This document shows, piece after piece, positions 1-64,000 of a stretch of DNA of 64,000 bases. Source of the DNA: Microbacterium lacus (GTDB taxonomy: Bacteria > Actinomycetota > Actinomycetes > Actinomycetales > Microbacteriaceae). The stretch lies in contig NZ_NMUM01000022.1 of assembly GCF_002812805.1 (NCBI RefSeq), positions 186,001 to 250,000 of the forward strand, read 5' to 3'. Position 1 is the first letter of the stretch. Every line of letters begins with the position of its first letter. The translations under genes were made by a program, and so were the position numbers. The notes under the pieces are model-generated. The model did not search any database. It had not been told where the DNA came from and was given only the letters and a program-made list of their open reading frames with translations.

Positions 1-2380
1 CCTCCCGGGGTGTGCCGGTCGCGACAACCGTCCCGCCCGCATCGCCGCCGCCCGGTCCCATGTCGATGACCCAGTCGCTCGCAGTGATCGCGGACTGGTC
101 GTGTTCGACGAGCACGACCGAGTTGCCCGCATCCACCAGCTGCTGCAGCTGATCGAGCAGCAGCTCGACGTCGGCCGGGTGCAAACCGGAGGTCGGCTCG
201 TCGAGCAGGTAGAGAGCGTGACCGCGGTGCGCGCGCTGCAGCTCGGTCGCGAGCTTGATGCGTTGCGCCTCGCCACCGCTGAGCTCGGTCGCGGGCTGAC
301 CGAGGCGCAGATAGCCCAGGCCGACCTGGCGGAGCATCTCGAGGCTGCGCGAGGCGGGCGCTGAGTCGGAGAAGAACTCCGCGGCATCCGCCACGGTCAT
401 GCCCAGAACATCCGCGATCGACCTATCGCGATACGTCACCTCGAGCGTCTCGGCGTTGTAGCGCGCGCCGTGGCAGGTGTGGCAGGGCGCGTATGTGCCG
501 GGCAGGAACATCAGCTCGACCGAGACGAAACCCTCGCCCTGACACGTCTCGCACCGCCCACCCGCGACGTTGAACGAGAATCGGCCCGCGCTGTAGCCAC
601 GCGATCGGGCCTCGTCCGTCGCGGCGAAGATCTTGCGGACGACATCGAACATGCTCGTGTACGTCGCGAGGTTCGATCGCGGGGTCCGTCCGATCGGGCG
701 TTGGTCGACGACCACCAGCCGATCGAATGCCTCGGCACCCGAGACCGCCTCGATGTCGACATCGAACGTGGAATCGTCGGGATCCTCTGGCTCCGATCCG
801 AGGCGATCGCGCACCACCTGGGCGAGCACCTGCGTCACGAGCGTGGACTTACCCGAACCCGAGACGCCTGTGACGGCGGTCATGACTCCGAGGGGGATGT
901 CGGCGGATGCGTCGCGCAGATTGTGGCGGGTGACGCCACGCAGGTGCAGCCAGCCGTGCGGTGTGCGGGGCGTGCGCTCCTCCGGCGACGCCGCCCGGAA
1001 CAGGTAGCGACCGGTGACGGATGCCTCGACCTCACGGAGTCCCTCGACCGGGCCGGAGTAGACGACGTGTCCGCCGGCCTCGCCTGCCGCGGGTCCGATG
1101 TCGACCACCCAGTCAGCGCGCCGGATGACGTCGAGGTCGTGTTCGACGACGAAGAGCGAGTTTCCGGAGTCCTTGAGTCGCTCCAAGACCCGCAGCAGCG
1201 GCTGCGCGTCGGCGGGGTGCAGACCCGCGGACGGCTCGTCGAGCACATAGACCACGCCGAAGAGCCCGGAGCGCAACTGCGTCGCGATCCGCAGCCGCTG
1301 TGCCTCGCCGGGTGAGAGCGTCGTGGAGTTGCGGCCGAGGCTCAGGTAACCGAGACCGAGGTCGAGCAGTACCTCGACGCGCGAGATGACATCGGTCGCG
1401 ATGCGATCCGCGGCTTCGCCATCGCCCGCGGATGCTGCGGCATCCGCTCCCTCTCGCAGCTCTGTCGCGAGCTCGGCGAACGGAATCGCGTTCATCTCGC
1501 CAATCGAGCGCCCGTTGAACGTCACCGCTCGCGCCTCGGGACGCAGCCCGCTGCCCCCACATTCCGGGCACGGCATACTGCGGACGAAGCGCATCGCCTT
1601 CTCACGCATCCGCTCACTCTGCGACTGCCCGAGCACGTGCATGACGTGCGCCCGCGCGCTCCAGAACTTGCCGTAGTAGCCGTGGTCGACGCGACCCTCT
1701 TCGGGTTCGATGAAGACGGATGGCTGTTCGTCGGTGTACAGCAGCCAATCGCGATCCTTGCGCGGCAGCTTGCGCCACGGCTTGTGGATGTCTATGTCCA
1801 GCCCCCGCACGATGCTGCGCAGGTTCGCGCCCTGCCAGGCCCCGGGCCAGGCGGCGATCGCGCCGTCGCGGATACTGAGGGTGTCGTCGGGAACCAGGAG
1901 TTCTTCCGTGACGTCGTGCACCGTTCCCAGGCCGTGGCAGCGGGGACACGCGCCCGACGCCGTGTTCGGTGAGAACGCCTCGGCGGAGAGGTGCGACGCC
2001 CCTGTGGGGTACGTTCCCGCCCGGGAATAGAGCATGCGGAGCAGGTTGGACAGCGTGGTGATCGTACCGACCGTGGAGCGCGAGCTCGGCGCGCCCCGGC
2101 GCTGCTGCAGGGCGACGGCGGGCGGGAGTCCAGAGATCTCGTCCACGTCCGGGGCGCCGACCTGGTTGAGTAACCGGCGAGCGTAAGGGGCGACGGATTC
2201 GAAGTAGCGCCGCTGAGCCTCGGCATACAGCGTGCCGAACGCCAGCGAGGACTTGCCCGAACCCGAGACGCCGGTGAAGACCACCATGCAATCGCGGGGG
2301 ATGTCGATCTCGACATTCTTCAAATTGTGCTCGCGCGCGCCGCGCACCCGCACCCAGCCGTCCAGATCGTCCCGTGTCAT
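1..2380 (-). CDS. UvrA-like ABC ATPase (UvrA paralogue lacking the UvrB-binding domain), 3' end outside window
   Basis: About 793 codons are visible; the C-terminus runs off the left edge. The protein has two UvrA-type ATPase modules. The first has a Walker A GVSGSGKSS about 45 residues in, followed by the UvrA hallmark RRYFESVAPYARRLL and the RSTVGT segment. The second has Walker A GVSGSGKST, a zinc-finger CETCQGEGF / CHTCHG pair, signature LSGGEAQR and Walker B LYLLDEPTSGLHP. Right after the 'LRMLYSRAG' segment the chain passes directly to 'FSPNTASGACPRCHG', so the roughly 100-residue UvrB-interaction domain of true UvrA is absent. Such class II UvrA2 proteins are linked to DNA-damage or drug tolerance rather than core excision repair; the function here is inferred. 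A TACCGT -10 box lies 7 bp before the ATG at 2380, suggesting a leaderless message. Confidence 0.93.
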   Translation of the reverse strand, partial: MTRDDLDGWVRVRGAREHNLKNVEIDIPRDCMVVFTGVSGSGKSSLAFGTLYAEAQRRYFESVAPYARRLLNQVGAPDVDEISGLPPAVALQQRRGAPSSRSTVGTITTLSNLLRMLYSRAGTYPTGASHLSAEAFSPNTASGACPRCHGLGTVHDVTEELLVPDDTLSIRDGAIAAWPGAWQGANLRSIVRGLDIDIHKPWRKLPRKDRDWLLYTDEQPSVFIEPEEGRVDHGYYGKFWSARAHVMHVLGQSQSERMREKAMRFVRSMPCPECGGSGLRPEARAVTFNGRSIGEMNAIPFAELATELREGADAAASAGDGEAADRIATDVISRVEVLLDLGLGYLSLGRNSTTLSPGEAQRLRIATQLRSGLFGVVYVLDEPSAGLHPADAQPLLRVLERLKDSGNSLFVVEHDLDVIRRADWVVDIGPAAGEAGGHVVYSGPVEGLREVEASVTGRYLFRAASPEERTPRTPHGWLHLRGVTRHNLRDASADIPLGVMTAVTGVSGSGKSTLVTQVLAQVVRDRLGSEPEDPDDSTFDVDIEAVSGAEAFDRLVVVDQRPIGRTPRSNLATYTSMFDVVRKIFAATDEARSRGYSAGRFSFNVAGGRCETCQGEGFVSVELMFLPGTYAPCHTCHGARYNAETLEVTYRDRSIADVLGMTVADAAEFFSDSAPASRSLEMLRQVGLGYLRLGQPATELSGGEAQRIKLATELQRAHRGHALYLLDEPTSGLHPADVELLLDQLQQLVDAGNSVVLVEHDQSAITASDWVIDMGPGGGDAGGTVVATGTPRE

Positions 2381-2533
2381 GTCCTCGACGGTACGCGGGT
2401 GCGCTCACCGGCGCTGGGGGTTGCGTCATGGGCGTAAAGCGCACAGCCCGGGGAATACCACGGCCGGACGCCTCGTTGCCGGTCAGGTCGGGTCGCACAT
2501 CGTGGCCCGACTTCTTGTCGAAGGGCTCCATCC

Positions 2534-3607
2534 GTGAATTTGTTCTCCCCGCTGACCGTCGGTGACCTGACTCTTCCCAACCGTGTCGTCATGGCGCCGC
2601 TCACGCGGACGCGATCCGGCGCCGAAGGCGTACCGGGAGCTCTCGTCGCCGAGCACTACGCGCAGCGAGCGGGACTCGGAATGATCATCACCGAGGGTGT
2701 GTACCCGACCGCGGAGTCGCGCGCATACCCGGGCCAGCCCGGAATCGTCACCGACGAGCAGGTCGCGGGGTGGCGCGCCGTCGCCGATGCCGTGCACGCC
2801 GAGGGCGGCGTGATCGTAATGCAGGTCATGCACGGTGGCCGCGTCTCGCACACCGACATCACAGGGACCCCGCGCATCGTCGCACCCAGCGCGATCGCTA
2901 TCGCCGGGGATGTGCGCACACCGCTGGGCAAGAAGCCGTACCCCGTGCCGCACGCGCTGACGACGGACGAGCTCGCGCAGGTTCGCGACGAGATCGTTGC
3001 GGCGGCGGAGCGCGCAATCGAGGCCGGGATGGATGGCGTCGAGGTGCACGGGGCGAACGGGTATCTGCTGCACCAGTTCCTCTCGCCGGCGTCGAACCAG
3101 CGCACAGACGCATACGGCGGGTCGCCCGAGGCGCGCGCGAAGTTCGTCGTCGAAGTGACGAGTGCGATCGCGGATGCCGTCGGCGCGGGACGCGTGGGCA
3201 TTCGCCTGTCGCCGGCCCACAACATTCAGGATGCGTTCGAGACGGATGCCGACGATGTGAAGGCCACGTATGAGGCCGTTGTGGCGGGTCTCGCTCCGCT
3301 CGGCCTTGCGTACCTGAGTGTTCTGCACGCGGAGCCTGCCGGTGACCTCGTGCAGGCGCTGCGCGGGGACTTCGGCGGCACCTTCATCGCCAACAGTGGC
3401 TTCGGCAAGCTCACGACGAAGGACGAGGCGATCGACTTCGTTGCGAACGGATCGGCCGATGCGGTCGCCGTCGGACGGTTGGCCATCGCGAACCCCGACC
3501 TCGTCGAGCGGTGGCAGGGTGGTCACCCCGAGAACGAGCCGAACCCGGCGACGTTCTACGGCCTGGGCGCCGAGGGCTACACGGACTACCCGCGCCTGTC
3601 CGCGTAA
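2534..3607 (+). CDS. Old Yellow Enzyme family alkene reductase (NADH:flavin oxidoreductase)
   Basis: 357 residues forming one FMN-binding TIM barrel, the normal length for OYE. Family marks are the N-terminal 'NLFSPLTVGDLTLPNRVVMAPLTR', the substrate-binding HGAN pair within 'VEVHGANGYLLHQFLSP' (about residues 174-190) followed by 'NQRTDAYGGS', and the C-terminal FMN-phosphate segment 'ANSGF...AVAVGRLAIANPDL'. These enzymes reduce activated C=C bonds, nitro groups and similar electrophiles in the cytosol with NAD(P)H. Start is GTG at 2534 with AAGGG eight bases upstream. It stands alone between the divergent UvrA-like gene and the ABC-F gene, so its physiological substrate cannot be told from context; stress or electrophile detoxification is the usual inference. 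Confidence 0.95.
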   Translation: MNLFSPLTVGDLTLPNRVVMAPLTRTRSGAEGVPGALVAEHYAQRAGLGMIITEGVYPTAESRAYPGQPGIVTDEQVAGWRAVADAVHAEGGVIVMQVMHGGRVSHTDITGTPRIVAPSAIAIAGDVRTPLGKKPYPVPHALTTDELAQVRDEIVAAAERAIEAGMDGVEVHGANGYLLHQFLSPASNQRTDAYGGSPEARAKFVVEVTSAIADAVGAGRVGIRLSPAHNIQDAFETDADDVKATYEAVVAGLAPLGLAYLSVLHAEPAGDLVQALRGDFGGTFIANSGFGKLTTKDEAIDFVANGSADAVAVGRLAIANPDLVERWQGGHPENEPNPATFYGLGAEGYTDYPRLSA

Positions 3608-3667
3608 GGGCAACTCGTGGGGTGCTGCCCGTGACGGGGTGCCCCATCGGAATGCGAAAATCAATCC

Positions 3668-5347
3668 ATGACCGCAACTCTCGTCGCGCGCGGACTCGCC
3701 GGCGGATACGGCCACCGCACGCTCTTCGACAATCTCGACCTCACCGTCGCCCCGGGTGATGTGGTCGGTGTCGTCGGAGCGAACGGCGCCGGCAAATCCA
3801 CCCTCCTGCGGTTGCTCGCGGGAATCGACGAGCCGCAGGCCGGTACGGTCTCGCTGGCACCAGCCGACGCTTTCGTCGGCTGGCTGCCGCAGGAGCACGA
3901 GCGGGTCGAGGGCGAGACGATAGCCGAGTACATCGGCCGCCGCACGGGGTGCGCGCAGGCGACGGCGGCGATGGATGCCGCGGCATCCGCTCTAGGAGAT
4001 CCCGCACCCGTGACGGGCACCGACGCTGATCCGGCGGACGTCTATTCGGCGGCGCTCGAACGCTGGTTGGCGAGCGGCGCGGCGGATCTCGACGAGCGAA
4101 TCCCCGTGGTGCTCGCCGACCTGGGGCTGGACCTGCGCCTCGATCTTGGCGCCGCGAGCGCCGAACACGCCCTGATGACTTCGCTATCGGGGGGTCAGGC
4201 GGCTCGTGTGGGACTCGCGGCGCTGCTGCTGTCCCGCTTCGACATCGTGCTGCTCGACGAACCCACGAACGACCTCGACCTCGACGGCCTCGAACGGCTG
4301 GAGGCGTTCGTGCGCGGGCTCCGCGGCGGCGTTGTTCTCGTCAGCCACGACCGCGAGTTTCTTGCGCGCTCCGTGACGCGCGTTCTCGAACTCGACCTCG
4401 CCCAGGCATCCAATCGCGTCTTCGGCGGCGGGTACGACGCGTATCTGGAGGAGCGCGAGACGGTGCGGCGCCACGCGCGCGAGAAGTACGACGAATTCGC
4501 CGACAAGAAGGCGGACCTGGTGTCACGAGCTCGCACGCAGAGGGAGTGGTCGAGCCAAGGTGTCCGCAACGCGATGAAGAAGTCGCCCGACAATGACAAG
4601 ATCCGCCGCAAGGCCGCTACCGAGTCCAGTGAGAAACAGGCGCAGAAGGTGCGTCAGATGGAGAGTCGGATCGCGCAGCTCGACGAGGTCGATGAGCCCC
4701 GCAAAGAATGGCAGCTCGAATTCACGATCGGCGCGGCACCGCGCTCGAGCACCGTCGTCTCGACGCTGAACTCTGCGGTGTTCCGGCAGGGATCCTTCAC
4801 GCTCGGTCCGGTATCGCTGCAGGTCAACGCGGGGGAGCGGGTCGGGATCACCGGGCCCAACGGCGCCGGCAAGTCGACCCTGCTGCGTGCGCTGCTGGGG
4901 CGGCAGGCGCCCGATGAGGGCTCCGCGAGCGTGGGCGCGAACGTGCAGATCGGCGAGATCGACCAAGCACGGTCGCTGCTGACAGGCACCCGGGCGCTCG
5001 CCGATGTGTTCGAGGGACTCGTGCCCGCCCTCGCATCGGGAGAGGTCCGCACCCTGCTCGCGAAATTCGGGCTGAAGGCCGATCATGTGAATCGCCCCGT
5101 GGATGAGCTTTCGCCGGGCGAGCGTACGCGGGCCGCCCTGGCGCTGCTGCAGGCGCAGGGCATCAACCTGCTCGTGCTCGACGAGCCGACCAACCACCTC
5201 GATTTGCCGGCGATCGAGCAGCTCGAAAAAGCGTTGGAGTCGTACGTGGGCACACTGCTGCTCGTGACTCACGATCGGCGGATGCTCGACACGGTGCAGA
5301 CCGACCGGCACTGGCGGGTCGAGGCGGGGCGGGTCACCGAGCTGTAA
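3668..5347 (+). CDS. ABC-F family ATPase
   Basis: 559 residues with two ABC modules and no membrane segment. Module 1: Walker A GANGAGKST (about residue 37), signature LSGGQAAR, Walker B DIVLLDEPTNDLD. Module 2: Walker A GPNGAGKST, signature LSPGERTR (one departure from the classic SGG), Walker B LLVLDEPTNHLD. The charged inter-domain linker (about residues 250-330, rich in R, K and E) matches the ABC-F P-site tRNA-interaction region. ABC-F proteins act on ribosomes, either in translation control or in protection from ribosome-targeting antibiotics; which applies here is not visible. No Shine-Dalgarno motif stands out before the ATG. Confidence 0.93.
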   Translation: MTATLVARGLAGGYGHRTLFDNLDLTVAPGDVVGVVGANGAGKSTLLRLLAGIDEPQAGTVSLAPADAFVGWLPQEHERVEGETIAEYIGRRTGCAQATAAMDAAASALGDPAPVTGTDADPADVYSAALERWLASGAADLDERIPVVLADLGLDLRLDLGAASAEHALMTSLSGGQAARVGLAALLLSRFDIVLLDEPTNDLDLDGLERLEAFVRGLRGGVVLVSHDREFLARSVTRVLELDLAQASNRVFGGGYDAYLEERETVRRHAREKYDEFADKKADLVSRARTQREWSSQGVRNAMKKSPDNDKIRRKAATESSEKQAQKVRQMESRIAQLDEVDEPRKEWQLEFTIGAAPRSSTVVSTLNSAVFRQGSFTLGPVSLQVNAGERVGITGPNGAGKSTLLRALLGRQAPDEGSASVGANVQIGEIDQARSLLTGTRALADVFEGLVPALASGEVRTLLAKFGLKADHVNRPVDELSPGERTRAALALLQAQGINLLVLDEPTNHLDLPAIEQLEKALESYVGTLLLVTHDRRMLDTVQTDRHWRVEAGRVTEL

Positions 5348-5408
5348 GGAGACGCCGCGGCCGGAGCATCCGGATGTCTCGGACGAACGTCCTGACTAAC
5401 GGCCCTGG

Positions 5409-5759
5409 CTAGCGACCCTGACGCTTCTTGAAGGGCTTCGGTTCGCCCTTGACGACGGGCGCGCGGCCCTTGCCCTTTGACGCCTTCGCTTTGCCACCCG
5501 CGGGCCCGCCCGTTTTGGCCGCGGGCGCCGGGGCGTGGGCGATCTGCTGCTGCGCCTCGATGAGCAGGAGCTTGCCGGCGGGTGTGAGCGTCCATCCGGA
5601 CTTGCTGCGGGTGACGATCGGATGCCCGACCTCGGCCTCGAGCTTGTCGATCGACGTGTACAGAGATGCGAGCGGGATGCCGAGGGTCTGCGCCGCGCGG
5701 GGCGCGTGCAGGTCTGCGGCGGTCAGCGCCACGAATCGGCGGAGGAGCGTGATGTTCAC
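5409..5759 (-). CDS. Stand-alone LysR-type winged-helix DNA-binding protein with a basic tail
   Basis: 116 residues. The N-terminal 70 look like a LysR HTH: 'ITLLRRFVALTAADLHAPRAAQTLGIPLASLYTSIDKLEAEVG' followed by the wing 'RSKSGWTLTPAGKLLL'. A normal LysR protein continues for 200 more residues with an inducer-binding domain; here it is replaced by a low-complexity Ala/Gly/Lys/Arg tail (last about 40 residues, with KGKG, KPFKKR). Start is GTG at 5759 with AAAGG about six bases upstream. Small HTH proteins of this type occur widely in related actinobacteria. A nucleoid-associated or auxiliary DNA-binding role is my inference from the basic tail; the target is unknown. Confidence 0.75.
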   Translation of the reverse strand: MNITLLRRFVALTAADLHAPRAAQTLGIPLASLYTSIDKLEAEVGHPIVTRSKSGWTLTPAGKLLLIEAQQQIAHAPAPAAKTGGPAGGKAKASKGKGRAPVVKGEPKPFKKRQGR

Positions 5760-5876
5760 CGTTCGCCTTTCGTCGTCGCGGATGCCGGTAATGGCGCTGC
5801 CCAGGCTACCGGGCGTGCGGGGAAGAGACCGGCGCTTGCCCGGGGGTGCGCGATGTGCAGGCGAGCGAGGGTCGGT

Positions 5877-6071
5877 TTAGGCCGAGCGGAGCCGCACAAC
5901 CGACAGCACACCGATCGCGACACCCGCGACGAGCATGATCCACCCGAGGAGGGGTTCATTGCTGCCGACGATGCCCCAGATGCCGGTGGCGATGAAGCCG
6001 AGGACCGCGATGATGCCGATGACCATGTAGATGCGGTAGCGCGCAGGGCCCATCTGGGATTCGTTTTCCAT
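5877..6071 (-). CDS. Small two-helix membrane protein, function unknown
   Basis: 64 residues with two hydrophobic stretches, about 13-34 (IYMVIGIIAVLGFIATGIWGI) and about 41-60 (LGWIMLVAGVAIGVLSVV), separated by a short SNEPLL turn. There is no signal-peptide cleavage site and no known domain that I recognise. A TAGTGT hexamer lies exactly 6 bp before the ATG at 6071, the leaderless arrangement repeated across this window, which supports both the gene and the start. It is convergent with nothing and sits downstream of the ABM-like gene on the same strand with a 116-bp gap. Confidence 0.7.
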   Translation of the reverse strand: MENESQMGPARYRIYMVIGIIAVLGFIATGIWGIVGSNEPLLGWIMLVAGVAIGVLSVVRLRSA

Positions 6072-6187
6072 GCCCGCACACTATCGAGCACCCGCGGCCA
6101 CCGTCTTGTGCCGCGCCAGGGCGTGTTGGCCGCCGAGCGCGCGCAAGCCGTGCACTCGCGGGGTCGGTGCTGTGCAGACCTCGGGGC

Positions 6188-6538
6188 TCAGTCCTTCGAC
6201 AGGAAGGACGAGAACGACTGCACCGGGCCGCCTGCGAGCTGAGCGCGGAAGTCATCCGATAAGTCACCCAGGAGCTCGCCGTGCACTGTGCCCGTCGCGA
6301 TGATTGCCGCAGAGAGGTCTGCGCCGATATGGGCCGAATGCTCGATCAAGGCCCGCTCATCGACATACTCCTCGATGACCATCGCTTCGGACTCGTCCGC
6401 ATTGAGGAAGATCTCGTAGCGGAGCGTGCCCGTGTCGAGTTCTCGGACAACCCGCATGCACTCGCGCGAGAGTCGCTTGAACTCGTCGACCATGCCCGAG
6501 TGGAACGTGAACCGTGCGATACCCAGCAGTGTGCTCAT
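6188..6538 (-). CDS. Antibiotic biosynthesis monooxygenase (ABM)-domain protein
   Basis: 116 residues forming a single ferredoxin-like ABM fold: 'GIARFTFHSGMVDEFKRLSRECMRVVRELDTGTLRYEIFLNADESEAMVIEEYVDERALIEHS'. The 'Y-E-I-F...E-E-Y-D...L-H' pattern resembles small quinol monooxygenases and monooxygenase-like dimeric proteins. An ATG at 6544 exists, but the AAAGGA ribosome-binding site abuts it; it is six bases from the ATG at 6538 (MSTLLG), so I use 6538. Substrate is unknown. A 'cgtgcactcgcgggg' sequence is found on both sides of the gene (around 6150 and 6642). Confidence 0.8.
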   Translation of the reverse strand: MSTLLGIARFTFHSGMVDEFKRLSRECMRVVRELDTGTLRYEIFLNADESEAMVIEEYVDERALIEHSAHIGADLSAAIIATGTVHGELLGDLSDDFRAQLAGGPVQSFSSFLSKD

Positions 6539-6593
6539 CCACATTCCTTTCTGTGGTCGGCGTGATGGTCGTCGAGCGTACGGGATTTCCCCG

Positions 6594-6630
6594 AGCGCAC
6601 GACCTGCGCGCGGTGCGTAGGTCGTGCGCT
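6594..6630. repeat. 12-bp perfect inverted repeat in intergenic space
   Basis: AGCGCACGACCT (6594-6605) is the exact reverse complement of AGGTCGTGCGCT (6619-6630), with a 13-base GC-rich loop. It lies between the divergent ABM gene and the acidic-protein gene, so it is more likely a regulatory or structural palindrome than a terminator; there is no T tract. Confidence 0.6.
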
Positions 6631-6770
6631 GGCGCGGAAGTCGTGCACTCGCGGGGAGACGGGGCCGCGAGCGCGGGGCCGATTACTGCGGAAAGGGAGT
6701 CGCGTCAACCCGGGGGCGAGGCATCCGTTCCGGTGAAACGCTCGTGCTTCGGCAATCGAGAGGAACGACC

Positions 6771-6938
6771 ATGTCGGACACACGAGACCCCGCACAAGAG
6801 CAGCAGATCGCAGACCCCGAGGCCACAGGGCCCCGGGATGGCGAGGCTGCGCCGGCGATCGATGCTGCGGGCATCGGGCAGGAGAATCCGGATGCGCCCG
6901 AACTGGATGACGTCGGACCGGATTCTGACGACGCATAG
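6771..6938 (+). CDS. Small acidic protein, function unknown
   Basis: 55 residues, strongly acidic (repeated D, E and P), no hydrophobic segment, probably disordered. It begins MSDTRDPAQEQQ and ends DDVGPDSDDA. AGAGGAA lies upstream of the ATG at 6771 at good spacing. It is followed after 39 bp by a second acidic protein on the same strand, so the two are probably co-transcribed. I do not recognise the family. Sequence composition alone cannot assign a role. Confidence 0.6.
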   Translation: MSDTRDPAQEQQIADPEATGPRDGEAAPAIDAAGIGQENPDAPELDDVGPDSDDA

Positions 6939-6977
6939 CGATACCGAGCACGAGCAACACCTCAGCGAGGAGACGAG

Positions 6978-7316
6978 ATGACTGACCAAACGATGGACAG
7001 CGGCATGGCGGATGACGCGGGCACTTCGGTGCCTCATCAGCCGCTCAGCGACATCGACACCTCGATAGCAGCGGACGCGGACGCCGATCCGGCGCAGGCG
7101 GAATGGGATGGCCGCCTCAGCGAAAACGGGGCCCCGCTCGCGGAACCCGCGACCGCGACGGGCGCCGACCCCGCGGAGATCCCGGCTGATGACGACGACA
7201 TTCCCGCGACGGATGTTCGTGCGGGGCTCGACCAGCCGGAGTCCCAGGGCGAAGACCCGCTCATCGCCGATCTCGGTGATGAGGGCGAGGGTGACCTGTC
7301 GCCCGAAGACCTCTGA
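6978..7316 (+). CDS. Acidic, disordered protein, function unknown
   Basis: 112 residues dominated by A, D, E, P and G, with no membrane segment or known motif. The N-terminus MTDQTMDSGMADD and the end EGDLSPEDL are typical of small actinobacterial hypothetical proteins. GAGGAG sits seven bases upstream of the ATG at 6978. It resembles the 55-residue neighbour in composition, suggesting a related or paralogous pair. It converges on yidC across a palindromic intergenic block (7353-7438). Confidence 0.65.
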   Translation: MTDQTMDSGMADDAGTSVPHQPLSDIDTSIAADADADPAQAEWDGRLSENGAPLAEPATATGADPAEIPADDDDIPATDVRAGLDQPESQGEDPLIADLGDEGEGDLSPEDL

Positions 7317-7352
7317 AGACCAGGTCCCGCGGCATTCTGAGCACCACGTTCT

Positions 7353-7438
7353 CGCGTCGAGTCCGCCGGGTACCGCCGAGTCCGCCGGTTGTGCGCGGTG
7401 CAGAACCGGCGGACTCGACGCGAACCGGCGGTCTCGGC
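7353..7438. repeat. Four-arm inverted repeat between convergent genes
   Basis: Two direct arms, CGCGTCGAGTCCGCCGG (7353-7369) and GCCGAGTCCGCCGGTT (7375-7390), are followed by two complementary arms, AACCGGCGGACTCGACGCG (7404-7422) and AACCGGCGGTCTCGGC (7423-7438). Arm 1 pairs perfectly with arm 3 over 17 bp; arm 2 pairs with arm 4 with one mismatch. Position between convergent genes suggests a bidirectional terminator, but alternative pairing and the absence of T runs make it look like a mobile palindrome as well. Confidence 0.75.
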
Positions 7439-7450
7439 GCCGTGCGGCGG

Positions 7451-8203
7451 CTACACCAGCGGCAGCGGATAGCGGCGGCGTAGGATCAGGCGCTGAATCA
7501 GCGTCCAGGCGACCGTCACCGTCAGGTACAGCGCCGCGGCGAGGGGCACGAACAGCAGCACTACCGCGGTTGCGTACTGCAGCAGTCCCATCACGCGTTG
7601 GGCGCCGACGGATGTCAGGGGTGAGGCATCCGCATCCGCCGCTGCTGCGACGGGCGGGCGAAACGCGCGGCGGGTGATCTCGGCGACCACGCACATGATC
7701 GCGATCAGGATCCCGAACACGACCCCGGTTGCGGGATCGAATGTGCCGAGAGACCCCACCACGCTCGTGCCGAGCGGCACTCCAGCGAGCTGCTCGGTGA
7801 GGAGAGCGTTCGGATGCCCCGCGATCGTGCTGTGCAGGAACAGCGCGTAGATGATGCCCACGATGGGAGCCTGCGCCAGCACGGGCAACAATCCGGCGAA
7901 GGGCGAAGTGTTCTCGTCGGCGTACAGCTTCATCATCTCGCGCTGTTGGCGCTCGCGGTCGTGCTTGTAGCGCTTCTGGATCGCGCGCAGGCGCGGGGCG
8001 AGACGAGCCCGCGTCTGCTCGGCTTTCGCCTGCGAGATGCCCACTGGGATCAGTGCTGTACGCACGATCAGCGTCAGGAGCACGATCGCTGCGGCGGCGG
8101 ATGCGTCACCCGCGACGGGTTGGAGGAGGTCGGTCAGCCACATCATCGCCGCGTACATGGCGTCGAGGATGGCGGCGAGCGGGGGCAGGGTAAAAAGGTC
8201 CAC
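7451..8203 (-). CDS. YidC/Oxa1-family membrane protein insertase (second-copy type)
   Basis: About 250 residues. Order: short periplasmic start, a first hydrophobic segment, TM 'AAAAIVLLTLIVRTALIPVGI' with the conserved groove arginine, the cytoplasmic coiled hairpin 'KAEQTRARLAPRLRAIQKRYKHDRERQQREMMKLY', then 'PVLAQAPIVGIIYALF' and two further TM helices, ending in a basic tail RRRYPLPLV. This is the Oxa1 core without the large periplasmic domain. I place the start at GTG 8203 (VDLFTLPPLAAILDAMY, matching homologues that begin MDLF); the frame is open to a TTG at 8251. It follows the DUF6412-like gene and is probably in one operon with it. The housekeeping yidC near rnpA/jag would be elsewhere. 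Confidence 0.88.
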   Translation of the reverse strand: MDLFTLPPLAAILDAMYAAMMWLTDLLQPVAGDASAAAAIVLLTLIVRTALIPVGISQAKAEQTRARLAPRLRAIQKRYKHDRERQQREMMKLYADENTSPFAGLLPVLAQAPIVGIIYALFLHSTIAGHPNALLTEQLAGVPLGTSVVGSLGTFDPATGVVFGILIAIMCVVAEITRRAFRPPVAAAADADASPLTSVGAQRVMGLLQYATAVVLLFVPLAAALYLTVTVAWTLIQRLILRRRYPLPLV

Positions 8204-8296
8204 GGAGGTTCCGATCGTCGAGTCTGGGTAGGCGGCGTGTGGCCGCGACAAACGTCGGCGAAGCGCCCCGCGAACGGGGGCACGAACTGCCGAGGG

Positions 8297-8581
8297 CTAC
8301 GCGGCCGAGGCCGCGAAACCCGGGGCTCGAGGGCGGGAGTGGCCCGCGGCGTCCGGATCGCTCTGCGCCGGTGGCGTGGCGATGCCGATCGACCCTTCCG
8401 CGCGGATGTTCGCGCCAGCCCCGGAGGTGTCGGGTCGCACCAGTTGGGCGAGGACCGCGAGAGTTGCGACGGCCGCGATGACGATCACGACGAGGCCGAG
8501 CGTGGCACCGGAATCGAGGGCGGGGGTCGCGCCCGACGCGAGCAAGACGAGGCCGAGGAACGCGGCGAAGAGCTCTCGCAT
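8297..8581 (-). CDS. Small membrane protein, DUF6412-like, upstream of yidC
   Basis: 94 residues: 'MRELFAAFLGLVLLASGATPALDSGATLGLVVIVIAAVATLAVLAQLV' gives two transmembrane segments, followed by a Pro/Ala-rich cytoplasmic tail. GAGAGGGG is well placed before the ATG at 8581. Small proteins of this look occur next to the second yidC copy in many actinobacteria (annotated DUF6412 as far as I recall; not checked here). Partnership with the insertase is inferred from adjacency only. Confidence 0.72.
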   Translation of the reverse strand: MRELFAAFLGLVLLASGATPALDSGATLGLVVIVIAAVATLAVLAQLVRPDTSGAGANIRAEGSIGIATPPAQSDPDAAGHSRPRAPGFAASAA

Positions 8582-8769
8582 CACGCATCCCCTCTCATCT
8601 GGCCGAGCTTTCACGCTAACACCCGCCGCGCTCGACGCGGGTGCCGGTTCGTTCGCCGCGCGCCTGCGGGACGCTCAGCGTTAACCCGGCGGACACCGCC
8701 CGGCCCCCGACCGTCTAGGCCGTGTCGATGGTGTGGACGAGACCCGTTCTCGCCTTCCTCAGGAGCCTC

Positions 8770-11700
8770 ATGCCCCGCATGCTTTCCGGACTCGCGGCCA
8801 CGATGGTGTGCGCACTCGGCGTTGCCGCCGGTGCCGTCATCGTCGCTGTTCCGTCCGCCGCAGTCGCCGATCAACCCGGCATCCGCATCAACGAGATCGA
8901 GTCCTCGGGCGGTACGCCCGGCGACTGGATCGAATTCTTCAACCCGAGCGACGCACCGATCGTGCTGGACGGGTATGTCGTCAAGGACTCGGACGACACA
9001 CACGGCTACACCATCCCCATCGGGACGACGGTCGAGCCCGGAGCGTTCCTCGTGCTCGACGAACTCAAGGACGACGTCGGCAACTTCGACTTCGGGTTGG
9101 GTGGCGGCGACTCTGCACGTCTGTTCGATGCATCCGAGACGCTGGTCGACGAATACGCATGGACAGATCACGCCGCGACCACCTGGGGCGCGAACGACTC
9201 CGGGGACTGGGCGCTGACGAGCGAGCCGACCAAGGGCGCGGCGAACACGTTCGCGGACGTCGACCCGGAGCCGGAGCCCTCGGGCTCAACGGACCCCGAG
9301 CCCGAGCCGTCGGGCTCGACGGACCCGGAGCCCCCGGCATCCGATGTCGTCGTCAACGAGATCTACTACGACGAGGTCTCGGGCTACTCCGACAGCATCG
9401 AGCTCTTCAACCGCGGTGACGAGGCCGTCGACCTGACCGGCTGGAGGGTCTCGGACGACAAGCGCGACGAGTTCGGCACCCTGCCGGCGGGCACGACGAT
9501 CGCGGCGGGCGGGTTCCTCATGCTCGTCAAGGACACGGACTTCCCCTTCGGCCTCGGCAAGAGCGACGAGGTCGTGCTGTACGACGCCTCGAGCACCGAG
9601 GTCGACGCGTATGCCTACCTGAACACCGCGCCGCTCGCCATCTGGGCGCGCTGCCCCGACGGGGCGGATGCCTGGGCCCCCGCGACCGTTGCGACGCCCG
9701 GTGCCGCGAACGACTGCGCGACGATCGTCGTGCCCGGCTCGATCGTGATCAACGAGATCGACTCGCAGCCGGCCGACTGGGTCGAGTTCTACAACCCCGG
9801 AACCGAGACGCTCGACATCTCGGGTTACGAGATCCGTGACAATTCCGACGACCACCGCTGGCAGTTCCTCGCCGGCACGACGATCGCGGGAGGCGAATAC
9901 CTCGTTGTGGAGGCCGACAGCATCGGCCTCGTCGACGGTGACGAGTCGCGCTTCGATGCGCCGATCGGCATCGGCAGCGCCGACCGCATCCGTCTCTACG
10001 ACGCCTCGCTCGAGCTGATCGACGACTCGGAGCCGTGGACGGGCCACGCGGCCATCGACGGCGACGCTGCCGCGGCGACCCTCGCACGATGCCCGGATGG
10101 CGAAGGCCCCTTCGTGCTCGCGTACCCGACGCCCGGAGCCACAAACTCGTGTGTGCTGCCCGACATCCAGATCAACGAGATCGAGTCGAACGGCGACGCG
10201 ACCGACTGGATCGAGATCATCAACATGGGTTCGACGACCGTCGACCTCTCGGGTTGGTCGGTCATGGACAGCGACCCCGTCGGCCACGCGGCCGAGACGA
10301 CGCCGCTGCCCTCCGGCACGACAATCGCGCCCGGTGCGCTGTTCGTCTTCGATCAGCCCACCAACTTCGTGTTCGGGCTGGGCGGCGGTGACACCGTCAC
10401 CGTGCGGAACGCGCAGAACGTCACGGTCGCCGAACACGCCTACCCCGCGCACGCAACGGGCGTCTGGGCTCGCTGCGCGGATGGTGTCGGCGACTTCGTC
10501 GACCTCGGAGTGTCGACCAAGGGACTGCTGAACGCGTGCGGCAACCCCGTGCGCATCAACGAGGTCGAATCGGATGGCGGTGAGCCCGGCGACTGGATCG
10601 AGCTCGTCAACCCCACATCGACCCCGCTCGACGTCAGCGGAATCGTCGTGAAGGACGACGACGACACCCACTCGTACGAGATCCCGGCCGAGACCATGAT
10701 CCCTGCTCTCGGGTATCTCGTGATCGAGGGCGAGACCCTGGGCTTCGGACTGGGCAAGGACGACACGGTTCGCCTGTTCGAGGGTGACGCGCTGCGCGAC
10801 TCCACGACCTGGGGTGCGGACCACGCGGCGACCACGTGGGGGCGCTGCCCCGACGCATCCGGCTCCTTCGCCGTCACGGCGGAGTCGACCAAGGGCGCCG
10901 CAAACGTCTGCGTCGGTGAGATCCCGGTCGGTGAGTGGCCCGGCTCGGCCGAGGTCACCGTCATCGACGAGAGCCCGATGTTCCTCGTCGACAGCTCGGG
11001 CCTCGACACTCAGGCGACGTCGGATGGAACGTTCCTCTGGGCGGTCGACAACGGCACCGGCACGTTCTGGAAGCTGAAGGTCGGGGCGAACGGGTCCGTG
11101 ACCTTCGCGGACGGCTGGGCGGACGGCAAGCGCGCCCGCTTCCAGCGCGACGCGTCGAACCCGTCCGCGGCAGGCCCCGACACCGAGGGAATCACCGTGG
11201 ACGGCTCGGGCTGGGTCTACCTCGCTTCCGAGCGCGACAACAGCGTGAAGGGCGTCAACGAGAACGTCGTCCTGAAGGTCGACCCGAACGCGCCGGGACC
11301 GGATGTCGTGGCCACCCAGGAGTGGGACCTCACCGCCAAGCTGCCCAGTGTCAACGCGAACCTCGGCATCGAGGCAGTCGAATGGGTCGCCGACGGTGAC
11401 CTGGCCGGCCTGATCGACGCGGGCACCAACGTGGCGTACGACCCGGCGCGCTACCCGGGTCACGGCGACGGCCTGTTCTTCGTCGCGATGGAGGAAGGTG
11501 GAGGCGTGTTCGCCTTCGCTCTGAACGGGGACGGCACATCGAAGCTCGTCGCCACGATCGATCCGGGTCTCGTCGGAGTCATGGCGCTCGACTACGACAC
11601 GGTGCTCGATGTGCTCTGGGCCGTGTGCGACGACGGCTGTGACGGCACCGCCGCACAGATCACCTTCAACGGCACGGCTGAACCCTCGATCGCGCACTTC

Positions 11701-12333
11701 GCCCGCCCGGCGAGCATGCCGAACGGCAACAACGAGGGCTTCGCCACGGCGCCCTCGTCCGTAGCCGGCTTCGCGCGTGCTGCCTGGTGGTTTAAGGACG
11801 GCGAGCCGTCGGGGTCGCTGCGCACAGGTACGGTTCCGGGCAGCGCCGTGGACCCCGGGACGCCGGTCGACCCGGGCGCGGGGAACCCCAGCAACCCCGG
11901 TCTTCCGCAGACGGGATCCGGAGCGCCGCTTGCCGGTGAGCAGCTGGTCGAAGCGAACAACGGCGACGTCACGGCACCGCTCTCCGCGGAGCCGGGCGGA
12001 CGGGTGACCATCAACACCGGCACGCAGAACGCCGGTAAGGCCGTTTCGGTGTGGATGTACTCGACGCCCGTGCAGATCGCGTCGAGCACGCTCGACAGCG
12101 CCGGACGCATCGCGGTCACGATTCCGACGAACGCGACGCTCGGGATGCACCGTCTGGCCGTCTACGCGGCGGACGGCGAACTGCTCGGCTGGACCAGCAT
12201 CCGGATCGTCGCGAACGGCACACTGGCCCAGACCGGCTCGGATGAGGACAGCTCGGCACTCGGTATCGCGCTCCTGCTGATGCTCGCGGGCCTGACCGCG
12301 ATCATCGTGCGGAGGCGTGTGCGCTCGGCCTGA
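8770..12333 (+). CDS. Cell-wall-anchored protein with five lamin-tail domains and an esterase-like C-terminal domain
   Basis: About 1187 residues. A signal peptide (MPRMLSGLAATMVCALG..., cleavage after AVA) is followed by five lamin-tail domains (LTD), each opening with an INEI/NEIY/INEV strand and a D-W-I/V-E-F/L-x-N motif and usually closing with 'ARCPDG...PGAANxC'. A PEPSGSTDPEP linker separates LTD1 from LTD2. About 350 residues then resemble the esterase-like domain of phytase-type proteins (DTEGITVDGSGWVYLASERDN). A Pro-rich stretch with LPQTG, an Ig-like segment and the terminal LAQTG, hydrophobic helix and RRRVRS tail complete it. LAxTG is the class E sortase signal. The ATG at 8770 has AGGAG upstream; an earlier GTG at 8722 is possible. 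Bacterial LTD proteins are often secreted with nucleases or phosphatases; the ligand here is unknown. Confidence 0.9.
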   Translation: MPRMLSGLAATMVCALGVAAGAVIVAVPSAAVADQPGIRINEIESSGGTPGDWIEFFNPSDAPIVLDGYVVKDSDDTHGYTIPIGTTVEPGAFLVLDELKDDVGNFDFGLGGGDSARLFDASETLVDEYAWTDHAATTWGANDSGDWALTSEPTKGAANTFADVDPEPEPSGSTDPEPEPSGSTDPEPPASDVVVNEIYYDEVSGYSDSIELFNRGDEAVDLTGWRVSDDKRDEFGTLPAGTTIAAGGFLMLVKDTDFPFGLGKSDEVVLYDASSTEVDAYAYLNTAPLAIWARCPDGADAWAPATVATPGAANDCATIVVPGSIVINEIDSQPADWVEFYNPGTETLDISGYEIRDNSDDHRWQFLAGTTIAGGEYLVVEADSIGLVDGDESRFDAPIGIGSADRIRLYDASLELIDDSEPWTGHAAIDGDAAAATLARCPDGEGPFVLAYPTPGATNSCVLPDIQINEIESNGDATDWIEIINMGSTTVDLSGWSVMDSDPVGHAAETTPLPSGTTIAPGALFVFDQPTNFVFGLGGGDTVTVRNAQNVTVAEHAYPAHATGVWARCADGVGDFVDLGVSTKGLLNACGNPVRINEVESDGGEPGDWIELVNPTSTPLDVSGIVVKDDDDTHSYEIPAETMIPALGYLVIEGETLGFGLGKDDTVRLFEGDALRDSTTWGADHAATTWGRCPDASGSFAVTAESTKGAANVCVGEIPVGEWPGSAEVTVIDESPMFLVDSSGLDTQATSDGTFLWAVDNGTGTFWKLKVGANGSVTFADGWADGKRARFQRDASNPSAAGPDTEGITVDGSGWVYLASERDNSVKGVNENVVLKVDPNAPGPDVVATQEWDLTAKLPSVNANLGIEAVEWVADGDLAGLIDAGTNVAYDPARYPGHGDGLFFVAMEEGGGVFAFALNGDGTSKLVATIDPGLVGVMALDYDTVLDVLWAVCDDGCDGTAAQITFNGTAEPSIAHFARPASMPNGNNEGFATAPSSVAGFARAAWWFKDGEPSGSLRTGTVPGSAVDPGTPVDPGAGNPSNPGLPQTGSGAPLAGEQLVEANNGDVTAPLSAEPGGRVTINTGTQNAGKAVSVWMYSTPVQIASSTLDSAGRIAVTIPTNATLGMHRLAVYAADGELLGWTSIRIVANGTLAQTGSDEDSSALGIALLLMLAGLTAIIVRRRVRSA

Positions 12334-12352
12334 CGCATCCGTCGGTTGATTC

Positions 12353-12389
12353 GGGCGGTGTCGGTGGATCAGTTCCACCGACACCGCCC
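12353..12389. terminator. Strong hairpin after the LTD surface-protein gene
   Basis: A perfect 16-bp stem (12353-12368 with 12374-12389; begins GGGCGGTGTCGG) closes a TCAGT loop and is followed by GTTTCG. It lies 20 bp after the stop codon and 46 bp before the next start, fitting an intrinsic terminator with a weak U tract. Confidence 0.85.
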
Positions 12390-12434
12390 GTTTCGACAGA
12401 GCGGTGCTCGTCTGTGACCGCGTAGCGTCGAAGC

Positions 12435-12941
12435 ATGGCGACGCGACTGCTGCTGATCTCCGACACGCACGTCCCGGATCGGTCCCGAGGCCTTCCCGAC
12501 GAGGTGCGGGCGGCCGCCGATGCCGCGGACATCATCGTTCACGCGGGCGACTGGACCCAGGCATCCGTCCTCGATGATCTCTCGCAGCACGGCGAGCTGA
12601 TCGGTGTGCACGGCAACAACGACGGACCCGACCTGCGCGCGCTGCTCCCCGAGATCGCCCGGCGCGAAATCGAGGGCGTGCGGTTCGCGGTCATCCACGA
12701 GACGGGTGATGCGAAACGTCGCCACGCGTGGACGGATGCTTCGTTCCCCGACACCGACGTCCTGATCTTTGGACACAGCCATATCCCGTGGGACACGGTC
12801 ACGCCGGGCGGACTTCGCCTGCTCAACCCGGGCTCACCGACCGATCGTCGCCGGCAGCCGCACCGCACGATGATGACGCTCACCGTGGATGCCGGCGTGC
12901 TGCGTGAGGTGACGCTCGTACCTCTCGGGGCGCCCGTCTGA
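12435..12941 (+). CDS. YfcE/MJ0936-type metallophosphoesterase
   Basis: 168 residues with the compact calcineurin-like phosphoesterase fold. Metal-binding motifs in order: DTH (SDTHVPD, residue about 9), GDW (HAGDW), GNND (HGNND), H in 'VIHETG', and GHSH (FGHSHIPW), then the closing 'LLNPGSPTDRR'. Members hydrolyse phosphodiesters or phosphomonoesters with Mn2+ or Ni2+; natural substrates are usually unknown. TAGCGT lies 6 bp before the ATG, so the mRNA is probably leaderless. A 9-bp stem (12952-12980) terminates it against the convergent gene. Confidence 0.93.
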   Translation: MATRLLLISDTHVPDRSRGLPDEVRAAADAADIIVHAGDWTQASVLDDLSQHGELIGVHGNNDGPDLRALLPEIARREIEGVRFAVIHETGDAKRRHAWTDASFPDTDVLIFGHSHIPWDTVTPGGLRLLNPGSPTDRRRQPHRTMMTLTVDAGVLREVTLVPLGAPV

Positions 12942-12951
12942 AGCTGAAGCT

Positions 12952-12980
12952 GAGGCTGAAGCGCGGGCGGTTTCAGCCTC
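12952..12980. terminator. Bidirectional hairpin between convergent genes
   Basis: GAGGCTGAA (12952-12960) and TTCAGCCTC (12972-12980) form a perfect 9-bp stem with an 11-base loop. The right arm overlaps the stop codon of the minus-strand gene (12973-12975), so the element serves both transcripts. Confidence 0.7.
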
Positions 12981-13275
12981 TGGCGAGCGCGTCCCAGTCG
13001 ATATCCATCCGCTCGGGATGTGTCGTCGAGATGCGTGCGGGAAGGATCCCGCCGACCTTCGGCCAGTGCTTACGCGTGGTCACGACCTCCGTCGCGACGC
13101 GCACGGGCTCGACACCCGGGGCATCCGGCACGACCTCGATCTGACACGCCTGGTATCCCCAGCGGCGCGTCGGTTTCGAAACCGCGACGATCATCCCCGT
13201 GCCGTTCACCGAATCGGCGATGGGGTCGCCCATCATCCGCTCGAGTTGCCGGGCCATGCTCTCGATCTCGTCCAC
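12973..13275 (-). CDS. Conserved small protein, function unknown
   Basis: 100 residues starting VDEIESMARQLERMMGDP and containing 'MIVAVSKPTRRWGYQACQIEVV' and 'VTTRKHWPKVGGILPARISTTHPERMDIDWD'. No catalytic motif or membrane segment is evident. The start is settled by the promoter: TAGGCT (13283-13288) lies 7 bp before the GTG at 13275, as in other leaderless genes here. I do not recognise a named family. It could bind nucleic acid or protein; nothing in the sequence decides. Confidence 0.7.
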   Translation of the reverse strand: MDEIESMARQLERMMGDPIADSVNGTGMIVAVSKPTRRWGYQACQIEVVPDAPGVEPVRVATEVVTTRKHWPKVGGILPARISTTHPERMDIDWDALARG

Positions 13276-13325
13276 ACGCCGAAGCCTATCGGCGCCTGTC
13301 GCGGCCGTGCTGGCCCGGGTCTCGC

Positions 13326-14807
13326 TTACGCGCCGAGGGACAGGTTCGGCCAGGCCTCGATCCCGAACTCGTGGCGCAGGGCGCTCCGCGCGGCGAGCCA
13401 CCCACCGAGCCCGTGCACACCGGGCCCGGGCGTCACGGACGCCGAGGCCAGGTACACACCGGGCAATGGCGTGCGCCACGGATCGGTGCTGAGCACCGGG
13501 CGCCGCACGAGCTGGAACAGATCCGGTGTTCCCGCGGCGATGTCGCCCCCGGGATAGTTCGGGTTGTGCCGCTGCAGGTCCGCGGCGGTCCACGACGACA
13601 TGCCCACGATGGTGTCGCGGAATCCCGGCGCGAATCGCTCGATCTGTCTGATCACGGCTTCGGCGCGGTCGGCCGTGCTACCCGCAGGAACATGCGTGTA
13701 CGTCCACAGCGTGTGCATGCCTTCGGGTGCGCGGGTGTCGTCGAAAATCGACGGCTGCGACGCGAGCACGTAGGGCAGCCCGCTCAGGCGCCCGTTCGCG
13801 ACCTCGTTCTCGCTGGCCGTGATCTCTGCACGCGAGCCGCCGAGGTGCAGCGTGCCGGCGCGACGAAGTTCCGGATGCGTCCACGGGACCGGTTCGGACA
13901 GCGCGAAGTCGACCTTGGCCGAAGCATTTCCATACCGGAAGTTCGCCAGTGCCCGACGATATCGGTCGGGCAGTCGCGGACCCGCGAGTGCGACGAGCGC
14001 GCGCGGGGTGAGATCGAGAAGCGTCACTCGGGCTCGTGGCAGTTGGCTCAGGCTGGTGATCTCGACGCCCGTCTCGACCGTTCCGCCGTGCGCCCGGATG
14101 TCGTCGAGCATCGCGTCCGCGATCGCCTGGCTTCCGCCCCGCGGGATCGGCCAGCCCCGCGCATGCGCGTAGGCGGTGAGCGCGAGTCCGGCGCCCGCCG
14201 AGGCGAGGCTCGGGAGGGGCAGCGAGGTGTGAGCGGCCGCGCCGGTCAGCAGCGCGGGCGCGGCATCGCCACGGAACCGGGCGTTCCACGCCGGGGTGCC
14301 CTGCTCGAGCGTGGCCGCCGCGAAAGCGAGCGCCGTGACGGGGCTCGTCGGTACCCGCAGCAGGGAGTTGCCCGTCAGATCGGCGACGTGGCCGGAGCGA
14401 GCGGCGAGCGGTCCCATCAGCGCCGCATAGGCCGCGCCATCCGAGCCGAGTCCCTCGCGGGTGCGCTCGAGGTCGCGGTACGCGATCGCCGCGGCACCGC
14501 CGTCGAGGGGATGGGCGAACGAGACATCCGGTGTGAAGAACTCCACACGGCGAGCGAGTTCGAACTCCCGGAAGAAGCGCGATTCGAAAGCGAGCGGATG
14601 CACCGCCGAGCAGACGTCGTGGACGAACCCGGGCAGGGTCAACTCACGGGACGAGCTGCCGCCGCCGACACGATCTGCACGTTCGAAGACGCGCACCGAG
14701 AGCCCCGCACGAGCGAGCGTGACCGCGGCGGCAAGCCCGTTCGGACCCGCCCCGACGATGACCGCATCGACCTCGGTCGAGCGTCCGGATGCGCGCGTCG
14801 CACTCAC
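13326..14807 (-). CDS. CrtI-like (phytoene dehydrogenase-type) FAD-dependent oxidoreductase
   Basis: 493 residues. The N-terminal dinucleotide-binding motif is '[38 protein letters not shown]' (GxGxxG plus the acidic end of beta-2), and the C-terminus carries the FAD-binding '[31 protein letters not shown]'. This is the PYROXD2/CrtI-like branch, not a true carotenoid desaturase, and its substrates are mostly unknown. Its ATG overlaps the stop of the upstream SRPBCC gene as ATGA (14804-14807), so the two are translationally coupled. The pairing suggests action on a hydrophobic substrate held by the SRPBCC protein; that is inference. Confidence 0.9.
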
Positions 14808-15322
14808 GCGTCGTCGCCTCCGCGCGGGTCGCTGTCGCCATCCACGGCGTCCGTTCCCTCGTCTTCCGCGGTCGATTCCTGGGGCGACGAGCTCAGGCCC
14901 TCGGCGAGATACGCGAGACGGTGCAAGGTCTCGGAATTGCGCCAGTGCAGCATCGCGTCCGCGATCGGTCGGGGGATGAGTGTAGCGGGGCCCGCCACCG
15001 CGTGCTCCTGGATGCGGACGACGCAGCCCCGGCCCCGCGGTTTTACGTCAATCGTCACGCGGGCCTCGCCGATCGGCCACCCTTTCGCGCGCATGACCAT
15101 GCGGTGCGGCGGGTTCCACTCGATCGAGGCCGTCTCGTCGTCGATGAGCGCGGGCCACACGCCGACGGAGTGATGCAACCGACCGCCAACCTCGGGCCAG
15201 TTCGCATCCACATCGCGCATCCGGGTCGCCCCGACGACCCACGACGGGTAGAGCCAGCCGTCTTCGAGCACGCGGAAAACGGCTTCGGGCGGGCAGTGCA
15301 GAACACGGGCGTTGTGGGACAT
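14804..15322 (-). CDS. SRPBCC (polyketide cyclase/START-like) protein
   Basis: 172 residues with a helix-grip fold pattern: '[53 protein letters not shown]...[45 protein letters not shown]'. The C-terminal 30 residues are acidic and probably disordered. ATGs occur at 15331, 15325 and 15322; I use MSHNARV at 15322. Members bind hydrophobic ligands or act as cyclases. It is upstream of, and overlaps by 4 bp with, the CrtI-like gene. The IS256 element begins to its right in the other flank. Confidence 0.85.
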
Positions 15323-15459
15323 CATTCTCATTCCGGGGTGGCGTGTATTCGATTGTCGCGCGCTTTGCACGGGTGCGTGCAGGGGTTGACAGGCATTGAC
15401 CGAATCAACTGGCCGTTCACTGTTCCGCGCGGGGGATTGTCGCTGGCCCAGCCCGACGA

Positions 15460-16873
15460 GGTCAAGTCCTGGGACGTGGTGTATCGGTGATCGTGTGATC
15501 CCTCGTGTCGAGGTCAGGCTGTGAGGGCCCGAAGGTCGGGTTCGATCACCTCCTCTGTGGTGGGTTCGCCGACGCGGCGTGCGGCGGCGAGGGCGTCGAG
15601 GCCGAGGTAGCGGCGTTGCTCGGCCCACTCGTCGTGTTGCTCGGCGAGGACGGCGCCGACGAGCCGGATGATCGCGTCGCGGTTCGGGAAGATGCCCACG
15701 ACGTCGGTGCGGCGGCGGATCTCCCGGTTGAGGCGTTCGTTCGGATTGTTGGACCAGATCTGCCGCCAGATGCTCTTCGGGAACGCGGTGAACGCGAGGA
15801 TCTCCTCACGTGCGGCCTCGAGGTGCTCGAACGACCTGGGGAGCTTGTGCTCGAGCGCGTCCAGGACGCGGTCGAACTGGGCGTGCACGGACTCCGCGTC
15901 GGGCTGGTCGAAAACCGTGCCCAGCAGGGTCTTCACCCATGGCCACGAGGACTTTGGGGTCACGCTCATCAGGTTCGCCGCGTAGTGGGTTCTGCACCTC
16001 TGCCAGGACCCGCCGACGGTCGCGCCGATCGCTGCGACCAGACCTGCGTGTGCGTCGGACGTGACGAGCTTCACGCCGGTCAGGCCTCTCGCGACGAGGT
16101 CGCGCCAGAACGTCAGCCAGCCGGCGCCGTCTTCGGTCGAGTTGACTTGCAGACCGAGGATCTCGCGGTAGCCGTCGGCGTTCACGCCGGTCGCGACCAG
16201 CACCGCGACCTTCACGACCCGGCCGCCCTCGCGGACCTTCATGGTGAGCGCGTCGGCGGCGACGAACGAGTACGGGCCGGCGTCCAACGGCCGGGTGCGG
16301 AACGCGGTCACCTGCTCGTCAAGGTCGCGCGCCATCTCCGACACCTGCGACTTCGACAGCCCGGTGATCCCGAGGGTCTTCACCAGGTCATCCATCCGAC
16401 GGGTGGACACGCCGAGGAGGTAGCTGGTCGCGACCACGGTGGTCAGTGCGGCCTCCGCGCGGCGGCGGCGTTCCAGCAGCCACTCCGGGAAGTAGGTGCC
16501 CTGCCGGAGCTTGGGGATCTTCACGTCGATGGTCCCGGCGCGGGTGTCGAAGTCGCGGTGGCGGTAACCGTTGCGACGGTTCACCCTGTCGTCGCTGATC
16601 GTGCCGTAAGCGGCGCCGCAGATCTGGTCCGCGTCCGCGGATAGCAGCTGGTTGATGAACGTGCCGAGCATCTCCCGCAGCAGATCGGGAGACGCCTGCG
16701 CGAGGTGGTCTTCGAGGAAGCGGGCAGGGTCGATATCGTGGGGTGAGACGGTCATCGTCGGGGTCCTTTCGAGATGGATGTGAAGAGTTCTCTCGAAGGA
16801 TCACGCGGTGACCGTCGCTACGTCCGCAGCGACACGGTCACCCGATCCGTACACCACCTTGCCGGACGCCACC
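15460..16873 (-). mobile_element. IS256-family insertion sequence
   Basis: About 1.41 kb with one transposase gene. Imperfect terminal inverted repeats are visible: the left end runs GTCCTGGGAC then GTGGTGTATCGG (15466-15487); the right end, read inwards, is GTCCGGCAAG then GTGGTGTACGG (16867-16847). The IS256 type element itself has GTCCG...GTGTA near its tips about six bases in, so I set the tips at GGT (15460 and 16873). Flanking octamers CCCGACGA (15452-15459) and CCCGTCGG (16874-16881) agree at 6 of 8 positions, which may be a decayed target duplication or chance. It lies in the intergenic space between the SRPBCC gene and the alcohol dehydrogenase. Confidence 0.85.
15514..16755 (-). CDS. 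IS256-family DDE transposase
   Basis: 413 residues, full length for the family. The mutator-type DDE residues are visible: D in 'FVAADALTMKVREGG', D in 'LVTSDAHAGLVAAIG' and E in 'WSNNPNERLNREIRRRTDVVGIFPN'. The characteristic 'WQRCRTHYAANLM' C/D-x-x-H motif sits between the second D and the E. No frameshift or stop interrupts it, so the element could be active. It is the only gene inside the inverted repeats. Confidence 0.97.
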   Translation of the reverse strand: MTVSPHDIDPARFLEDHLAQASPDLLREMLGTFINQLLSADADQICGAAYGTISDDRVNRRNGYRHRDFDTRAGTIDVKIPKLRQGTYFPEWLLERRRRAEAALTTVVATSYLLGVSTRRMDDLVKTLGITGLSKSQVSEMARDLDEQVTAFRTRPLDAGPYSFVAADALTMKVREGGRVVKVAVLVATGVNADGYREILGLQVNSTEDGAGWLTFWRDLVARGLTGVKLVTSDAHAGLVAAIGATVGGSWQRCRTHYAANLMSVTPKSSWPWVKTLLGTVFDQPDAESVHAQFDRVLDALEHKLPRSFEHLEAAREEILAFTAFPKSIWRQIWSNNPNERLNREIRRRTDVVGIFPNRDAIIRLVGAVLAEQHDEWAEQRRYLGLDALAAARRVGEPTTEEVIEPDLRALTA

Positions 16874-16958
16874 CCCGTCGGCGCAACCGCCTGGCCAAGA
16901 ATTTCCGGAGCAGCGAACGTGGAGGACTCATCGAACCCGCTGTGCGAAAGAAGGAATC

Positions 16959-18134
16959 ATGAAGGCGCTCACCTGGCAGGCCAAGCGATCCGTATCGGTA
17001 GACGAGGTTCCAGACCCCCGCATCGAGTTCCCGACCGACGCGATCGTGAAGATCACGTCCACCGCCATCTGCGGCTCCGACCTGCACCTGTACGAACTGC
17101 TGGGGCCGTTCCTCGGCCGCGGGGACATCCTCGGTCACGAGCCGATGGGCGTTGTCGTCGAGGTGGGATCGGAGGTGACCAACCTCGCCGTGGGCGACCG
17201 CGTCGTCGTGCCGTTCAACATCTCGTGCGGGCACTGCTTCATGTGCCGCCGCGGGCTGCAGTCGCAGTGCGAGACGACACAGGTGCGTGAGTACGGCAGC
17301 GGCGCGGCGCTCTTCGGCTACACCAAGCTCTACGGTCAGGTGCCGGGCGGGCAGGCCGAATATCTGCGCGTACCCCACGCGGACTACAACCACATCCGAG
17401 TCGGTAGCGACCTGCCCGACGACCGCTACCTGTTCCTCAGCGACATCCTTCCGACCGCCTGGCAGGGCGTCGAGTACGCCGATGTGCCCGACGGTGGCAC
17501 CTTGGCGGTCATGGGGCTCGGGCCCGTGGGGCAGTTCGTGGCGCGGGTGGGTGTGCACCACGGCTTCCGCGTGCTCGCGGTGGACCCGGTGCCGGAGCGG
17601 CGGGCCATGGCCGAGCGGCACGGCGCGCTGACCTACGACCTCACCGACACCATCGTCGACGAGCTGCGCGACCTCACCGAGGGGCGCGGGGCCGACGCGG
17701 TTGTCGACGCCGTCGGCATGGCAGCGCACGGGAATCCCGGCGTACACGCCGCGCAGAGCGCGATCGGTCTGCTGCCCGACGCGATGGCTCGACCGCTCAT
17801 GGAGAAAGCCGGGATCGATCGGATGGCGGCGCTACACGCGTCGATCGACATCGTCCGTCGTGGCGGCACGGTCTCGCTGAGTGGTGTGTATGCGGGAGAC
17901 GCGGACATCCTGCCGATGAAGACGCTGTTCGACAAGCAGGTCAGCATGCGCATGGGTCAGTGCAACGTCAAGCGCTGGATCGACGAAATCCTGCCCCTCG
18001 TCGAGGACTCGAGCGATCCGCTCGGCGTCATGGACCTCACGACGCACCGCGTTCCGCTCGAGCGCGCTCCCGAGATGTACGAGACGTTCCAGAAGAAAGA
18101 GGATGGCTGCATCAAGGTCGTGCTGGAGCCGTAG
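16959..18134 (+). CDS. Zinc-dependent alcohol dehydrogenase (formaldehyde-dehydrogenase-like MDR)
   Basis: 391 residues. Catalytic zinc ligands are C in 'TAICGSDLHLY', H-E in 'GHEPMGVVVEVG' and D/E downstream; the structural-zinc lobe is 'NISCGHCFMCRRGLQSQC' (four Cys). The Rossmann motif is 'LAVMGLGPVGQFVARVGVHHGFRVLAVDPVPER'. Overall it matches the glutathione-independent formaldehyde dehydrogenase-like subgroup with the insert before the C-terminus. AAGAAGGAA precedes the ATG at 16959. It starts 85 bp beyond the IS right end, so its native promoter may have been displaced by the insertion. Substrate not determinable. Confidence 0.92.
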   Translation: MKALTWQAKRSVSVDEVPDPRIEFPTDAIVKITSTAICGSDLHLYELLGPFLGRGDILGHEPMGVVVEVGSEVTNLAVGDRVVVPFNISCGHCFMCRRGLQSQCETTQVREYGSGAALFGYTKLYGQVPGGQAEYLRVPHADYNHIRVGSDLPDDRYLFLSDILPTAWQGVEYADVPDGGTLAVMGLGPVGQFVARVGVHHGFRVLAVDPVPERRAMAERHGALTYDLTDTIVDELRDLTEGRGADAVVDAVGMAAHGNPGVHAAQSAIGLLPDAMARPLMEKAGIDRMAALHASIDIVRRGGTVSLSGVYAGDADILPMKTLFDKQVSMRMGQCNVKRWIDEILPLVEDSSDPLGVMDLTTHRVPLERAPEMYETFQKKEDGCIKVVLEP

Positions 18135-18174
18135 GCCCTGTTTGACGCGCGAGCCGCGCGGCCCGGCCTCCGCG

Positions 18175-18387
18175 TCAGGCGTCTTCTTCGGGCGTCGGCG
18201 GGGGGCCGGGCCGAACCGCCGCCGTGTCGGCGATGTCGATTCGAGTGTTGCCGTCGTGCTTCGAAACGTCGATGCGCGGCGCCGCGTCCGATTCCACCGC
18301 GTCGGGTGCGGCGAGAAGCTGGTCGCGCCGCTTCTCTTCCTTCGTCATATCCATGTCGTCGGCACCGCTATTCGTCGTGTCATTCAT
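18175..18387 (-). CDS. Small charged protein, function unknown
   Basis: 70 residues: MNDTTNSGADDMDMTKEEKRR... with a Pro-rich end RPGPPPTPEEDA, no hydrophobic segment, probably disordered. Support comes from the promoter: TAGGGT (18394-18399) is exactly 6 bp before the ATG at 18387, the leaderless spacing used by recognised genes in this window. It is convergent with the dehydrogenase gene, 40 bp apart. No family recognised. Confidence 0.6.
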   Translation of the reverse strand: MNDTTNSGADDMDMTKEEKRRDQLLAAPDAVESDAAPRIDVSKHDGNTRIDIADTAAVRPGPPPTPEEDA

Positions 18388-18499
18388 GAGGCGACCCTAT
18401 GGCGGTCGTGCCCTTTTTCGCGCGGTCTGGTGCGGAACGGACGCGTCGTGCTAGCGCTCAACGCGCCGCCGTCGGAATGCCGTGATTAGCATAGACACT

Positions 18500-18634
18500 A
18501 TGACCACGCCCCAGAACGCCACCCAGAGCGCGCCCCTGCAGACCCTCCGTCCCGTTTCGGACGAGCAGAACCTGCTTGCCGCCAACACGCAGGATGCCGC
18601 GACCTCGTGCTGCGGCGGTGGCTGCTGCAGCTGA
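18500..18634 (+). CDS. 44-residue Cys-rich peptide ending CCGGGCCS
   Basis: MTTPQNATQSAPLQ... runs 35 residues without any Cys and then ends TSCCGGGCCS: four of the last eight residues are cysteine in a symmetric CC-GGG-CC arrangement. A TAGCAT hexamer (18487-18492) lies 7 bp before the ATG, so the mRNA is probably leaderless. A weak 6-bp hairpin follows (18636-18651). Possible roles are metal or thiol binding, or a precursor peptide whose Cys-rich tail is the core; no maturation enzyme (YcaO, LanM, radical SAM) is nearby, so I do not assign a RiPP. The next gene, a PfpI/DJ-1 protein, is convergent. Confidence 0.65.
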   Translation: MTTPQNATQSAPLQTLRPVSDEQNLLAANTQDAATSCCGGGCCS

Positions 18635-18635
18635 G

Positions 18636-18651
18636 TCACGGCATCCCGTGA
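18636..18651. repeat. Short hairpin after the Cys-rich peptide gene
   Basis: TCACGG and CCGTGA pair around CATC, directly after the stop codon at 18632-18634. Weak; could mark the 3' end of a very short mRNA. Confidence 0.4.
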
Positions 18652-18693
18652 AGCCCGCCGCGCTGTCCGTGCACCGAGACTTCTCTGAGGCCG

Positions 18694-19242
18694 TCAGGCG
18701 TGCTGTCCGGCGTGCGCGCCTTCCGCGATCTCTTCGATCACCTTCGCGTTGAACGCGGGAAGGTCGTCGGGGGTCCGGCTCGATACCAGGCCCTGGTCGA
18801 CGACCACCTCTTCGTCAACCCACTCGGCGCCGGCGTTTTTCAGATCCGTCTTCAGGCTCGGGTAGCTGGTGATCGTGCGGCCGTCCACGACGCCCGCCTC
18901 GATGAGAAGCCACGAGCCGTGGCAGATGACGCCGACCGGCTTGGATGCCTCGAAAAATGCCTTCGCGAAGGCGATGGATGCCTCGTCCATGCGTAGGTGA
19001 TCCGCGTTGACGACGCCACCCGGAAGGACGAGCGCGTCAAACGAGTCGGCATGGGCCGACGCCGACAGCTCGTCCACATTCTGCGTATGGCCGTTCTTGC
19101 CCTCGATCGAGTCGCCCTTCGGTGCGACCATGAGGGCGGCCCCGCCGGCATTCGTGACGGCCGCCCAGGGCGAGGTCAATTCGCTGTCTTCGAAGCCGTC
19201 AGTGGCGAGAAATGCGATGCGTTTTCCTGTGAGATCAGTCAT
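18694..19242 (-). CDS. DJ-1/PfpI-family (type 1 glutamine amidotransferase-like) protein
   Basis: 182 residues: 'GKRIAFLATDGFEDSELTSPWAAVTNAGG...' followed by 'FDALVLPGGVVNADHLRMD' and the nucleophile elbow 'VGVICHGSWLLIEAG' with Cys about residue 120, next to the family's His. The order matches YhbO/PfpI-type stress proteins, proposed to be glyoxalases or protein/nucleotide deglycases. The longer upstream reading frame is an antisense artefact; the start MTDLTGK at 19242 has TAGCGT 7 bp before it (19250-19255), fitting a leaderless message. Confidence 0.92.
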   Translation of the reverse strand: MTDLTGKRIAFLATDGFEDSELTSPWAAVTNAGGAALMVAPKGDSIEGKNGHTQNVDELSASAHADSFDALVLPGGVVNADHLRMDEASIAFAKAFFEASKPVGVICHGSWLLIEAGVVDGRTITSYPSLKTDLKNAGAEWVDEEVVVDQGLVSSRTPDDLPAFNAKVIEEIAEGAHAGQHA

Positions 19243-19316
19243 GCGTGCGACGCTACGCGCGGCATAACCCGGGGTTCGAGGGGGTTGACAGGCCGCTTCC
19301 GTGCGCGTGACCCGCG

Positions 19317-20792
19317 TCAGTGCACGGGTGCGTTGCCGGACTCGACCATGTCCGCGGGCTTGCGTACGAACAGGGCGAGCGGGACCGCTGCGGAGGCGAG
19401 GACGGCGCCGACGAAGAACGCCGTGTGCACGCCTGCCGCTGTGGCGGCGACCTGATCGGTTCCCTCTGCGAGGGCTGCCGCGGCGGTCACCGACATGAGC
19501 GTGACGAAGAGTGCGGTGCCCGCAGCTCCGGCGACCTGCTGCATCGTGCCGACGGTCGCGCTGCCGTATGGGTACAGGCGCGGAGGGAGCGACCCGAGCG
19601 CAGAGGTCAGCAGGGGGGTGAAGACGAGACCGAGGCCGAGATTCAGGCCCAGGTGGACAGCGATGACCCAACCGACGGTGGTGCCGGCGTCGAAGGTCGC
19701 CATGCCCCAGAGCGAGCCTGCGGCGATGACCATACCCGGAATGACCAGCGGCGTCGGACCGAACCTGTCGAACGCGTTTCCCACGAAAGGCGCCATCACG
19801 CCCATGAGCACGCCGCCGGGGAGCAGCATCAGACCGACGCTGAGGACGTTTAGCCCGAGCACCTGCTGCAGGTAGATCGGGAGAAGGATCAGCGAACCGA
19901 ACAGGCTTGCCATGACGATGACCACGAGCACGACAGCGAGGCTGAACGTCTTGCTCTGGAACGTGCGCAGGTCCAGGAGTGCGCCGTCCACCTTCTGCAG
20001 CTGAAGCTGACGCAAGACGAACGCGACGAGAGACACGCTGCCCACGACCAGCGGAATCCATATCGGCACGGGCGCTTCACCGGCGGCGGCCTCACCGATA
20101 CTGCTGAGGCCGAAGATCAGTCCGCCGAATCCGACGGCAGAAAGTACGACGGAGAGTACGTCGAAGCGCGCGTCTGGGCGGGTCTTCGTGACGTTGCGCA
20201 CCCATACCGCTCCGAGGGCGAGCGCGATGAGAGCGATGGGAAGGACCGACCAGAAGAGGAAGTGCCAGGTCGCGATGGAGAGGATGAGCCCGGAGACCGT
20301 CGGGCCGACCGCGGGGGCAACCGCGATGACGATCGTGATGACGCCCATCATCCGTCCTCGATGTGAAGCGGGCACGATGGTGAGCACCGTCGTGAACAGC
20401 AGCGGCATCATGATCGCTGTTCCCGACGCCTGAACGATTCGGCCGGCGAGGAGCACCTCGAACGTGGGTGCCAGTGCACCGATGAGCGTGCCCGTGGAGA
20501 AGAGGATCATCGCGGCGAAGAACACGTTGCGCAGCGGGAAGCGCTCGAGCAGGAAGCCCGTCAGGGGAATGACGACGGCCATCGTCAGCAGGAATCCGGT
20601 CGTCAGCCACTGGCCGGTCGCTGCGGTAACGCCGAGATCTTCCATGATGGGGGTCAACGCAACGCCCATGACGGTCTCGTTGAGGATGACAACGAACGCG
20701 GCGATGACGAGGAGCGCGATGACCGGTCCGGCCTTCACGGCGGGGGTCGTCGGTGTGGACGCGGTTTCGGGCGGTGAATCCTGCAGAGTCAA
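19317..20792 (-). CDS. MFS transporter, DHA2 (EmrB/QacA-like) drug exporter
   Basis: 491 residues, about 14 hydrophobic segments. Motif A-like loop 'LTGFLLERFPLRNVFFAAMILFSTGTL', motif C-like 'ITIVIAVAPAVGPTVSGLILS' and the N-terminal 'VVILNETVMGVALTPIMEDLGVTAATGQWLTTGFLLTMAVVIPL' place it in DHA2. It is likely to export hydrophobic drugs using the proton motive force. The start is TTG at 20792 with AAGGAA five bases upstream. It sits alone; no divergent regulator gene is adjacent, unlike the second DHA2 exporter at 23.7 kb. Confidence 0.92.
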   Translation of the reverse strand: MTLQDSPPETASTPTTPAVKAGPVIALLVIAAFVVILNETVMGVALTPIMEDLGVTAATGQWLTTGFLLTMAVVIPLTGFLLERFPLRNVFFAAMILFSTGTLIGALAPTFEVLLAGRIVQASGTAIMMPLLFTTVLTIVPASHRGRMMGVITIVIAVAPAVGPTVSGLILSIATWHFLFWSVLPIALIALALGAVWVRNVTKTRPDARFDVLSVVLSAVGFGGLIFGLSSIGEAAAGEAPVPIWIPLVVGSVSLVAFVLRQLQLQKVDGALLDLRTFQSKTFSLAVVLVVIVMASLFGSLILLPIYLQQVLGLNVLSVGLMLLPGGVLMGVMAPFVGNAFDRFGPTPLVIPGMVIAAGSLWGMATFDAGTTVGWVIAVHLGLNLGLGLVFTPLLTSALGSLPPRLYPYGSATVGTMQQVAGAAGTALFVTLMSVTAAAALAEGTDQVAATAAGVHTAFFVGAVLASAAVPLALFVRKPADMVESGNAPVH

Positions 20793-21000
20793 GAGGTTCC
20801 TTCGGGTGGAGCGGGGACGCGGCCGGTTGTCGTCGAGGTCATACGTCGAGCCACGAAGCGCCGGGGCAGCACAGAACGGCGCGAAAGTCGCGGACTACGA
20901 CCGTAACCGCGCCCACCGACGTCGCATTCCCGAGGGGGACATCGATCTCAGGCCTCACCGCGCCCGATCCAGCGTCCGGGGGCCGGATTAGGCTGAGCGG

Positions 21001-22878
21001 ATGAGTATGCCGCGCGGGGGCTTCGGTGGGGGTCTGACCCGCGGGGTGGACGCCGACGCCCAGCGTGAGCGCAATGCCGACGCCCCTGACATCCCGAACC
21101 TGGGCGGGCGCATCGTCGCGCTCTTCCGCCCGTATCGAGGGCGCCTGGCCGTCACCGCCGCGCTGGTCGTCGTCAGCGCCGCGATCGGAGTCGTCCCCGC
21201 GCTGATCATCGAGGTCATCTTCGACTCGGCACTTTTCCCGGCCGGTGACGCCGGGCCGAACCTGCGCCTGCTCGTCGAACTCGTGGCGCTCATGATCGGC
21301 TTGTTCGTGGCATCCGCGGGCCTGAACGTCATCCAGACCTGGCTCACCTCGACCGTCGGCAACCGCGTCACGGGCGACCTGCGCGTTCGGCTCTTCACGC
21401 ACTTGCAGGCGATGGACCTGTCGTTCTTCACGCGCACGAAGACCGGCGTGATCCAGTCGCGGCTGCAGAACGACGTCGGTGGGGTCGCGAGCGTACTGAC
21501 CAACACATTCACGAGCATCCTCGGCAACACCGTCACGGTGATCGCCTCGGTCGTCGCGATGGTGATGATCGACTGGCGCCTCACCCTCATCGCCCTCGGG
21601 CTGCTGCCCGGCCTCGTTTTCGTGCAGCGCCGCGTCGGCCAGGTGCGTGCCAAGATCGCCGCCGAGACGCAGGAGTCGCTGTCGCAGCTGACGGCCATCA
21701 CGCAAGAGACGCTCTCGGTTTCCGGCATCCTGCTCGCGAAGGCGTTCCACCGGCAGAGCGCCGAGATCGAGCGCTACACGGTCGAGAACGGCAACCAGGT
21801 CGTGCTGCAAGTGCGGCAGGCGATGTCGGGGCAGTGGTTCTTCGGGATCGTCAGCATCATCATGTCGTCGGTGCCGGCGATCATCTACCTCGTCGCGGGT
21901 CTGCTGATCACAGGCGGCAGCGCGGACATATCGGCGGGCGTGATCGTCGCTTTCACGACCGTGCAGGCGCGTCTGCTCTTCCCGCTGATGGCGCTCATGC
22001 GTGTCACGCTCGACCTGCAGACCTCTCGGGCACTGTTTGCGCGCATCTTCGAATACCTCGATCTCGAGCCCGCGATCACCGAATCGCCCACGGCCACGGA
22101 CGTCGAGGCTGCTCCCGGGCCGCTCGGGCGCGTCGAGTTCCGTGACGTGACCTTTCGGTACCCCGACGCCGCCGGCACGACACGGCCGACCCTCGACGGG
22201 GTGTCGTTCGTCGCCGAGCCCGGGCAGCACGTCGCCTTCGTCGGCCCGAGCGGGGCAGGTAAGACGACCATCCTGTACCTCGCACCGCGGTTGTACGAGG
22301 CATCCTCCGGCTCCGTGCTGTTCGCCGGCGCGGACGTGCGCGATCTGCGGCAGGCATCGATCATCGAGAACATCGGCATCGTGTCGCAAGAGACGTACCT
22401 GTTTCACGCGACGGTGCGCGAGAACCTCGCATATGCCAAGGCGGGCGCGACGCAGGCAGAGCTGGAGGACGCCTGCCGTGCCGCGAACATCCACCACGTG
22501 ATCGAGGGGTTCGCCGAAGGCTACGACACGATCGTGGGGGAGCGCGGCTACCGTCTATCCGGTGGCGAGAAGCAACGCATCGCGATCGCCCGCGTGCTGC
22601 TGAAGGATCCGCCCGTGCTGCTGCTCGACGAAGCCACGAGTGCCCTCGACACCGTGTCGGAACGAGTCGTGCAGCGCGCGCTGGATGCCGCGGCCCGGGG
22701 TCGCACGACACTCTCGATCGCGCACCGCCTCTCGACCGTGGTCGGCGCCGATGTCATCCACGTCGTCGAGGGTGGTCGCATCGTCGAGAGCGGCACACAC
22801 TCCGAGCTGATGGCCGACGGCGGGCTGTACGCCGAACTCGCGATGCGCCAGGTGGAGGCATCGAGCGGCCTCGCTTGA
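21001..22878 (+). CDS. ABC exporter half-transporter (fused permease and ATPase)
   Basis: 625 residues. A six-helix type-1 ABC exporter domain (about 40-330: 'RPYRGRLAVTAALVVVSAAIGVVPALIIEVIFDSAL', 'NVIQTWLTSTVGNRVTGDLRVRLFTHLQAMDLSFFTRTKTG') is followed by an ATPase domain with Walker A GPSGAGKTT, Q-loop 'IGIVSQETYLFHATVRENL', signature LSGGEKQR, Walker B VLLLDEATSALD and H-loop SIAHRL. It would work as a homodimer or with a partner not present here. TAGGCT lies 6 bp before the ATG, so transcription probably starts at the codon itself. Substrate unknown; lipid or drug export is usual. Confidence 0.93.
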   Translation: MSMPRGGFGGGLTRGVDADAQRERNADAPDIPNLGGRIVALFRPYRGRLAVTAALVVVSAAIGVVPALIIEVIFDSALFPAGDAGPNLRLLVELVALMIGLFVASAGLNVIQTWLTSTVGNRVTGDLRVRLFTHLQAMDLSFFTRTKTGVIQSRLQNDVGGVASVLTNTFTSILGNTVTVIASVVAMVMIDWRLTLIALGLLPGLVFVQRRVGQVRAKIAAETQESLSQLTAITQETLSVSGILLAKAFHRQSAEIERYTVENGNQVVLQVRQAMSGQWFFGIVSIIMSSVPAIIYLVAGLLITGGSADISAGVIVAFTTVQARLLFPLMALMRVTLDLQTSRALFARIFEYLDLEPAITESPTATDVEAAPGPLGRVEFRDVTFRYPDAAGTTRPTLDGVSFVAEPGQHVAFVGPSGAGKTTILYLAPRLYEASSGSVLFAGADVRDLRQASIIENIGIVSQETYLFHATVRENLAYAKAGATQAELEDACRAANIHHVIEGFAEGYDTIVGERGYRLSGGEKQRIAIARVLLKDPPVLLLDEATSALDTVSERVVQRALDAAARGRTTLSIAHRLSTVVGADVIHVVEGGRIVESGTHSELMADGGLYAELAMRQVEASSGLA

Positions 22879-22912
22879 GGGTTCCGGACCGCGGGCGGTC
22901 AGCTCGCCCCGC

Positions 22913-23548
22913 TCACGCGACCGAACGCGCGACTCCCGCGGCCGGCAGCAGGATGCCGTCGATCAGCGCGATCTGATATTCGCGGTCGATGGGCTTTCGC
23001 TCGACGATTCCCCGGAACGCAGCCAGGGCGGGAAGGAGCCGCGCCAACATGTCGAGATCGGCGTCGGCGCGGATCTCGCCCCGGGCGAGAGCACGTTCGA
23101 GAAGGCCCCGGATCGCCACGATGCGCGGCGACATGAGCACGGCGCTCGCGGCCTCGGTCAGCTCGGGCTCGCGTGAGAGGAGCGCCGCAACACCCGCCAT
23201 GACGCGCATGCGGCGCTCGGCGTCTTCCGCGGTGCGCGGTGTGATCATGCCGATGAGGTCGCCGCGCAGCGTGCCCGTGTCGGGCAGCTTGTCGGGGGAG
23301 AGGTCGGCCGACTTCATGCATCCGATCGCATCCAGCACCAGTTCGGCCTTCGACGGCCACCGTCGGTAGAGAGTCGCCTTGCCGGCTTTGGCGCGGGTCG
23401 CGACCATGTCGATCGTCATGCCGTCGAATCCCTCTTCGGCGAGGACGTCGATCGCCGCCCGCAGGATCTCGGGGTCTCGCGAGTGATCCCTCTTGCGGCC
23501 CGGGCGCGGAGCCGCCCCGTCCGTGACGGCGGGTGCGGGCTGCGTCAT
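22913..23548 (-). CDS. TetR-family regulator divergent from a DHA2 exporter
   Basis: 211 residues. The N-terminal HTH reads 'ILRAAIDVLAEEGFDGMTIDMVATRAKAGKATLYRRWPSKAELVLDAI', the TetR signature with the YRRW recognition-helix end. The C-terminal ligand domain (about residues 85-200) has the pattern of the TetR_C_16-like group. AGGAGG precedes the ATG at 23548. It is transcribed away from the exporter gene with 124 bp between starts, and probably represses that gene and itself through the intergenic inverted repeat at 23638-23650. Confidence 0.93.
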   Translation of the reverse strand: MTQPAPAVTDGAAPRPGRKRDHSRDPEILRAAIDVLAEEGFDGMTIDMVATRAKAGKATLYRRWPSKAELVLDAIGCMKSADLSPDKLPDTGTLRGDLIGMITPRTAEDAERRMRVMAGVAALLSREPELTEAASAVLMSPRIVAIRGLLERALARGEIRADADLDMLARLLPALAAFRGIVERKPIDREYQIALIDGILLPAAGVARSVA

Positions 23549-23637
23549 TGCGGTCCTCCTCGGATGTGGCTTCGTGGTTGTCGGTGTCTGTGCGGCATTT
23601 CGACTGCCGTTCTCCATCCTATTCCAGAACGTTTGGT

Positions 23638-23650
23638 ATCCGGAACGGAT
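23638..23650. promoter_or_regulatory. Candidate TetR operator in the tetR/MFS intergenic region
   Basis: ATCCG-GAA-CGGAT is a perfect 5-bp inverted repeat with a 3-base spacer. It ends 10 bp upstream of the TATGGT -10 box (23661-23666) of the exporter gene, i.e. within its promoter, where repressor binding would block transcription. Assignment to the neighbouring TetR protein is inference. Confidence 0.5.
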
Positions 23651-23672
23651 GATTCTCGTATATGGTTTCCGC

Positions 23673-25190
23673 ATGCCACAGACTTCCTCTTCCGCGAATG
23701 TCGCTAAGCCGGCGGCCGCGCCCTCGTCCCGCCGGTGGTGGACTCTCGCAACAGTCGGACTCGCGCAGCTGATGGTCGTTCTCGACGCCACCGTCGTGAA
23801 CATCGCGCTGCCGGCCGCACAGGCCGACCTCGGCTTCTCGAACGGCGACCGCCAGTGGGTCGTGACGGCGTACGCGCTCGCGTTCGGCAGCCTGCTGCTG
23901 TTGGGTGGCCGGCTCTCCGACCTGATCGGCCGTAAGCGAACGTTCATCATCGGCCTGGTCGGATTCGCGATCGCTTCGGCGCTCGGCGGTGCCGCGCCGA
24001 CGTTCGGGATTCTCGTCGCGGCCCGCGCACTGCAGGGTGTCTTCGCCGCCATGCTCGCCCCCACGGCGCTCGCCATGCTGACGACGACCTTCACGATCCC
24101 GCGCGAACGCGCCCGTGCTTTCGGAGTGTTCGGGGCGATCGCCGGAGCCGGGGGAGCGATCGGGCTGCTCCTCGGCGGGTTCCTCACCGAGTACTTCGAC
24201 TGGCGCTGGAACCTCTACATCAACGTCTTCATCGCCCTCGTCGCGATCGTCGGGGCGATCCTCTTCGTCGGGCACGTGACCCGCACGGGCCCCCGTCCGA
24301 CCCTCGATATCCCCGGCACGCTCGCGGTATCGGGTGCCCTGTTCCTGCTCGTCTACGGATTCTCGAACGCCGAGACGGATGGCTGGGACTCGCCCCTGTC
24401 ATGGGGGATGCTGGCGGGCTCGGGAGTCTTGCTCGTCGTCTTCGTGCTGTGGCAGCACCGTTCGCGTCACCCGCTCCTGCCACTGCCGATCGTGCTGGAC
24501 CGCAACCGCGGTGCGTCCTACATCTCCGTGCTGATCGCGGGCGCCGGGATGTTCGGTGTCTTCCTCTTCGTCACCTACTACTTGCAAGTCTCGCTCGGGT
24601 ATTCGGCGATGCAGACGGGGCTGTCGTTCCTGCCCATGATCGTGATGCTGGTGCTTGCGGCTCAGCTCTCGACGAATATCTTCCTGCCGCGATTCGGACC
24701 GAAGATCATCGTGCCGATCGGGATGATCTTCGGGGTGATCGCGATGATTCTCCTCACCCGCCTCGGCCACGACAGCGGTTTCGTCAGCGACATCCTGCCT
24801 GCCCTGATGGTGATGGGGCTCGCGATGGGATCGATCATGCCCGGGGCGATGCAGACGGCGACGCTCGGAGTGGACCCGCAGTTCGCGGGAGTCGCCTCGG
24901 CAATGGTCAACACCAGCCAGCAGGTCGGCGGCTCGATCGGCACCGCCCTGCTGAATACCCTGGCCGCGACGGCCCTGACCGCGTATGTGGCGGCCAACGC
25001 GCCGGAGAGCCCGGAGGTGCTCGCCGAGGCCGCCATCCACAGCTACACCGTGGCGTATTGGTGGGGCGCGGGCTTCTTCGCGATCGGGTTCGTGATCGCC
25101 GCGCTGCTCTACCGCCGCCGCGGTGACGGCATCTCGCTGGCACACGGGCGTCCGGGCGCGACGGCGGCCGAGCCGGTCATCGCGCACTGA
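23673..25190 (+). CDS. MFS transporter, DHA2 (EmrB/QacA-like) drug exporter
   Basis: 505 residues with about 14 TM segments. DHA2 marks: 'MVVLDATVVNIALPAAQADLGFSNGDRQWVVTAYALAFGSLLLLGGRLSDLIGRKRTF' (motifs D1 and A) and 'GVFGAIAGAGGAIGLLLGGFLTEYFDWRW' (motif C). It would export drugs or metabolites with proton exchange. The frame is open far upstream, but the start is MPQTSSS at 23673: TATGGT (23661-23666) is 6 bp before this ATG, which indicates a leaderless transcript. It is divergent from, and presumably controlled by, the TetR gene. Confidence 0.93.
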   Translation: MPQTSSSANVAKPAAAPSSRRWWTLATVGLAQLMVVLDATVVNIALPAAQADLGFSNGDRQWVVTAYALAFGSLLLLGGRLSDLIGRKRTFIIGLVGFAIASALGGAAPTFGILVAARALQGVFAAMLAPTALAMLTTTFTIPRERARAFGVFGAIAGAGGAIGLLLGGFLTEYFDWRWNLYINVFIALVAIVGAILFVGHVTRTGPRPTLDIPGTLAVSGALFLLVYGFSNAETDGWDSPLSWGMLAGSGVLLVVFVLWQHRSRHPLLPLPIVLDRNRGASYISVLIAGAGMFGVFLFVTYYLQVSLGYSAMQTGLSFLPMIVMLVLAAQLSTNIFLPRFGPKIIVPIGMIFGVIAMILLTRLGHDSGFVSDILPALMVMGLAMGSIMPGAMQTATLGVDPQFAGVASAMVNTSQQVGGSIGTALLNTLAATALTAYVAANAPESPEVLAEAAIHSYTVAYWWGAGFFAIGFVIAALLYRRRGDGISLAHGRPGATAAEPVIAH

Positions 25191-25249
25191 CCGGAGTGCG
25201 CGGCGGGGCGTCGTTTCGTCTCGCTACGCTCGCTCACCGACCGGCGGGG

Positions 25250-26317
25250 CTACCAGAGCGATGCCGCGTCGATGATGATCGCGGTCTCACGGCCCACGTG
25301 TCCGCGGGTGGATTCATCGGCCACGTCCCAGACCTCACGGACGAACGCCCCGAGGGCGCGGCGATAGGCATCCTCCGGGTGCTCGCGCGCGATCGAGGCG
25401 AGTCGGGGCACATCCATCGTGAGGATCAGTGCCGCACGAGCCTGCACCGCTCGCGTCGCGGATGCCTCGCGCAAGATGCTCAAACCGGCACCCATCGCGT
25501 CGAGCGCATCGCGCAGCACGGGCAGTTCGGCTTCGCGCTGCGTGATGGATGAGCCATCCGGCCGCACTCGCCAGTGCACCACCACGTCGGGGATGACATC
25601 GAATGCACGTGCGCGGGCGTACATCGCCTGGGCCACGACCTGGTCCTCGTAGAGGCGCCCTTCGGGAAAGCGGAGCCCAGACCGCACCCAGAAGTCCGTG
25701 CGGCTCACCTTCGACCACGCGACGATGTTGCCGGATGCTTCGGGGTGCTCATCGATCGTCGTCGCCGACCGTTCGGGATCCGTCGCGGCCGCGACCCACG
25801 ATTGCACCGCGCCGACCTCGTAAGCGGTGCCGGTGATCACCGTCGTGCTCATGTCGGCGTCATGTTCCACGCCCGATCGGGGCCGTAGCCGCGCGTACGC
25901 GCCAGCCACGAAGTCGCTTCCGGTGCGTTCGAGGGTGCCGACGAGGCGCTCCAGCGCCCCCGGCAGGAGCACGTCGTCCGCATCCAAGAATCCGACGAAG
26001 GGGGTCCGCACGCGATCGAGACCGGCGTTGCGTGCCACGCCGAGACCCCGACGCTCCGGCTGCGGAACGAAGGTGAACCGATTGTCGGAACCGGCGGCCT
26101 TCGCGAAGATCTCACGTGTGCCATCCGTGGAGTGATCGTCGATCAGGATGGCGCGCCATCCGGTGAACGTTTGCGCCTGCACGGACTCGAGTGCCTCGCG
26201 GGCGTAGGGAGCCACGTCGAATCCCGCGATGACGAGCGTGACCAGCGCCGCGTCCGGGCGACCCGCGGGAACGGTCGTCATACTCGCGCGGCTGCCTGAC
26301 ACACGACTGGTGCTCAC
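25250..26317 (-). CDS. Family 2 glycosyltransferase
   Basis: 355 residues from a GTG at 26317, which overlaps the stop of nadS as GTGA (26314-26317); an internal ATG at 26281 is the alternative. The GT-A fold N-terminus is 'ALVTLVIAGFDVAPYAREALESVQAQTFTGWRAILIDDHSTDGT', with the nucleotide-sugar DDHS and the metal-binding DxD in 'VGFLDADDVLLPGAL'. It is a cytoplasmic sugar transferase probably for cell-surface glycans or teichoic-like polymers. Its link to the NAD operon appears positional (translational coupling) rather than functional. Confidence 0.85.
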   Translation of the reverse strand: MSTSRVSGSRASMTTVPAGRPDAALVTLVIAGFDVAPYAREALESVQAQTFTGWRAILIDDHSTDGTREIFAKAAGSDNRFTFVPQPERRGLGVARNAGLDRVRTPFVGFLDADDVLLPGALERLVGTLERTGSDFVAGAYARLRPRSGVEHDADMSTTVITGTAYEVGAVQSWVAAATDPERSATTIDEHPEASGNIVAWSKVSRTDFWVRSGLRFPEGRLYEDQVVAQAMYARARAFDVIPDVVVHWRVRPDGSSITQREAELPVLRDALDAMGAGLSILREASATRAVQARAALILTMDVPRLASIAREHPEDAYRRALGAFVREVWDVADESTRGHVGRETAIIIDAASLW

Positions 26318-27483
26318 GCGGCCGATTGTACGGCCGCGACCGAGGCCGCCACGGCCTCGCCCAGCGTGCGAGCATCGGCGGCGCCATCCGTCGTCCCGAT
26401 CCGAGCGGAGAAGGTGAAGCGCACGGATGTCTGCGCCACCTCGCCCGGTATGCCGATCGCGAGCAGCACGTGCGAGGGCTCGTCGCTGCCGGCCGCGCAC
26501 GCGGAGCCGCTCGAGGACACGATGCCTCGGCGTTCGAGTTCGAGGAGCACGGCTTCTCCGCTCGTTCCGGCGAAGGTGAAGCTGGCCGTGCCGGGCAGGC
26601 GGTGCACGGGGTCGCCCGTCAGGCGTGCCGCGGGGATCGCGTCGAGAACCTTCGCGACGAACGCGTCCCGGAACCCGGCGACGCGGGCGGATGCCTCGGC
26701 GCGCTCGGCATCGGCGAGCGTCAGAGCGGTCGCGAGCGCCACCGCGCCGGCGACGCTCTCGGTGCCGCTCCGACGGCCGCGCTCCTGGCCTCCGCCGTGG
26801 AGCAGGGGTTCGAGCGGAATCCGTCCCCGCACCGCCAGTGCACCCGTTCCCGGGGGAGCGCCGACCTTGTGCCCGGCGATCGAGATCGCGTCGACGCCGA
26901 GAGTCGCGGCCGACAGGTCGAGCCATCCGGCCGCCTGCACCGCATCGAGGTGGATCGGAACCCGTCGGGCGCGCACGATGGCGGCCAGGGCCGGGACATC
27001 CTGAATCGTGCCGATCTCGTTGTTGGCATACCCGAGGGTCACGAGCGCGGTCTCGTCGCGGAGTGCCGTTTCGAGGTCGCCCGGATCGACACGGCCGACC
27101 GCGTCAACCGGCAGCTCTGTCACCGTGAACCCGTGCACCCTGCAGAGGTAATCAACGGATTCGAGGATCGACTCATGCTCGATCGGGGTCGTGATGATGT
27201 GGCGCGCGCTGCCGGCGTGGCGGGAGAGATGCGCGGCGATCGTGATGCCCTTGACAGCCAGGTTGTTCGCCTCGGTGCCGCCCGAGGTGAATACGACGTC
27301 GCTCGAACGCATCCCGAGGATGCGAGCGACGGTGCCGCGCGCGTCGGCAAGCGCGGCCGCCGCACGCTCGCCGAACGTGTGGTGGCTCGAGGGGTTGCCG
27401 AACTCGGTCGTCAGGTACGGAATCATCGCCTCGAGGGCCTCGCGCCGCACGGGGGTGGTCGCTGCGTTGTCGAGATAGAGCAT
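26314..27483 (-). CDS. nadS: NadS-type cysteine desulfurase of the NAD operon
   Basis: 389 residues of the IscS/NifS PLP fold. It starts MLYLDNAATTPVRREALEAM; the PLP lysine is in 'ISIAGHKVGAPPGTGAL' and the catalytic Cys loop is 'SSGSACAAGSDEPSH'. The enzyme removes sulfur from cysteine for Fe-S assembly. Located directly after nadC, it corresponds in position to nadS of Corynebacterium glutamicum (ndnR-nadA-nadC-nadS), which is thought to mature the [4Fe-4S] cluster of NadA. It starts 6 bp after the nadC stop. Confidence 0.92.
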   Translation of the reverse strand: MLYLDNAATTPVRREALEAMIPYLTTEFGNPSSHHTFGERAAAALADARGTVARILGMRSSDVVFTSGGTEANNLAVKGITIAAHLSRHAGSARHIITTPIEHESILESVDYLCRVHGFTVTELPVDAVGRVDPGDLETALRDETALVTLGYANNEIGTIQDVPALAAIVRARRVPIHLDAVQAAGWLDLSAATLGVDAISIAGHKVGAPPGTGALAVRGRIPLEPLLHGGGQERGRRSGTESVAGAVALATALTLADAERAEASARVAGFRDAFVAKVLDAIPAARLTGDPVHRLPGTASFTFAGTSGEAVLLELERRGIVSSSGSACAAGSDEPSHVLLAIGIPGEVAQTSVRFTFSARIGTTDGAADARTLGEAVAASVAAVQSAA

Positions 27484-27489
27484 GGGGTG

Positions 27490-28362
27490 TCAGTCCGCGG
27501 ATTCGTGCGAATCGTCCACGAGGATGTCGAGCCCGAGGTCCAGCGCCGATGCGGAGTGCGTCAGGGCGCCGACCGAGATGATGTCCACGCCCGTCTCGGC
27601 GATCGCCCGCACCGTGTCGAGCCGCACGCCGCCGCTGGCATCCACGAGCGCACGACCCGCGACCTGCTGAACACCACGACGCAGGTCCTCGAGCGAGAAA
27701 TTGTCGAGCAGGATCGTGCCGATCCCCGCGGCGAGAACCGGTTCGATCTGATCGAGCCGATCAACCTCCACCTCGACATGCGTCGTGTGCGGCAGCCGCG
27801 CGATCGCGCCCTGCAGCGCCGCCGTGACCGAGACGCCGCTGCGCTGCAGTACGGCCAGATGATTGTCCTTCGCCATCACAGCGTCTGAGAGCGAGTGCCT
27901 GTGGTTGTGGCCCCCGCCGCTCGTCACGGCATGCCGCTCGAAAGCCCGCAGGCCCGGCGTGGTCTTGCGCGTGTCGGCGATCCGCGCGCCCGTGTGTGCG
28001 ACCTCGGCGACGAAGCGCGACGTGAGGGTAGTGATTCCCGACATCCGTTGCACGAAGTTGAGGGCTACGCGCTCGGCGGTCAGCACACCCCGCGCGGGTC
28101 CCTCCGCGACCGCGAGAACGGTTCCCGGAGCGAATTCGGCACCGTCGGCGACCGTGAGGGCGACACGAATGGTGGGATCGGTCAGCCGGAACGCCGCGGC
28201 AAAGACCTCGCCGCCGCTGAAGACGCCGTGGTCGCGTGCGACCAGTTCGGCACGCGCGACCGCGGTCGAGGGGATGAGGAACTCGCTCGTGACGTCGCCC
28301 CAGGGGGCGTCTTCTTCGAGCGCCGCCGACACGGCGCGATCGATCGTGGCCCGGGTCAGCAT
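27490..28362 (-). CDS. nadC: Quinolinate phosphoribosyltransferase (nicotinate-nucleotide pyrophosphorylase)
   Basis: 290 residues, normal length. It converts quinolinate and PRPP to nicotinate mononucleotide, CO2 and PPi. Motifs: 'EDAPWGDVTSEFLI', 'ALNFVQRMSGITTLTSRFV', 'IADTRKTTPGLRAFERHAVTSGGGHNHRHSLSDAVMAKDNH' (the basic PRPP/quinolinate site) and 'EVEVDRLDQIEPVLAAGIGTILLDNFS'. The start overlaps the nadB stop by 7 bp, so it is read as part of the nad operon. Confidence 0.96.
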   Translation of the reverse strand: MLTRATIDRAVSAALEEDAPWGDVTSEFLIPSTAVARAELVARDHGVFSGGEVFAAAFRLTDPTIRVALTVADGAEFAPGTVLAVAEGPARGVLTAERVALNFVQRMSGITTLTSRFVAEVAHTGARIADTRKTTPGLRAFERHAVTSGGGHNHRHSLSDAVMAKDNHLAVLQRSGVSVTAALQGAIARLPHTTHVEVEVDRLDQIEPVLAAGIGTILLDNFSLEDLRRGVQQVAGRALVDASGGVRLDTVRAIAETGVDIISVGALTHSASALDLGLDILVDDSHESAD

Positions 28363-29978
28363 CCTGCGCTCCCGACGAGGGCGGGGGAATGAGTGGGGGC
28401 GTGTGAAGAGAGGCTCGGGTCATCGCTGCGGTAATGAGCGCCGACAGACTCGCGCCGCGCGAGGGCGGCACGGATGGTCGCGGCCGCGAGCTGCAGCAGG
28501 TTCTCGTCCTCGAACTCGGCCTGCGAGCGCGGCGTACGCGGCTGAGCGAGCCATCCGTCGACGAGACCCTGCGCTCGCCGCAGCCCATGTTCGTCGCGTA
28601 CGACCCCCACGCTCTCCCACATCACGCGCTGCAGCGCCGCGCGCGTGAACGGCATGTGCTCCGCTGTCGCAGATCGACGCTCCGTGCCTCGCGGTACGTC
28701 GATCTGCGACAGCGGAACGGAGCGCTGGGGGGCGGGGGCGGGGGTGTCGGGCGAGGCGAGGGCGGCGGCGGCCCGCGCGCCGAACACGGCGCCCTCCAGC
28801 AGCGAGTTCGACGCCAGCCGGTTGGCCCCGTGCACGCCGGTACGGGCAGCCTCGCCGACCGCGTACAGCCCGGGCAAGCTCGTTCGTCCGTCGAGATCGG
28901 TCCCGATCCCGCCCATCAGGTAGTGCGCCGCGGGGGTCACCGGGATCGGATCGCGTGCCCAGTCGAGACCCCGCTGACGCACGGCGGCATCGATCGTGGG
29001 GAAGCGACGTGTCAGGAAGGATGCGGTCGAGCTTTGATCTCCCGAGCCCTGTTCCGTTGAGCCCTGTTCCGTCGAGCCCTGTTCCGTCCAGCCCAGCCGT
29101 GTTGCGTCGAGGTGGACCGGCCGACCACCCTGCTCGATCATGCGGAGGGCGATGGCCCGCGCGACCACGTCACGCGGCGCGAGTTCGCCGTCGGGATGCG
29201 TGTCGAACACGAAGCGGCGACCGTCGTCGTCGATGAGGGTCGCGCCCTCACCACGCACGGCCTCCGAGATCAGGAACGGCTCGCCCGCAGCCAACACCGT
29301 CGGGTGGAACTGGACGAACTCGAGGTCCGTTACCTCGGCACCGGCCCGAAGCGCCGCGGCGATGCCGTCGCCGGTGGCCACGGATGGGTTCGTGGTGTGG
29401 GCGAAGAGCTGGCCCGCGCCCCCGGTCGCGAGAACGACGGCGTCGGCCCGGAGCATCCGTCGACCCTCCGTCGTGAGCAGGTCGACACCGCTCACGCGCC
29501 CCTCGACGAGCGTGAGATCGACGAGGAATGCGTGCTCGATGATCTCCATGGCCGAGGCGCGGACGGCTGCGACGAGCGCGGTCTCGATGGCCGTGCCCGT
29601 GGCGTCCCCGCCCGCGTGCAGCACGCGCGGGTACGAGTGCGCGGCCTCGAGGCCCTTGACGAAGTCGCCTGACGCGTCACGGTCGAAGGCGACGCCGAGC
29701 GCGATCAGTTCGCGGATGCGTTCCGGCCCCTCTGACACGAGCACCTCGACTGCGGCGGGGTCGCCGAGGCCCGCGGCCGCGGTCAGCGTGTCATGCGCGT
29801 GATCCGCTGCCCGATCGTCGGCGAACATGACCCCCGCGATGCCGCCCTGCGCATACCGCGTGTTGGCGTGCTCGAGCACGTCTTTCGTCACGAGCGTGAC
29901 CTCGATGCCCGCGCGGGCGGCGTGCAGCGCGACGGTCAGTCCCGCTATGCCGCTGCCGACGACGATCGCGCTCGTCAT
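28356..29978 (-). CDS. nadB: L-aspartate oxidase
   Basis: 540 residues. It oxidises L-aspartate to iminoaspartate with FAD, feeding NadA. FAD-binding GxGxxG: 'SAIVVGSGIAGLTVALHAARAG'; 'NTRYAQGGIAGVM' and 'PAAHYLMGGIGTDLDGRTSLPGLYAVGEAARTGVHGANRLASNSLLEG' are the family's hallmark segments. The ATG at 29978 overlaps the nadA stop (ATGA). Between the substrate and cap regions there is a low-complexity insert TEQGS x3 from a 15-bp tandem repeat (29044-29088), unusual in this enzyme. The C-terminal helical domain is complete. Confidence 0.95.
   Translation of the reverse strand: MTSAIVVGSGIAGLTVALHAARAGIEVTLVTKDVLEHANTRYAQGGIAGVMFADDRAADHAHDTLTAAAGLGDPAAVEVLVSEGPERIRELIALGVAFDRDASGDFVKGLEAAHSYPRVLHAGGDATGTAIETALVAAVRASAMEIIEHAFLVDLTLVEGRVSGVDLLTTEGRRMLRADAVVLATGGAGQLFAHTTNPSVATGDGIAAALRAGAEVTDLEFVQFHPTVLAAGEPFLISEAVRGEGATLIDDDGRRFVFDTHPDGELAPRDVVARAIALRMIEQGGRPVHLDATRLGWTEQGSTEQGSTEQGSGDQSSTASFLTRRFPTIDAAVRQRGLDWARDPIPVTPAAHYLMGGIGTDLDGRTSLPGLYAVGEAARTGVHGANRLASNSLLEGAVFGARAAAALASPDTPAPAPQRSVPLSQIDVPRGTERRSATAEHMPFTRAALQRVMWESVGVVRDEHGLRRAQGLVDGWLAQPRTPRSQAEFEDENLLQLAAATIRAALARRESVGAHYRSDDPSLSSHAPTHSPALVGSAGC
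29044..29088. repeat. 15-bp minisatellite (three copies) inside nadB
   Basis: Three near-identical units of gagccctgttccgtY (29044-29058, 29059-29073, 29074-29088) encode TEQGS-TEQGS-TEQGS on the minus strand. The repeat is in frame and could vary in copy number without breaking the protein. Confidence 0.9.
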
Positions 29979-31309
29979 GCCGTCACCTGCGGTGCGGGCT
30001 TGGCGGCCAGCATCCGTTCGAGCGCGATGCGTGCGGGCTCGGCGACGTCCGCGGCGACGGTGATTCGGTTGCGGACCTCGCCCGCGACGAGCTGCTCGAG
30101 CACCCACGCGAGGTAACCGGGATGGATGCGATACATCGTCGAGCACGGGCAGACGACGGGATCGAGGCAGAAGATCGTGTGCTGCGGATGCTCGGCCGCG
30201 AGCCGCTGGACGAGGTTGACCTCTGTGCCGATCGCAAAAGTTGTCGGCTCGGTCGCGGCCTGGATGGCCTTGCGGATGTAGTCGGTCGATCCGGCCTCGT
30301 CCGCGGCATCGACGACCGGCATCGGGCACTCGGGGTGCACGATCACGCGGACGCCCGGATGCCCGGCGCGCGCCTTCTCGATCTGGTCGACCGTGAAGCG
30401 GCGGTGCACCGAGCAGAATCCGTGCCACAGGATCACGCGGGCGTCGTCGAGCGTCGCCTCATCGTTGCCACCGAGCGGGCGATTCGGGTTCCACATCGGC
30501 ATCTGCTCGAGGGGAACTCCCATCGCCTTGGCCGTGTTGCGGCCGAGGTGCTGGTCGGGGAAGAAGAGCACGCGACGGCCGCGCGCGAAAGCCCACTCGA
30601 GCACCGTCCGCGCGTTCGACGAGGTGCAGACGATCCCTCCGTGCCGCCCGACGAACCCCTTGATGGCTGCCGACGAGTTCATGTACGTCACCGGGATGAC
30701 GGGCACCAAGCCATCCGCGTCCACGGCATCCATCGGGCCGTAGACATCCTCGAGCTGCTCCCAGCACTCCTCGACCTGATCGATGTTCGCCATGTCGGCC
30801 ATCGAGCATCCGGCGGCGAGATTCGGCAGGATGACCGCCTGCTCGGGGCGCGAGAGCAGGTCCGCGGTCTCGGCCATGAAGTGCACCCCGCAGAACACGA
30901 TCGACTCGGCCTCGGGGTGTGCCTGGGCGGCGTTCGCGAGCTGGAACGAATCGCCCACGTAGTCGGCGTGCCGCACGACCTCTTCGCGCTGGTAGAAGTG
31001 CCCGAGAATCACGACGCGGTCGCCGAGTGTGCGCTTGGCGGCCAGGATGCGCTCGTGCAGCTCGGCCTCGGATGCCTCGCGGTACTCGAGCGGCAGTTCG
31101 CCCTGGCGCGGCGAACCGGCCGGGATCACATCACCCATCGATGACCCCGGACCGTATCCCGGGCGTCCGTCGAAGCTCCACGGCCCCGCGGCGAGGTCGG
31201 TATTGCAGGTCTCGGCGTCCGAGAGGCCCGCGGTGATCCGCTGTATCTCATGATCGACCGACGGGTTCAGCATGGCGGTCGTGCTGAGGGTGAGGGGAGT
31301 GGCGTTCAT
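29975..31309 (-). CDS. nadA: Quinolinate synthase
   Basis: 444 residues, the long actinobacterial type. It condenses iminoaspartate with dihydroxyacetone phosphate to quinolinate. The [4Fe-4S] cysteines are in 'SIVFCGVHFMAETADLL' / 'AAGCSMADMANIDQVE', 'IVHPECPMPVVDAAD' and 'LDPVVCPCSTMYRIHPGYL'. The N-terminal 60 residues are a family-typical extension. The start ATG at 31309 overlaps the stop of the Nudix regulator gene (ATGA), and its own stop overlaps nadB, so the operon is tightly coupled. Confidence 0.96.
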   Translation of the reverse strand: MNATPLTLSTTAMLNPSVDHEIQRITAGLSDAETCNTDLAAGPWSFDGRPGYGPGSSMGDVIPAGSPRQGELPLEYREASEAELHERILAAKRTLGDRVVILGHFYQREEVVRHADYVGDSFQLANAAQAHPEAESIVFCGVHFMAETADLLSRPEQAVILPNLAAGCSMADMANIDQVEECWEQLEDVYGPMDAVDADGLVPVIPVTYMNSSAAIKGFVGRHGGIVCTSSNARTVLEWAFARGRRVLFFPDQHLGRNTAKAMGVPLEQMPMWNPNRPLGGNDEATLDDARVILWHGFCSVHRRFTVDQIEKARAGHPGVRVIVHPECPMPVVDAADEAGSTDYIRKAIQAATEPTTFAIGTEVNLVQRLAAEHPQHTIFCLDPVVCPCSTMYRIHPGYLAWVLEQLVAGEVRNRITVAADVAEPARIALERMLAAKPAPQVTA

Positions 31310-32130
31310 GTCGTCCTCGAATCGAAGGATGCGCGGCTCGGTGCCGGGGCGGGAGCGGGTGCGGCGAGCGGGCCGCGCTCGGCCAACTCGACATCCTGGT
31401 TGTAGCGGTACAGGCGGGCGGGGCGGTGGCTGCCGGTGCGGAAGCCGTCGGTGGGGATCAGGGTTCCGGAGTTCTCGACCTGACGCCGGAAGTTGGCAGG
31501 GTCGAGCTTTCGGCCGAGGATCGACTCGTACACCTCGCGCAACTCGGCGAGCGTGAATTCATCGGCAAGCAGGCCGTGCGCGATCCGCGAGTAGCCGGCC
31601 TTGTTCCGCAGGCGCCAGAGCGCGTAGTCGACGATCTGGTTGTGATCGAAGGCAAGCGTCGGCAGATCGGCGGCATCGAACCAGGCCACGTTCTCGGGGG
31701 CGTCGCCGGCAGCGGCGTGGGCCGCAACTTGCGCGTCGACCTGAGCCGAACGCAGCAGCGCCCAGTACACGATCGACACGACGCGTGAGGGCGAGCGGTG
31801 GACGTCTCCGAACGCGTAGAGCTGCTCGAGATAGCTCGGTGAGAGACCGGTGGTCTCGCCGAGTGTGCGGGATGCCGCGGCATCCAGTCCCTCGGTCGTG
31901 TCGAGCCATCCGCCCGGCAGTGCCCACAGTCCTGCGTAGGGATCGCGCGTGCGCCGGACCAGGGGCAGAACGAGCGCAGCCGAGTCATCCTCGGGGCGTC
32001 GCCTCAGCGTGAAGATCACGGTCGAGACCGCGACGCGCGTGGCCTCGGCGGCGGGAGCGGCAAGCACTTGCGACTCCGTGGCCGTGGCCGTGGCAGAGGG
32101 AGCTGTGCTCATGGTGTGCTGACTCGACAT
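31306..32130 (-). CDS. ndnR: NrtR/NdnR-type Nudix-related repressor of NAD synthesis
   Basis: 274 residues from the ATG at 32130. The Nudix domain (about residues 25-150: 'RVAVSTVIFTLRRRPEDDSAALVLPLVRRTRDPYAGLWALPGGWLDTTEGLDAAASRTLGETTGL') has a degenerate Nudix box, RTLGET instead of RExxEE, expected for a sensor rather than a hydrolase. A winged helix follows ('HGLLADEFTLAELREVYESILGRKLDPANFRRQVENSGTL'). NrtR proteins sense ADP-ribose or NAD and bind operators of nad genes. It is the first gene of the operon; gene order matches C. glutamicum ndnR-nadA-nadC-nadS plus nadB. A reading frame back to 32190 is rejected because it runs through both operators. Confidence 0.9.
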   Translation of the reverse strand: MSSQHTMSTAPSATATATESQVLAAPAAEATRVAVSTVIFTLRRRPEDDSAALVLPLVRRTRDPYAGLWALPGGWLDTTEGLDAAASRTLGETTGLSPSYLEQLYAFGDVHRSPSRVVSIVYWALLRSAQVDAQVAAHAAAGDAPENVAWFDAADLPTLAFDHNQIVDYALWRLRNKAGYSRIAHGLLADEFTLAELREVYESILGRKLDPANFRRQVENSGTLIPTDGFRTGSHRPARLYRYNQDVELAERGPLAAPAPAPAPSRASFDSRTT

Positions 32131-32147
32131 CTCTAGGGCGACGCTGG

Positions 32148-32168
32148 TTCGAGTCAAGGTGACTCTAA
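32148..32168. promoter_or_regulatory. NdnR/NrtR operator copy 1
   Basis: A 21-bp near-palindrome: TTCGAGTCA, three bases, TGACTCTAA. The 9-bp arms mismatch only at the third base. Read on the minus strand it contains the TAGAGT -10 box (32162-32167) of the nad operon, so a bound repressor would exclude RNA polymerase. Confidence 0.85.
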
Positions 32169-32190
32169 CCTCCATCGATCTTAGTGTCAT
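32162..32190 (-). promoter_or_regulatory. Promoter of the ndnR-nadABC-nadS operon
   Basis: ATGACA (32190-32185), exactly 17 bp spacer, TAGAGT (32167-32162). Transcription would start near 32155, giving a roughly 25-nt leader before the ATG at 32130. Each hexamer is buried in one of the two operators. Confidence 0.75.
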
Positions 32191-32201
32191 GCCGACTCGA
32201 A
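32181..32201. promoter_or_regulatory. NdnR/NrtR operator copy 2
   Basis: On the minus strand this reads TTCGAGTC, four bases, TGAC, one base, CTAA and agrees with copy 1 at 16 of 21 positions, in opposite orientation. It contains the likely -35 element ATGACA (32185-32190). Confidence 0.82.
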
Positions 32202-32345
32202 GGCAAACGTTGTGCGCCGCAGCCCCGCCCCGTGGGCGGGCGCGCGGGTCGCAACCTGCCGGGACTTCTCAGCGACGCGAATTATCCTGAGTCCGGCGCC
32301 CGGCCGCTCGATTGTGCGAGTCCGGAGGCAGAGAGGGGCAGGCGC

Positions 32346-33518
32346 ATGCAGGTTGTCGACATCGTCGTGCTCGTGCTGCTTCTCGTCGCTCTCATCATCG
32401 GGTTCCAGCGAGGTTTGCTCGCGAGCCTCGGGACCCTCGTCGGACTCGGCATCGGCGCTGTCGGCGCGTACTGGCTGATGCCCTTCGTGACGGCCGCTCT
32501 GCCCTGGCCGATGTGGCGCGCGCTCGCCGTGATCGCGGCCACGCTTCTGCTGTTGGCCGGATGCGCGGCGCTGGGTTCCGCCGCGGGCAATGCTCTGCGA
32601 CGCGGCGTCGACCGTACGCCGCTGCGTGGCGTCGATCGTTTGCTGGGCGGCGGTTTGACGCTCGTGGCCGCGGCACTCGCCGTGTCGCTCGTCGGCTCGG
32701 GCCTCGCGGCCACCGGAACGCCCATTGTTTCGACCGCGATCGCCTCGTCGCGCGTGCTCACCGTCATCGAGAGCATCGTGCCGCGACCCCTCCAGGCGGG
32801 ACTCGCAGAGCTGCGCGGCGCCGTACTCGGTGACGCGATCCCCACACTCGGCGGACTGTTGCTGCCCGGCACGGCGGCAGTCCAGCCCCCCGTTCAGCTC
32901 GACGACCCGGAACTCGCGGAGGCCGCGGCATCCGTCGCTCGTATCACCGGAGTGGCATACGCCTGCGGGCTGAGTTCGAGTGGCTCCGGTTTCGTCATCG
33001 GCGCCGACCGTGTCGTGACGAACGCTCACGTCGTTGCGGGCGTCGATCGTCCGGTCGTCGAGCTGCCCGGCCGCGAGGCGCGCGACGGCCGGGTCGTCTA
33101 CTTCGATCCCATCGGTGACATTGCCGTGATAGCCGTCGACGATCTTGACGCGGAACCCCTGGATGTCGTTCCCGTGCTGCCCGCGGGTTCGTCGGCGGCC
33201 GTGCAGGGCTATCCGCACGGCGGACCCTTCGAGTCCATGTCGGCAGCGGTCCTCGCGGTCGGGACGGTACCGGTGCCGGACATCTACGACGAATCCTCGA
33301 ACCTCCGCGAGATCTACACACTCGAGGCGAACGTGCGGCCCGGAAACTCGGGTGGCCCGTTGCTGACCGCCGACGGAGATGTTGCGGGCCTCGTCTTCGC
33401 GCGCGGCGGGGAGCAGGAGAGCCGGGGCTACGCGTCGACGTCGACCGAACTCGCTCCGATCGTCGAGGGCGCCGCGGGATGGCAGAGTCCGGTGTCGTCC
33501 GGCAGCTGCACGCGCTGA
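32346..33518 (+). CDS. MarP-like membrane serine protease (CvpA domain plus trypsin-like domain)
   Basis: 390 residues. The N-terminal half is a CvpA-type four-helix membrane domain ('VVDIVVLVLLLVALIIGFQRGLLASLGTLVGLGIGAVGAYWLM' and two further hairpins). The extracytoplasmic protease has the triad His in 'VVTNAHVVAG', Asp in 'FDPIGDIAVIAVDD' and Ser in 'VRPGNSGGPLL', with two Cys (CGLSSSGSG and the C-terminal CTR) that could form the redox-controlling disulfide known in M. tuberculosis MarP (Rv3671c), needed for acid and oxidative stress. TATCCT at 32283-32288 is the probable -10, and GAGAGGGG serves as ribosome-binding site. It is divergent from the NAD operon. Confidence 0.93.
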   Translation: MQVVDIVVLVLLLVALIIGFQRGLLASLGTLVGLGIGAVGAYWLMPFVTAALPWPMWRALAVIAATLLLLAGCAALGSAAGNALRRGVDRTPLRGVDRLLGGGLTLVAAALAVSLVGSGLAATGTPIVSTAIASSRVLTVIESIVPRPLQAGLAELRGAVLGDAIPTLGGLLLPGTAAVQPPVQLDDPELAEAAASVARITGVAYACGLSSSGSGFVIGADRVVTNAHVVAGVDRPVVELPGREARDGRVVYFDPIGDIAVIAVDDLDAEPLDVVPVLPAGSSAAVQGYPHGGPFESMSAAVLAVGTVPVPDIYDESSNLREIYTLEANVRPGNSGGPLLTADGDVAGLVFARGGEQESRGYASTSTELAPIVEGAAGWQSPVSSGSCTR

Positions 33519-33552
33519 CCCCGCTCGCCCCCGCTCGCTCTGGCTTCAGCCA

Positions 33553-33620
33553 GCGAAACACCCCTGCTGCGACGAAACACCCACGGGCGCGAGGTGTTTC
33601 GTCGCACCAGGGGTGTTTGG
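33553..33620. repeat. GCGAAACACC double-palindrome, copy A
   Basis: Arms 33556-33581 and 33593-33618 pair over 26 bp with a single mismatch around an 11-base loop; each arm itself holds two AAACACC motifs, so the element reads as two nested palindromes. It is downstream of the MarP-like gene. Related copies are at 38645-38713 and 39889-39957. Confidence 0.88.
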
Positions 33621-33700
33621 GGGAGTGTGTGGGCGCGGGGCGCCCCTGGGTTGTTCCGCGTGTCGCCGAAAGGGGATGCGGCGCGGGGCCCCTCGGTGGG

Positions 33701-33706
33701 TATGCT
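33701..33706 (+). promoter_or_regulatory. -10 box of the gcvTHP operon
   Basis: TATGCT, about 55 bp ahead of the first glycine aptamer, is the best TANNNT candidate; transcription would begin near 33713. No clear -35 consensus is seen. Confidence 0.45.
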
Positions 33707-33761
33707 GGCCGCGTCGGGCCTCCGGATTCGGCGATAACTGAACACCGGCCCTATGACCCCT

Positions 33762-33953
33762 TGCGGGAGAGCCCCGGCACCGCTTCGCGCCGGGCACCGA
33801 AGGAGCAAGCCTCCCCGCCAATCTCTCAGGTATTGCGTACCGCGGGGGTCGGGCCACTCTGGAAAGCGATCCGCTCGTGCGGATCCGCCGACGGTGAAAG
33901 CCGAGTCATCCTGATCGATGTCTCGGCGAAACTCTCAGGCAGATGACAGAGGG
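33762..33953 (+). ncRNA. Tandem glycine riboswitch upstream of gcvT
   Basis: Aptamer 1 (about 33762-33840) has the conserved GCGGGAGAG, GGCACCGAAGGAGCAA and AATCTCTCAGG segments. Aptamer 2 (about 33854-33953) has CTCTGGAAAGCG, CCGACGGTGAAAGCC and GCGAAACTCTCAGGCAGATGACAGAGG. The two are joined by a short linker, the classic cooperative arrangement that turns on glycine-cleavage genes when glycine is abundant. Downstream, GAGTTC (33955-33960) is complementary to GAACTC (34000-34005) next to the gcvT start, with an inner GGGCG/CGCCC hairpin, which may form the expression platform. Confidence 0.95.
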
Positions 33954-34005
33954 GGAGTTCACCGGGCGTCGATCGGCGCCCGCCCGCACCACCACGGGAG
34001 AACTC

Positions 34006-35247
34006 ATGCCAGACCCCACCCCGCCGACGACGGCCCCACCGGGCGATGCTGCGCGCTCGCCCGAACCTCGTCGAACGGTACTTGCCGAAGCCCACGAGCG
34101 GCTCGGCGCATCCTTCACCGACTTCGGCGGGTGGTGGATGCCGGTGCGCTACAGCTCGGAACTCGCCGAGCACCACGCCGTCCGTACAGCCGCAGGCCTG
34201 TTCGACATTTCGCACATGGCCGAGTTCATCGTGAGCGGCGAACGCGCGGGCGAGTTCCTCGACTACGCGCTGTCGGGGCGGCCCTCCACGATGCGGCTCG
34301 GCAAGGCCTCGTATGGCTTCGTGTTGACCGAGAGCGGCGGCATCGTCGACGACGTCATCGTCTACCGCCTCGGCGACGGCCACTACGTCGTGATCGCGAA
34401 CGCCGGGAATCGGGATGCCGTGGCCACCGCGCTGGCGGAGCGCGAGGCATCCGTCCCTCCTCCCGCGCCACCGACACCGTCCGAGCCCGGCGCTGACGTC
34501 TACTTCGGTTTCGTGGCGGGAGCCACGGGCTTTCGTGTGGAGGATGTCTCGGACGACCTCGCGCTCATCGCGGTGCAGGGCCCGGCATCGGTCGCCATCC
34601 TCGCCGCGACCGAGGGGCTCGACGAGTTTGCGCCGAGCCTCGGTGACCTCGGCTATTACGCCGCAGCGGCCGCTCGGTTCGATGGGGCTCCGGTGTTCGT
34701 CGCCCGGACGGGCTACACAGGCGAGGACGGTTTCGAGCTCGCCGTGCCCGTTGGTCGGGCCGAGGAACTCTGGAACGCGCTCCTTGAGGCGGGAGAACCT
34801 CTCGGACTCGTGCCGGCCGGGCTTGCCGCACGCGACACCCTCCGGCTCGAGGCCGGCATGCCGCTCTATGGGCACGAGTTGTCGCGGAGCATCCGTCCCG
34901 CTCAGGCGGGTCTCGCGCGCGCGGTTGCGAGCGACGGGGACTTCGTGGGTCGCGAGGGCGCCAGCGCGGCGTTGGCTCCGGATGTTCGTGTGCTCGTCGG
35001 CCTCGCTTCGGAGGGCCGCCGGGCCGGGCGTGCGGGCTATGCCGTGTTCGACGGCGACGGACCGGCCGCGACCGAGGTGGGCGAAATCACGAGCGGCGCG
35101 CTCAGCCCGACGCTCGGGCATCCGATCGCCCTCGCCTACGTCGACCCGGCCGTTTCGACCCCCGGCACGCAGCTCTACATAGATGTCCGCGGTACGCGCA
35201 TCCCCGCGACCGTCACACCCACCCCGTTCTACCGGAGGAAGAAATGA
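34006..35247 (+). CDS. gcvT: Glycine cleavage system T protein (aminomethyltransferase)
   Basis: 413 residues. It takes the aminomethyl group from lipoyl-GcvH to tetrahydrofolate, giving 5,10-methylene-THF and ammonia. Family segments: '[49 protein letters not shown]', '[20 protein letters not shown]', '[13 protein letters not shown]' and '[21 protein letters not shown]'. The start ATG at 34006 has GGGAG five bases upstream. It is the first gene behind the glycine riboswitch; its TGA overlaps the gcvH ATG. Confidence 0.96.
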
Positions 35248-35627
35248 CCGATCTCACCGCCCTGTCCTACACCGCCGAACACGAGTGGATCTCGATCGAC
35301 GGCGATATCGCGACCGTCGGCATCACCGACTACGCCGCCGAGAAGCTGGGCGACGTCGTGTTCGTCGAGCTGCCGACCGTCGACTCGGGCGTGAGCGCCG
35401 GGCAGGTCTGTGGCGAGATCGAATCCACGAAGTCGGTCGGCGAACTCTACGCGCCCCTCACCGGCGACATCGTCGCGGTCAACGAGGCCGTCGCGGACGA
35501 CCCGAGCCTGATCAACTCCTCGCCCTTCGAGGACGGGTGGCTGCTGAAGATCCGCATCGACGCGTCGCAGCCGGCGGAGCTTCTCGACCGAGCCGCATAC
35601 ATCGGCCTGACGGGTCAGGCTTCGTGA
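35244..35627 (+). CDS. gcvH: Glycine cleavage system H protein
   Basis: 127 residues, the lipoylated shuttle of the complex. The lipoyl-lysine is K63 in '[15 protein letters not shown]', in the expected hairpin. '[36 protein letters not shown]' is the signature start. The ATG overlaps the gcvT stop (ATGA) and the stop overlaps the gcvP GTG (GTGA), so all three proteins are translationally coupled. Confidence 0.97.
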
Positions 35628-38596
35628 CCGTGTCTCCCGGCGGCGCTTTCGCGGCGCGCCATATCGGGACGGATGCGGCGGCCCAGGCCGTGATGCTCGA
35701 CACCCTCGGCTACCCGAGCGTTGACGCGTTGCTCGATGCCGCTGTGCCGGGCGCGATCCGCGTCCACGAACGCACGACGAGCGACATTCCACCCGCAGCG
35801 ACGGAGGCTGAAGCGCTCGCCGAGCTGCGCGAACTGGCCTCGACGAACCGCGCGGCACGGCCGATGATCGGGCTGGGCTACTACGACACCTTCACGCCGT
35901 CCGTCATTCAGCGGAACGTGCTCGAGAACCCGTCCTGGTACACGGCCTACACGCCGTATCAGCCCGAGATTTCGCAGGGTCGTCTTGAGGCACTCATCAC
36001 CTTCCAGACGATGGTGACCGACCTGACGGGCCTCGACATCGCCGGTGCCTCGATGCTCGACGAGTCCACGGCGGTCGTGGAAGGGATGCTCGTCGCCCGG
36101 CGTTCGTCGAAGTCCGGCTCGAATGTGTTCTTGGTCGACGCGGACGCGCTGCCGCAGACGCGCGCTCTGCTGGAGTCGCGCGCCGCGGCTCTGGGGATCG
36201 AGCTGCAGACGATCGACTTCGCCGCGCACGCCTCGGTCGCCCCGCGAGAGCAGCGAGTCGAAACGTCCGATCTGCCCGAGGCTTTCGGTGCCCTCATCCA
36301 GTACCCCGGCGCGTCCGGCCGCGTGTGGGACCCGTCCCACGCCATCGCCGCCGTGCAGGCACAGGGCGGACTCACGGTCGTCGCGGCGGACCTGCTCGCG
36401 CTGACCCTCATCGCCTCACCCGGCTCGCTCGGCGCGGACATCGCGGCGGGTACGACCCAGCGGTTCGGCGTCCCGCTCGGCTACGGGGGCCCGCACGCGG
36501 GCTACCTCGCCGTGCGCCAAGGCCTGGCTCGCCAGCTGCCGGGGCGTCTGGTCGGTGTGTCTCGGGACGCCGCGGGTAACCCCGCCTACCGTCTCGCGCT
36601 GCAGACGCGCGAGCAGCACATCCGCCGCGAGAAGGCGACGTCGAACATCTGCACCGCACAGGTGCTGCTCGCTGTCATGGCGGCGATGTACGCGGTCTAT
36701 CACGGTCCCGAGGGCCTTCGTGCGATCGCGGAGGATGTCGCGGGCAAGGCGGAGGCACTCGCCACCGCGCTCCGGGAGTACGGTCTGACGCTCGAGTCGG
36801 ATTCGTTCTTCGACACGCTCCGGGTCTTCGTCCCGGGCGACGCCCACCGCGTGATCGAGCGCGCCCGTTCCCGCGGATACCAACTGCTCTGGGTGGACGG
36901 CGCGACCGTCGGGGTATCGGTGGACGAGACCACGACTTCGGCAGACCTCGCCGCCGTGGCCTGGGCGTTCGGTCTCCCCGACGGCGCCGTCTCCACCACG
37001 CCCGAGGGTGCCCCTTCCGCGCCCGAGGGTGCCCCTTCCACGCGCGAGGGTGCCTCTTCCACGCGCGAGGGTGCCCCTATCGGCGCCCTGCCGACCGATC
37101 TGCTGCGCGAGGACGAGTACCTCACGCATCCGGTCTTCCACGCGCACCGCAGCGAGACCGCGATGATGCGCTATCTGAAGACGCTCGCCGACCGCGACTA
37201 CGGGCTCGACCGCGGCATGATTCCGCTCGGCTCGTGCACGATGAAGCTGAACGCGGCGACCGAGATGGCGGCGATCTCGTGGCCGGAGTTCGCGCGGGTA
37301 CATCCGTTCGCTCCCGAGGCCGACGTGCGCGGATACCTGGGCCTGATCGAGCAGCTCGAGACCTGGCTCGCCGAGGTCACGGGCTACGACGCCGTATCGC
37401 TGCAGCCGAACGCCGGGTCGCAGGGGGAGCTCGCGGGACTGCTGGCTATCCGCGGGTACCACCGTTCGCGGGGCGACCTCGGACGCGACGTCTGCCTGAT
37501 TCCTTCATCGGCGCACGGCACGAACGCGGCTTCGGCTGTGCTTGCCGGAATGCGCGTCGTTGTCGTGGCATGCGACGAGGCCGGCAACGTCGACCTCGAT
37601 GACCTGCGCGCCAACATCGAGGCGCACGCCGCGACGCTCTCCGCGCTCATGATCACGTACCCCTCGACCCACGGTGTGTACGAGCACGATGTACTCGACA
37701 TCACCCAGGCCGTGCACGACGCGGGCGGGCAGGTGTACGTCGACGGCGCGAACCTCAACGCGCTCCTCGGCTACGCGCGGTTCGGTGATCTCGGCGGCGA
37801 TGTGTCGCACCTGAACCTCCACAAGACTTTCGCGATCCCGCACGGCGGTGGCGGACCCGGAGTCGGCCCGGTCGCGGCGAAAGCGCATCTTTCACCGTTC
37901 TTGCCGGGGCATCCGTTCTCGCCGCGTGCAGACCACGCGGGCGGGTTCGTTTTCGACGGTGCGCCGATTTCGGGGGCGCCGCACGGTTCGGCGGGGATCT
38001 TGCCGGTGTCGTGGGCCTATGTCCGGATGATGGGGGCTGAGGGGCTGCGTCAGGCCACGGCCGCGGCGGTCCTTTCCGCGAATTATGTGGCGGCCCGGCT
38101 GCGCGCGCACTTCCCGGTGCTGTACACGGGTGAGAACGGGCTCGTCGCGCACGAGTGCATCCTGGACCTGCGGGCCCTGCGCGAGGCGACGGGGATCACG
38201 GTGGACGATGTGGCGAAGCGCCTGATCGATTACGGATTCCACGCGCCGACGATGTCGTTCCCCGTGGCGGGCACGCTCATGGTCGAGCCCACTGAGAGCG
38301 AAGAGCTCGCAGAGCTCGAGCGATTCGTCGAGGCCATGATCGCGATCCACGCCGAGGCTCACGCGGTGGCGGCGGGGGAGTGGCCGGCGGACGACAACCC
38401 CCTCGTGAACGCGCCGCACACCGCCGAGTCGGCGATCGCGGGCGATTGGGAGCATCCGTACTCCCGCGAGCGCGCCGTGTACCCGACTCATGCGCTGGTG
38501 CAGAACAAGTACTGGCCGCCCGTGCGGCGGGTCGACAACGCGTGGGGCGACCGCAACCTCGCATGTGCCTGCCCGCCCGTGGAGGCCTTCGCCTGA
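35624..38596 (+). CDS. gcvP: Glycine dehydrogenase (decarboxylating), P protein
   Basis: 990 residues as one fused polypeptide (P1 plus P2 halves). It decarboxylates glycine on PLP and passes the aminomethyl group to GcvH. It opens '[30 protein letters not shown]'; the PLP lysine is in '[22 protein letters not shown]'; '[22 protein letters not shown]' and the C-terminal '[24 protein letters not shown]' are also diagnostic. Start is GTG 35624, overlapping gcvH by 4 bp. The linker between halves holds four 7-residue repeats (TPEGAPS type; 36998-37081), which normal GcvP lacks. Confidence 0.96.
36998..37081. repeat. 21-bp minisatellite (four copies) inside gcvP
   Basis: Units at 36998, 37019, 37040 and 37061 share the core CGAGGGTGCC and encode [21 protein letters not shown] and TREGAPI. 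The array lies in the linker between the two halves of the P protein and stays in frame. Confidence 0.9.
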
Positions 38597-38644
38597 CCCC
38601 GGCCGCTCGCCCCCGGGCCACACGCTCAGCACCGCCACGTCACC

Positions 38645-38713
38645 GCGAAACACCTCTCGTGCGACGAAACACCCTGTGTCCTGGGGTGTCTCGCCGCACG
38701 CGGGGTGTTTCGC
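38645..38713. repeat. GCGAAACACC double-palindrome, copy B
   Basis: Arms 38645-38673 and 38685-38713 pair at 25 of 29 positions, starting with a perfect GCGAAACACC / GGTGTTTCGC outer stem. It lies just after gcvP, between convergent genes, where it could also act as a terminator. Confidence 0.85.
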
Positions 38714-38801
38714 AGACGGCAGGCGACAGAAACGCCCGGATGTCGGGGCTCACTCGATGGGACTGCTCCACCGAATGAGCCCCGACACACGCATGCTCTG
38801 T

Positions 38802-39743
38802 CTATCGCCGCAGGGTCGCGAGCATGGCGTTGTCGCGCGCCGCTACCAGCGGAACTCCGGCGCGCAGCAGCTTGCGCTCGATGGGCACTACCCGATGGGC
38901 GTCGGACCAATCCCATCGTGCAAAGCCGTCGGAATATCGTCGGAGTCGGTCTTCGCGCACCTTCTCTTTCACGACTCCTTCGACGGCTGCCTGGGCCGTT
39001 AATGCCACATACTTCCCGTATCCGTCCGACTCGCCAATCGCCCGGACTTTGGTCCACCAGAAGTCGGAGCGATCCGTGATTCCCTCGTAGGTAAAAACCT
39101 GCTGCAGCACCGGCACGGCGAAGCCCAGCCACGAGATCACGGCTCGACTCACGGACTCGCCCGCCGACTCAGCCCTCGCGTCGGCAAAGTCCCATACCCA
39201 CCTCAGCAAGCGCTCGTTCCGACGGTTTGCGTCGTCAGATGACCAAGCGCGCAGCTGCTCTCTCGGCATCCCGCGCCGGAGCGCGGCGTCTGCCACGGCC
39301 AGCGCGTATGCCGGGGGGAGGTGCCGTGCTGTGTCAACGACGGTCGCCAGAAGGTCGGTGACGAACACAGATCCGATCGCCGCGACATTCCGAGCGCCCT
39401 GCGCGGCATGCACGACCACGTCACCGTAGCGTTTCGTGGACCGTCGATCCGGATCGAAGATGTGGATGTCGCGGGGCTCCCCGAAGATGGGTAGCTCGTG
39501 CAACACCGCCGCTGACTCGCGCATGAAGATGGCATCGGTGAAAACGAGCCCTGCCGCAGCGACCCGTTGGTGGTACCTCTCGTGCGGTTTCAGGCCCGTC
39601 CACCATTCCGCCCCTGCATAGACGCCGTGGCGCACCCGGAGGAGTTCCCCGCGAGCTGCTCGCCCGTACAGCCCCGTGTGCAACCGCCGCTCATCTGCGG
39701 CGAGCACGAACGGTGTTTCCCTCAGGGCGTCAGTATGCTGCAC
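38802..39743 (-). CDS. AbiEi-like (type IV antitoxin-type) winged-helix protein
   Basis: 313 residues. An N-terminal winged helix ('AADERRLHTGLYGRAARGELLRVRHGVYAGAEWWTGLKPHERYHQRV') is followed by the AbiEi-like body 'FMRESAAVLHELPIFGEPRDIHIFDPDRRSTKRYGDVVVHAA...VTDLLATVVDTARHLPPAYALAVADAALRRGM' and a C-terminal region reminiscent of DUF559-type nuclease folds. Start is GTG at 39743. No AbiEii-type nucleotidyltransferase lies next to it, so an intact abortive-infection pair is not present. Such solitary genes are common in related genomes; function unknown. Flanked on both sides by the GCGAAACACC repeats. Confidence 0.8.
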   Translation of the reverse strand: MQHTDALRETPFVLAADERRLHTGLYGRAARGELLRVRHGVYAGAEWWTGLKPHERYHQRVAAAGLVFTDAIFMRESAAVLHELPIFGEPRDIHIFDPDRRSTKRYGDVVVHAAQGARNVAAIGSVFVTDLLATVVDTARHLPPAYALAVADAALRRGMPREQLRAWSSDDANRRNERLLRWVWDFADARAESAGESVSRAVISWLGFAVPVLQQVFTYEGITDRSDFWWTKVRAIGESDGYGKYVALTAQAAVEGVVKEKVREDRLRRYSDGFARWDWSDAHRVVPIERKLLRAGVPLVAARDNAMLATLRR

Positions 39744-39888
39744 CCGTCCACCGTGACGGATTCGGCCGCGACCAACGGTTCAGACGCTGCAATCGGTGGA
39801 CCGGCCCGTTCTGTCCACCGTTGTGCAGGACTGCCCCGTGGCAGACGATTGCGCACCCGCCCGACCGTGCCCTCGCGTCACCATCGCG

Positions 39889-39957
39889 GCGAAACACCCA
39901 TCGTGAGACGAAACCACCCTCGACGAGGGGTTTGTGGTCGCGGCAGGGGTGTTTCGC
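39889..39957. repeat. GCGAAACACC double-palindrome, copy C
   Basis: Outer arms GCGAAACACCC (39889-39899) and its complement ending at 39957 pair perfectly over about 11 bp; the inner arms (GACGAAACCACCC / GGGGTTTGTGGTC) are degenerate. It lies between the AbiEi-like gene and the CPBP gene. Confidence 0.75.
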
Positions 39958-40018
39958 CGTGTGAGCGGCAGGGGGGAAGGTCGGGACTGGGATGACTTGG
40001 ACGGAGCAGCGGCCGGGC

Positions 40019-40840
40019 TCAGGCGCCCGGAACGCCGAACACGCCGGGCCACCAAACAACCGCGAGCGGGTACCCGATGAAGGCGATCACGTCGATCAGC
40101 GTGTGCGCGATGACGAGCGGCATGATGCGGCCCCAGCGCCGGTAGCACCAGCCGAACACGATGCCCATCACGAAGTTGCCGAGCATCGGACCGAACCCCT
40201 GATACGCGTGATACGCCGCTCGCAGCGCAGCCGTCGAGAGGATGATCGTCCACCAGCCCCATCCGAGCCGGCGCAGTCTGTCGAACAGGTACCCGATGAA
40301 GATGACTTCTTCGGTGAGTCCCGCGCGTACCGCCGCGAGCAGCAGGAGCGGGATCGTCCACCACGACGCGTCGAGGGGCGAGGCATCGACCTGAACGGTG
40401 ATGCCGAGCGCGCGCCCGAGGGCGTACAGACCGAGCCCCGGCACACCGATCACGACGATCAGCAGGAAGCCGCGCCCGAAGTCTCCGCCGAAGCGGCGGA
40501 AGTCGAGTCCGATACGCCGGAACGCGGACTTGCCGGGTTCCCACAGCAGCCAGATCGCCAGGGCCACCGGCACCAGCGCGAAGAACTGCGACAGGAATTG
40601 ATAGAGAACGGGCCAGAATTCGGATGCCGAAGCCCCCGGGTTGACCGACGCCGACTGATCGCCCAGCGATTCCTCACGGCCCAGGGACTCCACCAGCTGC
40701 AGCACCGAGTAGAGCGCCGAGCGGCCGACCGACAGGGCCAGCACGATTCCGATTTCCCACCACAGTCGAACGCGTGCGGTGCGGTCGAGTGCTACGGGGC
40801 TCAGGGGATCCACTTCGACAGATTGCCATATGGACGGCAT
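40019..40840 (-). CDS. CPBP-family intramembrane protein (Abi/CAAX protease-like)
   Basis: 273 residues with about 8 hydrophobic helices. The CPBP region is 'AAVRAGLTEEVIFIGYLFDRL' (motif 1), 'RAAYHAYQGFGPMLGNFVMGIVFGW' (motif 2, His) and 'PLVIAHTLIDVIAF' (motif 3, His/Asp). Motif 1 is normally EExxxR; here the Arg is replaced by Ile (EEVIFI), so catalysis may be altered. Members process prenylated or bacteriocin-type peptides or give immunity; the role here is unknown. TAGCCT occurs 9 bp before the ATG, a short leader. Confidence 0.87.
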   Translation of the reverse strand: MPSIWQSVEVDPLSPVALDRTARVRLWWEIGIVLALSVGRSALYSVLQLVESLGREESLGDQSASVNPGASASEFWPVLYQFLSQFFALVPVALAIWLLWEPGKSAFRRIGLDFRRFGGDFGRGFLLIVVIGVPGLGLYALGRALGITVQVDASPLDASWWTIPLLLLAAVRAGLTEEVIFIGYLFDRLRRLGWGWWTIILSTAALRAAYHAYQGFGPMLGNFVMGIVFGWCYRRWGRIMPLVIAHTLIDVIAFIGYPLAVVWWPGVFGVPGA

Positions 40841-40972
40841 CCTGAGTTAAGGCTATGTAACGGTTTTGCTCATGATTTGGAGCATTCGGACCAGGATGCC
40901 TAGGGTTTCTCTATCCCGCGCAGACTCACAACCGTGATGCTGCGCGTAACAGCACTCTTAACAGGAGGACAA

Positions 40973-42592
40973 GTGAAGCGCAACAAGATTGCCCTGTCGG
41001 GGATCGCGCTCCTCGCCGTCGGAGGGCTCACGCTCGCCGGCTGCGCGGGCAGCGATGACTCGGGCGACACCGACGGTGGCGGCGCGAGCGACGCGATCAT
41101 CACCACGAACGGTTCTGAGCCGGAAAACCCGCTCATCCCCACCGCGACCAACGAGGTCGGCGGCGGAAAGATCCTCGACGCGATCTTCGCGGGCCTGGTG
41201 TCGTACGGTGCGGATGGCTCGCCCGTGAACGACATGGCCGAAGAGATCACGGTCGATGACCCGCAGAACCTGACGGTGAAGATCAAGGAAGGCCAGACCT
41301 TCACGAACGGCGAGGAAGTCACCGCCGACAACTTCATCAACGCGTGGAACTACGGCGCGCTTGCCTCCAACGAGCAGTACAACAGCTACTTCTTCGAGGA
41401 CATCGAGGGCTTCAGCTACGATGAGGACTCGGAGCTCACGGGCCTCGAGCTGGTCGATGACTACACGTTCACGATCGCGCTGAACAAGCCGGCCTCGGAC
41501 TTCGCGCTGCGCCTCGGCTACTCCGCGTACTACCCGCTGCCCGACGTCGCGTTCGAGGACATGGCCGCGTACGGCGAGAACCCGGTCGGCAACGGCCCGT
41601 ACATGCTCGACGGTGAGGGCGCCTGGCAGCACGATGTGCAGATCGACCTCGTCGCGAACCCCGACTACCAGGGCGTGCGCGAGGTGATGAACGGCGGCCT
41701 GTCGATCATCTTCTACGCATCGCAGGATGCCTCCTACGCCGACCTGCTCGCGGGTGAGGTCGACGTCGTCGACCAGATCCCGACGGGCTCGCTCGCGACG
41801 TTCGAGTCGGACCTGGGCGACCGCGCGGTCAACCAGCCCGCCGCCGTCTTCCAGTCCTTCACGGTTCCCGAGTACCTCCCGCACTTCGAGGGCGAAGAGG
41901 GCCAGCTGCGTCGCCAGGCGCTGTCGATGGCCATCGACCGTGCACAGATCACCGACGTGATCTTCGAGGGCACCCGCACTCCGGCGAGCGACTTCACGTC
42001 GCCCGTCATCGCGGGATGGTCGGACTCGCTCGAGGGTGCTGAGGTCCTCGAGTACAACGAGGAAGAGGCCCAGCGTCTCTGGGCCGAGGCCGACGCCATC
42101 TCCCCGTGGGAGGGTTCCTTCCAGATCGCGTACAACGCCGACGGTGGCCACCAGGCCTGGGTCGACGCTGTGACCAACTCGATCAAGAACGTGCTCGGCA
42201 TCGAGTCGTCGGGTGCCCCGTACCCGACCTTCGCCGAACTGCGCGAGCTCGTCAACTCCCGCACGATCACGACCGCGTTCCGCACCGGATGGCAGGCCGA
42301 CTATCCCGGTCTGTACAACTTCCTCGGACCGCTCTACGCAAGCAATGCGGGCTCGAACGACGGCGACTACTCGAACGCCGAGTTCGACGCGCTGCTCGCC
42401 GAGGGCATCTCCTCCACCGACATCGGTGAGGCGAACGAGCTGTTCCAGCAGGCGCAGTCGATCCTGCTCGAGGACCTGCCGGCCACGCCACTCTGGTACT
42501 CGAACGTGACCGGCGGTTACGCCGAAACGGTCGAGAACGTCGAGTTCGGCTGGAACTCGGTTCCGCTCTACCACGAGATCACCAAGGGCTAA
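40973..42592 (+). CDS. Peptide-type ABC transporter substrate-binding lipoprotein (operon 1)
   Basis: 539 residues. The signal peptide 'MKRNKIALSGIALLAVGGLTLAGC' ends in a lipobox (LAGC), anchoring the protein to the membrane. The body is SBP family 5 (DppA/OppA): 'GGGKILDAIFAGLVSYGADGSPVNDMAEEI', 'YTFTIALNKPASDFALRLGYSAYYPLPDVAFE', 'NPVGNGPYMLDG'. The start is GTG at 40973, with AGGAGG five bases upstream; the earlier ATG frame is not used. A strong hairpin after the stop (42606-42643) separates it from the permease genes, probably giving higher SBP expression. Peptide specificity is unknown. Confidence 0.94.
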   Translation: MKRNKIALSGIALLAVGGLTLAGCAGSDDSGDTDGGGASDAIITTNGSEPENPLIPTATNEVGGGKILDAIFAGLVSYGADGSPVNDMAEEITVDDPQNLTVKIKEGQTFTNGEEVTADNFINAWNYGALASNEQYNSYFFEDIEGFSYDEDSELTGLELVDDYTFTIALNKPASDFALRLGYSAYYPLPDVAFEDMAAYGENPVGNGPYMLDGEGAWQHDVQIDLVANPDYQGVREVMNGGLSIIFYASQDASYADLLAGEVDVVDQIPTGSLATFESDLGDRAVNQPAAVFQSFTVPEYLPHFEGEEGQLRRQALSMAIDRAQITDVIFEGTRTPASDFTSPVIAGWSDSLEGAEVLEYNEEEAQRLWAEADAISPWEGSFQIAYNADGGHQAWVDAVTNSIKNVLGIESSGAPYPTFAELRELVNSRTITTAFRTGWQADYPGLYNFLGPLYASNAGSNDGDYSNAEFDALLAEGISSTDIGEANELFQQAQSILLEDLPATPLWYSNVTGGYAETVENVEFGWNSVPLYHEITKG

Positions 42593-42605
42593 GTCCTGAT
42601 CTCAC

Positions 42606-42643
42606 TCGCGAGGCGGTGACGGTTACACGTCACCGCCTCGCGA
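42606..42643. terminator. Hairpin between oppA-like and oppB-like genes (operon 1)
   Basis: A perfect 16-bp stem (42606-42621 with 42628-42643; begins TCGCGAGGCGG) around GTTACA. There is no T tract; it probably attenuates or stabilises the upstream mRNA, setting binding protein above permease. Confidence 0.8.
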
Positions 42644-42751
42644 CATGTTCCCCAGGGCTCGCGTTCGCCCACCCGACGCGGCACGATGCTCTTAGCGGGT
42701 TCGCGCGTGCCGACCAGGCACGCGCTCGCCCCGTATCCGGAGGGAGTGAGG

Positions 42752-43681
42752 GTGCTCGCGTACATCCTCAGGCGTCTTCTGCAGGTCATCCCCGTGTTCT
42801 TCGGGGCGACGCTGCTGATCTATTTCATGGTTTTCGCCATGCCGGGGGATCCGATCCTCGCCCTTTTCGGCGACCGGACCCCGAACCCCACCTTGCTCGC
42901 TCAGATTCGAGAGCAGTACCACCTCGACGACCCGTTCCTGGTGCAGTACTTCTACTACATCACCGGTGTGTTGCAGGGCGACTTCGGCGTCAGCTTCTCC
43001 GGGCAGCCGGTCGGAGAAATCCTGTTGCGCACCTTCCCGGTGACAGCGCGGCTCGCGATCATGGCGCTTGTGATCGAGTTCACGCTCGCGATCATCATCG
43101 GCACCGTCTCGGCGCTGCGTAAGGGCAAGCTGTTCGACAACACCTCACTCGTGGTCGCCCTGATTTTCGTGGCCGTGCCGATCTTCGTGCTTGCGTTCCT
43201 CGCCCAGTACTTCCTCGCGATCCAGCTCGGGTGGTTCCGGCCGACGGTCGGAGCGCAGAACGGATGGTTCGACCTGCTGCTCCCCGCCATCGTGCTGGGG
43301 GTGAGTCTGTACGCGACGAGCATGCGACTGATGCGCGCGTCGACGATCGACACGCTCAATCAGGACTGGGTTCGCACCGCGTACAGCAAGGGACTCTCGC
43401 GGCGTCGTGTCGTGCCCGTGCACGTCGTGCGCAACTCGCTGCTGCCGGTCATCACGAACTCCGCCACGAACTTCGGCGTGCTGCTGGTCGGTGCGACCGT
43501 CACCGAGGGAATCTTCAACGTTCCCGGCGTCGGTAACACGCTGTATCAAGCGATCCAGCGCCAAGAGGGGCCCACCGTGGTCTCATTCGTGACGGTGTTC
43601 GTGGTCGTCTACGTGCTCGTCAATCTCGTTGTCGACCTGCTCTACGGTCTGCTTGACCCGAGGATCCGCTATGCCAAGTGA
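42752..43681 (+). CDS. ABC transporter permease, OppB/DppB type (operon 1)
   Basis: 309 residues from the GTG at 42752, chosen because AGGGAG ends five bases upstream. Six TM helices: 'YILRRLLQVIPVFFGATLLIYFMVFAMPGDP' opens as in DppB; the EAA-like loop is 'MRASTIDTLNQDWVRTAYSKGLSRRRVVPVHVVRNSLLPV'. The C-terminus 'LYGLLDPRIRYAK' is characteristic of the family. The stop overlaps the next gene by 11 bp. It forms the inner-membrane channel together with the OppC-type protein. Confidence 0.94.
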   Translation: MLAYILRRLLQVIPVFFGATLLIYFMVFAMPGDPILALFGDRTPNPTLLAQIREQYHLDDPFLVQYFYYITGVLQGDFGVSFSGQPVGEILLRTFPVTARLAIMALVIEFTLAIIIGTVSALRKGKLFDNTSLVVALIFVAVPIFVLAFLAQYFLAIQLGWFRPTVGAQNGWFDLLLPAIVLGVSLYATSMRLMRASTIDTLNQDWVRTAYSKGLSRRRVVPVHVVRNSLLPVITNSATNFGVLLVGATVTEGIFNVPGVGNTLYQAIQRQEGPTVVSFVTVFVVVYVLVNLVVDLLYGLLDPRIRYAK

Positions 43682-44618
43682 TCTCACTCCTGCCCCGCAC
43701 TTCGTCGCCCCTGTGCGCGACGCCACGATCAAGGTCGACGAGGTCCGTGTCGCTGCGAAGCGCAGCAACCTGTGGCTCGACGCGTGGCGCGACATGCGTC
43801 GTCGCCCGACCTTCTGGGTTTCGAGCGTCGTCGTCCTGATTATCGTGATCATGGCCTTTGCTCCGACCCTGTTCACACAGGTCCCGCCGAATTCGCAGTG
43901 CTTCCTCGAAAACAGCAACGGAGGCCCTGCCGCAGGGCACCCGCTCGGCTACACGTTCCAGGGTTGCGATGTCTGGTCGCGCATCGTCTGGGGGGCACGC
44001 ACCTCCATCTCGGTCGGCCTGATCGCCACCGTGATCGGCACGACCGTCGGCCTGATCTTCGGGGCTCTTGCCGGCTTCTACGGCGGATGGCTGGACTCGC
44101 TCCTCTCGCGCATCGGTGACATCTTCTTCGCGATCCCGTACATCCTCGCGGCGATCGTCGTGATGAGCGTCTTCTCGCAGAACCGCACGGTCTTCACGCT
44201 CGCCTTCGCGATCGGCGGGTTCGCGTGGGCGTCGACGGCGCGCATCATCCGCGCCGAGATCCTGCGCGTGCGCCAGGCGGACTTCGTGATGGCGTCCCGG
44301 GCGCTCGGCCAGTCGCGCTTCCGGACGCTCGTCTCGCATGTCGTGCCGAACGCGTTGCCGCCCGTACTCGTCGTCTCGACGATCTCGCTCGCCGCGGCCA
44401 TCGTTGCCGAGGCGACGCTCGCGTTCCTGGGGGTCGGCCTCGGGAGCGAGACGATGTCCTGGGGTAACGACATCAGCCAGGCGCAGCAGTCCCTGCGTGT
44501 CGCGCCGATGGCGCTGATCTACCCGTCGATTGCGCTCACCGTCACGGTGCTCGCGTTCATCGTGCTCGGTGAGCTTCTCCGAGACGCCATCGACCCGAAG
44601 GCGAGGGCCCGCCGATGA
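43671..44618 (+). CDS. ABC transporter permease, OppC/DppC type (operon 1)
   Basis: 315 residues, six TM segments after an N-terminal cytoplasmic part. 'WLDAWRDMRRRPTFWVSSVVVLIIVIMAFAPTLF' is the typical entry, and the EAA loop is 'EILRVRQADFVMASRALGQSRFRTLVSHVVPNALPPVLVVSTI'. A periplasmic loop holds two Cys (QCFLEN, GCDVW) that might form a disulfide. It overlaps the oppB-like gene by 11 bp and the ATPase gene by 4 bp (ATGA), so the complex is translated in step. Confidence 0.94.
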   Translation: MPSDLTPAPHFVAPVRDATIKVDEVRVAAKRSNLWLDAWRDMRRRPTFWVSSVVVLIIVIMAFAPTLFTQVPPNSQCFLENSNGGPAAGHPLGYTFQGCDVWSRIVWGARTSISVGLIATVIGTTVGLIFGALAGFYGGWLDSLLSRIGDIFFAIPYILAAIVVMSVFSQNRTVFTLAFAIGGFAWASTARIIRAEILRVRQADFVMASRALGQSRFRTLVSHVVPNALPPVLVVSTISLAAAIVAEATLAFLGVGLGSETMSWGNDISQAQQSLRVAPMALIYPSIALTVTVLAFIVLGELLRDAIDPKARARR

Positions 44619-46261
44619 GCGAGCGCACCGACGTCCCGCTCCTGAGCATCCGCGACCTCACGGTTGCGTTCGGCGCCAACGAGGTGCTGCACGGCGTGAG
44701 CCTGGACATCTTCCCCGGCGAGACCGTGGCGATCGTGGGGGAGTCCGGTTCGGGCAAGTCCACGACGGCCTCCGCCGTCGTCAACCTCCTTCCGGGCAAT
44801 GGCCTCGTGACGGGCGGAAGCATCAAGCTCGACGGGCGCGAGCTGACCGACCTCAACGCCACGCAGATGGAGCGCATCCGCGGGCGGGAGATCGGTTATG
44901 TCCCGCAGGACCCGATGTCGAACCTGAACCCCGTATGGAGCATCGGCTTCCAGGTCAAGGAGGCGATCCGCGCGAACGGGATCGCGTCGGGCCGGAAGGA
45001 TGTCGACGCCCGCGCTATCGAGGTCCTCCAGCAGGCGGGACTTCCGGATGCGGCGAAGCGCCTTCATCAGTTCCCGCACCAGTTCTCGGGGGGCATGCGC
45101 CAGCGCGCCCTGATCGGCATCGGTCTCGCGGCCGACCCGAAGCTGCTGATCGCCGACGAGCCGACCTCGGCTCTCGACGTGACCGTGCAGCGCGTCATCC
45201 TCGATCACATGGCCACGCTGACCCGCGACAAGGGCACCTCGGTGCTCCTGATCACACACGACCTGGGCCTCGCCGCCGAACGCGCCGAGAAGATCATCGT
45301 GATGAACCGCGGTGAGATCGTCGAGATGGGCCCGAGCCGCGAGATCCTCGAGAACCCGCTGCACCCGTACACCCAGCGTCTCGTCGCCGCGGCGCCGAGC
45401 CTGGCGTCCAAGCGCATCCAGACACGGCCGCGCGAACAGGCCGACGCGAGTGCCGAGACGACCGCTCCCGCGATCGAGGTCCGCGACCTCGTCAAGGAGT
45501 ACAAGATCCGCCTCGGTGGCTTCCGCAGCGAGGCCTTCCGCGCCGTCGACGGGGTCTCGTTCCAGATCCCGCGGGGCAAGACCCTGGCCCTCGTGGGTGA
45601 GTCCGGTTCGGGCAAGTCGACCGTCGCAAAGATGGTGCTGAAGCTCGAGGATCCGACATCCGGCGACGTGTTCGTCGACGGTCAGGATGTCGCGAAGCTG
45701 AGTGGACGCGAGGCCTTCCGGCTGCGCCGGCAGATGCAGCCGGTCTTCCAGGATCCGTACGGCTCACTCGATCCGCTCCGCAACATCGGCAACACGATCT
45801 CGGAGCCGCTCAACATCCACAAGGTCGGCGACCGCGCGTCGCGTCGAGCTCGTGTGGCCGAGCTGCTGGACCAGGTCTCTCTGCCGCAGGAGCTGGAGTC
45901 GCGTTATCCGAACGAGCTCTCGGGTGGGCAGAGGCAGCGCGTCGCGATAGCGCGCGCGCTCGCGCTGAAGCCCGATGTCGTCGTGCTCGATGAGGCCGTG
46001 TCGGCGCTCGACGTGCTGGTGCAGGACCAGATCCTGCAGCTGCTCGCCGAGCTGCAGAGCGAGCTCGGGCTGACGTACCTGTTCATCACGCACGACCTCG
46101 CCGTTGTCCGCGTCGCCGCCGACATGGTGGCGGTCATGGAGCGCGGCAAGATCGTCGAGCAGGGGACGGTCGACGAGATCTTCGCGAACCCCGCCGAGGA
46201 GTACACGCAGAGGCTGCTGGCCGCGATCCCGGGGGCGTCTATCCCGCTGGGCGGCGTGTGA
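44615..46261 (+). CDS. Fused OppD-OppF ABC transporter ATPase (operon 1)
   Basis: 548 residues with two complete ATPase modules. Module 1: Walker [10 protein letters not shown], signature FSGGMRQR, Walker [13 protein letters not shown]. Module 2: Walker [10 protein letters not shown], signature LSGGQRQR, Walker [13 protein letters not shown]. OppD and OppF are separate proteins in many bacteria; here they are one chain (about residues 1-270 and 290-548), so one polypeptide powers the permease pair. The C-terminal part lacks the 4Fe-4S-type Cys cluster of some DppD proteins. Its stop overlaps the next gene as GTGA. Confidence 0.94.
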
Positions 46262-46896
46262 CGGGCATGCCCTCGCCGTCCGCACCGAACGATCCCGTCG
46301 GCGGGCGTCGGGATGTACGGGTATTCCGTGCTCCCTCCGCCACGATCGGGGCGATCGCCGGTGCTGTCGTCGCGCTCGCGTTGCTGGTCGACGCGGCCGT
46401 GCGAGCCGGGCTGGGTGAGATGCTGTTGTTGGCGCCCTGGGTGCTGCTGGTGCTCTGGTTCGTCTACGTGCTCGTCTATGCGCCGTACATCCGGACGGAT
46501 TCCGAAGGCGTTCGCGTGCACAATCTGTTGCGCATCGTCGAATTCCCCTGGAGTGCCGTGCACGACATCGAGTTGCGCTGGCAGGTGCGCTTTCGTCTGA
46601 GTACGGGACAGGATGTCGCGAGCTTCGGTGGTCCGGTCGCCGGGCGCCCTGCGCGGCCGGGTCTGCGTCTCGGCGGGGGCGAGCGGCGAGAGCCTCCCGC
46701 TGAGCGCGATATGGAGCTCCTGCGCGAACAGTGGATCTCGGCGACCGAGGGTGACCCCGTGCCGGAGCTGACGGCGCCGGGGACCGCGCCCGCAGCATCC
46801 GTCGTCCGTCGCAGCTGGGACGTTCCGGCCCTGATCGCGCTCGTCGCCATCGCCATCTGGGCTGTGAGCGCACTGATAACCGTGAACTCCTTCTGA
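46258..46896 (+). CDS. PH-domain membrane protein
   Basis: 212 residues. Two N-terminal TM helices (about 28-75), then a bacterial PH-like domain: 'VYAPYIRTDSEGVRVHNLLRIVEFPWSAVHDIELRWQVRFRLSTGQD', then a disordered Pro-rich part and a final TM helix (PALIALVAIAIWAVSALITV). The family occurs widely in actinobacteria, usually of unknown function. It is joined to the transporter ATPase by a GTGA overlap, but the domain itself does not suggest a transport role. Confidence 0.8.
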   Translation: MTGMPSPSAPNDPVGGRRDVRVFRAPSATIGAIAGAVVALALLVDAAVRAGLGEMLLLAPWVLLVLWFVYVLVYAPYIRTDSEGVRVHNLLRIVEFPWSAVHDIELRWQVRFRLSTGQDVASFGGPVAGRPARPGLRLGGGERREPPAERDMELLREQWISATEGDPVPELTAPGTAPAASVVRRSWDVPALIALVAIAIWAVSALITVNSF

Positions 46897-46908
46897 TGAC
46901 GGAAATGG

Positions 46909-46932
46909 GCAAGCCGCAAGCTGCGGTTGGCG
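46909..46932. terminator. Weak hairpin after the PH-domain gene
   Basis: GCAAGCCGCA and TGCGGTTGGC form an imperfect stem with a tight AGC loop, followed by GCATTTCTT. It probably ends operon 1 but is not a textbook terminator. Confidence 0.45.
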
Positions 46933-47102
46933 CATTTCTTGCAGAGGGCGGGATTGTTACGTTCGTGAAAAGACGCGCTGATGTAGGCGACTGTTCCCCG
47001 GTGCCGGGTTAGGGTCAATGAATCGCCGGTCCCCACGGCGGTCTGAGAACCAGCATTCGTGACACCGAGTTCCATCCCGGAACCGTTTCCGAGAGATCCA
47101 CG

Positions 47103-47162
47103 ATGACGTACGCAACTTCCCCCGCTGCATTCCGCGATACCCCTGCCAGGCCCGCCCGGTGA
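47103..47162 (+). CDS. Putative 19-residue leader peptide before the second opp operon
   Basis: ATG at 47103 opens a frame MTYATSPAAFRDTP..., ending in a TGA at 47160-47162 that overlaps the GTG start of the next gene (GTGA). A TAGGGT -10 candidate (47010-47015) would give a leader of about 137 nt containing it. The peptide has no recognisable motif and the Shine-Dalgarno is weak. It may couple translation of the permease gene. It could also be chance. Confidence 0.35.
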   Translation: MTYATSPAAFRDTPARPAR

Positions 47163-48142
47163 CGCTCTATGTGGTCCGCAGGTTCATCCATTACGCGATC
47201 CTCAGCCTGATCGCGACGTGCCTCGCCTACATCTTGGCGAGCGTCCTGCTGAAGCCCCAGGACCGGTTCTACGGGATGAATCCGCGCCCGCCGCAGTCGT
47301 CGATCGATGCGAGCCTGAACGCGATGGGTGTGAACCCCGACGTGCCGGTGCTGGTGCGGCTCTGGAACTGGCTCGTCAACCTGTTCACGCAGTTCTCGCT
47401 CGGCGAGACGGTCGGCGGGGCCCAGGTCACGGCCGAGATCGCGGCACGGTCGGGCGCCAGCCTGCGGTTGCTGCTGATCGGGTCGATCCTGGGTGCGATC
47501 GTCGGTGTGCTGCTGGGTGTCTGGGGAGCGGTGCGGCAATACCGCGCAAGCGACCAGATCGTCACGTACTCGTCGTACATCGTCTTCGCCACGCCGACCT
47601 TCGTCATCGGCGTTCTGCTGATGATTGCCGCGACGTCGTTCAACAACGCGGTGGGCACCCAGGTCATCCGCTTCACGGGTGAATACACGGCCGGGATATC
47701 CGGCGGGTGGTGGGATATCGCGCTCGACCGCGCCATCCACCTGCTGCTGCCGACGATCGCGCTCGTGCTGATCAGTGCCTCGTCGTACTCCCGCTATCAG
47801 CGCAGCGTCATGCTCGACGTGCTCGGCGCCGACTACATCCGCACCGCGCGGGCCAAGGGCCTGCCTCGCTCGAAGGCGCTCGTGCGCCATGGCGTGCGCA
47901 TCGCGCTGATCCCGATGTCGACGTTCTTCGCCTACAGCTTCGGCACGCTGATCGCCGGCTCGGCGATGCTCGAGATCGTCTTCTCGTGGCGGGGGATGGG
48001 GCAGTTCCAGCTGAATGCCGTGACGCAGAACGACATCAATGCGGTGGCGGGGTCGACCCTGTTCGTCGCTGTGCTGGTGCTGCTGTCGTCGACGCTGTCC
48101 GAAGTGCTCTACGCGGCGCTCGACCCGAGGGTGAGGGCCTGA
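47159..48142 (+). CDS. ABC transporter permease, OppB/DppB type (operon 2)
   Basis: 327 residues from a GTG at 47159. 'MTLYVVRRFIHYAILSLIATCLAYILASVLLKPQDRF' is the first TM, with an unusually long periplasmic loop (NPRPPQSSIDASLNAMGVNPDVPVLVRLWNWLVNLFTQFSLGE). The EAA loop is 'LDVLGADYIRTARAKGLPRSKALVRHGVRIALIPM'. It ends 'LYAALDPRVRA'. It is the first gene of operon 2; unlike operon 1 the binding-protein gene comes last. Confidence 0.92.
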   Translation: MTLYVVRRFIHYAILSLIATCLAYILASVLLKPQDRFYGMNPRPPQSSIDASLNAMGVNPDVPVLVRLWNWLVNLFTQFSLGETVGGAQVTAEIAARSGASLRLLLIGSILGAIVGVLLGVWGAVRQYRASDQIVTYSSYIVFATPTFVIGVLLMIAATSFNNAVGTQVIRFTGEYTAGISGGWWDIALDRAIHLLLPTIALVLISASSYSRYQRSVMLDVLGADYIRTARAKGLPRSKALVRHGVRIALIPMSTFFAYSFGTLIAGSAMLEIVFSWRGMGQFQLNAVTQNDINAVAGSTLFVAVLVLLSSTLSEVLYAALDPRVRA

Positions 48143-48143
48143 C

Positions 48144-49067
48144 ATGACCATGCAGCAAGAGGCGCTCGAGGCGCCGCTGGACCCCCAGGATGACGTCACG
48201 AAGACGCGCAAGCCGCTCTCGCGCAACCGCCTGGTGTGGGCGCGCCTGCGGGGCATGCCGCGATTCTGGGTAGGAGCATCCGTCTTCATCCTGATCGTGC
48301 TGTGGGCGTTCTTCGGACCGCTCGCGTACCCGTGGGGTGTCACCGACCGCGACGCGCTCAACATGGGCATGGGTCCGACACTCCGGCATTGGTTCGGCAC
48401 CAACGCGATCGGACAGGACATCTACGCGCAGACGCTCTCGGGCCTGCAGAAGTCGCTCATCATCGGGCTGCTCGCGGGAATCGGCGCGACGCTGATCGCC
48501 GCGATCGTGGGCTCACTCGCCGGTTACCTCGGAGGACGCGCCGACAGCGTGATCGGATGGTTCATCCACCTGCTGCTCGTCATCCCGTCGTTCTTCATCT
48601 TGGTGCTGCTGAGCCCCCTGACCCGCGGGCTGTCGTGGCTGGCGCTCACCTTCTTCCTCGCCATCTTCAGCTGGATGATCATGGCCCAGGTCGTCCGCAA
48701 CCAGACCCGGTCGCTCCGCAATCGCGACTTCGTGCGCGCCGCGCGCTACATGGGCATGCCGACGCGGAAGATCCTCGGCCGGCACATCCTGCCGAACATC
48801 GCCTCGCTGCTGATCATCGACGCGACGCTCGGCATTGTCGCCTCGATCATGGCCGAGACGTCGCTCAGCTACTTCGGGTTCGGTGTGCAGAAGCCGGATG
48901 TCTCGCTCGGCACGCTTCTCGCCGACGGCACCGCCGCGGCGCTCACCCGGCCCTGGCTCTTCGTCTTCCCCGCGGCGGTGCTCATCATCCTTCTCTTCGC
49001 CATCAGCCTGATCGGCGACGCCCTGCGCGACGCCATCGACCCGACCTCGGGGGTGAACCGTGGCTGA
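48144..49067 (+). CDS. ABC transporter permease, OppC/DppC type (operon 2)
   Basis: 307 residues, six TM segments. 'LVWARLRGMPRFWVGASVFILIVLWAFFGPLAYPWG' followed by 'WFGTNAIGQDIYAQTLSGLQKSLIIGLLAGIGATLIAAIVGSLAGYLGG' is the DppC-type entry; the EAA loop is 'SLRNRDFVRAARYMGMPTRKILGRHILPNIASLLIIDAT'. It starts 1 bp after the oppB-type stop and overlaps the ATPase gene by 8 bp. Confidence 0.93.
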   Translation: MTMQQEALEAPLDPQDDVTKTRKPLSRNRLVWARLRGMPRFWVGASVFILIVLWAFFGPLAYPWGVTDRDALNMGMGPTLRHWFGTNAIGQDIYAQTLSGLQKSLIIGLLAGIGATLIAAIVGSLAGYLGGRADSVIGWFIHLLLVIPSFFILVLLSPLTRGLSWLALTFFLAIFSWMIMAQVVRNQTRSLRNRDFVRAARYMGMPTRKILGRHILPNIASLLIIDATLGIVASIMAETSLSYFGFGVQKPDVSLGTLLADGTAAALTRPWLFVFPAAVLIILLFAISLIGDALRDAIDPTSGVNRG

Positions 49068-51204
49068 GTTCCAGGTCGGTCGCAAGGCCGCCGCTCGCAC
49101 ACCCGTCGTGGGGGCGCCGCTCCTCTCCGTCCGCGACCTCAGCGTGACGTTCCCGCAGCGCGGCGGCGACCCCGTGCGCGCCGTGCGCGGCATTTCGTAC
49201 GACGTCCACGCGGGCGAGTTCCTCGGCATCGTCGGCGAGTCCGGCTCGGGCAAGTCCGTTTCGTCGCTGGCCGTCATGGGTCTGCTGCCCTCGTCCGCCG
49301 AGATCACGGGCGCCATCGAGTTCGAGGGGCGCTCGCTTCTGGGCATGGGCGACAACGAACTGTCGCGCATCCGTGGCGCCGAACTCGCCATGGTGTTCCA
49401 GGACCCGCTCTCGGCGCTGACCCCGGTGTACTCGGTCGGCGACCAGATCTCCGAGGGCCTGCGTCTGCACGACTCCTCCCTCTCGGTTCAGGCCGCGCAC
49501 GCGCGCGCGGTCGAGCTGCTGAAGATCGTCGGCATTCCCGACGCCGAGCGTCGCGCCCGCGCCTTCCCGCACGAGTTCTCGGGCGGAATGCGTCAACGAG
49601 CCATGATCGCGATGGCGATCGCGAACGACCCGAAGGTGATCATCGCCGACGAGCCGACGACGGCGCTCGATGTGACGATCCAGGCCCAGATTCTCGAGGT
49701 GCTCGAGACCGCGCGCGAGATCACGGGCTCCGCGGTCGTGCTCATCACGCACGACCTCGGCGTCGTCGCCGGTCATGCCGATCGTGTCGGCGTGATGTAC
49801 GCCGGCAAGCTCGTCGAGCTCGGCACGACCGACGAGGTCTTCCACGAACCCCACATGCCCTACACGATCGGCCTGCTGCGCTCGGTGCCGAACATGCTGA
49901 CGGCCGGCACGCAGCGCCTGGTGCCGCTCGAGGGGCGACCGCCATCGCTCAGCGCCCTGCCGCGCGGGTGCCCGTTCGCCCCGCGCTGCCCCGTCGCGAT
50001 CGACGCCTGCCGCGATATCGAGCCCGAGCTGCTCGAGCACGATCCGGGTTCGGTACCGCCGCACGTTTCAGCGTGCATCCGTGCCGGCGAGATCGCGCGC
50101 GGTGAACTTTCGCGCGCAGAGGTGTTCCCGCGTCCCGAGCCGCTGCCACAGGAGGAGCGCGCCCAGACAACGGATGCTCCCGTCGTTCGAGTAACCGATC
50201 TGGTGCGCCACTTCCCGCTCATGAAGGGGTCGATCTTCCCGCGCCGGATCGGCACCGTGCGCGCCGTCGACGGGGTTTCGTTCACGCTCCAGGCGGGCCG
50301 TACCCTCGGGCTCGTCGGTGAATCCGGATGCGGCAAGACCACCACGATCCTCGAGATCATGGAGATGGTCGCGCCCCAGGGCGGAAAGATCGAGATCTCG
50401 GGCAAGGACGTGGACCAGCTCGGCAAGGGTGCGCGCCACGCGTTGCGGGAAGACATCCAGATCGTCTTCCAGGACCCGATGGGCGCCATCGACCCGCGCC
50501 TGCCGATCGGCGAGGTCATCACCGAGCCGCTGTGGGTCGCGGGCAAGCCCAAGGCCGAGCGCGACAAGCGCGTCGTCGAGCTGCTCGAACTGGTCGGCCT
50601 CGACCCCGCGATGGCCGATCGCTACCCGCACGAGTTCTCGGGTGGTCAGCGCCAGCGCATCGGCATCGCCCGCGCGCTCTCGACGAACCCCTCGATCATC
50701 GTGCTCGACGAGCCCGTCTCGGCGTTGGATGTCTCGATCCAGGCCGGCATCATCAACCTGCTCGAAGACTTGAAGGACCGTCTCGGCCTGTCGTTCCTCT
50801 TCGTCGCCCACGACCTCGCCGTCGTGCGACAGATCGCCGACGACGTGGCCGTGATGTACCTCGGTCGCATCGTCGAACAGGGGCCGATCGCCGAGGTCTT
50901 CAATGAGCCCAGGCATCCGTACACCAAGGCCCTCATCTCGGCCGCACCGATTCCCGACCCGCGCATCGAACGCGCCCGCACACGCATCCTGCTGCAGGGG
51001 GACCTCCCGAGCCCGACGCAGGAGATCTCGGGGTGCCGCTTCCGCACCCGCTGCCCGCTGTACGCGTTGCTGGACGACGCGTCGCAGCAGGTCTGCCGCG
51101 GAAGCGACCCCGAACTTACCCGGCACGGCCGCGCGAGCGTCGCCTGCCATCACGCGGATCGCTCCGCGCTGATGGATCAGGTAGCTCTCGACCGCGCCGG
51201 GTAA
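49060..51204 (+). CDS. Fused OppD-OppF ABC transporter ATPase (operon 2)
   Basis: 714 residues, GTG start. Module 1: Walker [10 protein letters not shown] (about residue 62), signature FSGGMRQR, Walker B VIIADEPTTALD, then the oligopeptide C-terminal motif 'RGCPFAPRCPVAIDACRDIEPELLEHDPGSVPPHVSAC' with four Cys that could bind an Fe-S cluster or metal. Module 2: Walker A GESGCGKTT, signature FSGGQRQR, Walker B IIVLDEPVSALD, ending in a second 'CRFRTRCPLYALLDDASQQVC' Cys motif. These zinc/Fe-S C-terminal motifs, absent in operon 1, mark the true DppD/OppF pair. Confidence 0.94.
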   Translation: MAEFQVGRKAAARTPVVGAPLLSVRDLSVTFPQRGGDPVRAVRGISYDVHAGEFLGIVGESGSGKSVSSLAVMGLLPSSAEITGAIEFEGRSLLGMGDNELSRIRGAELAMVFQDPLSALTPVYSVGDQISEGLRLHDSSLSVQAAHARAVELLKIVGIPDAERRARAFPHEFSGGMRQRAMIAMAIANDPKVIIADEPTTALDVTIQAQILEVLETAREITGSAVVLITHDLGVVAGHADRVGVMYAGKLVELGTTDEVFHEPHMPYTIGLLRSVPNMLTAGTQRLVPLEGRPPSLSALPRGCPFAPRCPVAIDACRDIEPELLEHDPGSVPPHVSACIRAGEIARGELSRAEVFPRPEPLPQEERAQTTDAPVVRVTDLVRHFPLMKGSIFPRRIGTVRAVDGVSFTLQAGRTLGLVGESGCGKTTTILEIMEMVAPQGGKIEISGKDVDQLGKGARHALREDIQIVFQDPMGAIDPRLPIGEVITEPLWVAGKPKAERDKRVVELLELVGLDPAMADRYPHEFSGGQRQRIGIARALSTNPSIIVLDEPVSALDVSIQAGIINLLEDLKDRLGLSFLFVAHDLAVVRQIADDVAVMYLGRIVEQGPIAEVFNEPRHPYTKALISAAPIPDPRIERARTRILLQGDLPSPTQEISGCRFRTRCPLYALLDDASQQVCRGSDPELTRHGRASVACHHADRSALMDQVALDRAG

Positions 51205-51268
51205 CGCCCGAGGTGACGGCACCACGCCACCCCGGTCTTCCCCAGAAAACACGAGAGGAAACGATCAC

Positions 51269-52948
51269 ATGAGAACTCGAAGTGCGAAGGCGCTCGGCGC
51301 CATCGCGATGCTCGGCGCAAGCGCGTTGATCATCGCGGGCTGTTCAGCAGGCAACACCGGGGGTCCGAGCGACGCCCCGACGGATGCGGCTGAACTGCCC
51401 TCCACCGACTGGGTGCGCGCGGACGCCGCGGACGTCCAGGACGGCGGCGACCTGACCCTCGCGGTCTCGGCCCTGCCCGTCAACTTCAACATCTACCAGA
51501 TCGACGGCAACGAGTCCGACACCAACGACATCGTCGAGACGACGCTCGGCGGCCCGTTCAAGATCGACGAGACCGGCGTACCGATCGTCGACGAGAACTA
51601 CGCGTCGTCGGCCGAGATCACGAGCGAAGACCCGCAGGTCGTCGAGATCACGCTCAACCCCGACGCGGTCTGGGAAGACGGAACCCCCATCACGGTCGCC
51701 GACTACGCGGCCACGTGGCTCGCCAACAACGGCTCCAACGAAGAGTTCATCAACGTCTCGACCGCAGGGTGGGACCAGATCGAGTCCATCGAGCAGGGCG
51801 ACGACGAGTACCACGTCGTCGTGACCTTCTCGTCGATCTACGCCGACTGGCAGGGCCTGTTCACGAGCGTGCTCAAAGAGAGCATCGCGAGCGACCCCGC
51901 CGCGTTCAACGAGGGCTTCCTCACGCAGGGCATGCCCTCGAGCGGTCCCTTCATGTTCACCGACATCGACGTGACCGGCCAGGTCATCACGCTCGAGCGC
52001 AACCCGCTGTGGTGGGGCGAGACCCCCAAGCTCGACCGCATCCTGTTCCAGGCCGTCAGCCAGGACCAGCAGGGTTCGTCGTTCGCGAACGGTGAGATCG
52101 ACGCGCTCTACATCTCGGCGAGTGCGGACCTCTACGAGACCGCGCAGACCGTCGACGGCGCGGACATCCAGGCCACGAACGGCCTGACGTGGACCCACGT
52201 CACGATGAACGCCAAGGAAGGTCCCCTCGCGGACGTCAACGTGCGCAAGGCGGTCGCCTCGATCGTCAACCGCGAGCAGATCGCGGCCGCGGCCAACACG
52301 CCTGTCGGCGTGCCCGCCGTCACGCAGGGCGACTACATCTTCATGCCCGGTCAGGATGGCTACACGGATGACGCGCTGCCCTACGACCTCGATGCCGGTG
52401 CCGCGTTCCTCGAAGAGGCCGGATACAGCAAGGACGGCGACTCGTGGGTCAAGGACGGTGAGCCGCTCGAGCTGAGCGTCACCGTTCCTGCCGACACCGC
52501 GACGAACATCCAGCGCGCCGAGCAGGTCCAGGCCGACCTCGGTGAGTTCGGCATCCCCGTCGAGCTCGTTTCGGTTCCCGTTGCCGGCTACTTCAGCGAC
52601 TACGTGATCCCGGGCGACTTCGAGATGGTCAGCTTCTCGTGGGTCGGCACCGCGTTCCCGATCTCCTCGTCGGAGCCGCTGTTCTTCCCGCTGGACTCCG
52701 AGCAGAACTTCACCGGCACGACCGATGAGGCGCTCGGCGACCTGTGGGACCAGGCCAACACCGAGCTCGACCCCGAGGCGCGCATCGAGATCGCGAACGA
52801 GATCAACGCGGCCATCTGGGAGTACGTCCCGATGTTCCCGATCGCGCCGCTCCCGAACGTGTACGCCGTCACGGATGGTCTCGTGAACTGGGGCGCCACG
52901 CAGTTCGAGACGATCGACTGGACGCTCGTGGGCTGGGCCGCCGAGTAA
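51269..52948 (+). CDS. Peptide-type ABC transporter substrate-binding lipoprotein (operon 2)
   Basis: 559 residues. 'MRTRSAKALGAIAMLGASALIIAGC' is a lipoprotein signal with IAGC lipobox. The body is SBP family 5 but with a divergent N-terminal half ('DWVRADAADVQDGGDLTLAVSALPVNFNIYQIDGNESDTNDIVETTLGGPFKID'). GAGAGGAAACGATCAC precedes the ATG at 51269. It is the last gene of operon 2, 64 bp after the ATPase, followed by a strong terminator. Substrate unknown; not interchangeable at sequence level with the operon 1 protein. Confidence 0.94.
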   Translation: MRTRSAKALGAIAMLGASALIIAGCSAGNTGGPSDAPTDAAELPSTDWVRADAADVQDGGDLTLAVSALPVNFNIYQIDGNESDTNDIVETTLGGPFKIDETGVPIVDENYASSAEITSEDPQVVEITLNPDAVWEDGTPITVADYAATWLANNGSNEEFINVSTAGWDQIESIEQGDDEYHVVVTFSSIYADWQGLFTSVLKESIASDPAAFNEGFLTQGMPSSGPFMFTDIDVTGQVITLERNPLWWGETPKLDRILFQAVSQDQQGSSFANGEIDALYISASADLYETAQTVDGADIQATNGLTWTHVTMNAKEGPLADVNVRKAVASIVNREQIAAAANTPVGVPAVTQGDYIFMPGQDGYTDDALPYDLDAGAAFLEEAGYSKDGDSWVKDGEPLELSVTVPADTATNIQRAEQVQADLGEFGIPVELVSVPVAGYFSDYVIPGDFEMVSFSWVGTAFPISSSEPLFFPLDSEQNFTGTTDEALGDLWDQANTELDPEARIEIANEINAAIWEYVPMFPIAPLPNVYAVTDGLVNWGATQFETIDWTLVGWAAE

Positions 52949-52966
52949 GCAGCGGTTGTTGTCCGG

Positions 52967-52998
52967 GCGGGGCGGGATCCTTCGGGGTCCCGCCCCGC
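52967..52998. terminator. Strong intrinsic-type terminator after opp operon 2
   Basis: A 14-bp stem (52967-52980 with 52985-52998, one T:G pair) closed by a TTCG tetraloop, 18 bp after the stop codon. It is followed by TGTCGTT. Confidence 0.9.
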
Positions 52999-53071
52999 TG
53001 TCGTTCCTGGCGCATCCGGGCGCCCACACCGCGCGGAAGAGGGCACTCGCCGGGCTCACAGCGGCCTGCGA

Positions 53072-53077
53072 TAGGCT
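53072..53077 (+). promoter_or_regulatory. -10 box of typA
   Basis: TAGGCT is the hexamer used repeatedly in this window. Here it lies 90 bp ahead of the start, giving a conventional leader with AAGGA (53156-53160) before the ATG. Confidence 0.55.
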
Positions 53078-53167
53078 GACGGGGACTGGACCCTTCGACA
53101 CCGGCTGTTGAGCCTCTCGAAACACCGGGCCATCTCTCACACTTCCCATCACTGCAAGGACCTTTTC

Positions 53168-55072
53168 ATGGCGCGTGCCTTCCGTTCCGATCTCCGCAAT
53201 GTCGCGATCGTCGCGCACGTCGACCACGGCAAGACGACGCTGGTGGATGCCATGCTCCGCCAGACGGGCTCGTTCGGCTCGCACGAGCACACCGAAGAGC
53301 GCGCGATGGACTCGAACGACCTCGAGCGCGAAAAGGGCATCACGATCCTCGCCAAGAACACGGCGGTGACCTACAAGGGTGTCCACGCGACCGACGGTCC
53401 CGTGACGATCAACGTCATCGACACCCCCGGCCACGCCGACTTCGGTGGCGAGGTCGAGCGCGGTCTGTCGATGGTCGACGGTGTCGTCCTGCTGGTTGAC
53501 GCATCCGAGGGACCCCTCCCGCAGACGCGGTTTGTGCTGCGCAAGGCTCTCGAGGCAAAGCTCCCCGTCATCCTGCTGGTCAACAAGACCGATCGCCCCG
53601 ACGCGCGTATCGCCGAGGTTGAGGAAGAGAGCCACGACTTGCTGCTCGGGCTCGCGTCCGACCTGGTCGACGACGTTCCCGACCTTGATGTCGACGCCCT
53701 GCTCGACGTCCCCGTGGTCTACGCCAGCGGTCGCGCGGGCGCAGCTTCCCTCAACCGCCCCGACAACGGCGCGCTGCCCGACAACGACGACCTCGAGCCG
53801 CTGTTCGGCGCGATCCTCGAGCACGTGCCCGCGCCGTCGTACGAAGACGATGCGCCCCTGCAGGCGTGGGTCACAAACCTCGACTCGAGCCCCTTCCTCG
53901 GACGCCTCGCCCTGCTGCGCGTCTTCAACGGCACGCTGAAGAAGGGCCAGACGGTCGCGTGGGTGCGTGCCGACGGTTCGACCAGCAACGCGCGCATCAC
54001 TGAGCTCTTCAAGACGCGCGCCCTCGAGCGTTACCCCGCGGATGACGCGGGCCCCGGTGACATCGTCGCGATCGCCGGCTTCCCCGACATCACGATCGGC
54101 GAGACGATCGCGGATCCCGACGACATCCGTCCCCTCCCGGGGATCACGGTCGACGACCCCGCGATCTCGATGACCATCGGCACGAACACCTCGCCGCTCG
54201 TCGGCAAGGTCAAGGGGCACAAGCTCACCGCGCGTATGGTCAAGGACCGCCTCGACCGCGAGCTGATCGGTAACGTCTCGCTCAAGGTCCTCGACATCGG
54301 ACGCCCGGATGCCTGGGAGGTGCAGGGTCGAGGAGAGCTGGCCCTCGCCATCCTGGTCGAGAACATGCGACGCGAGGGCTTCGAACTCACCGTCGGTAAG
54401 CCGCAGGTGGTCACGAAGCAGGTCGATGGCAAGACGCACGAGCCCTTCGAGCACCTGACGATCGACGCTCCCGAGGAGTATCTCGGCGCGATCACACAGC
54501 TCCTGGCGGCCCGCAAGGGCCGCATGGACAACATGACCAACCACGGCACCGGCTGGGTTCGCATGGAATTCATCGTTCCCTCGCGCGGCCTGATCGGCTT
54601 CCGCACCGAGTTCCTGACCACGACCCGCGGCACCGGCATCGCAAACGCGATCTCGCACGGCTACGAGCCTTGGGCGGGCGCGATCGTCACGCGCCAGAAC
54701 GGTTCGATCGTTTCCGACCGCTCGGGTGTCGTCACCCCCTTCGCGATCATCGCCCTGCAGGAGCGCATGTCGTTCTTCGTCCAGCCCACGCAAGAGGTCT
54801 ACGAGGGCATGGTCGTCGGTGAGAACTCGCGCGCCGATGACATGGACGTGAACATCACGAAGGAGAAGAAGCTCACGAACATGCGTGCCGCGAGCTCCGA
54901 CACCTTCGAGTCGATGACGCCGCCGCGACTGCTGACGCTGGAAGAGAGCCTCGAGTTCGCCCGCGACGACGAATGCGTCGAGGTCACGCCCGAGATCGTC
55001 CGTATCCGCAAGGTCGCGCTGGACGCAAACGAGCGCGCTCGCGCCACGGCACGCCTCAAGCGCCAGGGCTGA
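53168..55072 (+). CDS. typA: Translational GTPase TypA/BipA
   Basis: 634 residues. GTPase domain: G1 'AHVDHGKTTL', G2 'REKGITI', G3 'DTPGHADF', G4 'NKTD'; followed by the beta-barrel domain 2 and the EF-G-like domains with 'NMRREGFELTVGKPQVV', and the BipA-specific C-terminal domain ending ARLKRQG. It binds ribosomes and helps assembly and stress growth. The ATG at 53168 follows AAGGA at eight bases. A degenerate 'CTTCGACA...TTGAGCCTCTCGAA' repeat remnant is just upstream (53093-53122). Confidence 0.97.
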   Translation: MARAFRSDLRNVAIVAHVDHGKTTLVDAMLRQTGSFGSHEHTEERAMDSNDLEREKGITILAKNTAVTYKGVHATDGPVTINVIDTPGHADFGGEVERGLSMVDGVVLLVDASEGPLPQTRFVLRKALEAKLPVILLVNKTDRPDARIAEVEEESHDLLLGLASDLVDDVPDLDVDALLDVPVVYASGRAGAASLNRPDNGALPDNDDLEPLFGAILEHVPAPSYEDDAPLQAWVTNLDSSPFLGRLALLRVFNGTLKKGQTVAWVRADGSTSNARITELFKTRALERYPADDAGPGDIVAIAGFPDITIGETIADPDDIRPLPGITVDDPAISMTIGTNTSPLVGKVKGHKLTARMVKDRLDRELIGNVSLKVLDIGRPDAWEVQGRGELALAILVENMRREGFELTVGKPQVVTKQVDGKTHEPFEHLTIDAPEEYLGAITQLLAARKGRMDNMTNHGTGWVRMEFIVPSRGLIGFRTEFLTTTRGTGIANAISHGYEPWAGAIVTRQNGSIVSDRSGVVTPFAIIALQERMSFFVQPTQEVYEGMVVGENSRADDMDVNITKEKKLTNMRAASSDTFESMTPPRLLTLEESLEFARDDECVEVTPEIVRIRKVALDANERARATARLKRQG

Positions 55073-55093
55073 CCTCAGAAGCCGCAGCTGCAC

Positions 55094-55151
55094 CGAGAGG
55101 ACGCAACATGCCGTGCGGGGATGAGTCCCCGCGGCATGTTGCGTCCTCTCG
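55094..55151. terminator. Long perfect hairpin between typA and azlC
   Basis: CGAGAGGACGCAACATGCCG (55094-55113) pairs exactly with its complement (55132-55151), and inside it GCGGGG pairs with CCCCGC around ATGAGT. The stem is about 25 bp. It lies 21 bp after the typA stop, so terminator function is likely, although the perfect, GC-balanced arms also look like a palindromic repeat. Confidence 0.85.
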
Positions 55152-55263
55152 CTGCATGCACGGGCGAATTCCGGGGGTCGGGCTGCGCGTCGCGGTGCCG
55201 GTGCGGCCACCGGATCTCGATCGGCATGCGGGAGCGCGCGCGCCCCGCGGATAGGCTCGAGGG

Positions 55264-56004
55264 ATGCCCCAGCCGCCCGACTCCGAGGCGCGCCGCGCAC
55301 GCAGGCAGGCGCTCGGGGTCGCTCTCGCGACGAGCGTCTATGGGGTGTCGTTCGGCGCCCTGTCCGTCGCATCCGGGCTCGATGTGTGGCAGACCTGCAT
55401 CCTGAGCCTGGTGATGTTCACCGGGGGCTCGCAGTTCGCCTTCGTGGGCGTGATCGGCGCCGGGGGGCTGGCGGCGGCGCCCGCCGCGATCGCTTCGGCA
55501 GCCCTGCTCGGTGTGCGTAACGTCGCGTACGGCATGCGGATGTCTCCCGTCATCGGTCAGGGAGCGCTCCGTCGCGCGGGGGCCGCGCACTTCACGATCG
55601 ACGAGTCGACCGCTGTCTCCCTCGCCCAGACCACGCCGCATGCCCGCACGCTCGGGTTCTGGCTGACCGGGCTCGGAATCTACGTCGGCTGGAACATCAC
55701 GACGCTTCTCGGAGCCCTCCTGGGCGACGTCCTCGGCGACCCCAAGGCGTATGGCCTCGACGCCGCCGCCGCGGCCGCCTTCCTCGCGCTGCTGTGGCCG
55801 CGGCTCCGCGGGCGCCAGGCCATCGCCGTGGGTGTGGCCGCGGCGGTCGTCGCGACCGTCTTGACCCCGGGATTGATGCCCGGGATGCCCGTGCTGCTGG
55901 CCGCCGTCGTTGCGATCGTCGTGGGGTGGTTCAACTGGCTCGGCCGCGATGACGTGCCCCCTCTCGAGCCGCTCGACGTCCCGGAACGCGAGGGACTGCC
56001 ATGA
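55264..56004 (+). CDS. azlC: Branched-chain amino acid exporter large subunit AzlC/BrnF type
   Basis: 246 residues, seven to eight TM helices. 'SVYGVSFGALSVASGLDVWQTCILSLVMFTGGSQFAFVGVIGAGG' and 'LLGVRNVAYGMRM' are the AzlC marks. It forms an exporter with AzlD for branched-chain amino acids and perhaps methionine. TAGGCT is 6 bp before the ATG, so a leaderless message is expected. Its stop overlaps azlD (ATGA). Confidence 0.93.
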   Translation: MPQPPDSEARRARRQALGVALATSVYGVSFGALSVASGLDVWQTCILSLVMFTGGSQFAFVGVIGAGGLAAAPAAIASAALLGVRNVAYGMRMSPVIGQGALRRAGAAHFTIDESTAVSLAQTTPHARTLGFWLTGLGIYVGWNITTLLGALLGDVLGDPKAYGLDAAAAAAFLALLWPRLRGRQAIAVGVAAAVVATVLTPGLMPGMPVLLAAVVAIVVGWFNWLGRDDVPPLEPLDVPEREGLP

Positions 56005-56315
56005 CCCTCTGGACCGCGGTGCTGCTCGCATCCGTCATCTGTCTCGCGCTCAAGGCGGTCGGGTATCTGCTGCCGACCGCGTGGGTGCAGGCGCCTCGCC
56101 CGGCGCGGATCGCCGACCTGCTCACCGTCGCCCTGCTCGCGGCCCTGGTTGCCGTGCAGACCCTCGGTGCGGGCCAGGCGCTCGCCGTCGATGCGCGGGT
56201 GCCGGCCGTGCTGGTCGCCGCGGGGTTGCTCGCCATCCGCGCCCCGTTCCTCGTGGTGGTCGCTGCGGCAGCAGTGACGGCAGCCCTGCTGAGGCTCGCG
56301 GGCTGGGCCGTCTGA
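56001..56315 (+). CDS. azlD: Branched-chain amino acid exporter small subunit AzlD/BrnE type
   Basis: 104 residues, four TM helices: 'LWTAVLLASVICLALKAVGYLLP', then 'IADLLTVALLAALVAVQTLG', and two further segments. The 4-bp overlap with azlC and small size fit AzlD. It is required together with AzlC for export. Confidence 0.93.
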   Translation: MTLWTAVLLASVICLALKAVGYLLPTAWVQAPRPARIADLLTVALLAALVAVQTLGAGQALAVDARVPAVLVAAGLLAIRAPFLVVVAAAAVTAALLRLAGWAV

Positions 56316-56346
56316 GCCGGGACTCGCGCGGGGTATCGTCGAGCCC

Positions 56347-56760
56347 ATGCCGCAGTTCGTCTCACGCATCCCGACGTTGGTCATTGCCGCGCTCGCGGGC
56401 GCCGTTTTCGGCGTCGTCGGCACGGTCGCTCACGCGGCGACGATCTGGGGCATCCCGGTCGGCCTCGTCCTGGGGATCCTCGGGGCCGCGGCCCTGATGC
56501 TCGCCATCCGGCTGCTCGCCGATCGGTGGGCCTCGGTCGCGGCCGGCGTAGGCATAACGCTGGCCGTCATCGTGTTCTCGGGGGAGGGACCCGGCGGATC
56601 CGTCATCGCCCCCGCGGGCATGGCCGCTGTGATCTGGACGGTCGCCTGCCCGCTCGTCGCCGTGCTGATCGTGGCCTGGCCCGAGTTCCCGACGTCCACC
56701 CGGCCCGCTGCAGTCTCGGGGCCTGACGCGTCCGTCGGCGGCGACGCCGGCCGGATCTGA
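56347..56760 (+). CDS. Four-helix membrane protein, DUF6113-like
   Basis: 137 residues with four hydrophobic segments (about 10-30, 35-56, 63-80, 88-110) and a short hydrophilic tail. Small proteins of this topology lie just before fdxA in many actinobacteria (I recall DUF6113; not verified). TATCGT occurs 7 bp before the ATG, the leaderless spacing. Function unknown. Confidence 0.75.
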   Translation: MPQFVSRIPTLVIAALAGAVFGVVGTVAHAATIWGIPVGLVLGILGAAALMLAIRLLADRWASVAAGVGITLAVIVFSGEGPGGSVIAPAGMAAVIWTVACPLVAVLIVAWPEFPTSTRPAAVSGPDASVGGDAGRI

Positions 56761-56789
56761 GCGCGTCCGCGCCGACATAGACTGGTCGG

Positions 56790-57110
56790 GTGACCTACGT
56801 GATCGCCCTCCCGTGCGTCGATGTGAAGGATCGTGCCTGCATCGACGAGTGCCCCGTCGACTGCATCTACGAGGGCGAACGATCGCTGTACATCCACCCG
56901 GATGAGTGCGTCGACTGCGGTGCTTGCGAGCCCGTGTGCCCGGTCGAGGCCATCTACTACGAAGATGACCTGCCCGCCGAGTGGAGCGACTACTACAAGG
57001 CCAACGTCGAGTTCTTCGACGACATCGGGTCCCCGGGTGGAGCAGCCAAGGTCGGCGTGATCCACAAGGATCATCCCGTCATCGAGGCGCTCCCTCCGCA
57101 GGAGCACTGA
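56790..57110 (+). CDS. fdxA: 7Fe ferredoxin FdxA
   Basis: 106 residues with the two cluster motifs '[21 protein letters not shown]' and '[20 protein letters not shown]', the 3Fe-4S and 4Fe-4S pattern of actinobacterial ferredoxins; the C-terminus '[17 protein letters not shown]' is typical. It transfers electrons in the cytosol. GTG start at 56790 is preceded by TAGACT at 6 bp (leaderless). dapC follows after 2 bp. Confidence 0.95.
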
Positions 57111-57112
57111 GC

Positions 57113-58225
57113 GTGGGGGTCCTGGGCCTCCCCGACTACCCGTGGGACCAGGTCGAGCCCTACGCGGCCCGGGCGCGGCAGCATCCGGATGGCATCGCGG
57201 ATCTCTCGATCGGCTCGCCGGTCGATCCCACTCCCGACATCATCCGCCGGGCGCTCTCCGAGGCGACGGACGCGCACGCGTACCCGCAGACGGTCGGAAC
57301 GCCCGCGCTTCGTGAGGCGATCGCCGAGTGGTTCGACCGCCGACGCGGTGTCGCCGGGCTCGAACCCCGCAACGTGCTGCCGACGATCGGGTCGAAAGAG
57401 CTCGTGGCGCTGCTGCCGACGCTCCTGGGGCTCGGCGAACGAGATGTGGTCGTGCATCCGCGCGCCGCGTATCCGACGTACGAGATCGGTGCGCGCGTTG
57501 CGGGAGCGATCCCGTTCGCGTCGGACGAACCGGACGAGTGGCCTGCCGGGACGCGCCTCGTCTGGCTCAACTCGCCCGGCAACCCCGATGGTGGAGTGCT
57601 GGATGCCCCGCAGCTCGCTCGCGCGGTCGCCCGTGCCCGCGAACTCGGCGCCGTCATCGCCGGCGACGAGTGTTATGCCGAGCTGGGCTGGGCTGGCCCG
57701 TGGGCGAACGAGCCCATCCCCAGCATCCTCGATCCGCGTGTCACGGGCGGTGACCCGACGGGCGTGCTGGCCGTGTATTCGCTCAGCAAGCAGTCGAACC
57801 TCGCCGGGTACCGTGCCGCGTTCCTGGCGGGTGACCCCGACTTGATCGCGCGCCTCGCCAACGTGCGCAAGCATCTTGGGCTCATGCTGCCCGGCCCTGT
57901 ACAGGCGGCGATGGTCGTCGCCCTCGGTGACGACGCGCACGTCGCCGCGCAGAAGGAGTTGTATCGCGCCCGCCGCGCCGCGCTCAAGCCGGCGCTTGAG
58001 GCGGCCGGGTTCACGATCGACCGCAGCGAGGCCGGTCTTTACCTCTGGGCGACCGAGGGGCTCGACGCGTGGGACAGCATGGGGCGGCTGGCGGATCTCG
58101 GCATCCTCGCGGGCCCGGGCGTCTTCTACGGCGAGCACTTCCCGCAGCATGTTCGGCTCTCGCTTACCGCGACCGACGAGCGCATCGCCAGCGCGGCAGC
58201 GCGGCTCCGCGCGACCGTTTCGTAG
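57113..58225 (+). CDS. dapC: Succinyldiaminopimelate transaminase
   Basis: 370 residues, type I aminotransferase fold with PLP lysine in 'AVYSLSKQSNLAGYRAAF' and 'LNSPGNPDGG' (N-P motif). It makes N-succinyl-L,L-diaminopimelate in lysine and peptidoglycan synthesis. The actinobacterial dapC follows fdxA in this order in many genomes. GTG start at 57113, GGAG eight bases upstream, 2 bp after the fdxA stop. dapD and dapE lie 3-4 kb downstream, completing the succinylase branch. Confidence 0.94.
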   Translation: MGVLGLPDYPWDQVEPYAARARQHPDGIADLSIGSPVDPTPDIIRRALSEATDAHAYPQTVGTPALREAIAEWFDRRRGVAGLEPRNVLPTIGSKELVALLPTLLGLGERDVVVHPRAAYPTYEIGARVAGAIPFASDEPDEWPAGTRLVWLNSPGNPDGGVLDAPQLARAVARARELGAVIAGDECYAELGWAGPWANEPIPSILDPRVTGGDPTGVLAVYSLSKQSNLAGYRAAFLAGDPDLIARLANVRKHLGLMLPGPVQAAMVVALGDDAHVAAQKELYRARRAALKPALEAAGFTIDRSEAGLYLWATEGLDAWDSMGRLADLGILAGPGVFYGEHFPQHVRLSLTATDERIASAAARLRATVS

Positions 58226-58285
58226 ACATCCACCATCGAATCCGCCGACGCTTTGGGCGGTTCGATAGTAGGCGCGATGGCCCAC

Positions 58286-58291
58286 TAGGCT
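58286..58291 (+). promoter_or_regulatory. -10 box of gltA
   Basis: TAGGCT, about 134 bp before the start codon. It gives a long leader for citrate synthase; I see no riboswitch in it. Confidence 0.5.
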
Positions 58292-58424
58292 GTAACGACG
58301 CGGATGTCTGGGGCCCATCAGCCTCGACGCCGCCGTTCCGGTCTTCGCTTCACCAGCGCCGCGCCGAACGAAAGCCGCCCGCCGCGGCTGAACCCCCAGA
58401 CGACGACAATCGCAAGGAGGCGCC

Positions 58425-59765
58425 GTGAGCAACGATGTCAATGAAGACGCCACGCAGAACGAATCGGGCAGCACGTCGGCAGCACCACAGCCCACGAAGG
58501 CGTTCTTGAGCATCGCTGATCGAACGGCGGAATTCCCCGTCCTGCAGGCAAGTGACGGTACTCCGAGCATCGATATCTCGACCTTCATGCGTCAGACCGG
58601 GCACACCACGCTCGACTACGGCTTCGTGAACACCGCCGCCACAAAGTCGGCTATCACGTTCATCGACGGCGACAAGGGGATCCTGCGCTATCGCGGTTAC
58701 CCGATCGAGCAGCTCGCCACGCACTCGAGCTACCTCGAGGTCGCTTGGCTGCTCATCTACGGCGAGCTGCCGAGCGCCGACGAACTCGCGGCGTTCGATG
58801 ACCGCATCCGTCACCACACGCTCCTGCACGAGGATCTCAAGCGCTTCTTCTCTGCCCTGCCCCACACGGCGCACCCGATGTCGGTGCTTTCGTCCGCCGT
58901 GTCGGCGCTGTCGACGTACTACGAGCGCGAGTCCGACCCGAACAACCCCGAGCACATCGAGCTCAACACGATCCGGATGCTCGCGAAGCTTCCCGTGATC
59001 GCGGCGTACGCGCACAAGAAGAGCGTCGGCCAGGCCTTCCTCTACCCCGACAACTCGCTGAGCTTCGTCGACAACTTCCTGAAGCTCAATTTCGGCGTGC
59101 TGAGCGAGATCTACGAGCCGAACCCGGTCATGTCGCGGGCGCTCGAACGCTTGCTGATTCTGCACGAAGACCACGAGCAGAACGCTTCCACGTCGACGGT
59201 GCGGCTTGTCGGATCGACCGGCGCGAACCAGTTCTCGTCGATCTCGGCGGGAATCAATGCGCTCTACGGCCCGCTGCACGGTGGTGCCAATGAGGCCGTT
59301 CTCGACATGCTGGGCAAGATCCGCGACTCGGGCGAGAGTGTTGCGCGCTTCGTCGAGCGGGTCAAGAACAAGGAAGACGGGGTCAAGCTCATGGGCTTCG
59401 GCCACCGCGTCTACAAGAACTACGACCCGCGCGCCAAGCTCGTGAAGGAGTCGGCAGACGAGGTGCTCGAAGCGCTCGGCGTCAGCGACCCGCTCCTGGA
59501 TCTGGCGAAGGAACTCGAAGAGCTGGCGCTCAGCGACGACTACTTCAAGGAGCGTCGCCTCTACCCGAACGTCGACTTCTACACCGGCGTGATCTACAAG
59601 GCGATGGGCTTCCCGACGCGCATGTTCACGGTGCTCTTCGCGATCGGCCGTCTGCCGGGCTGGCTCGCGCACTGGCGCGAGATGCAGCTCGATCCGCAGA
59701 CGAAGATCGGTCGGCCGCAGCAGCTGTACACGGGTGCGCCCGAGCGCAACTACCCCGGCGTCTGA
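58425..59765 (+). CDS. gltA: Citrate synthase
   Basis: 446 residues, type II citrate synthase. Active-site His and Asp are in 'GPLHGGANEAVLDML' and 'MGFGHRVYKNYDPRA...DFYTGVIYKAMG'. It condenses acetyl-CoA and oxaloacetate at the entrance of the TCA cycle. GTG start at 58425 with AAGGAGG upstream. It is downstream of dapC but with its own promoter. Confidence 0.97.
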   Translation: MSNDVNEDATQNESGSTSAAPQPTKAFLSIADRTAEFPVLQASDGTPSIDISTFMRQTGHTTLDYGFVNTAATKSAITFIDGDKGILRYRGYPIEQLATHSSYLEVAWLLIYGELPSADELAAFDDRIRHHTLLHEDLKRFFSALPHTAHPMSVLSSAVSALSTYYERESDPNNPEHIELNTIRMLAKLPVIAAYAHKKSVGQAFLYPDNSLSFVDNFLKLNFGVLSEIYEPNPVMSRALERLLILHEDHEQNASTSTVRLVGSTGANQFSSISAGINALYGPLHGGANEAVLDMLGKIRDSGESVARFVERVKNKEDGVKLMGFGHRVYKNYDPRAKLVKESADEVLEALGVSDPLLDLAKELEELALSDDYFKERRLYPNVDFYTGVIYKAMGFPTRMFTVLFAIGRLPGWLAHWREMQLDPQTKIGRPQQLYTGAPERNYPGV

Positions 59766-59774
59766 CCCCCGCAC

Positions 59775-59914
59775 GGTCACTGAGCTTGTCGAAGTGACCT
59801 GTTGTGCCTGGTTGCTCCCTTCGACAGGCTCAGGGAGCGTGAGGTCGGTCGGTCACTGAGCTTGTCGAAGTGACCCGTTGTGCCTGGTTGCTCCCTTCGA
59901 CAGGCTCAGGGAGC
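59775..59914. repeat. Two tandem 76-bp units of conserved-loop hairpins
   Basis: Unit 1 (59775-59838) and unit 2 (59851-59914) start 76 bp apart and differ by one base. Each has hairpin a (GGTCACT stem, loop GAGCTTGTCGA, AGTGACC) and hairpin b (GCTCCCT stem, loop TCGACAGGCTC, AGGGAGC). The two loops are complementary to each other at 10 of 11 bases. The repeat lies after gltA and runs into the 3' end of the GIY-YIG gene. Confidence 0.93.
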
Positions 59915-60220
59915 GTGAGGTTCGCGTCGAGACGTGGCGCCCGTGGAGCGGGAGAGTCCGGGAAGTTCGGACAACCGTCCATCGATCAGCGCCATCTTTT
60001 TCGCTCGGCTCCACCCCTGTATCTGCTTTTCCCAGGAGAAGATGCGTTCGATCGATTCGTCGAACGCGCACCAGACGAGTGTGACCGGCCGACGGCGGCG
60101 CGTGTACGCGGCACCTCCGTCATCCTGATTGTGTTCCCATACCCTGTGCTCTATGTCGCGCGCGGTGCTGCCGGTGTAAAAGCTGCCGTCTGCGCAGCGC
60201 AGGATGTACACGAAGGGCAT
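59906..60220 (-). CDS. GIY-YIG nuclease-domain protein
   Basis: 104 residues: 'PFVYILRCADGSFYTGSTARDIEHRVWEHNQ' holds the GIY-YIG pair (VYI...FYTG) and the catalytic Arg (R at HRV), then 'LVWCAFDESIERIFSWEKQIQGWSRAKKMALIDG' with the family's E-K-Q pattern. It resembles YhbQ/SLX1-like stand-alone GIY-YIG proteins, putative endonucleases. The last residues (REPHAP) and the stop come from the hairpin repeat at 59890-59914, so the repeat has supplied the C-terminus. Confidence 0.9.
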   Translation of the reverse strand: MPFVYILRCADGSFYTGSTARDIEHRVWEHNQDDGGAAYTRRRRPVTLVWCAFDESIERIFSWEKQIQGWSRAKKMALIDGRLSELPGLSRSTGATSRREPHAP

Positions 60221-60284
60221 GATTCAGTGTCGGAGCTGTCAACGGACGGGCTCCGTAGTTCTCCACAGGCGAGGCGGCCTGGCT

Positions 60285-60309
60285 GCTCCCTTCGACAGGC
60301 TCAGGGAGC
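60285..60309. repeat. Conserved-loop hairpin, single copy
   Basis: GCTCCCT, TCGACAGGCTC loop, AGGGAGC: a perfect 7-bp stem identical to hairpin b of the 59775 array. It lies between the GIY-YIG gene and ppk2. Confidence 0.9.
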
Positions 60310-60321
60310 GTGGGGCGAGGA

Positions 60322-61128
60322 TCAGCCCTCGCGGGCGATGACCTCGGCCGCGTAGTCCGGCACAGCGTTGTCATCGTCCCGCGGCGGTCGCTCGTAACCG
60401 CCCGACACCGGACGCTCGGGAATCACGATGTCCTCGCGTGAGACGGGCTCGGACGGGATCTGCGAAAGCAGATGAGCCATCATGTTGACGCGCCCGCGCC
60501 GCTTGTCTTCGTTGTCGACCTCGAACCAGGGCGACTCCGGGATGTCGGTGTGGACGAACATCGTGTCCTTGGCCCGGGAGTAGTCCTCCCACTTGGTGAT
60601 CGATGAGACATCGTTCGGGCTCAGCTTCCACCGGCGCATCGGATCACGGGCGCGGTCGTGGAACCGGCGCTCCTGTTCGATATCCGACACCGAGAACCAG
60701 TACTTGAGCAGGATGATGCCGTCCTCCACCAGCATCCGCTCGAAAATGGGTGCTTGGTGCAGGAACCGATGGTATTCGGCGTTCGTGCAGTAACCCATCA
60801 CGTGTTCGACACCCGCGCGGTTGTACCAGGACCGATCCATCAGGACGATCTCGCCCGCCGCGGGCAGATGCGCGACGTAGCGCTGGAAGTACCAGGTCGT
60901 CTTCTCGCGCTCGGTTGGCGTGGGCAAAGCCACGATGCGCGTGACACGCGGATTGAGGTACTCGGAGACTCGTTTGATCGTCGACCCCTTGCCCGCCGCA
61001 TCACGCCCCTCGAAGATGACGACGATGCGCGCACCGGTCGCCTGCACCCACGCCTGCATGTCGACGAGGCGCGCCTGCAGGGCCTTCAACTCGCTCTTGT
61101 ACAGGGCCTTCGGCATCCGCTTACTCAT
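60322..61128 (-). CDS. ppk2: Polyphosphate kinase 2
   Basis: 268 residues, class I PPK2 single domain. Walker A 'GRDAAGKGSTIKRV', lid 'MDRSWYNRAGVEHVMGYC' (Walker B-type D) and 'RRWKLSPNDVSSITKWEDYSRAKDTMFVHTD'. It uses polyphosphate to phosphorylate nucleoside di- or monophosphates. TAGGGT lies 6 bp before the ATG at 61128 (leaderless). Confidence 0.95.
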   Translation of the reverse strand: MSKRMPKALYKSELKALQARLVDMQAWVQATGARIVVIFEGRDAAGKGSTIKRVSEYLNPRVTRIVALPTPTEREKTTWYFQRYVAHLPAAGEIVLMDRSWYNRAGVEHVMGYCTNAEYHRFLHQAPIFERMLVEDGIILLKYWFSVSDIEQERRFHDRARDPMRRWKLSPNDVSSITKWEDYSRAKDTMFVHTDIPESPWFEVDNEDKRRGRVNMMAHLLSQIPSEPVSREDIVIPERPVSGGYERPPRDDDNAVPDYAAEVIAREG

Positions 61129-61161
61129 GGCGCCACCCTACGCGAGGGCGCTTCGGGCGCG

Positions 61162-61180
61162 CCCTTCGACAGGCTCAGGG
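61162..61180. repeat. Conserved-loop hairpin with short stem
   Basis: CCCT, loop TCGACAGGCTC, AGGG between ppk2 and dapD; a fourth member of the family with the same loop. Confidence 0.85.
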
Positions 61181-61196
61181 AGCGTCCGCACCGGGC

Positions 61197-62153
61197 TCAG
61201 GCGTGGAGAGCCTCGTTGAGTGTCACGCCGACTCCCGCGCGGCGGACGGCCTCGACAGCGCCCGATACGGAGTTGCGCCGGAACAGGATGCCGTCGCTGC
61301 CCGAGAGCTCGGCGGCCTTGACGACCGGCACCGTGCCATCGGCCGTCGGCGCGGCGTCGACGAGCGCGACCTTCGTCCCGGCGGTCACATAGAGCCCCGC
61401 CTCGACGACGCAGTCGTCACCGAGCGAGATGCCGACACCGGCATTCGCCCCGAGCAGGGTGCGCGCGCCGATCGAGATGCGATGCGTCCCGCCGCCCGAG
61501 AGCGTGCCCATGATCGACGCGCCTCCGCCGATGTCGCTGCCGTCGCCGATGACGACGCCCTGTGACACGCGACCCTCGATCATCGAGGAGCCGAGGGTTC
61601 CGGCGTTGAAGTTGACGAACCCCTCGTGCATGACCGTCGTGCCGGGGGAGAGGTAGGCGCCCAGACGCACGCGCGAGGCATCCGCGATCCGCACGCCGAC
61701 GGGAGTGACGTAGTCGGTCAGACGCGGGAACTTATCGAGCGAGCCCACCTGGATGCCGTCACGCAGCAGCAGGGGACGCAGGCGAGTGGCATCGTCGGGA
61801 TGCATCGGGCCGGCGTTCGTCCACGCCACCACGGGCAGGTGCCCGAAGATGCCGTCGAGGTTGACCTCGTTCGGGGTGGCCAACAGGTGCGAGAGTACGT
61901 GCAGGCGCAGGTACGCGTCGGAGGTCGATGCGGGAGGTGCGTCGAGGTCGATCTCGACCGTGACGGCCTCGACCGTGACCCCGCGACGGTCATCGGGAGC
62001 GGCCAGGCGGTCGACGTTGTCGTCCGCGATCGCCGCGTCGCGTCCGAGCGGCACACGGCCGAGTTGCGGATTCGGGTACCAGGTGTCGAGCACCGTCCCG
62101 TCGCTCGAGATCGTCGCCAGTCCCTCGCCCCACACCCACCGCTCGCTACTCAT
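61197..62153 (-). CDS. dapD: Tetrahydrodipicolinate N-succinyltransferase
   Basis: 318 residues. An N-terminal domain ([27 protein letters not shown]), a middle domain, and a left-handed beta-helix with hexapeptide repeats ('[57 protein letters not shown]'). It is the actinobacterial type. It makes N-succinyl-L-2-amino-6-oxopimelate. TAGCGT lies 7 bp before the ATG at 62153 (leaderless). dapE is divergent 64 bp away. Confidence 0.95.
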
Positions 62154-62217
62154 GCCACCCACGCTACCGAACCGCGCGGGCCCGGGTTGGCCACGATCGC
62201 GCCGGTACACTCGGGGG

Positions 62218-63291
62218 ATGCCGCAGCTCGACCTGTCCGTGTCACCCGTCGAGCTCACCCGGGTGCTCTGTGACATTCCGAGCGTCTCGGGGGATGAGAC
62301 CCCCCTCGCGGATGCGATCGAGGCCGCGGTGTCGACGCTCCCGCATCTCGAGGTGTTCCGCGACGGTGACACGATCGTGGCGCGCACCATGCTCGGTCGC
62401 GACCAGCGGGTCGTGATCGCGGGACACATCGACACGGTGCCGATCAACGACAACCTGCCGACGCGCGATGTGGTCGTGGATGGCGAGGAGTGCATCTGGG
62501 GCCGCGGCACGGTCGATATGAAGGCCGGGGTGGCGGTGCAACTCGTGCTCGCCGCCGAGTTGGTCGAACCCCGGGTCGACATCACATGGATGTGGTACGA
62601 CCACGAGGAGGTGGATTCGAGCCTCAACGGGCTCAATCGGCTTTCGCGCGTCCGCCCCGATCTCTTCCAGGCCGACTTCGCGATCCTCGGTGAGCCCTCG
62701 GGCGGCGAGGTCGAGGGCGGATGCAACGGGACGCTTCGAGCCATCGTCCGGACGCACGGCGTGCGAGCGCACTCGGCACGCTCCTGGATCGGCGAGAACG
62801 CGATCCACAAGGCAGCCCCGATCCTCGAGCGACTCGCTCGCTATCGGGCGCAGACCGTCACCGTCGAGGGCCTCGACTACCGCGAGGGGCTCAACGCCGT
62901 GTCGATCTCGGGCGGCATCGCCGGCAACGTGATCCCCGATCTCTGCGAGGTAGAGGTGAACTTCCGCTTCGCGCCCAGCCGTTCCGAACTCGAGGCAGAA
63001 CAGCACGTCCGCGACGTGTTCGAGGGCTTCGAGATCGAGATCGTCGATCTCGCGCCGGGCGCGCGCCCGGGACTGGACGCCCTGCTGGCCCGGGAGTTCG
63101 TCGCGGCGGTCGGCGCCGAACCGCGACCGAAATACGGGTGGACGGATGTCGCACGCTTCTCCGCGCTCGGAGTGCCCGCGGTCAACTACGGACCCGGTGA
63201 CCCGCACCTCGCGCATCACGACGAGGAGCGGGTGCCGGTCGCCCAGATCGAGGCCGTGGCGCGCGGTTTGCGGGCGTGGCTGACGGCGTGA
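62218..63291 (+). CDS. dapE: Succinyl-diaminopimelate desuccinylase
   Basis: 357 residues, M20 metallopeptidase fold. Zinc ligands: H in '[11 protein letters not shown]', D in '[14 protein letters not shown]', E-E in '[12 protein letters not shown]', and H in '[13 protein letters not shown]'. It cleaves succinyl-L,L-DAP to L,L-DAP. TACACT lies 6 bp before the ATG, so the divergent dapD/dapE pair both appear leaderless. Its stop overlaps the next gene as GTGA. Confidence 0.95.
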
Positions 63292-64000
63292 GCGAGGCCG
63301 AGGCTCCCGGCCCCGACGAGGACGCGCTGCTGATACGCCCGGCCCGAGGGCCTTGGATGGTGCTGTGGATCGCGTTGATCTACCTGGCCGCGCGGCTGGT
63401 CACGACGGGGCTGATGTTGCTCGCGTCTGCGATGTCGGGCCCGGATTCACGCTTCGGAGTCAACCCGGGGCTCGGATCCTTCATCATCGGCTGGGATGCC
63501 CAGTGGTACTGGCTGATCGCCGTCAGCGGTTATCCGACGCAACTCCCGCTGACGGACACGGGCGCGGTGGCCGAGAACGCCTGGGCCTTCATGCCGATCT
63601 ACGCCTTCCTCTCAAACGTCATCGGCATCCCCTTCGGCTACTGGGGCGCGGGTGGGTTCCTCGTCGCGATCGCGGCGGGCTTCGGCTGCTGCCTGGTGCT
63701 GTTCCAGATGACGCGCGGGCGCATCGGCGACACCGCCGCGCTGTGGTCGGTGGGCCTGTTCGCGTCGGCGCCCCTGGCGGCCCTGTTCCAGGTTGCGTAT
63801 GCCGAGTCGCTGTTCCTGCTGTGGCTGCTCGTATCGATCTGGTGCTTGCAGCGACGGCGCTACGGATGGCTCTACGCGCTGATTCCGCTCATGGCCTTCA
63901 CCCGACCGGGGGTGCTCGCGTTCGCGCTCTTCCTCGGGCTGTTCGGTCTCTGGCGGTGGTTCCGGCGCGACCGCGAGCCGCTCCACCGGATCGAGATCGC
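63288..64000 (+). CDS. PIG-V-like membrane mannosyltransferase, cut by the right edge
   Basis: 237 residues visible. GTG start at 63288 overlaps the dapE stop (GTGA). Several TM segments are seen; the luminal loop after the first, '[16 protein letters not shown]', resembles the W-D-x-W-Y motif of PIG-V/GT-C mannosyltransferases using lipid-linked donors. '[30 protein letters not shown]' and '[22 protein letters not shown]' fit the family. The end lies beyond the window. Confidence 0.82.

Follow-up and report, generated by a model that had tools for sequence, protein, structure and literature searches.

The window analysed here, a stretch of 64,000 nucleotides of Microbacterium lacus DNA, contains at positions 18500 to 18634 a genuine, conserved gene encoding a 44-residue peptide. 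To judge from sequence comparisons, this peptide is probably the detached C-terminal tail of the disulfide oxidoreductase FrnE, relocated and placed under a leaderless promoter of its own, which would act in trans as a diffusible dithiol.

A conserved leaderless gene in Microbacterium

The gene, its proposed functional elements and the neighbours that serve as landmarks of the locus are arranged in the window as follows:

18487 to 18492, + strand: –10-like hexamer TAGCAT, read by eye, 7 nt before the ATG in a leaderless layout
18500 to 18634, + strand: peptide gene, proposed detached FrnE tail, 44 aa, stop codon TGA at 18632 to 18634
18569 to 18577, + strand: Asn-Leu-Leu codons (residues 24 to 26), seen in alignments, proposed counterpart of the FrnE-tail hydrophobic patch
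18608 to 18628, + strand: CCGGGCC codons (residues 37 to 43), with two overlapping C-x4-C pairs (37/42 and 38/43)
18694 to 19242, – strand: DJ-1/PfpI family gene (Pfam PF01965, E 2.4e-51), convergent neighbour, given as context and not claimed as a partner
19317 to 20792, – strand: MFS transporter, conserved locus landmark in 20 of 21 loci
21001 to 22878, + strand: ABC transporter, landmark conserved at 19 of 21 loci, 2.4 kb from the peptide gene

Translation of the + strand at 18500 to 18634 gives MTTPQNATQSAPLQTLRPVSDEQNLLAANTQDAATSCCGGGCCS, 44 amino acids followed by a stop, and, as an earlier note on this DNA had stated, the only four cysteines of the peptide lie within its last eight residues. 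The same note had proposed a leaderless gene with a promoter at 7 bp, which held when relatives were compared. Among 55 distinct Microbacterium genes extracted from the supplied loci (14 loci were dropped, having no gene that matched the pattern of the script), a TANNNT hexamer ended 6 or 7 nt before the ATG in all 55, none had it at a different spacing between 0 and 39 nt, and an SD-like string was found in 2 of the 55. No clear –35 element was seen by eye upstream of the 18500 gene. Additionally, in a blind scan for TANNNT, a gap of 5 to 8 nt, ATG and an ORF of 25 to 110 aa ending in C-x4-C, this gene was the single match of the whole 64-kb window, and the 20 related loci scanned (19 of 16 kb and one of 10 kb) gave one match apiece.

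The small size and the conservation of the gene were likewise confirmed. Matches to the peptide were found in 46 of 149 Microbacterium genomes at E < 0.001 and, with the limit relaxed to E 1, in 103, and among CCGG-type genes dN was lower than dS in 552 of 556 usable pairs, with a median dN/dS of 0.39. A profile combining the two Microbacterium peptide types gave a match in 137 of 198 genomes at E 0.05 and nothing at that threshold in 61 of the 198. In 10 of 17 Microbacterium genomes without a clear match, the genome G007 among them, a leaderless C-x4-C peptide was recognised in diverged form close to an MFS gene of the window kind; since only 10 of these 17 had it, some Microbacterium may lack the peptide yet keep FrnE.

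When the motif was searched for in relatives among the Microbacteriaceae, C-x4-C was kept, whereas CCGGGCC varied. The 38/43 pair is present in all aligned rows of peptide relatives, which often read CCGGGSC or YC[SG][GD]GVC types instead of CCGGGCC. The invariant part is C-x4-C, and the CC-GGG-CC symmetry is less conserved than its appearance suggests; symmetry was dropped as the key feature because relatives keep C-x4-C but vary elsewhere. The earlier note had argued from the symmetric motif to metal or thiol chemistry or a modified core: a thiol role is indeed likely, but symmetry as a conserved unit did not survive the comparison.

The window-type locus is syntenic, and its conserved neighbours across 21 loci, according to the author's heuristic gene calls, are transporters and housekeeping genes. 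On the other side of the peptide gene in the window, a Mutator-family transposase (15514 to 16755, – strand; Pfam E 7.2e-138) adjoins a zinc-type alcohol dehydrogenase gene (16959 to 18134), and a 70-aa ORF, MNDTTNSGADDMDMTKEEKRRDQLL... (18175 to 18387, – strand), may be a further small gene in the interval that separates the dehydrogenase from the peptide.

FrnE with a fused, adjacent or missing tail

According to a review (PMC8945050, section 2.4), the FrnE of D. radiodurans has a C-terminal tail carrying 239-CXXXXC-244, and in all structures of this protein the tail of one molecule is found at the active site of another. A Cys244-Cys22 intermolecular disulfide was present in one condition, and the tail was proposed to regenerate the active site. 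This tail also contains PLTMLG, which resembles the detached peptides.

The FrnE loci taken outside the set of other Microbacteriaceae genera comprised 30 listed ones and 20 picked by the author from the remaining rows of the match list. Outside the Microbacteriaceae, a fused C-x4-C tail was present in 28 of 42 readable sampled FrnEs, reading CGPDGC in 18, close variants of it in 7 and other sequences in 3; in the FrnE of L274 the fused tail carries CCGGSCC and ends GGCCGGSCCG. One of the 28 tail-fused FrnEs is also followed by a small C-x4-C ORF, which looks spurious, and 2 of the 14 tail-less FrnEs outside the family have such an ORF adjacent to them, the one at L147 carrying CGPDGC itself.

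A different arrangement was found within the family. For the other Microbacteriaceae genera, the author picked 80 of 131 genomes with a match and took a single FrnE locus per genome; none of the 79 readable FrnEs had a fused tail. A small C-x4-C ORF came immediately after FrnE at 61 of these 79 loci, against 72 of 1580 in a shuffled control that preserves base composition only. In 51 of the 61 the FrnE and tail genes overlap by 4 nt, and the gene following FrnE in these genera starts either through this overlap or via an SD-like site, as judged by eye; five of the 61 ORFs are of the CCGG type. By the same rule, the adjacent tail gene is absent at 18 of 79 loci, including L215, which is cut by the contig end. 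An earlier rule, stricter at the C-terminal end, had given 38 of 98 readable loci, two false calls (L210 and L263) included.

The same linkage was reached from the side of the peptide. A profile built from Microbacterium only had matches in 19 of 349 family genomes, 16 of them outside the genus, and 10 of these 16 matches are small genes directly downstream, on the same strand, of a CPWC DsbA-family gene; four of the matched genomes outside Microbacterium belong to the genus g50. Profile searches at the level of the order and the class added few stand-alone CCGG genes, with 16 of 347 and 7 of 296 genomes, respectively, Microbacterium included. The weak matches at L067, L068, L130, L133, L166 and L167 look like chance or unrelated proteins and were set aside. 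As a separate observation, L347 and L349 (genomes G207 and G231) encode in two genera a stand-alone mini-protein, MA[TI]A[ND]IKLETPSATVGGGEEGGCCGGACCGGK; FrnE in these genera has neither a tail nor an adjacent tail gene, and a second, independent relocation is possible.

In Microbacterium, FrnE was present in all 31 genomes searched, 20 with and 11 without the CCGG peptide. Among the best 30 matches of these 31 genomes, no FrnE locus showed a tail (0 of 30), an adjacent C-x4-C ORF occurred at 1 of 30, which is no more than in the control (35 of 600), and Dus was found near FrnE at 29 of 30, compared with 45 of 80 loci in other genera; FrnE itself has thus stayed where it was. The FrnE of the window's genome lies outside the window, on a different contig from the peptide (G000:C31:407172); it has a DSBA domain (Pfam E 4.3e-39) and matches the D. 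radiodurans FrnE 5cnw at E 2.1e-59, in an alignment that stops short of the tail, at chain residue 225 of 260. A glutathione peroxidase gene sits between FrnE and Dus in this genome; on the minus strand of L112, a glutathione peroxidase (Pfam E 7.1e-37) occupies the place between FrnE and Dus where other genera have the tail gene.

No CPWC gene was found near the peptide in 20 Microbacterium loci. Because the peptide is neither fused to nor encoded beside FrnE in this genus, it was classed as working like, and derived from, the FrnE tail, and not as a plain member of that group; its CCGG relatives stand beside FrnE in other genera and are fused to it in L274. The tail-less FrnE is the same whether or not a Microbacterium genome encodes the CCGG peptide, which means that in this genus the occurrence of the peptide does not follow the form of the enzyme.

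The earlier note had recognised no homologue of the peptide; relatives were nevertheless found in Microbacterium, in other genera, and among FrnE-adjacent and fused tails. Pfam and NCBIfam gave no match for the window peptide or for six detached tails, and it is through profile comparisons that a chain of homology would link the window peptide to the FrnE tails. The window type matched the FrnE-adjacent CCGG peptides at E 5e-14, the second Microbacterium type matched the FrnE-adjacent non-CCGG peptides at E 4e-9, and these last matched the fused tails at E 7.5e-8; for each of the three comparisons, none of 60 column shuffles reached the score. The window type also matched the fused tails directly at E 8e-5, with none of 60 shuffles as good, and the second Microbacterium type at only E 9e-4. 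The comparison of the window type with the FrnE-adjacent non-CCGG tails, the commonest kind, was not significant (E 0.08, with 38 of 60 shuffles scoring as high), and that of the second Microbacterium type with the fused tails did not stand out from its shuffles, 9 of 60 of which equal the score.

An NLL/LLTLL stretch, a candidate for the hydrophobic patch looked for 8 to 18 residues ahead of C-x4-C, is seen in the alignments of the peptides, and Asn-Leu-Leu at residues 24 to 26 of the window peptide may be the counterpart of the patch in FrnE tails (LTMLG and similar). The element common to peptides and FrnE tails would be a C-x4-C behind a short hydrophobic patch. With a profile of FrnE-adjacent tails containing no Microbacterium rows, the sole match in G007 and in G024 was the leaderless peptide, which adjoins an MFS gene located by means of the window's MFS protein; in G000, the window peptide escaped this profile at E 0.1, and the best match was an unrelated frame.

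Proposed action in trans and alternative readings

If the peptide is a detached tail, FrnE, a cytoplasmic DsbA-family disulfide oxidoreductase, would retain just its CPWC active site, and the separate peptide would provide the C-x4-C dithiol. The hydrophobic stretch of the peptide would dock beside the FrnE active site, one cysteine of C-x4-C would form a mixed disulfide with the first cysteine of CPWC, and the peptide would then hand electrons on, by which FrnE would be reset. The cooperation of the window peptide with FrnE, the direction of electron flow and the final partner are what we infer from the sequences. In the AlphaFold2 model of the fused L274 protein, the mean pLDDT is 93 and residues 221 to 226 fall under 50, and this low confidence suggests that the tail is a flexible end outside the fold. 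Since the D. radiodurans tail works between molecules, covalent linkage would be dispensable in principle. The peptide shares with the CXXXXC tails of FrnE from D. radiodurans (DR_0659, PDB 5cnw) and S. coelicolor (SCO1869, PDB 3gl5) a terminal C-x4-C, in its case behind a putative hydrophobic patch; in contrast to them, it is separate, unlinked and leaderless, and has CCGGGCC in place of CGPDGC.

It is unlikely that the peptide is instead a small metal-binding protein, whose four cysteines would hold Cu(I) or Zn(II) in a buffer or chaperone independent of FrnE, although metals do appear around the motif. In three g50 genomes (L086, L088 and L128), CCGGGCC precedes a heavy-metal (HMA) domain in the same ORF, with Pfam HMA at E 3.4e-14 for the L086 protein, and at L086 and L088 a second protein with GMTCSSC, P-type ATPase-like by eye, is encoded close by; the FrnE of D. 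radiodurans has itself been linked to cadmium (PMC8945050). However, many relatives in the same role have two or three cysteines only (YCSGGVC, CCGGGSC), the fused and FrnE-adjacent tails are mostly two-cysteine, and the genes conserved around the window-type locus include none recognised as a copper or zinc gene. A stand-alone metal protein was rejected as first choice because of these relatives with fewer cysteines and the lack of recognised copper or zinc genes nearby. Moreover, a redox role is possible even in g50, since the FrnE of two g50 genomes is tail-less and has no adjacent tail gene. CopZ-like HMA copper chaperones find a parallel in one genus, where an HMA domain comes after CCGGGCC, but the window peptide has neither an HMA domain nor a recognised metal-transport neighbour. 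The g50 HMA (CopZ-type) fusions are, in their own right, a possible bridge from the FrnE-tail motif to copper handling. The motif was also observed in other settings: a DUF3151 protein at L131 (around 1518, – strand reading; Pfam E 9.1e-31) ends GGCCGGACCS, a similar tail on an unrelated protein; a small CCGGGCCGG frame lies just behind a chlorite dismutase-like (HemQ-type) gene at L135, near 1524; and a small ORF at L134 (1456 to 1572), ending GGCCGGSCGCGN, stands behind an M13 peptidase-like gene (by eye). Since the HMA protein, the DUF3151 protein and further small ORFs all bear motifs of the CCGGGCC type, FrnE is not their only setting.

The layout of the gene recalls the mycobacterial polycysteine leaderless sORFs (Canestrari et al. 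2020, cited in PMC9031893), which are also leaderless and short, with consecutive Cys codons, and the crowding of Cys codons at the end, as in M. smegmatis (PMC9031893), would suit a cysteine-responsive attenuator of a downstream operon, in which the peptide itself is irrelevant. Such a role is very improbable here, since no operon follows the window peptide on its own strand, and the peptide is conserved as a protein (dN/dS 0.39) and is linked in other genera to FrnE, which its gene follows through a 4-nt overlap or an SD-like site. The gene after the peptide runs towards it in the window and at 13 of the other 20 loci, and 7 of 21 have it on the same strand, orientations that come from rough heuristic gene calls in which the script missed the window's own convergent PfpI gene. 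The attenuator was thus rejected on the convergent neighbour, the constrained protein and the FrnE linkage elsewhere. The earlier suggestion of a modified-peptide core, that is, the precursor of a RiPP with a Cys-rich core, is the least credible of the readings, even though the peptide is short, with a variable N-terminal part and a Cys core at its C-terminus, and an ABC transporter lies 2.4 kb off. The neighbours across 21 loci are transporters and housekeeping genes, with no maturation enzyme recognised by eye among the conserved clusters, which makes such a core unlikely; the peptide had no Pfam or NCBIfam match, and its relatives are either fused to an oxidoreductase or encoded in overlap with one. 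It was rejected for the lack of a recognised maturation enzyme nearby and for the tie of its relatives to an oxidoreductase. The detached FrnE tail is the reading retained after these rejections.

Significance for the Microbacteriaceae

Literature on FrnE together with Microbacteriaceae was searched for and none was found, a search on CCGGGCC with cysteine and protein returned unrelated work only, and no report of a detached FrnE tail was found in the literature searched on FrnE, CXXXXC and CCGGGCC. A thiol oxidoreductase normally has its resolving cysteines in a folded partner, whether they are its own or borrowed. In most of the Microbacteriaceae genera sampled, the flexible tail of FrnE seems to have been severed and retained as a gene of approximately 26 to 76 codons. 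A detached tail makes the intermolecular role proposed for the D. radiodurans tail directly testable, and on this reading a whole class of tiny leaderless genes would acquire a function.

A broader interpretation is tentative and rather doubtful at present, namely that of a redox enzyme split across the whole family, in which the FrnE dithiol became a mini-protein, encoded by an overlapping gene and then, in Microbacterium, by an unlinked leaderless one, and turned into a free 4-kDa carrier possibly serving FrnE and other clients. If true, this carrier would be the equivalent, encoded by a gene, of a low-molecular-weight thiol, and the HMA fusion of g50 may give it a part in copper handling as well.
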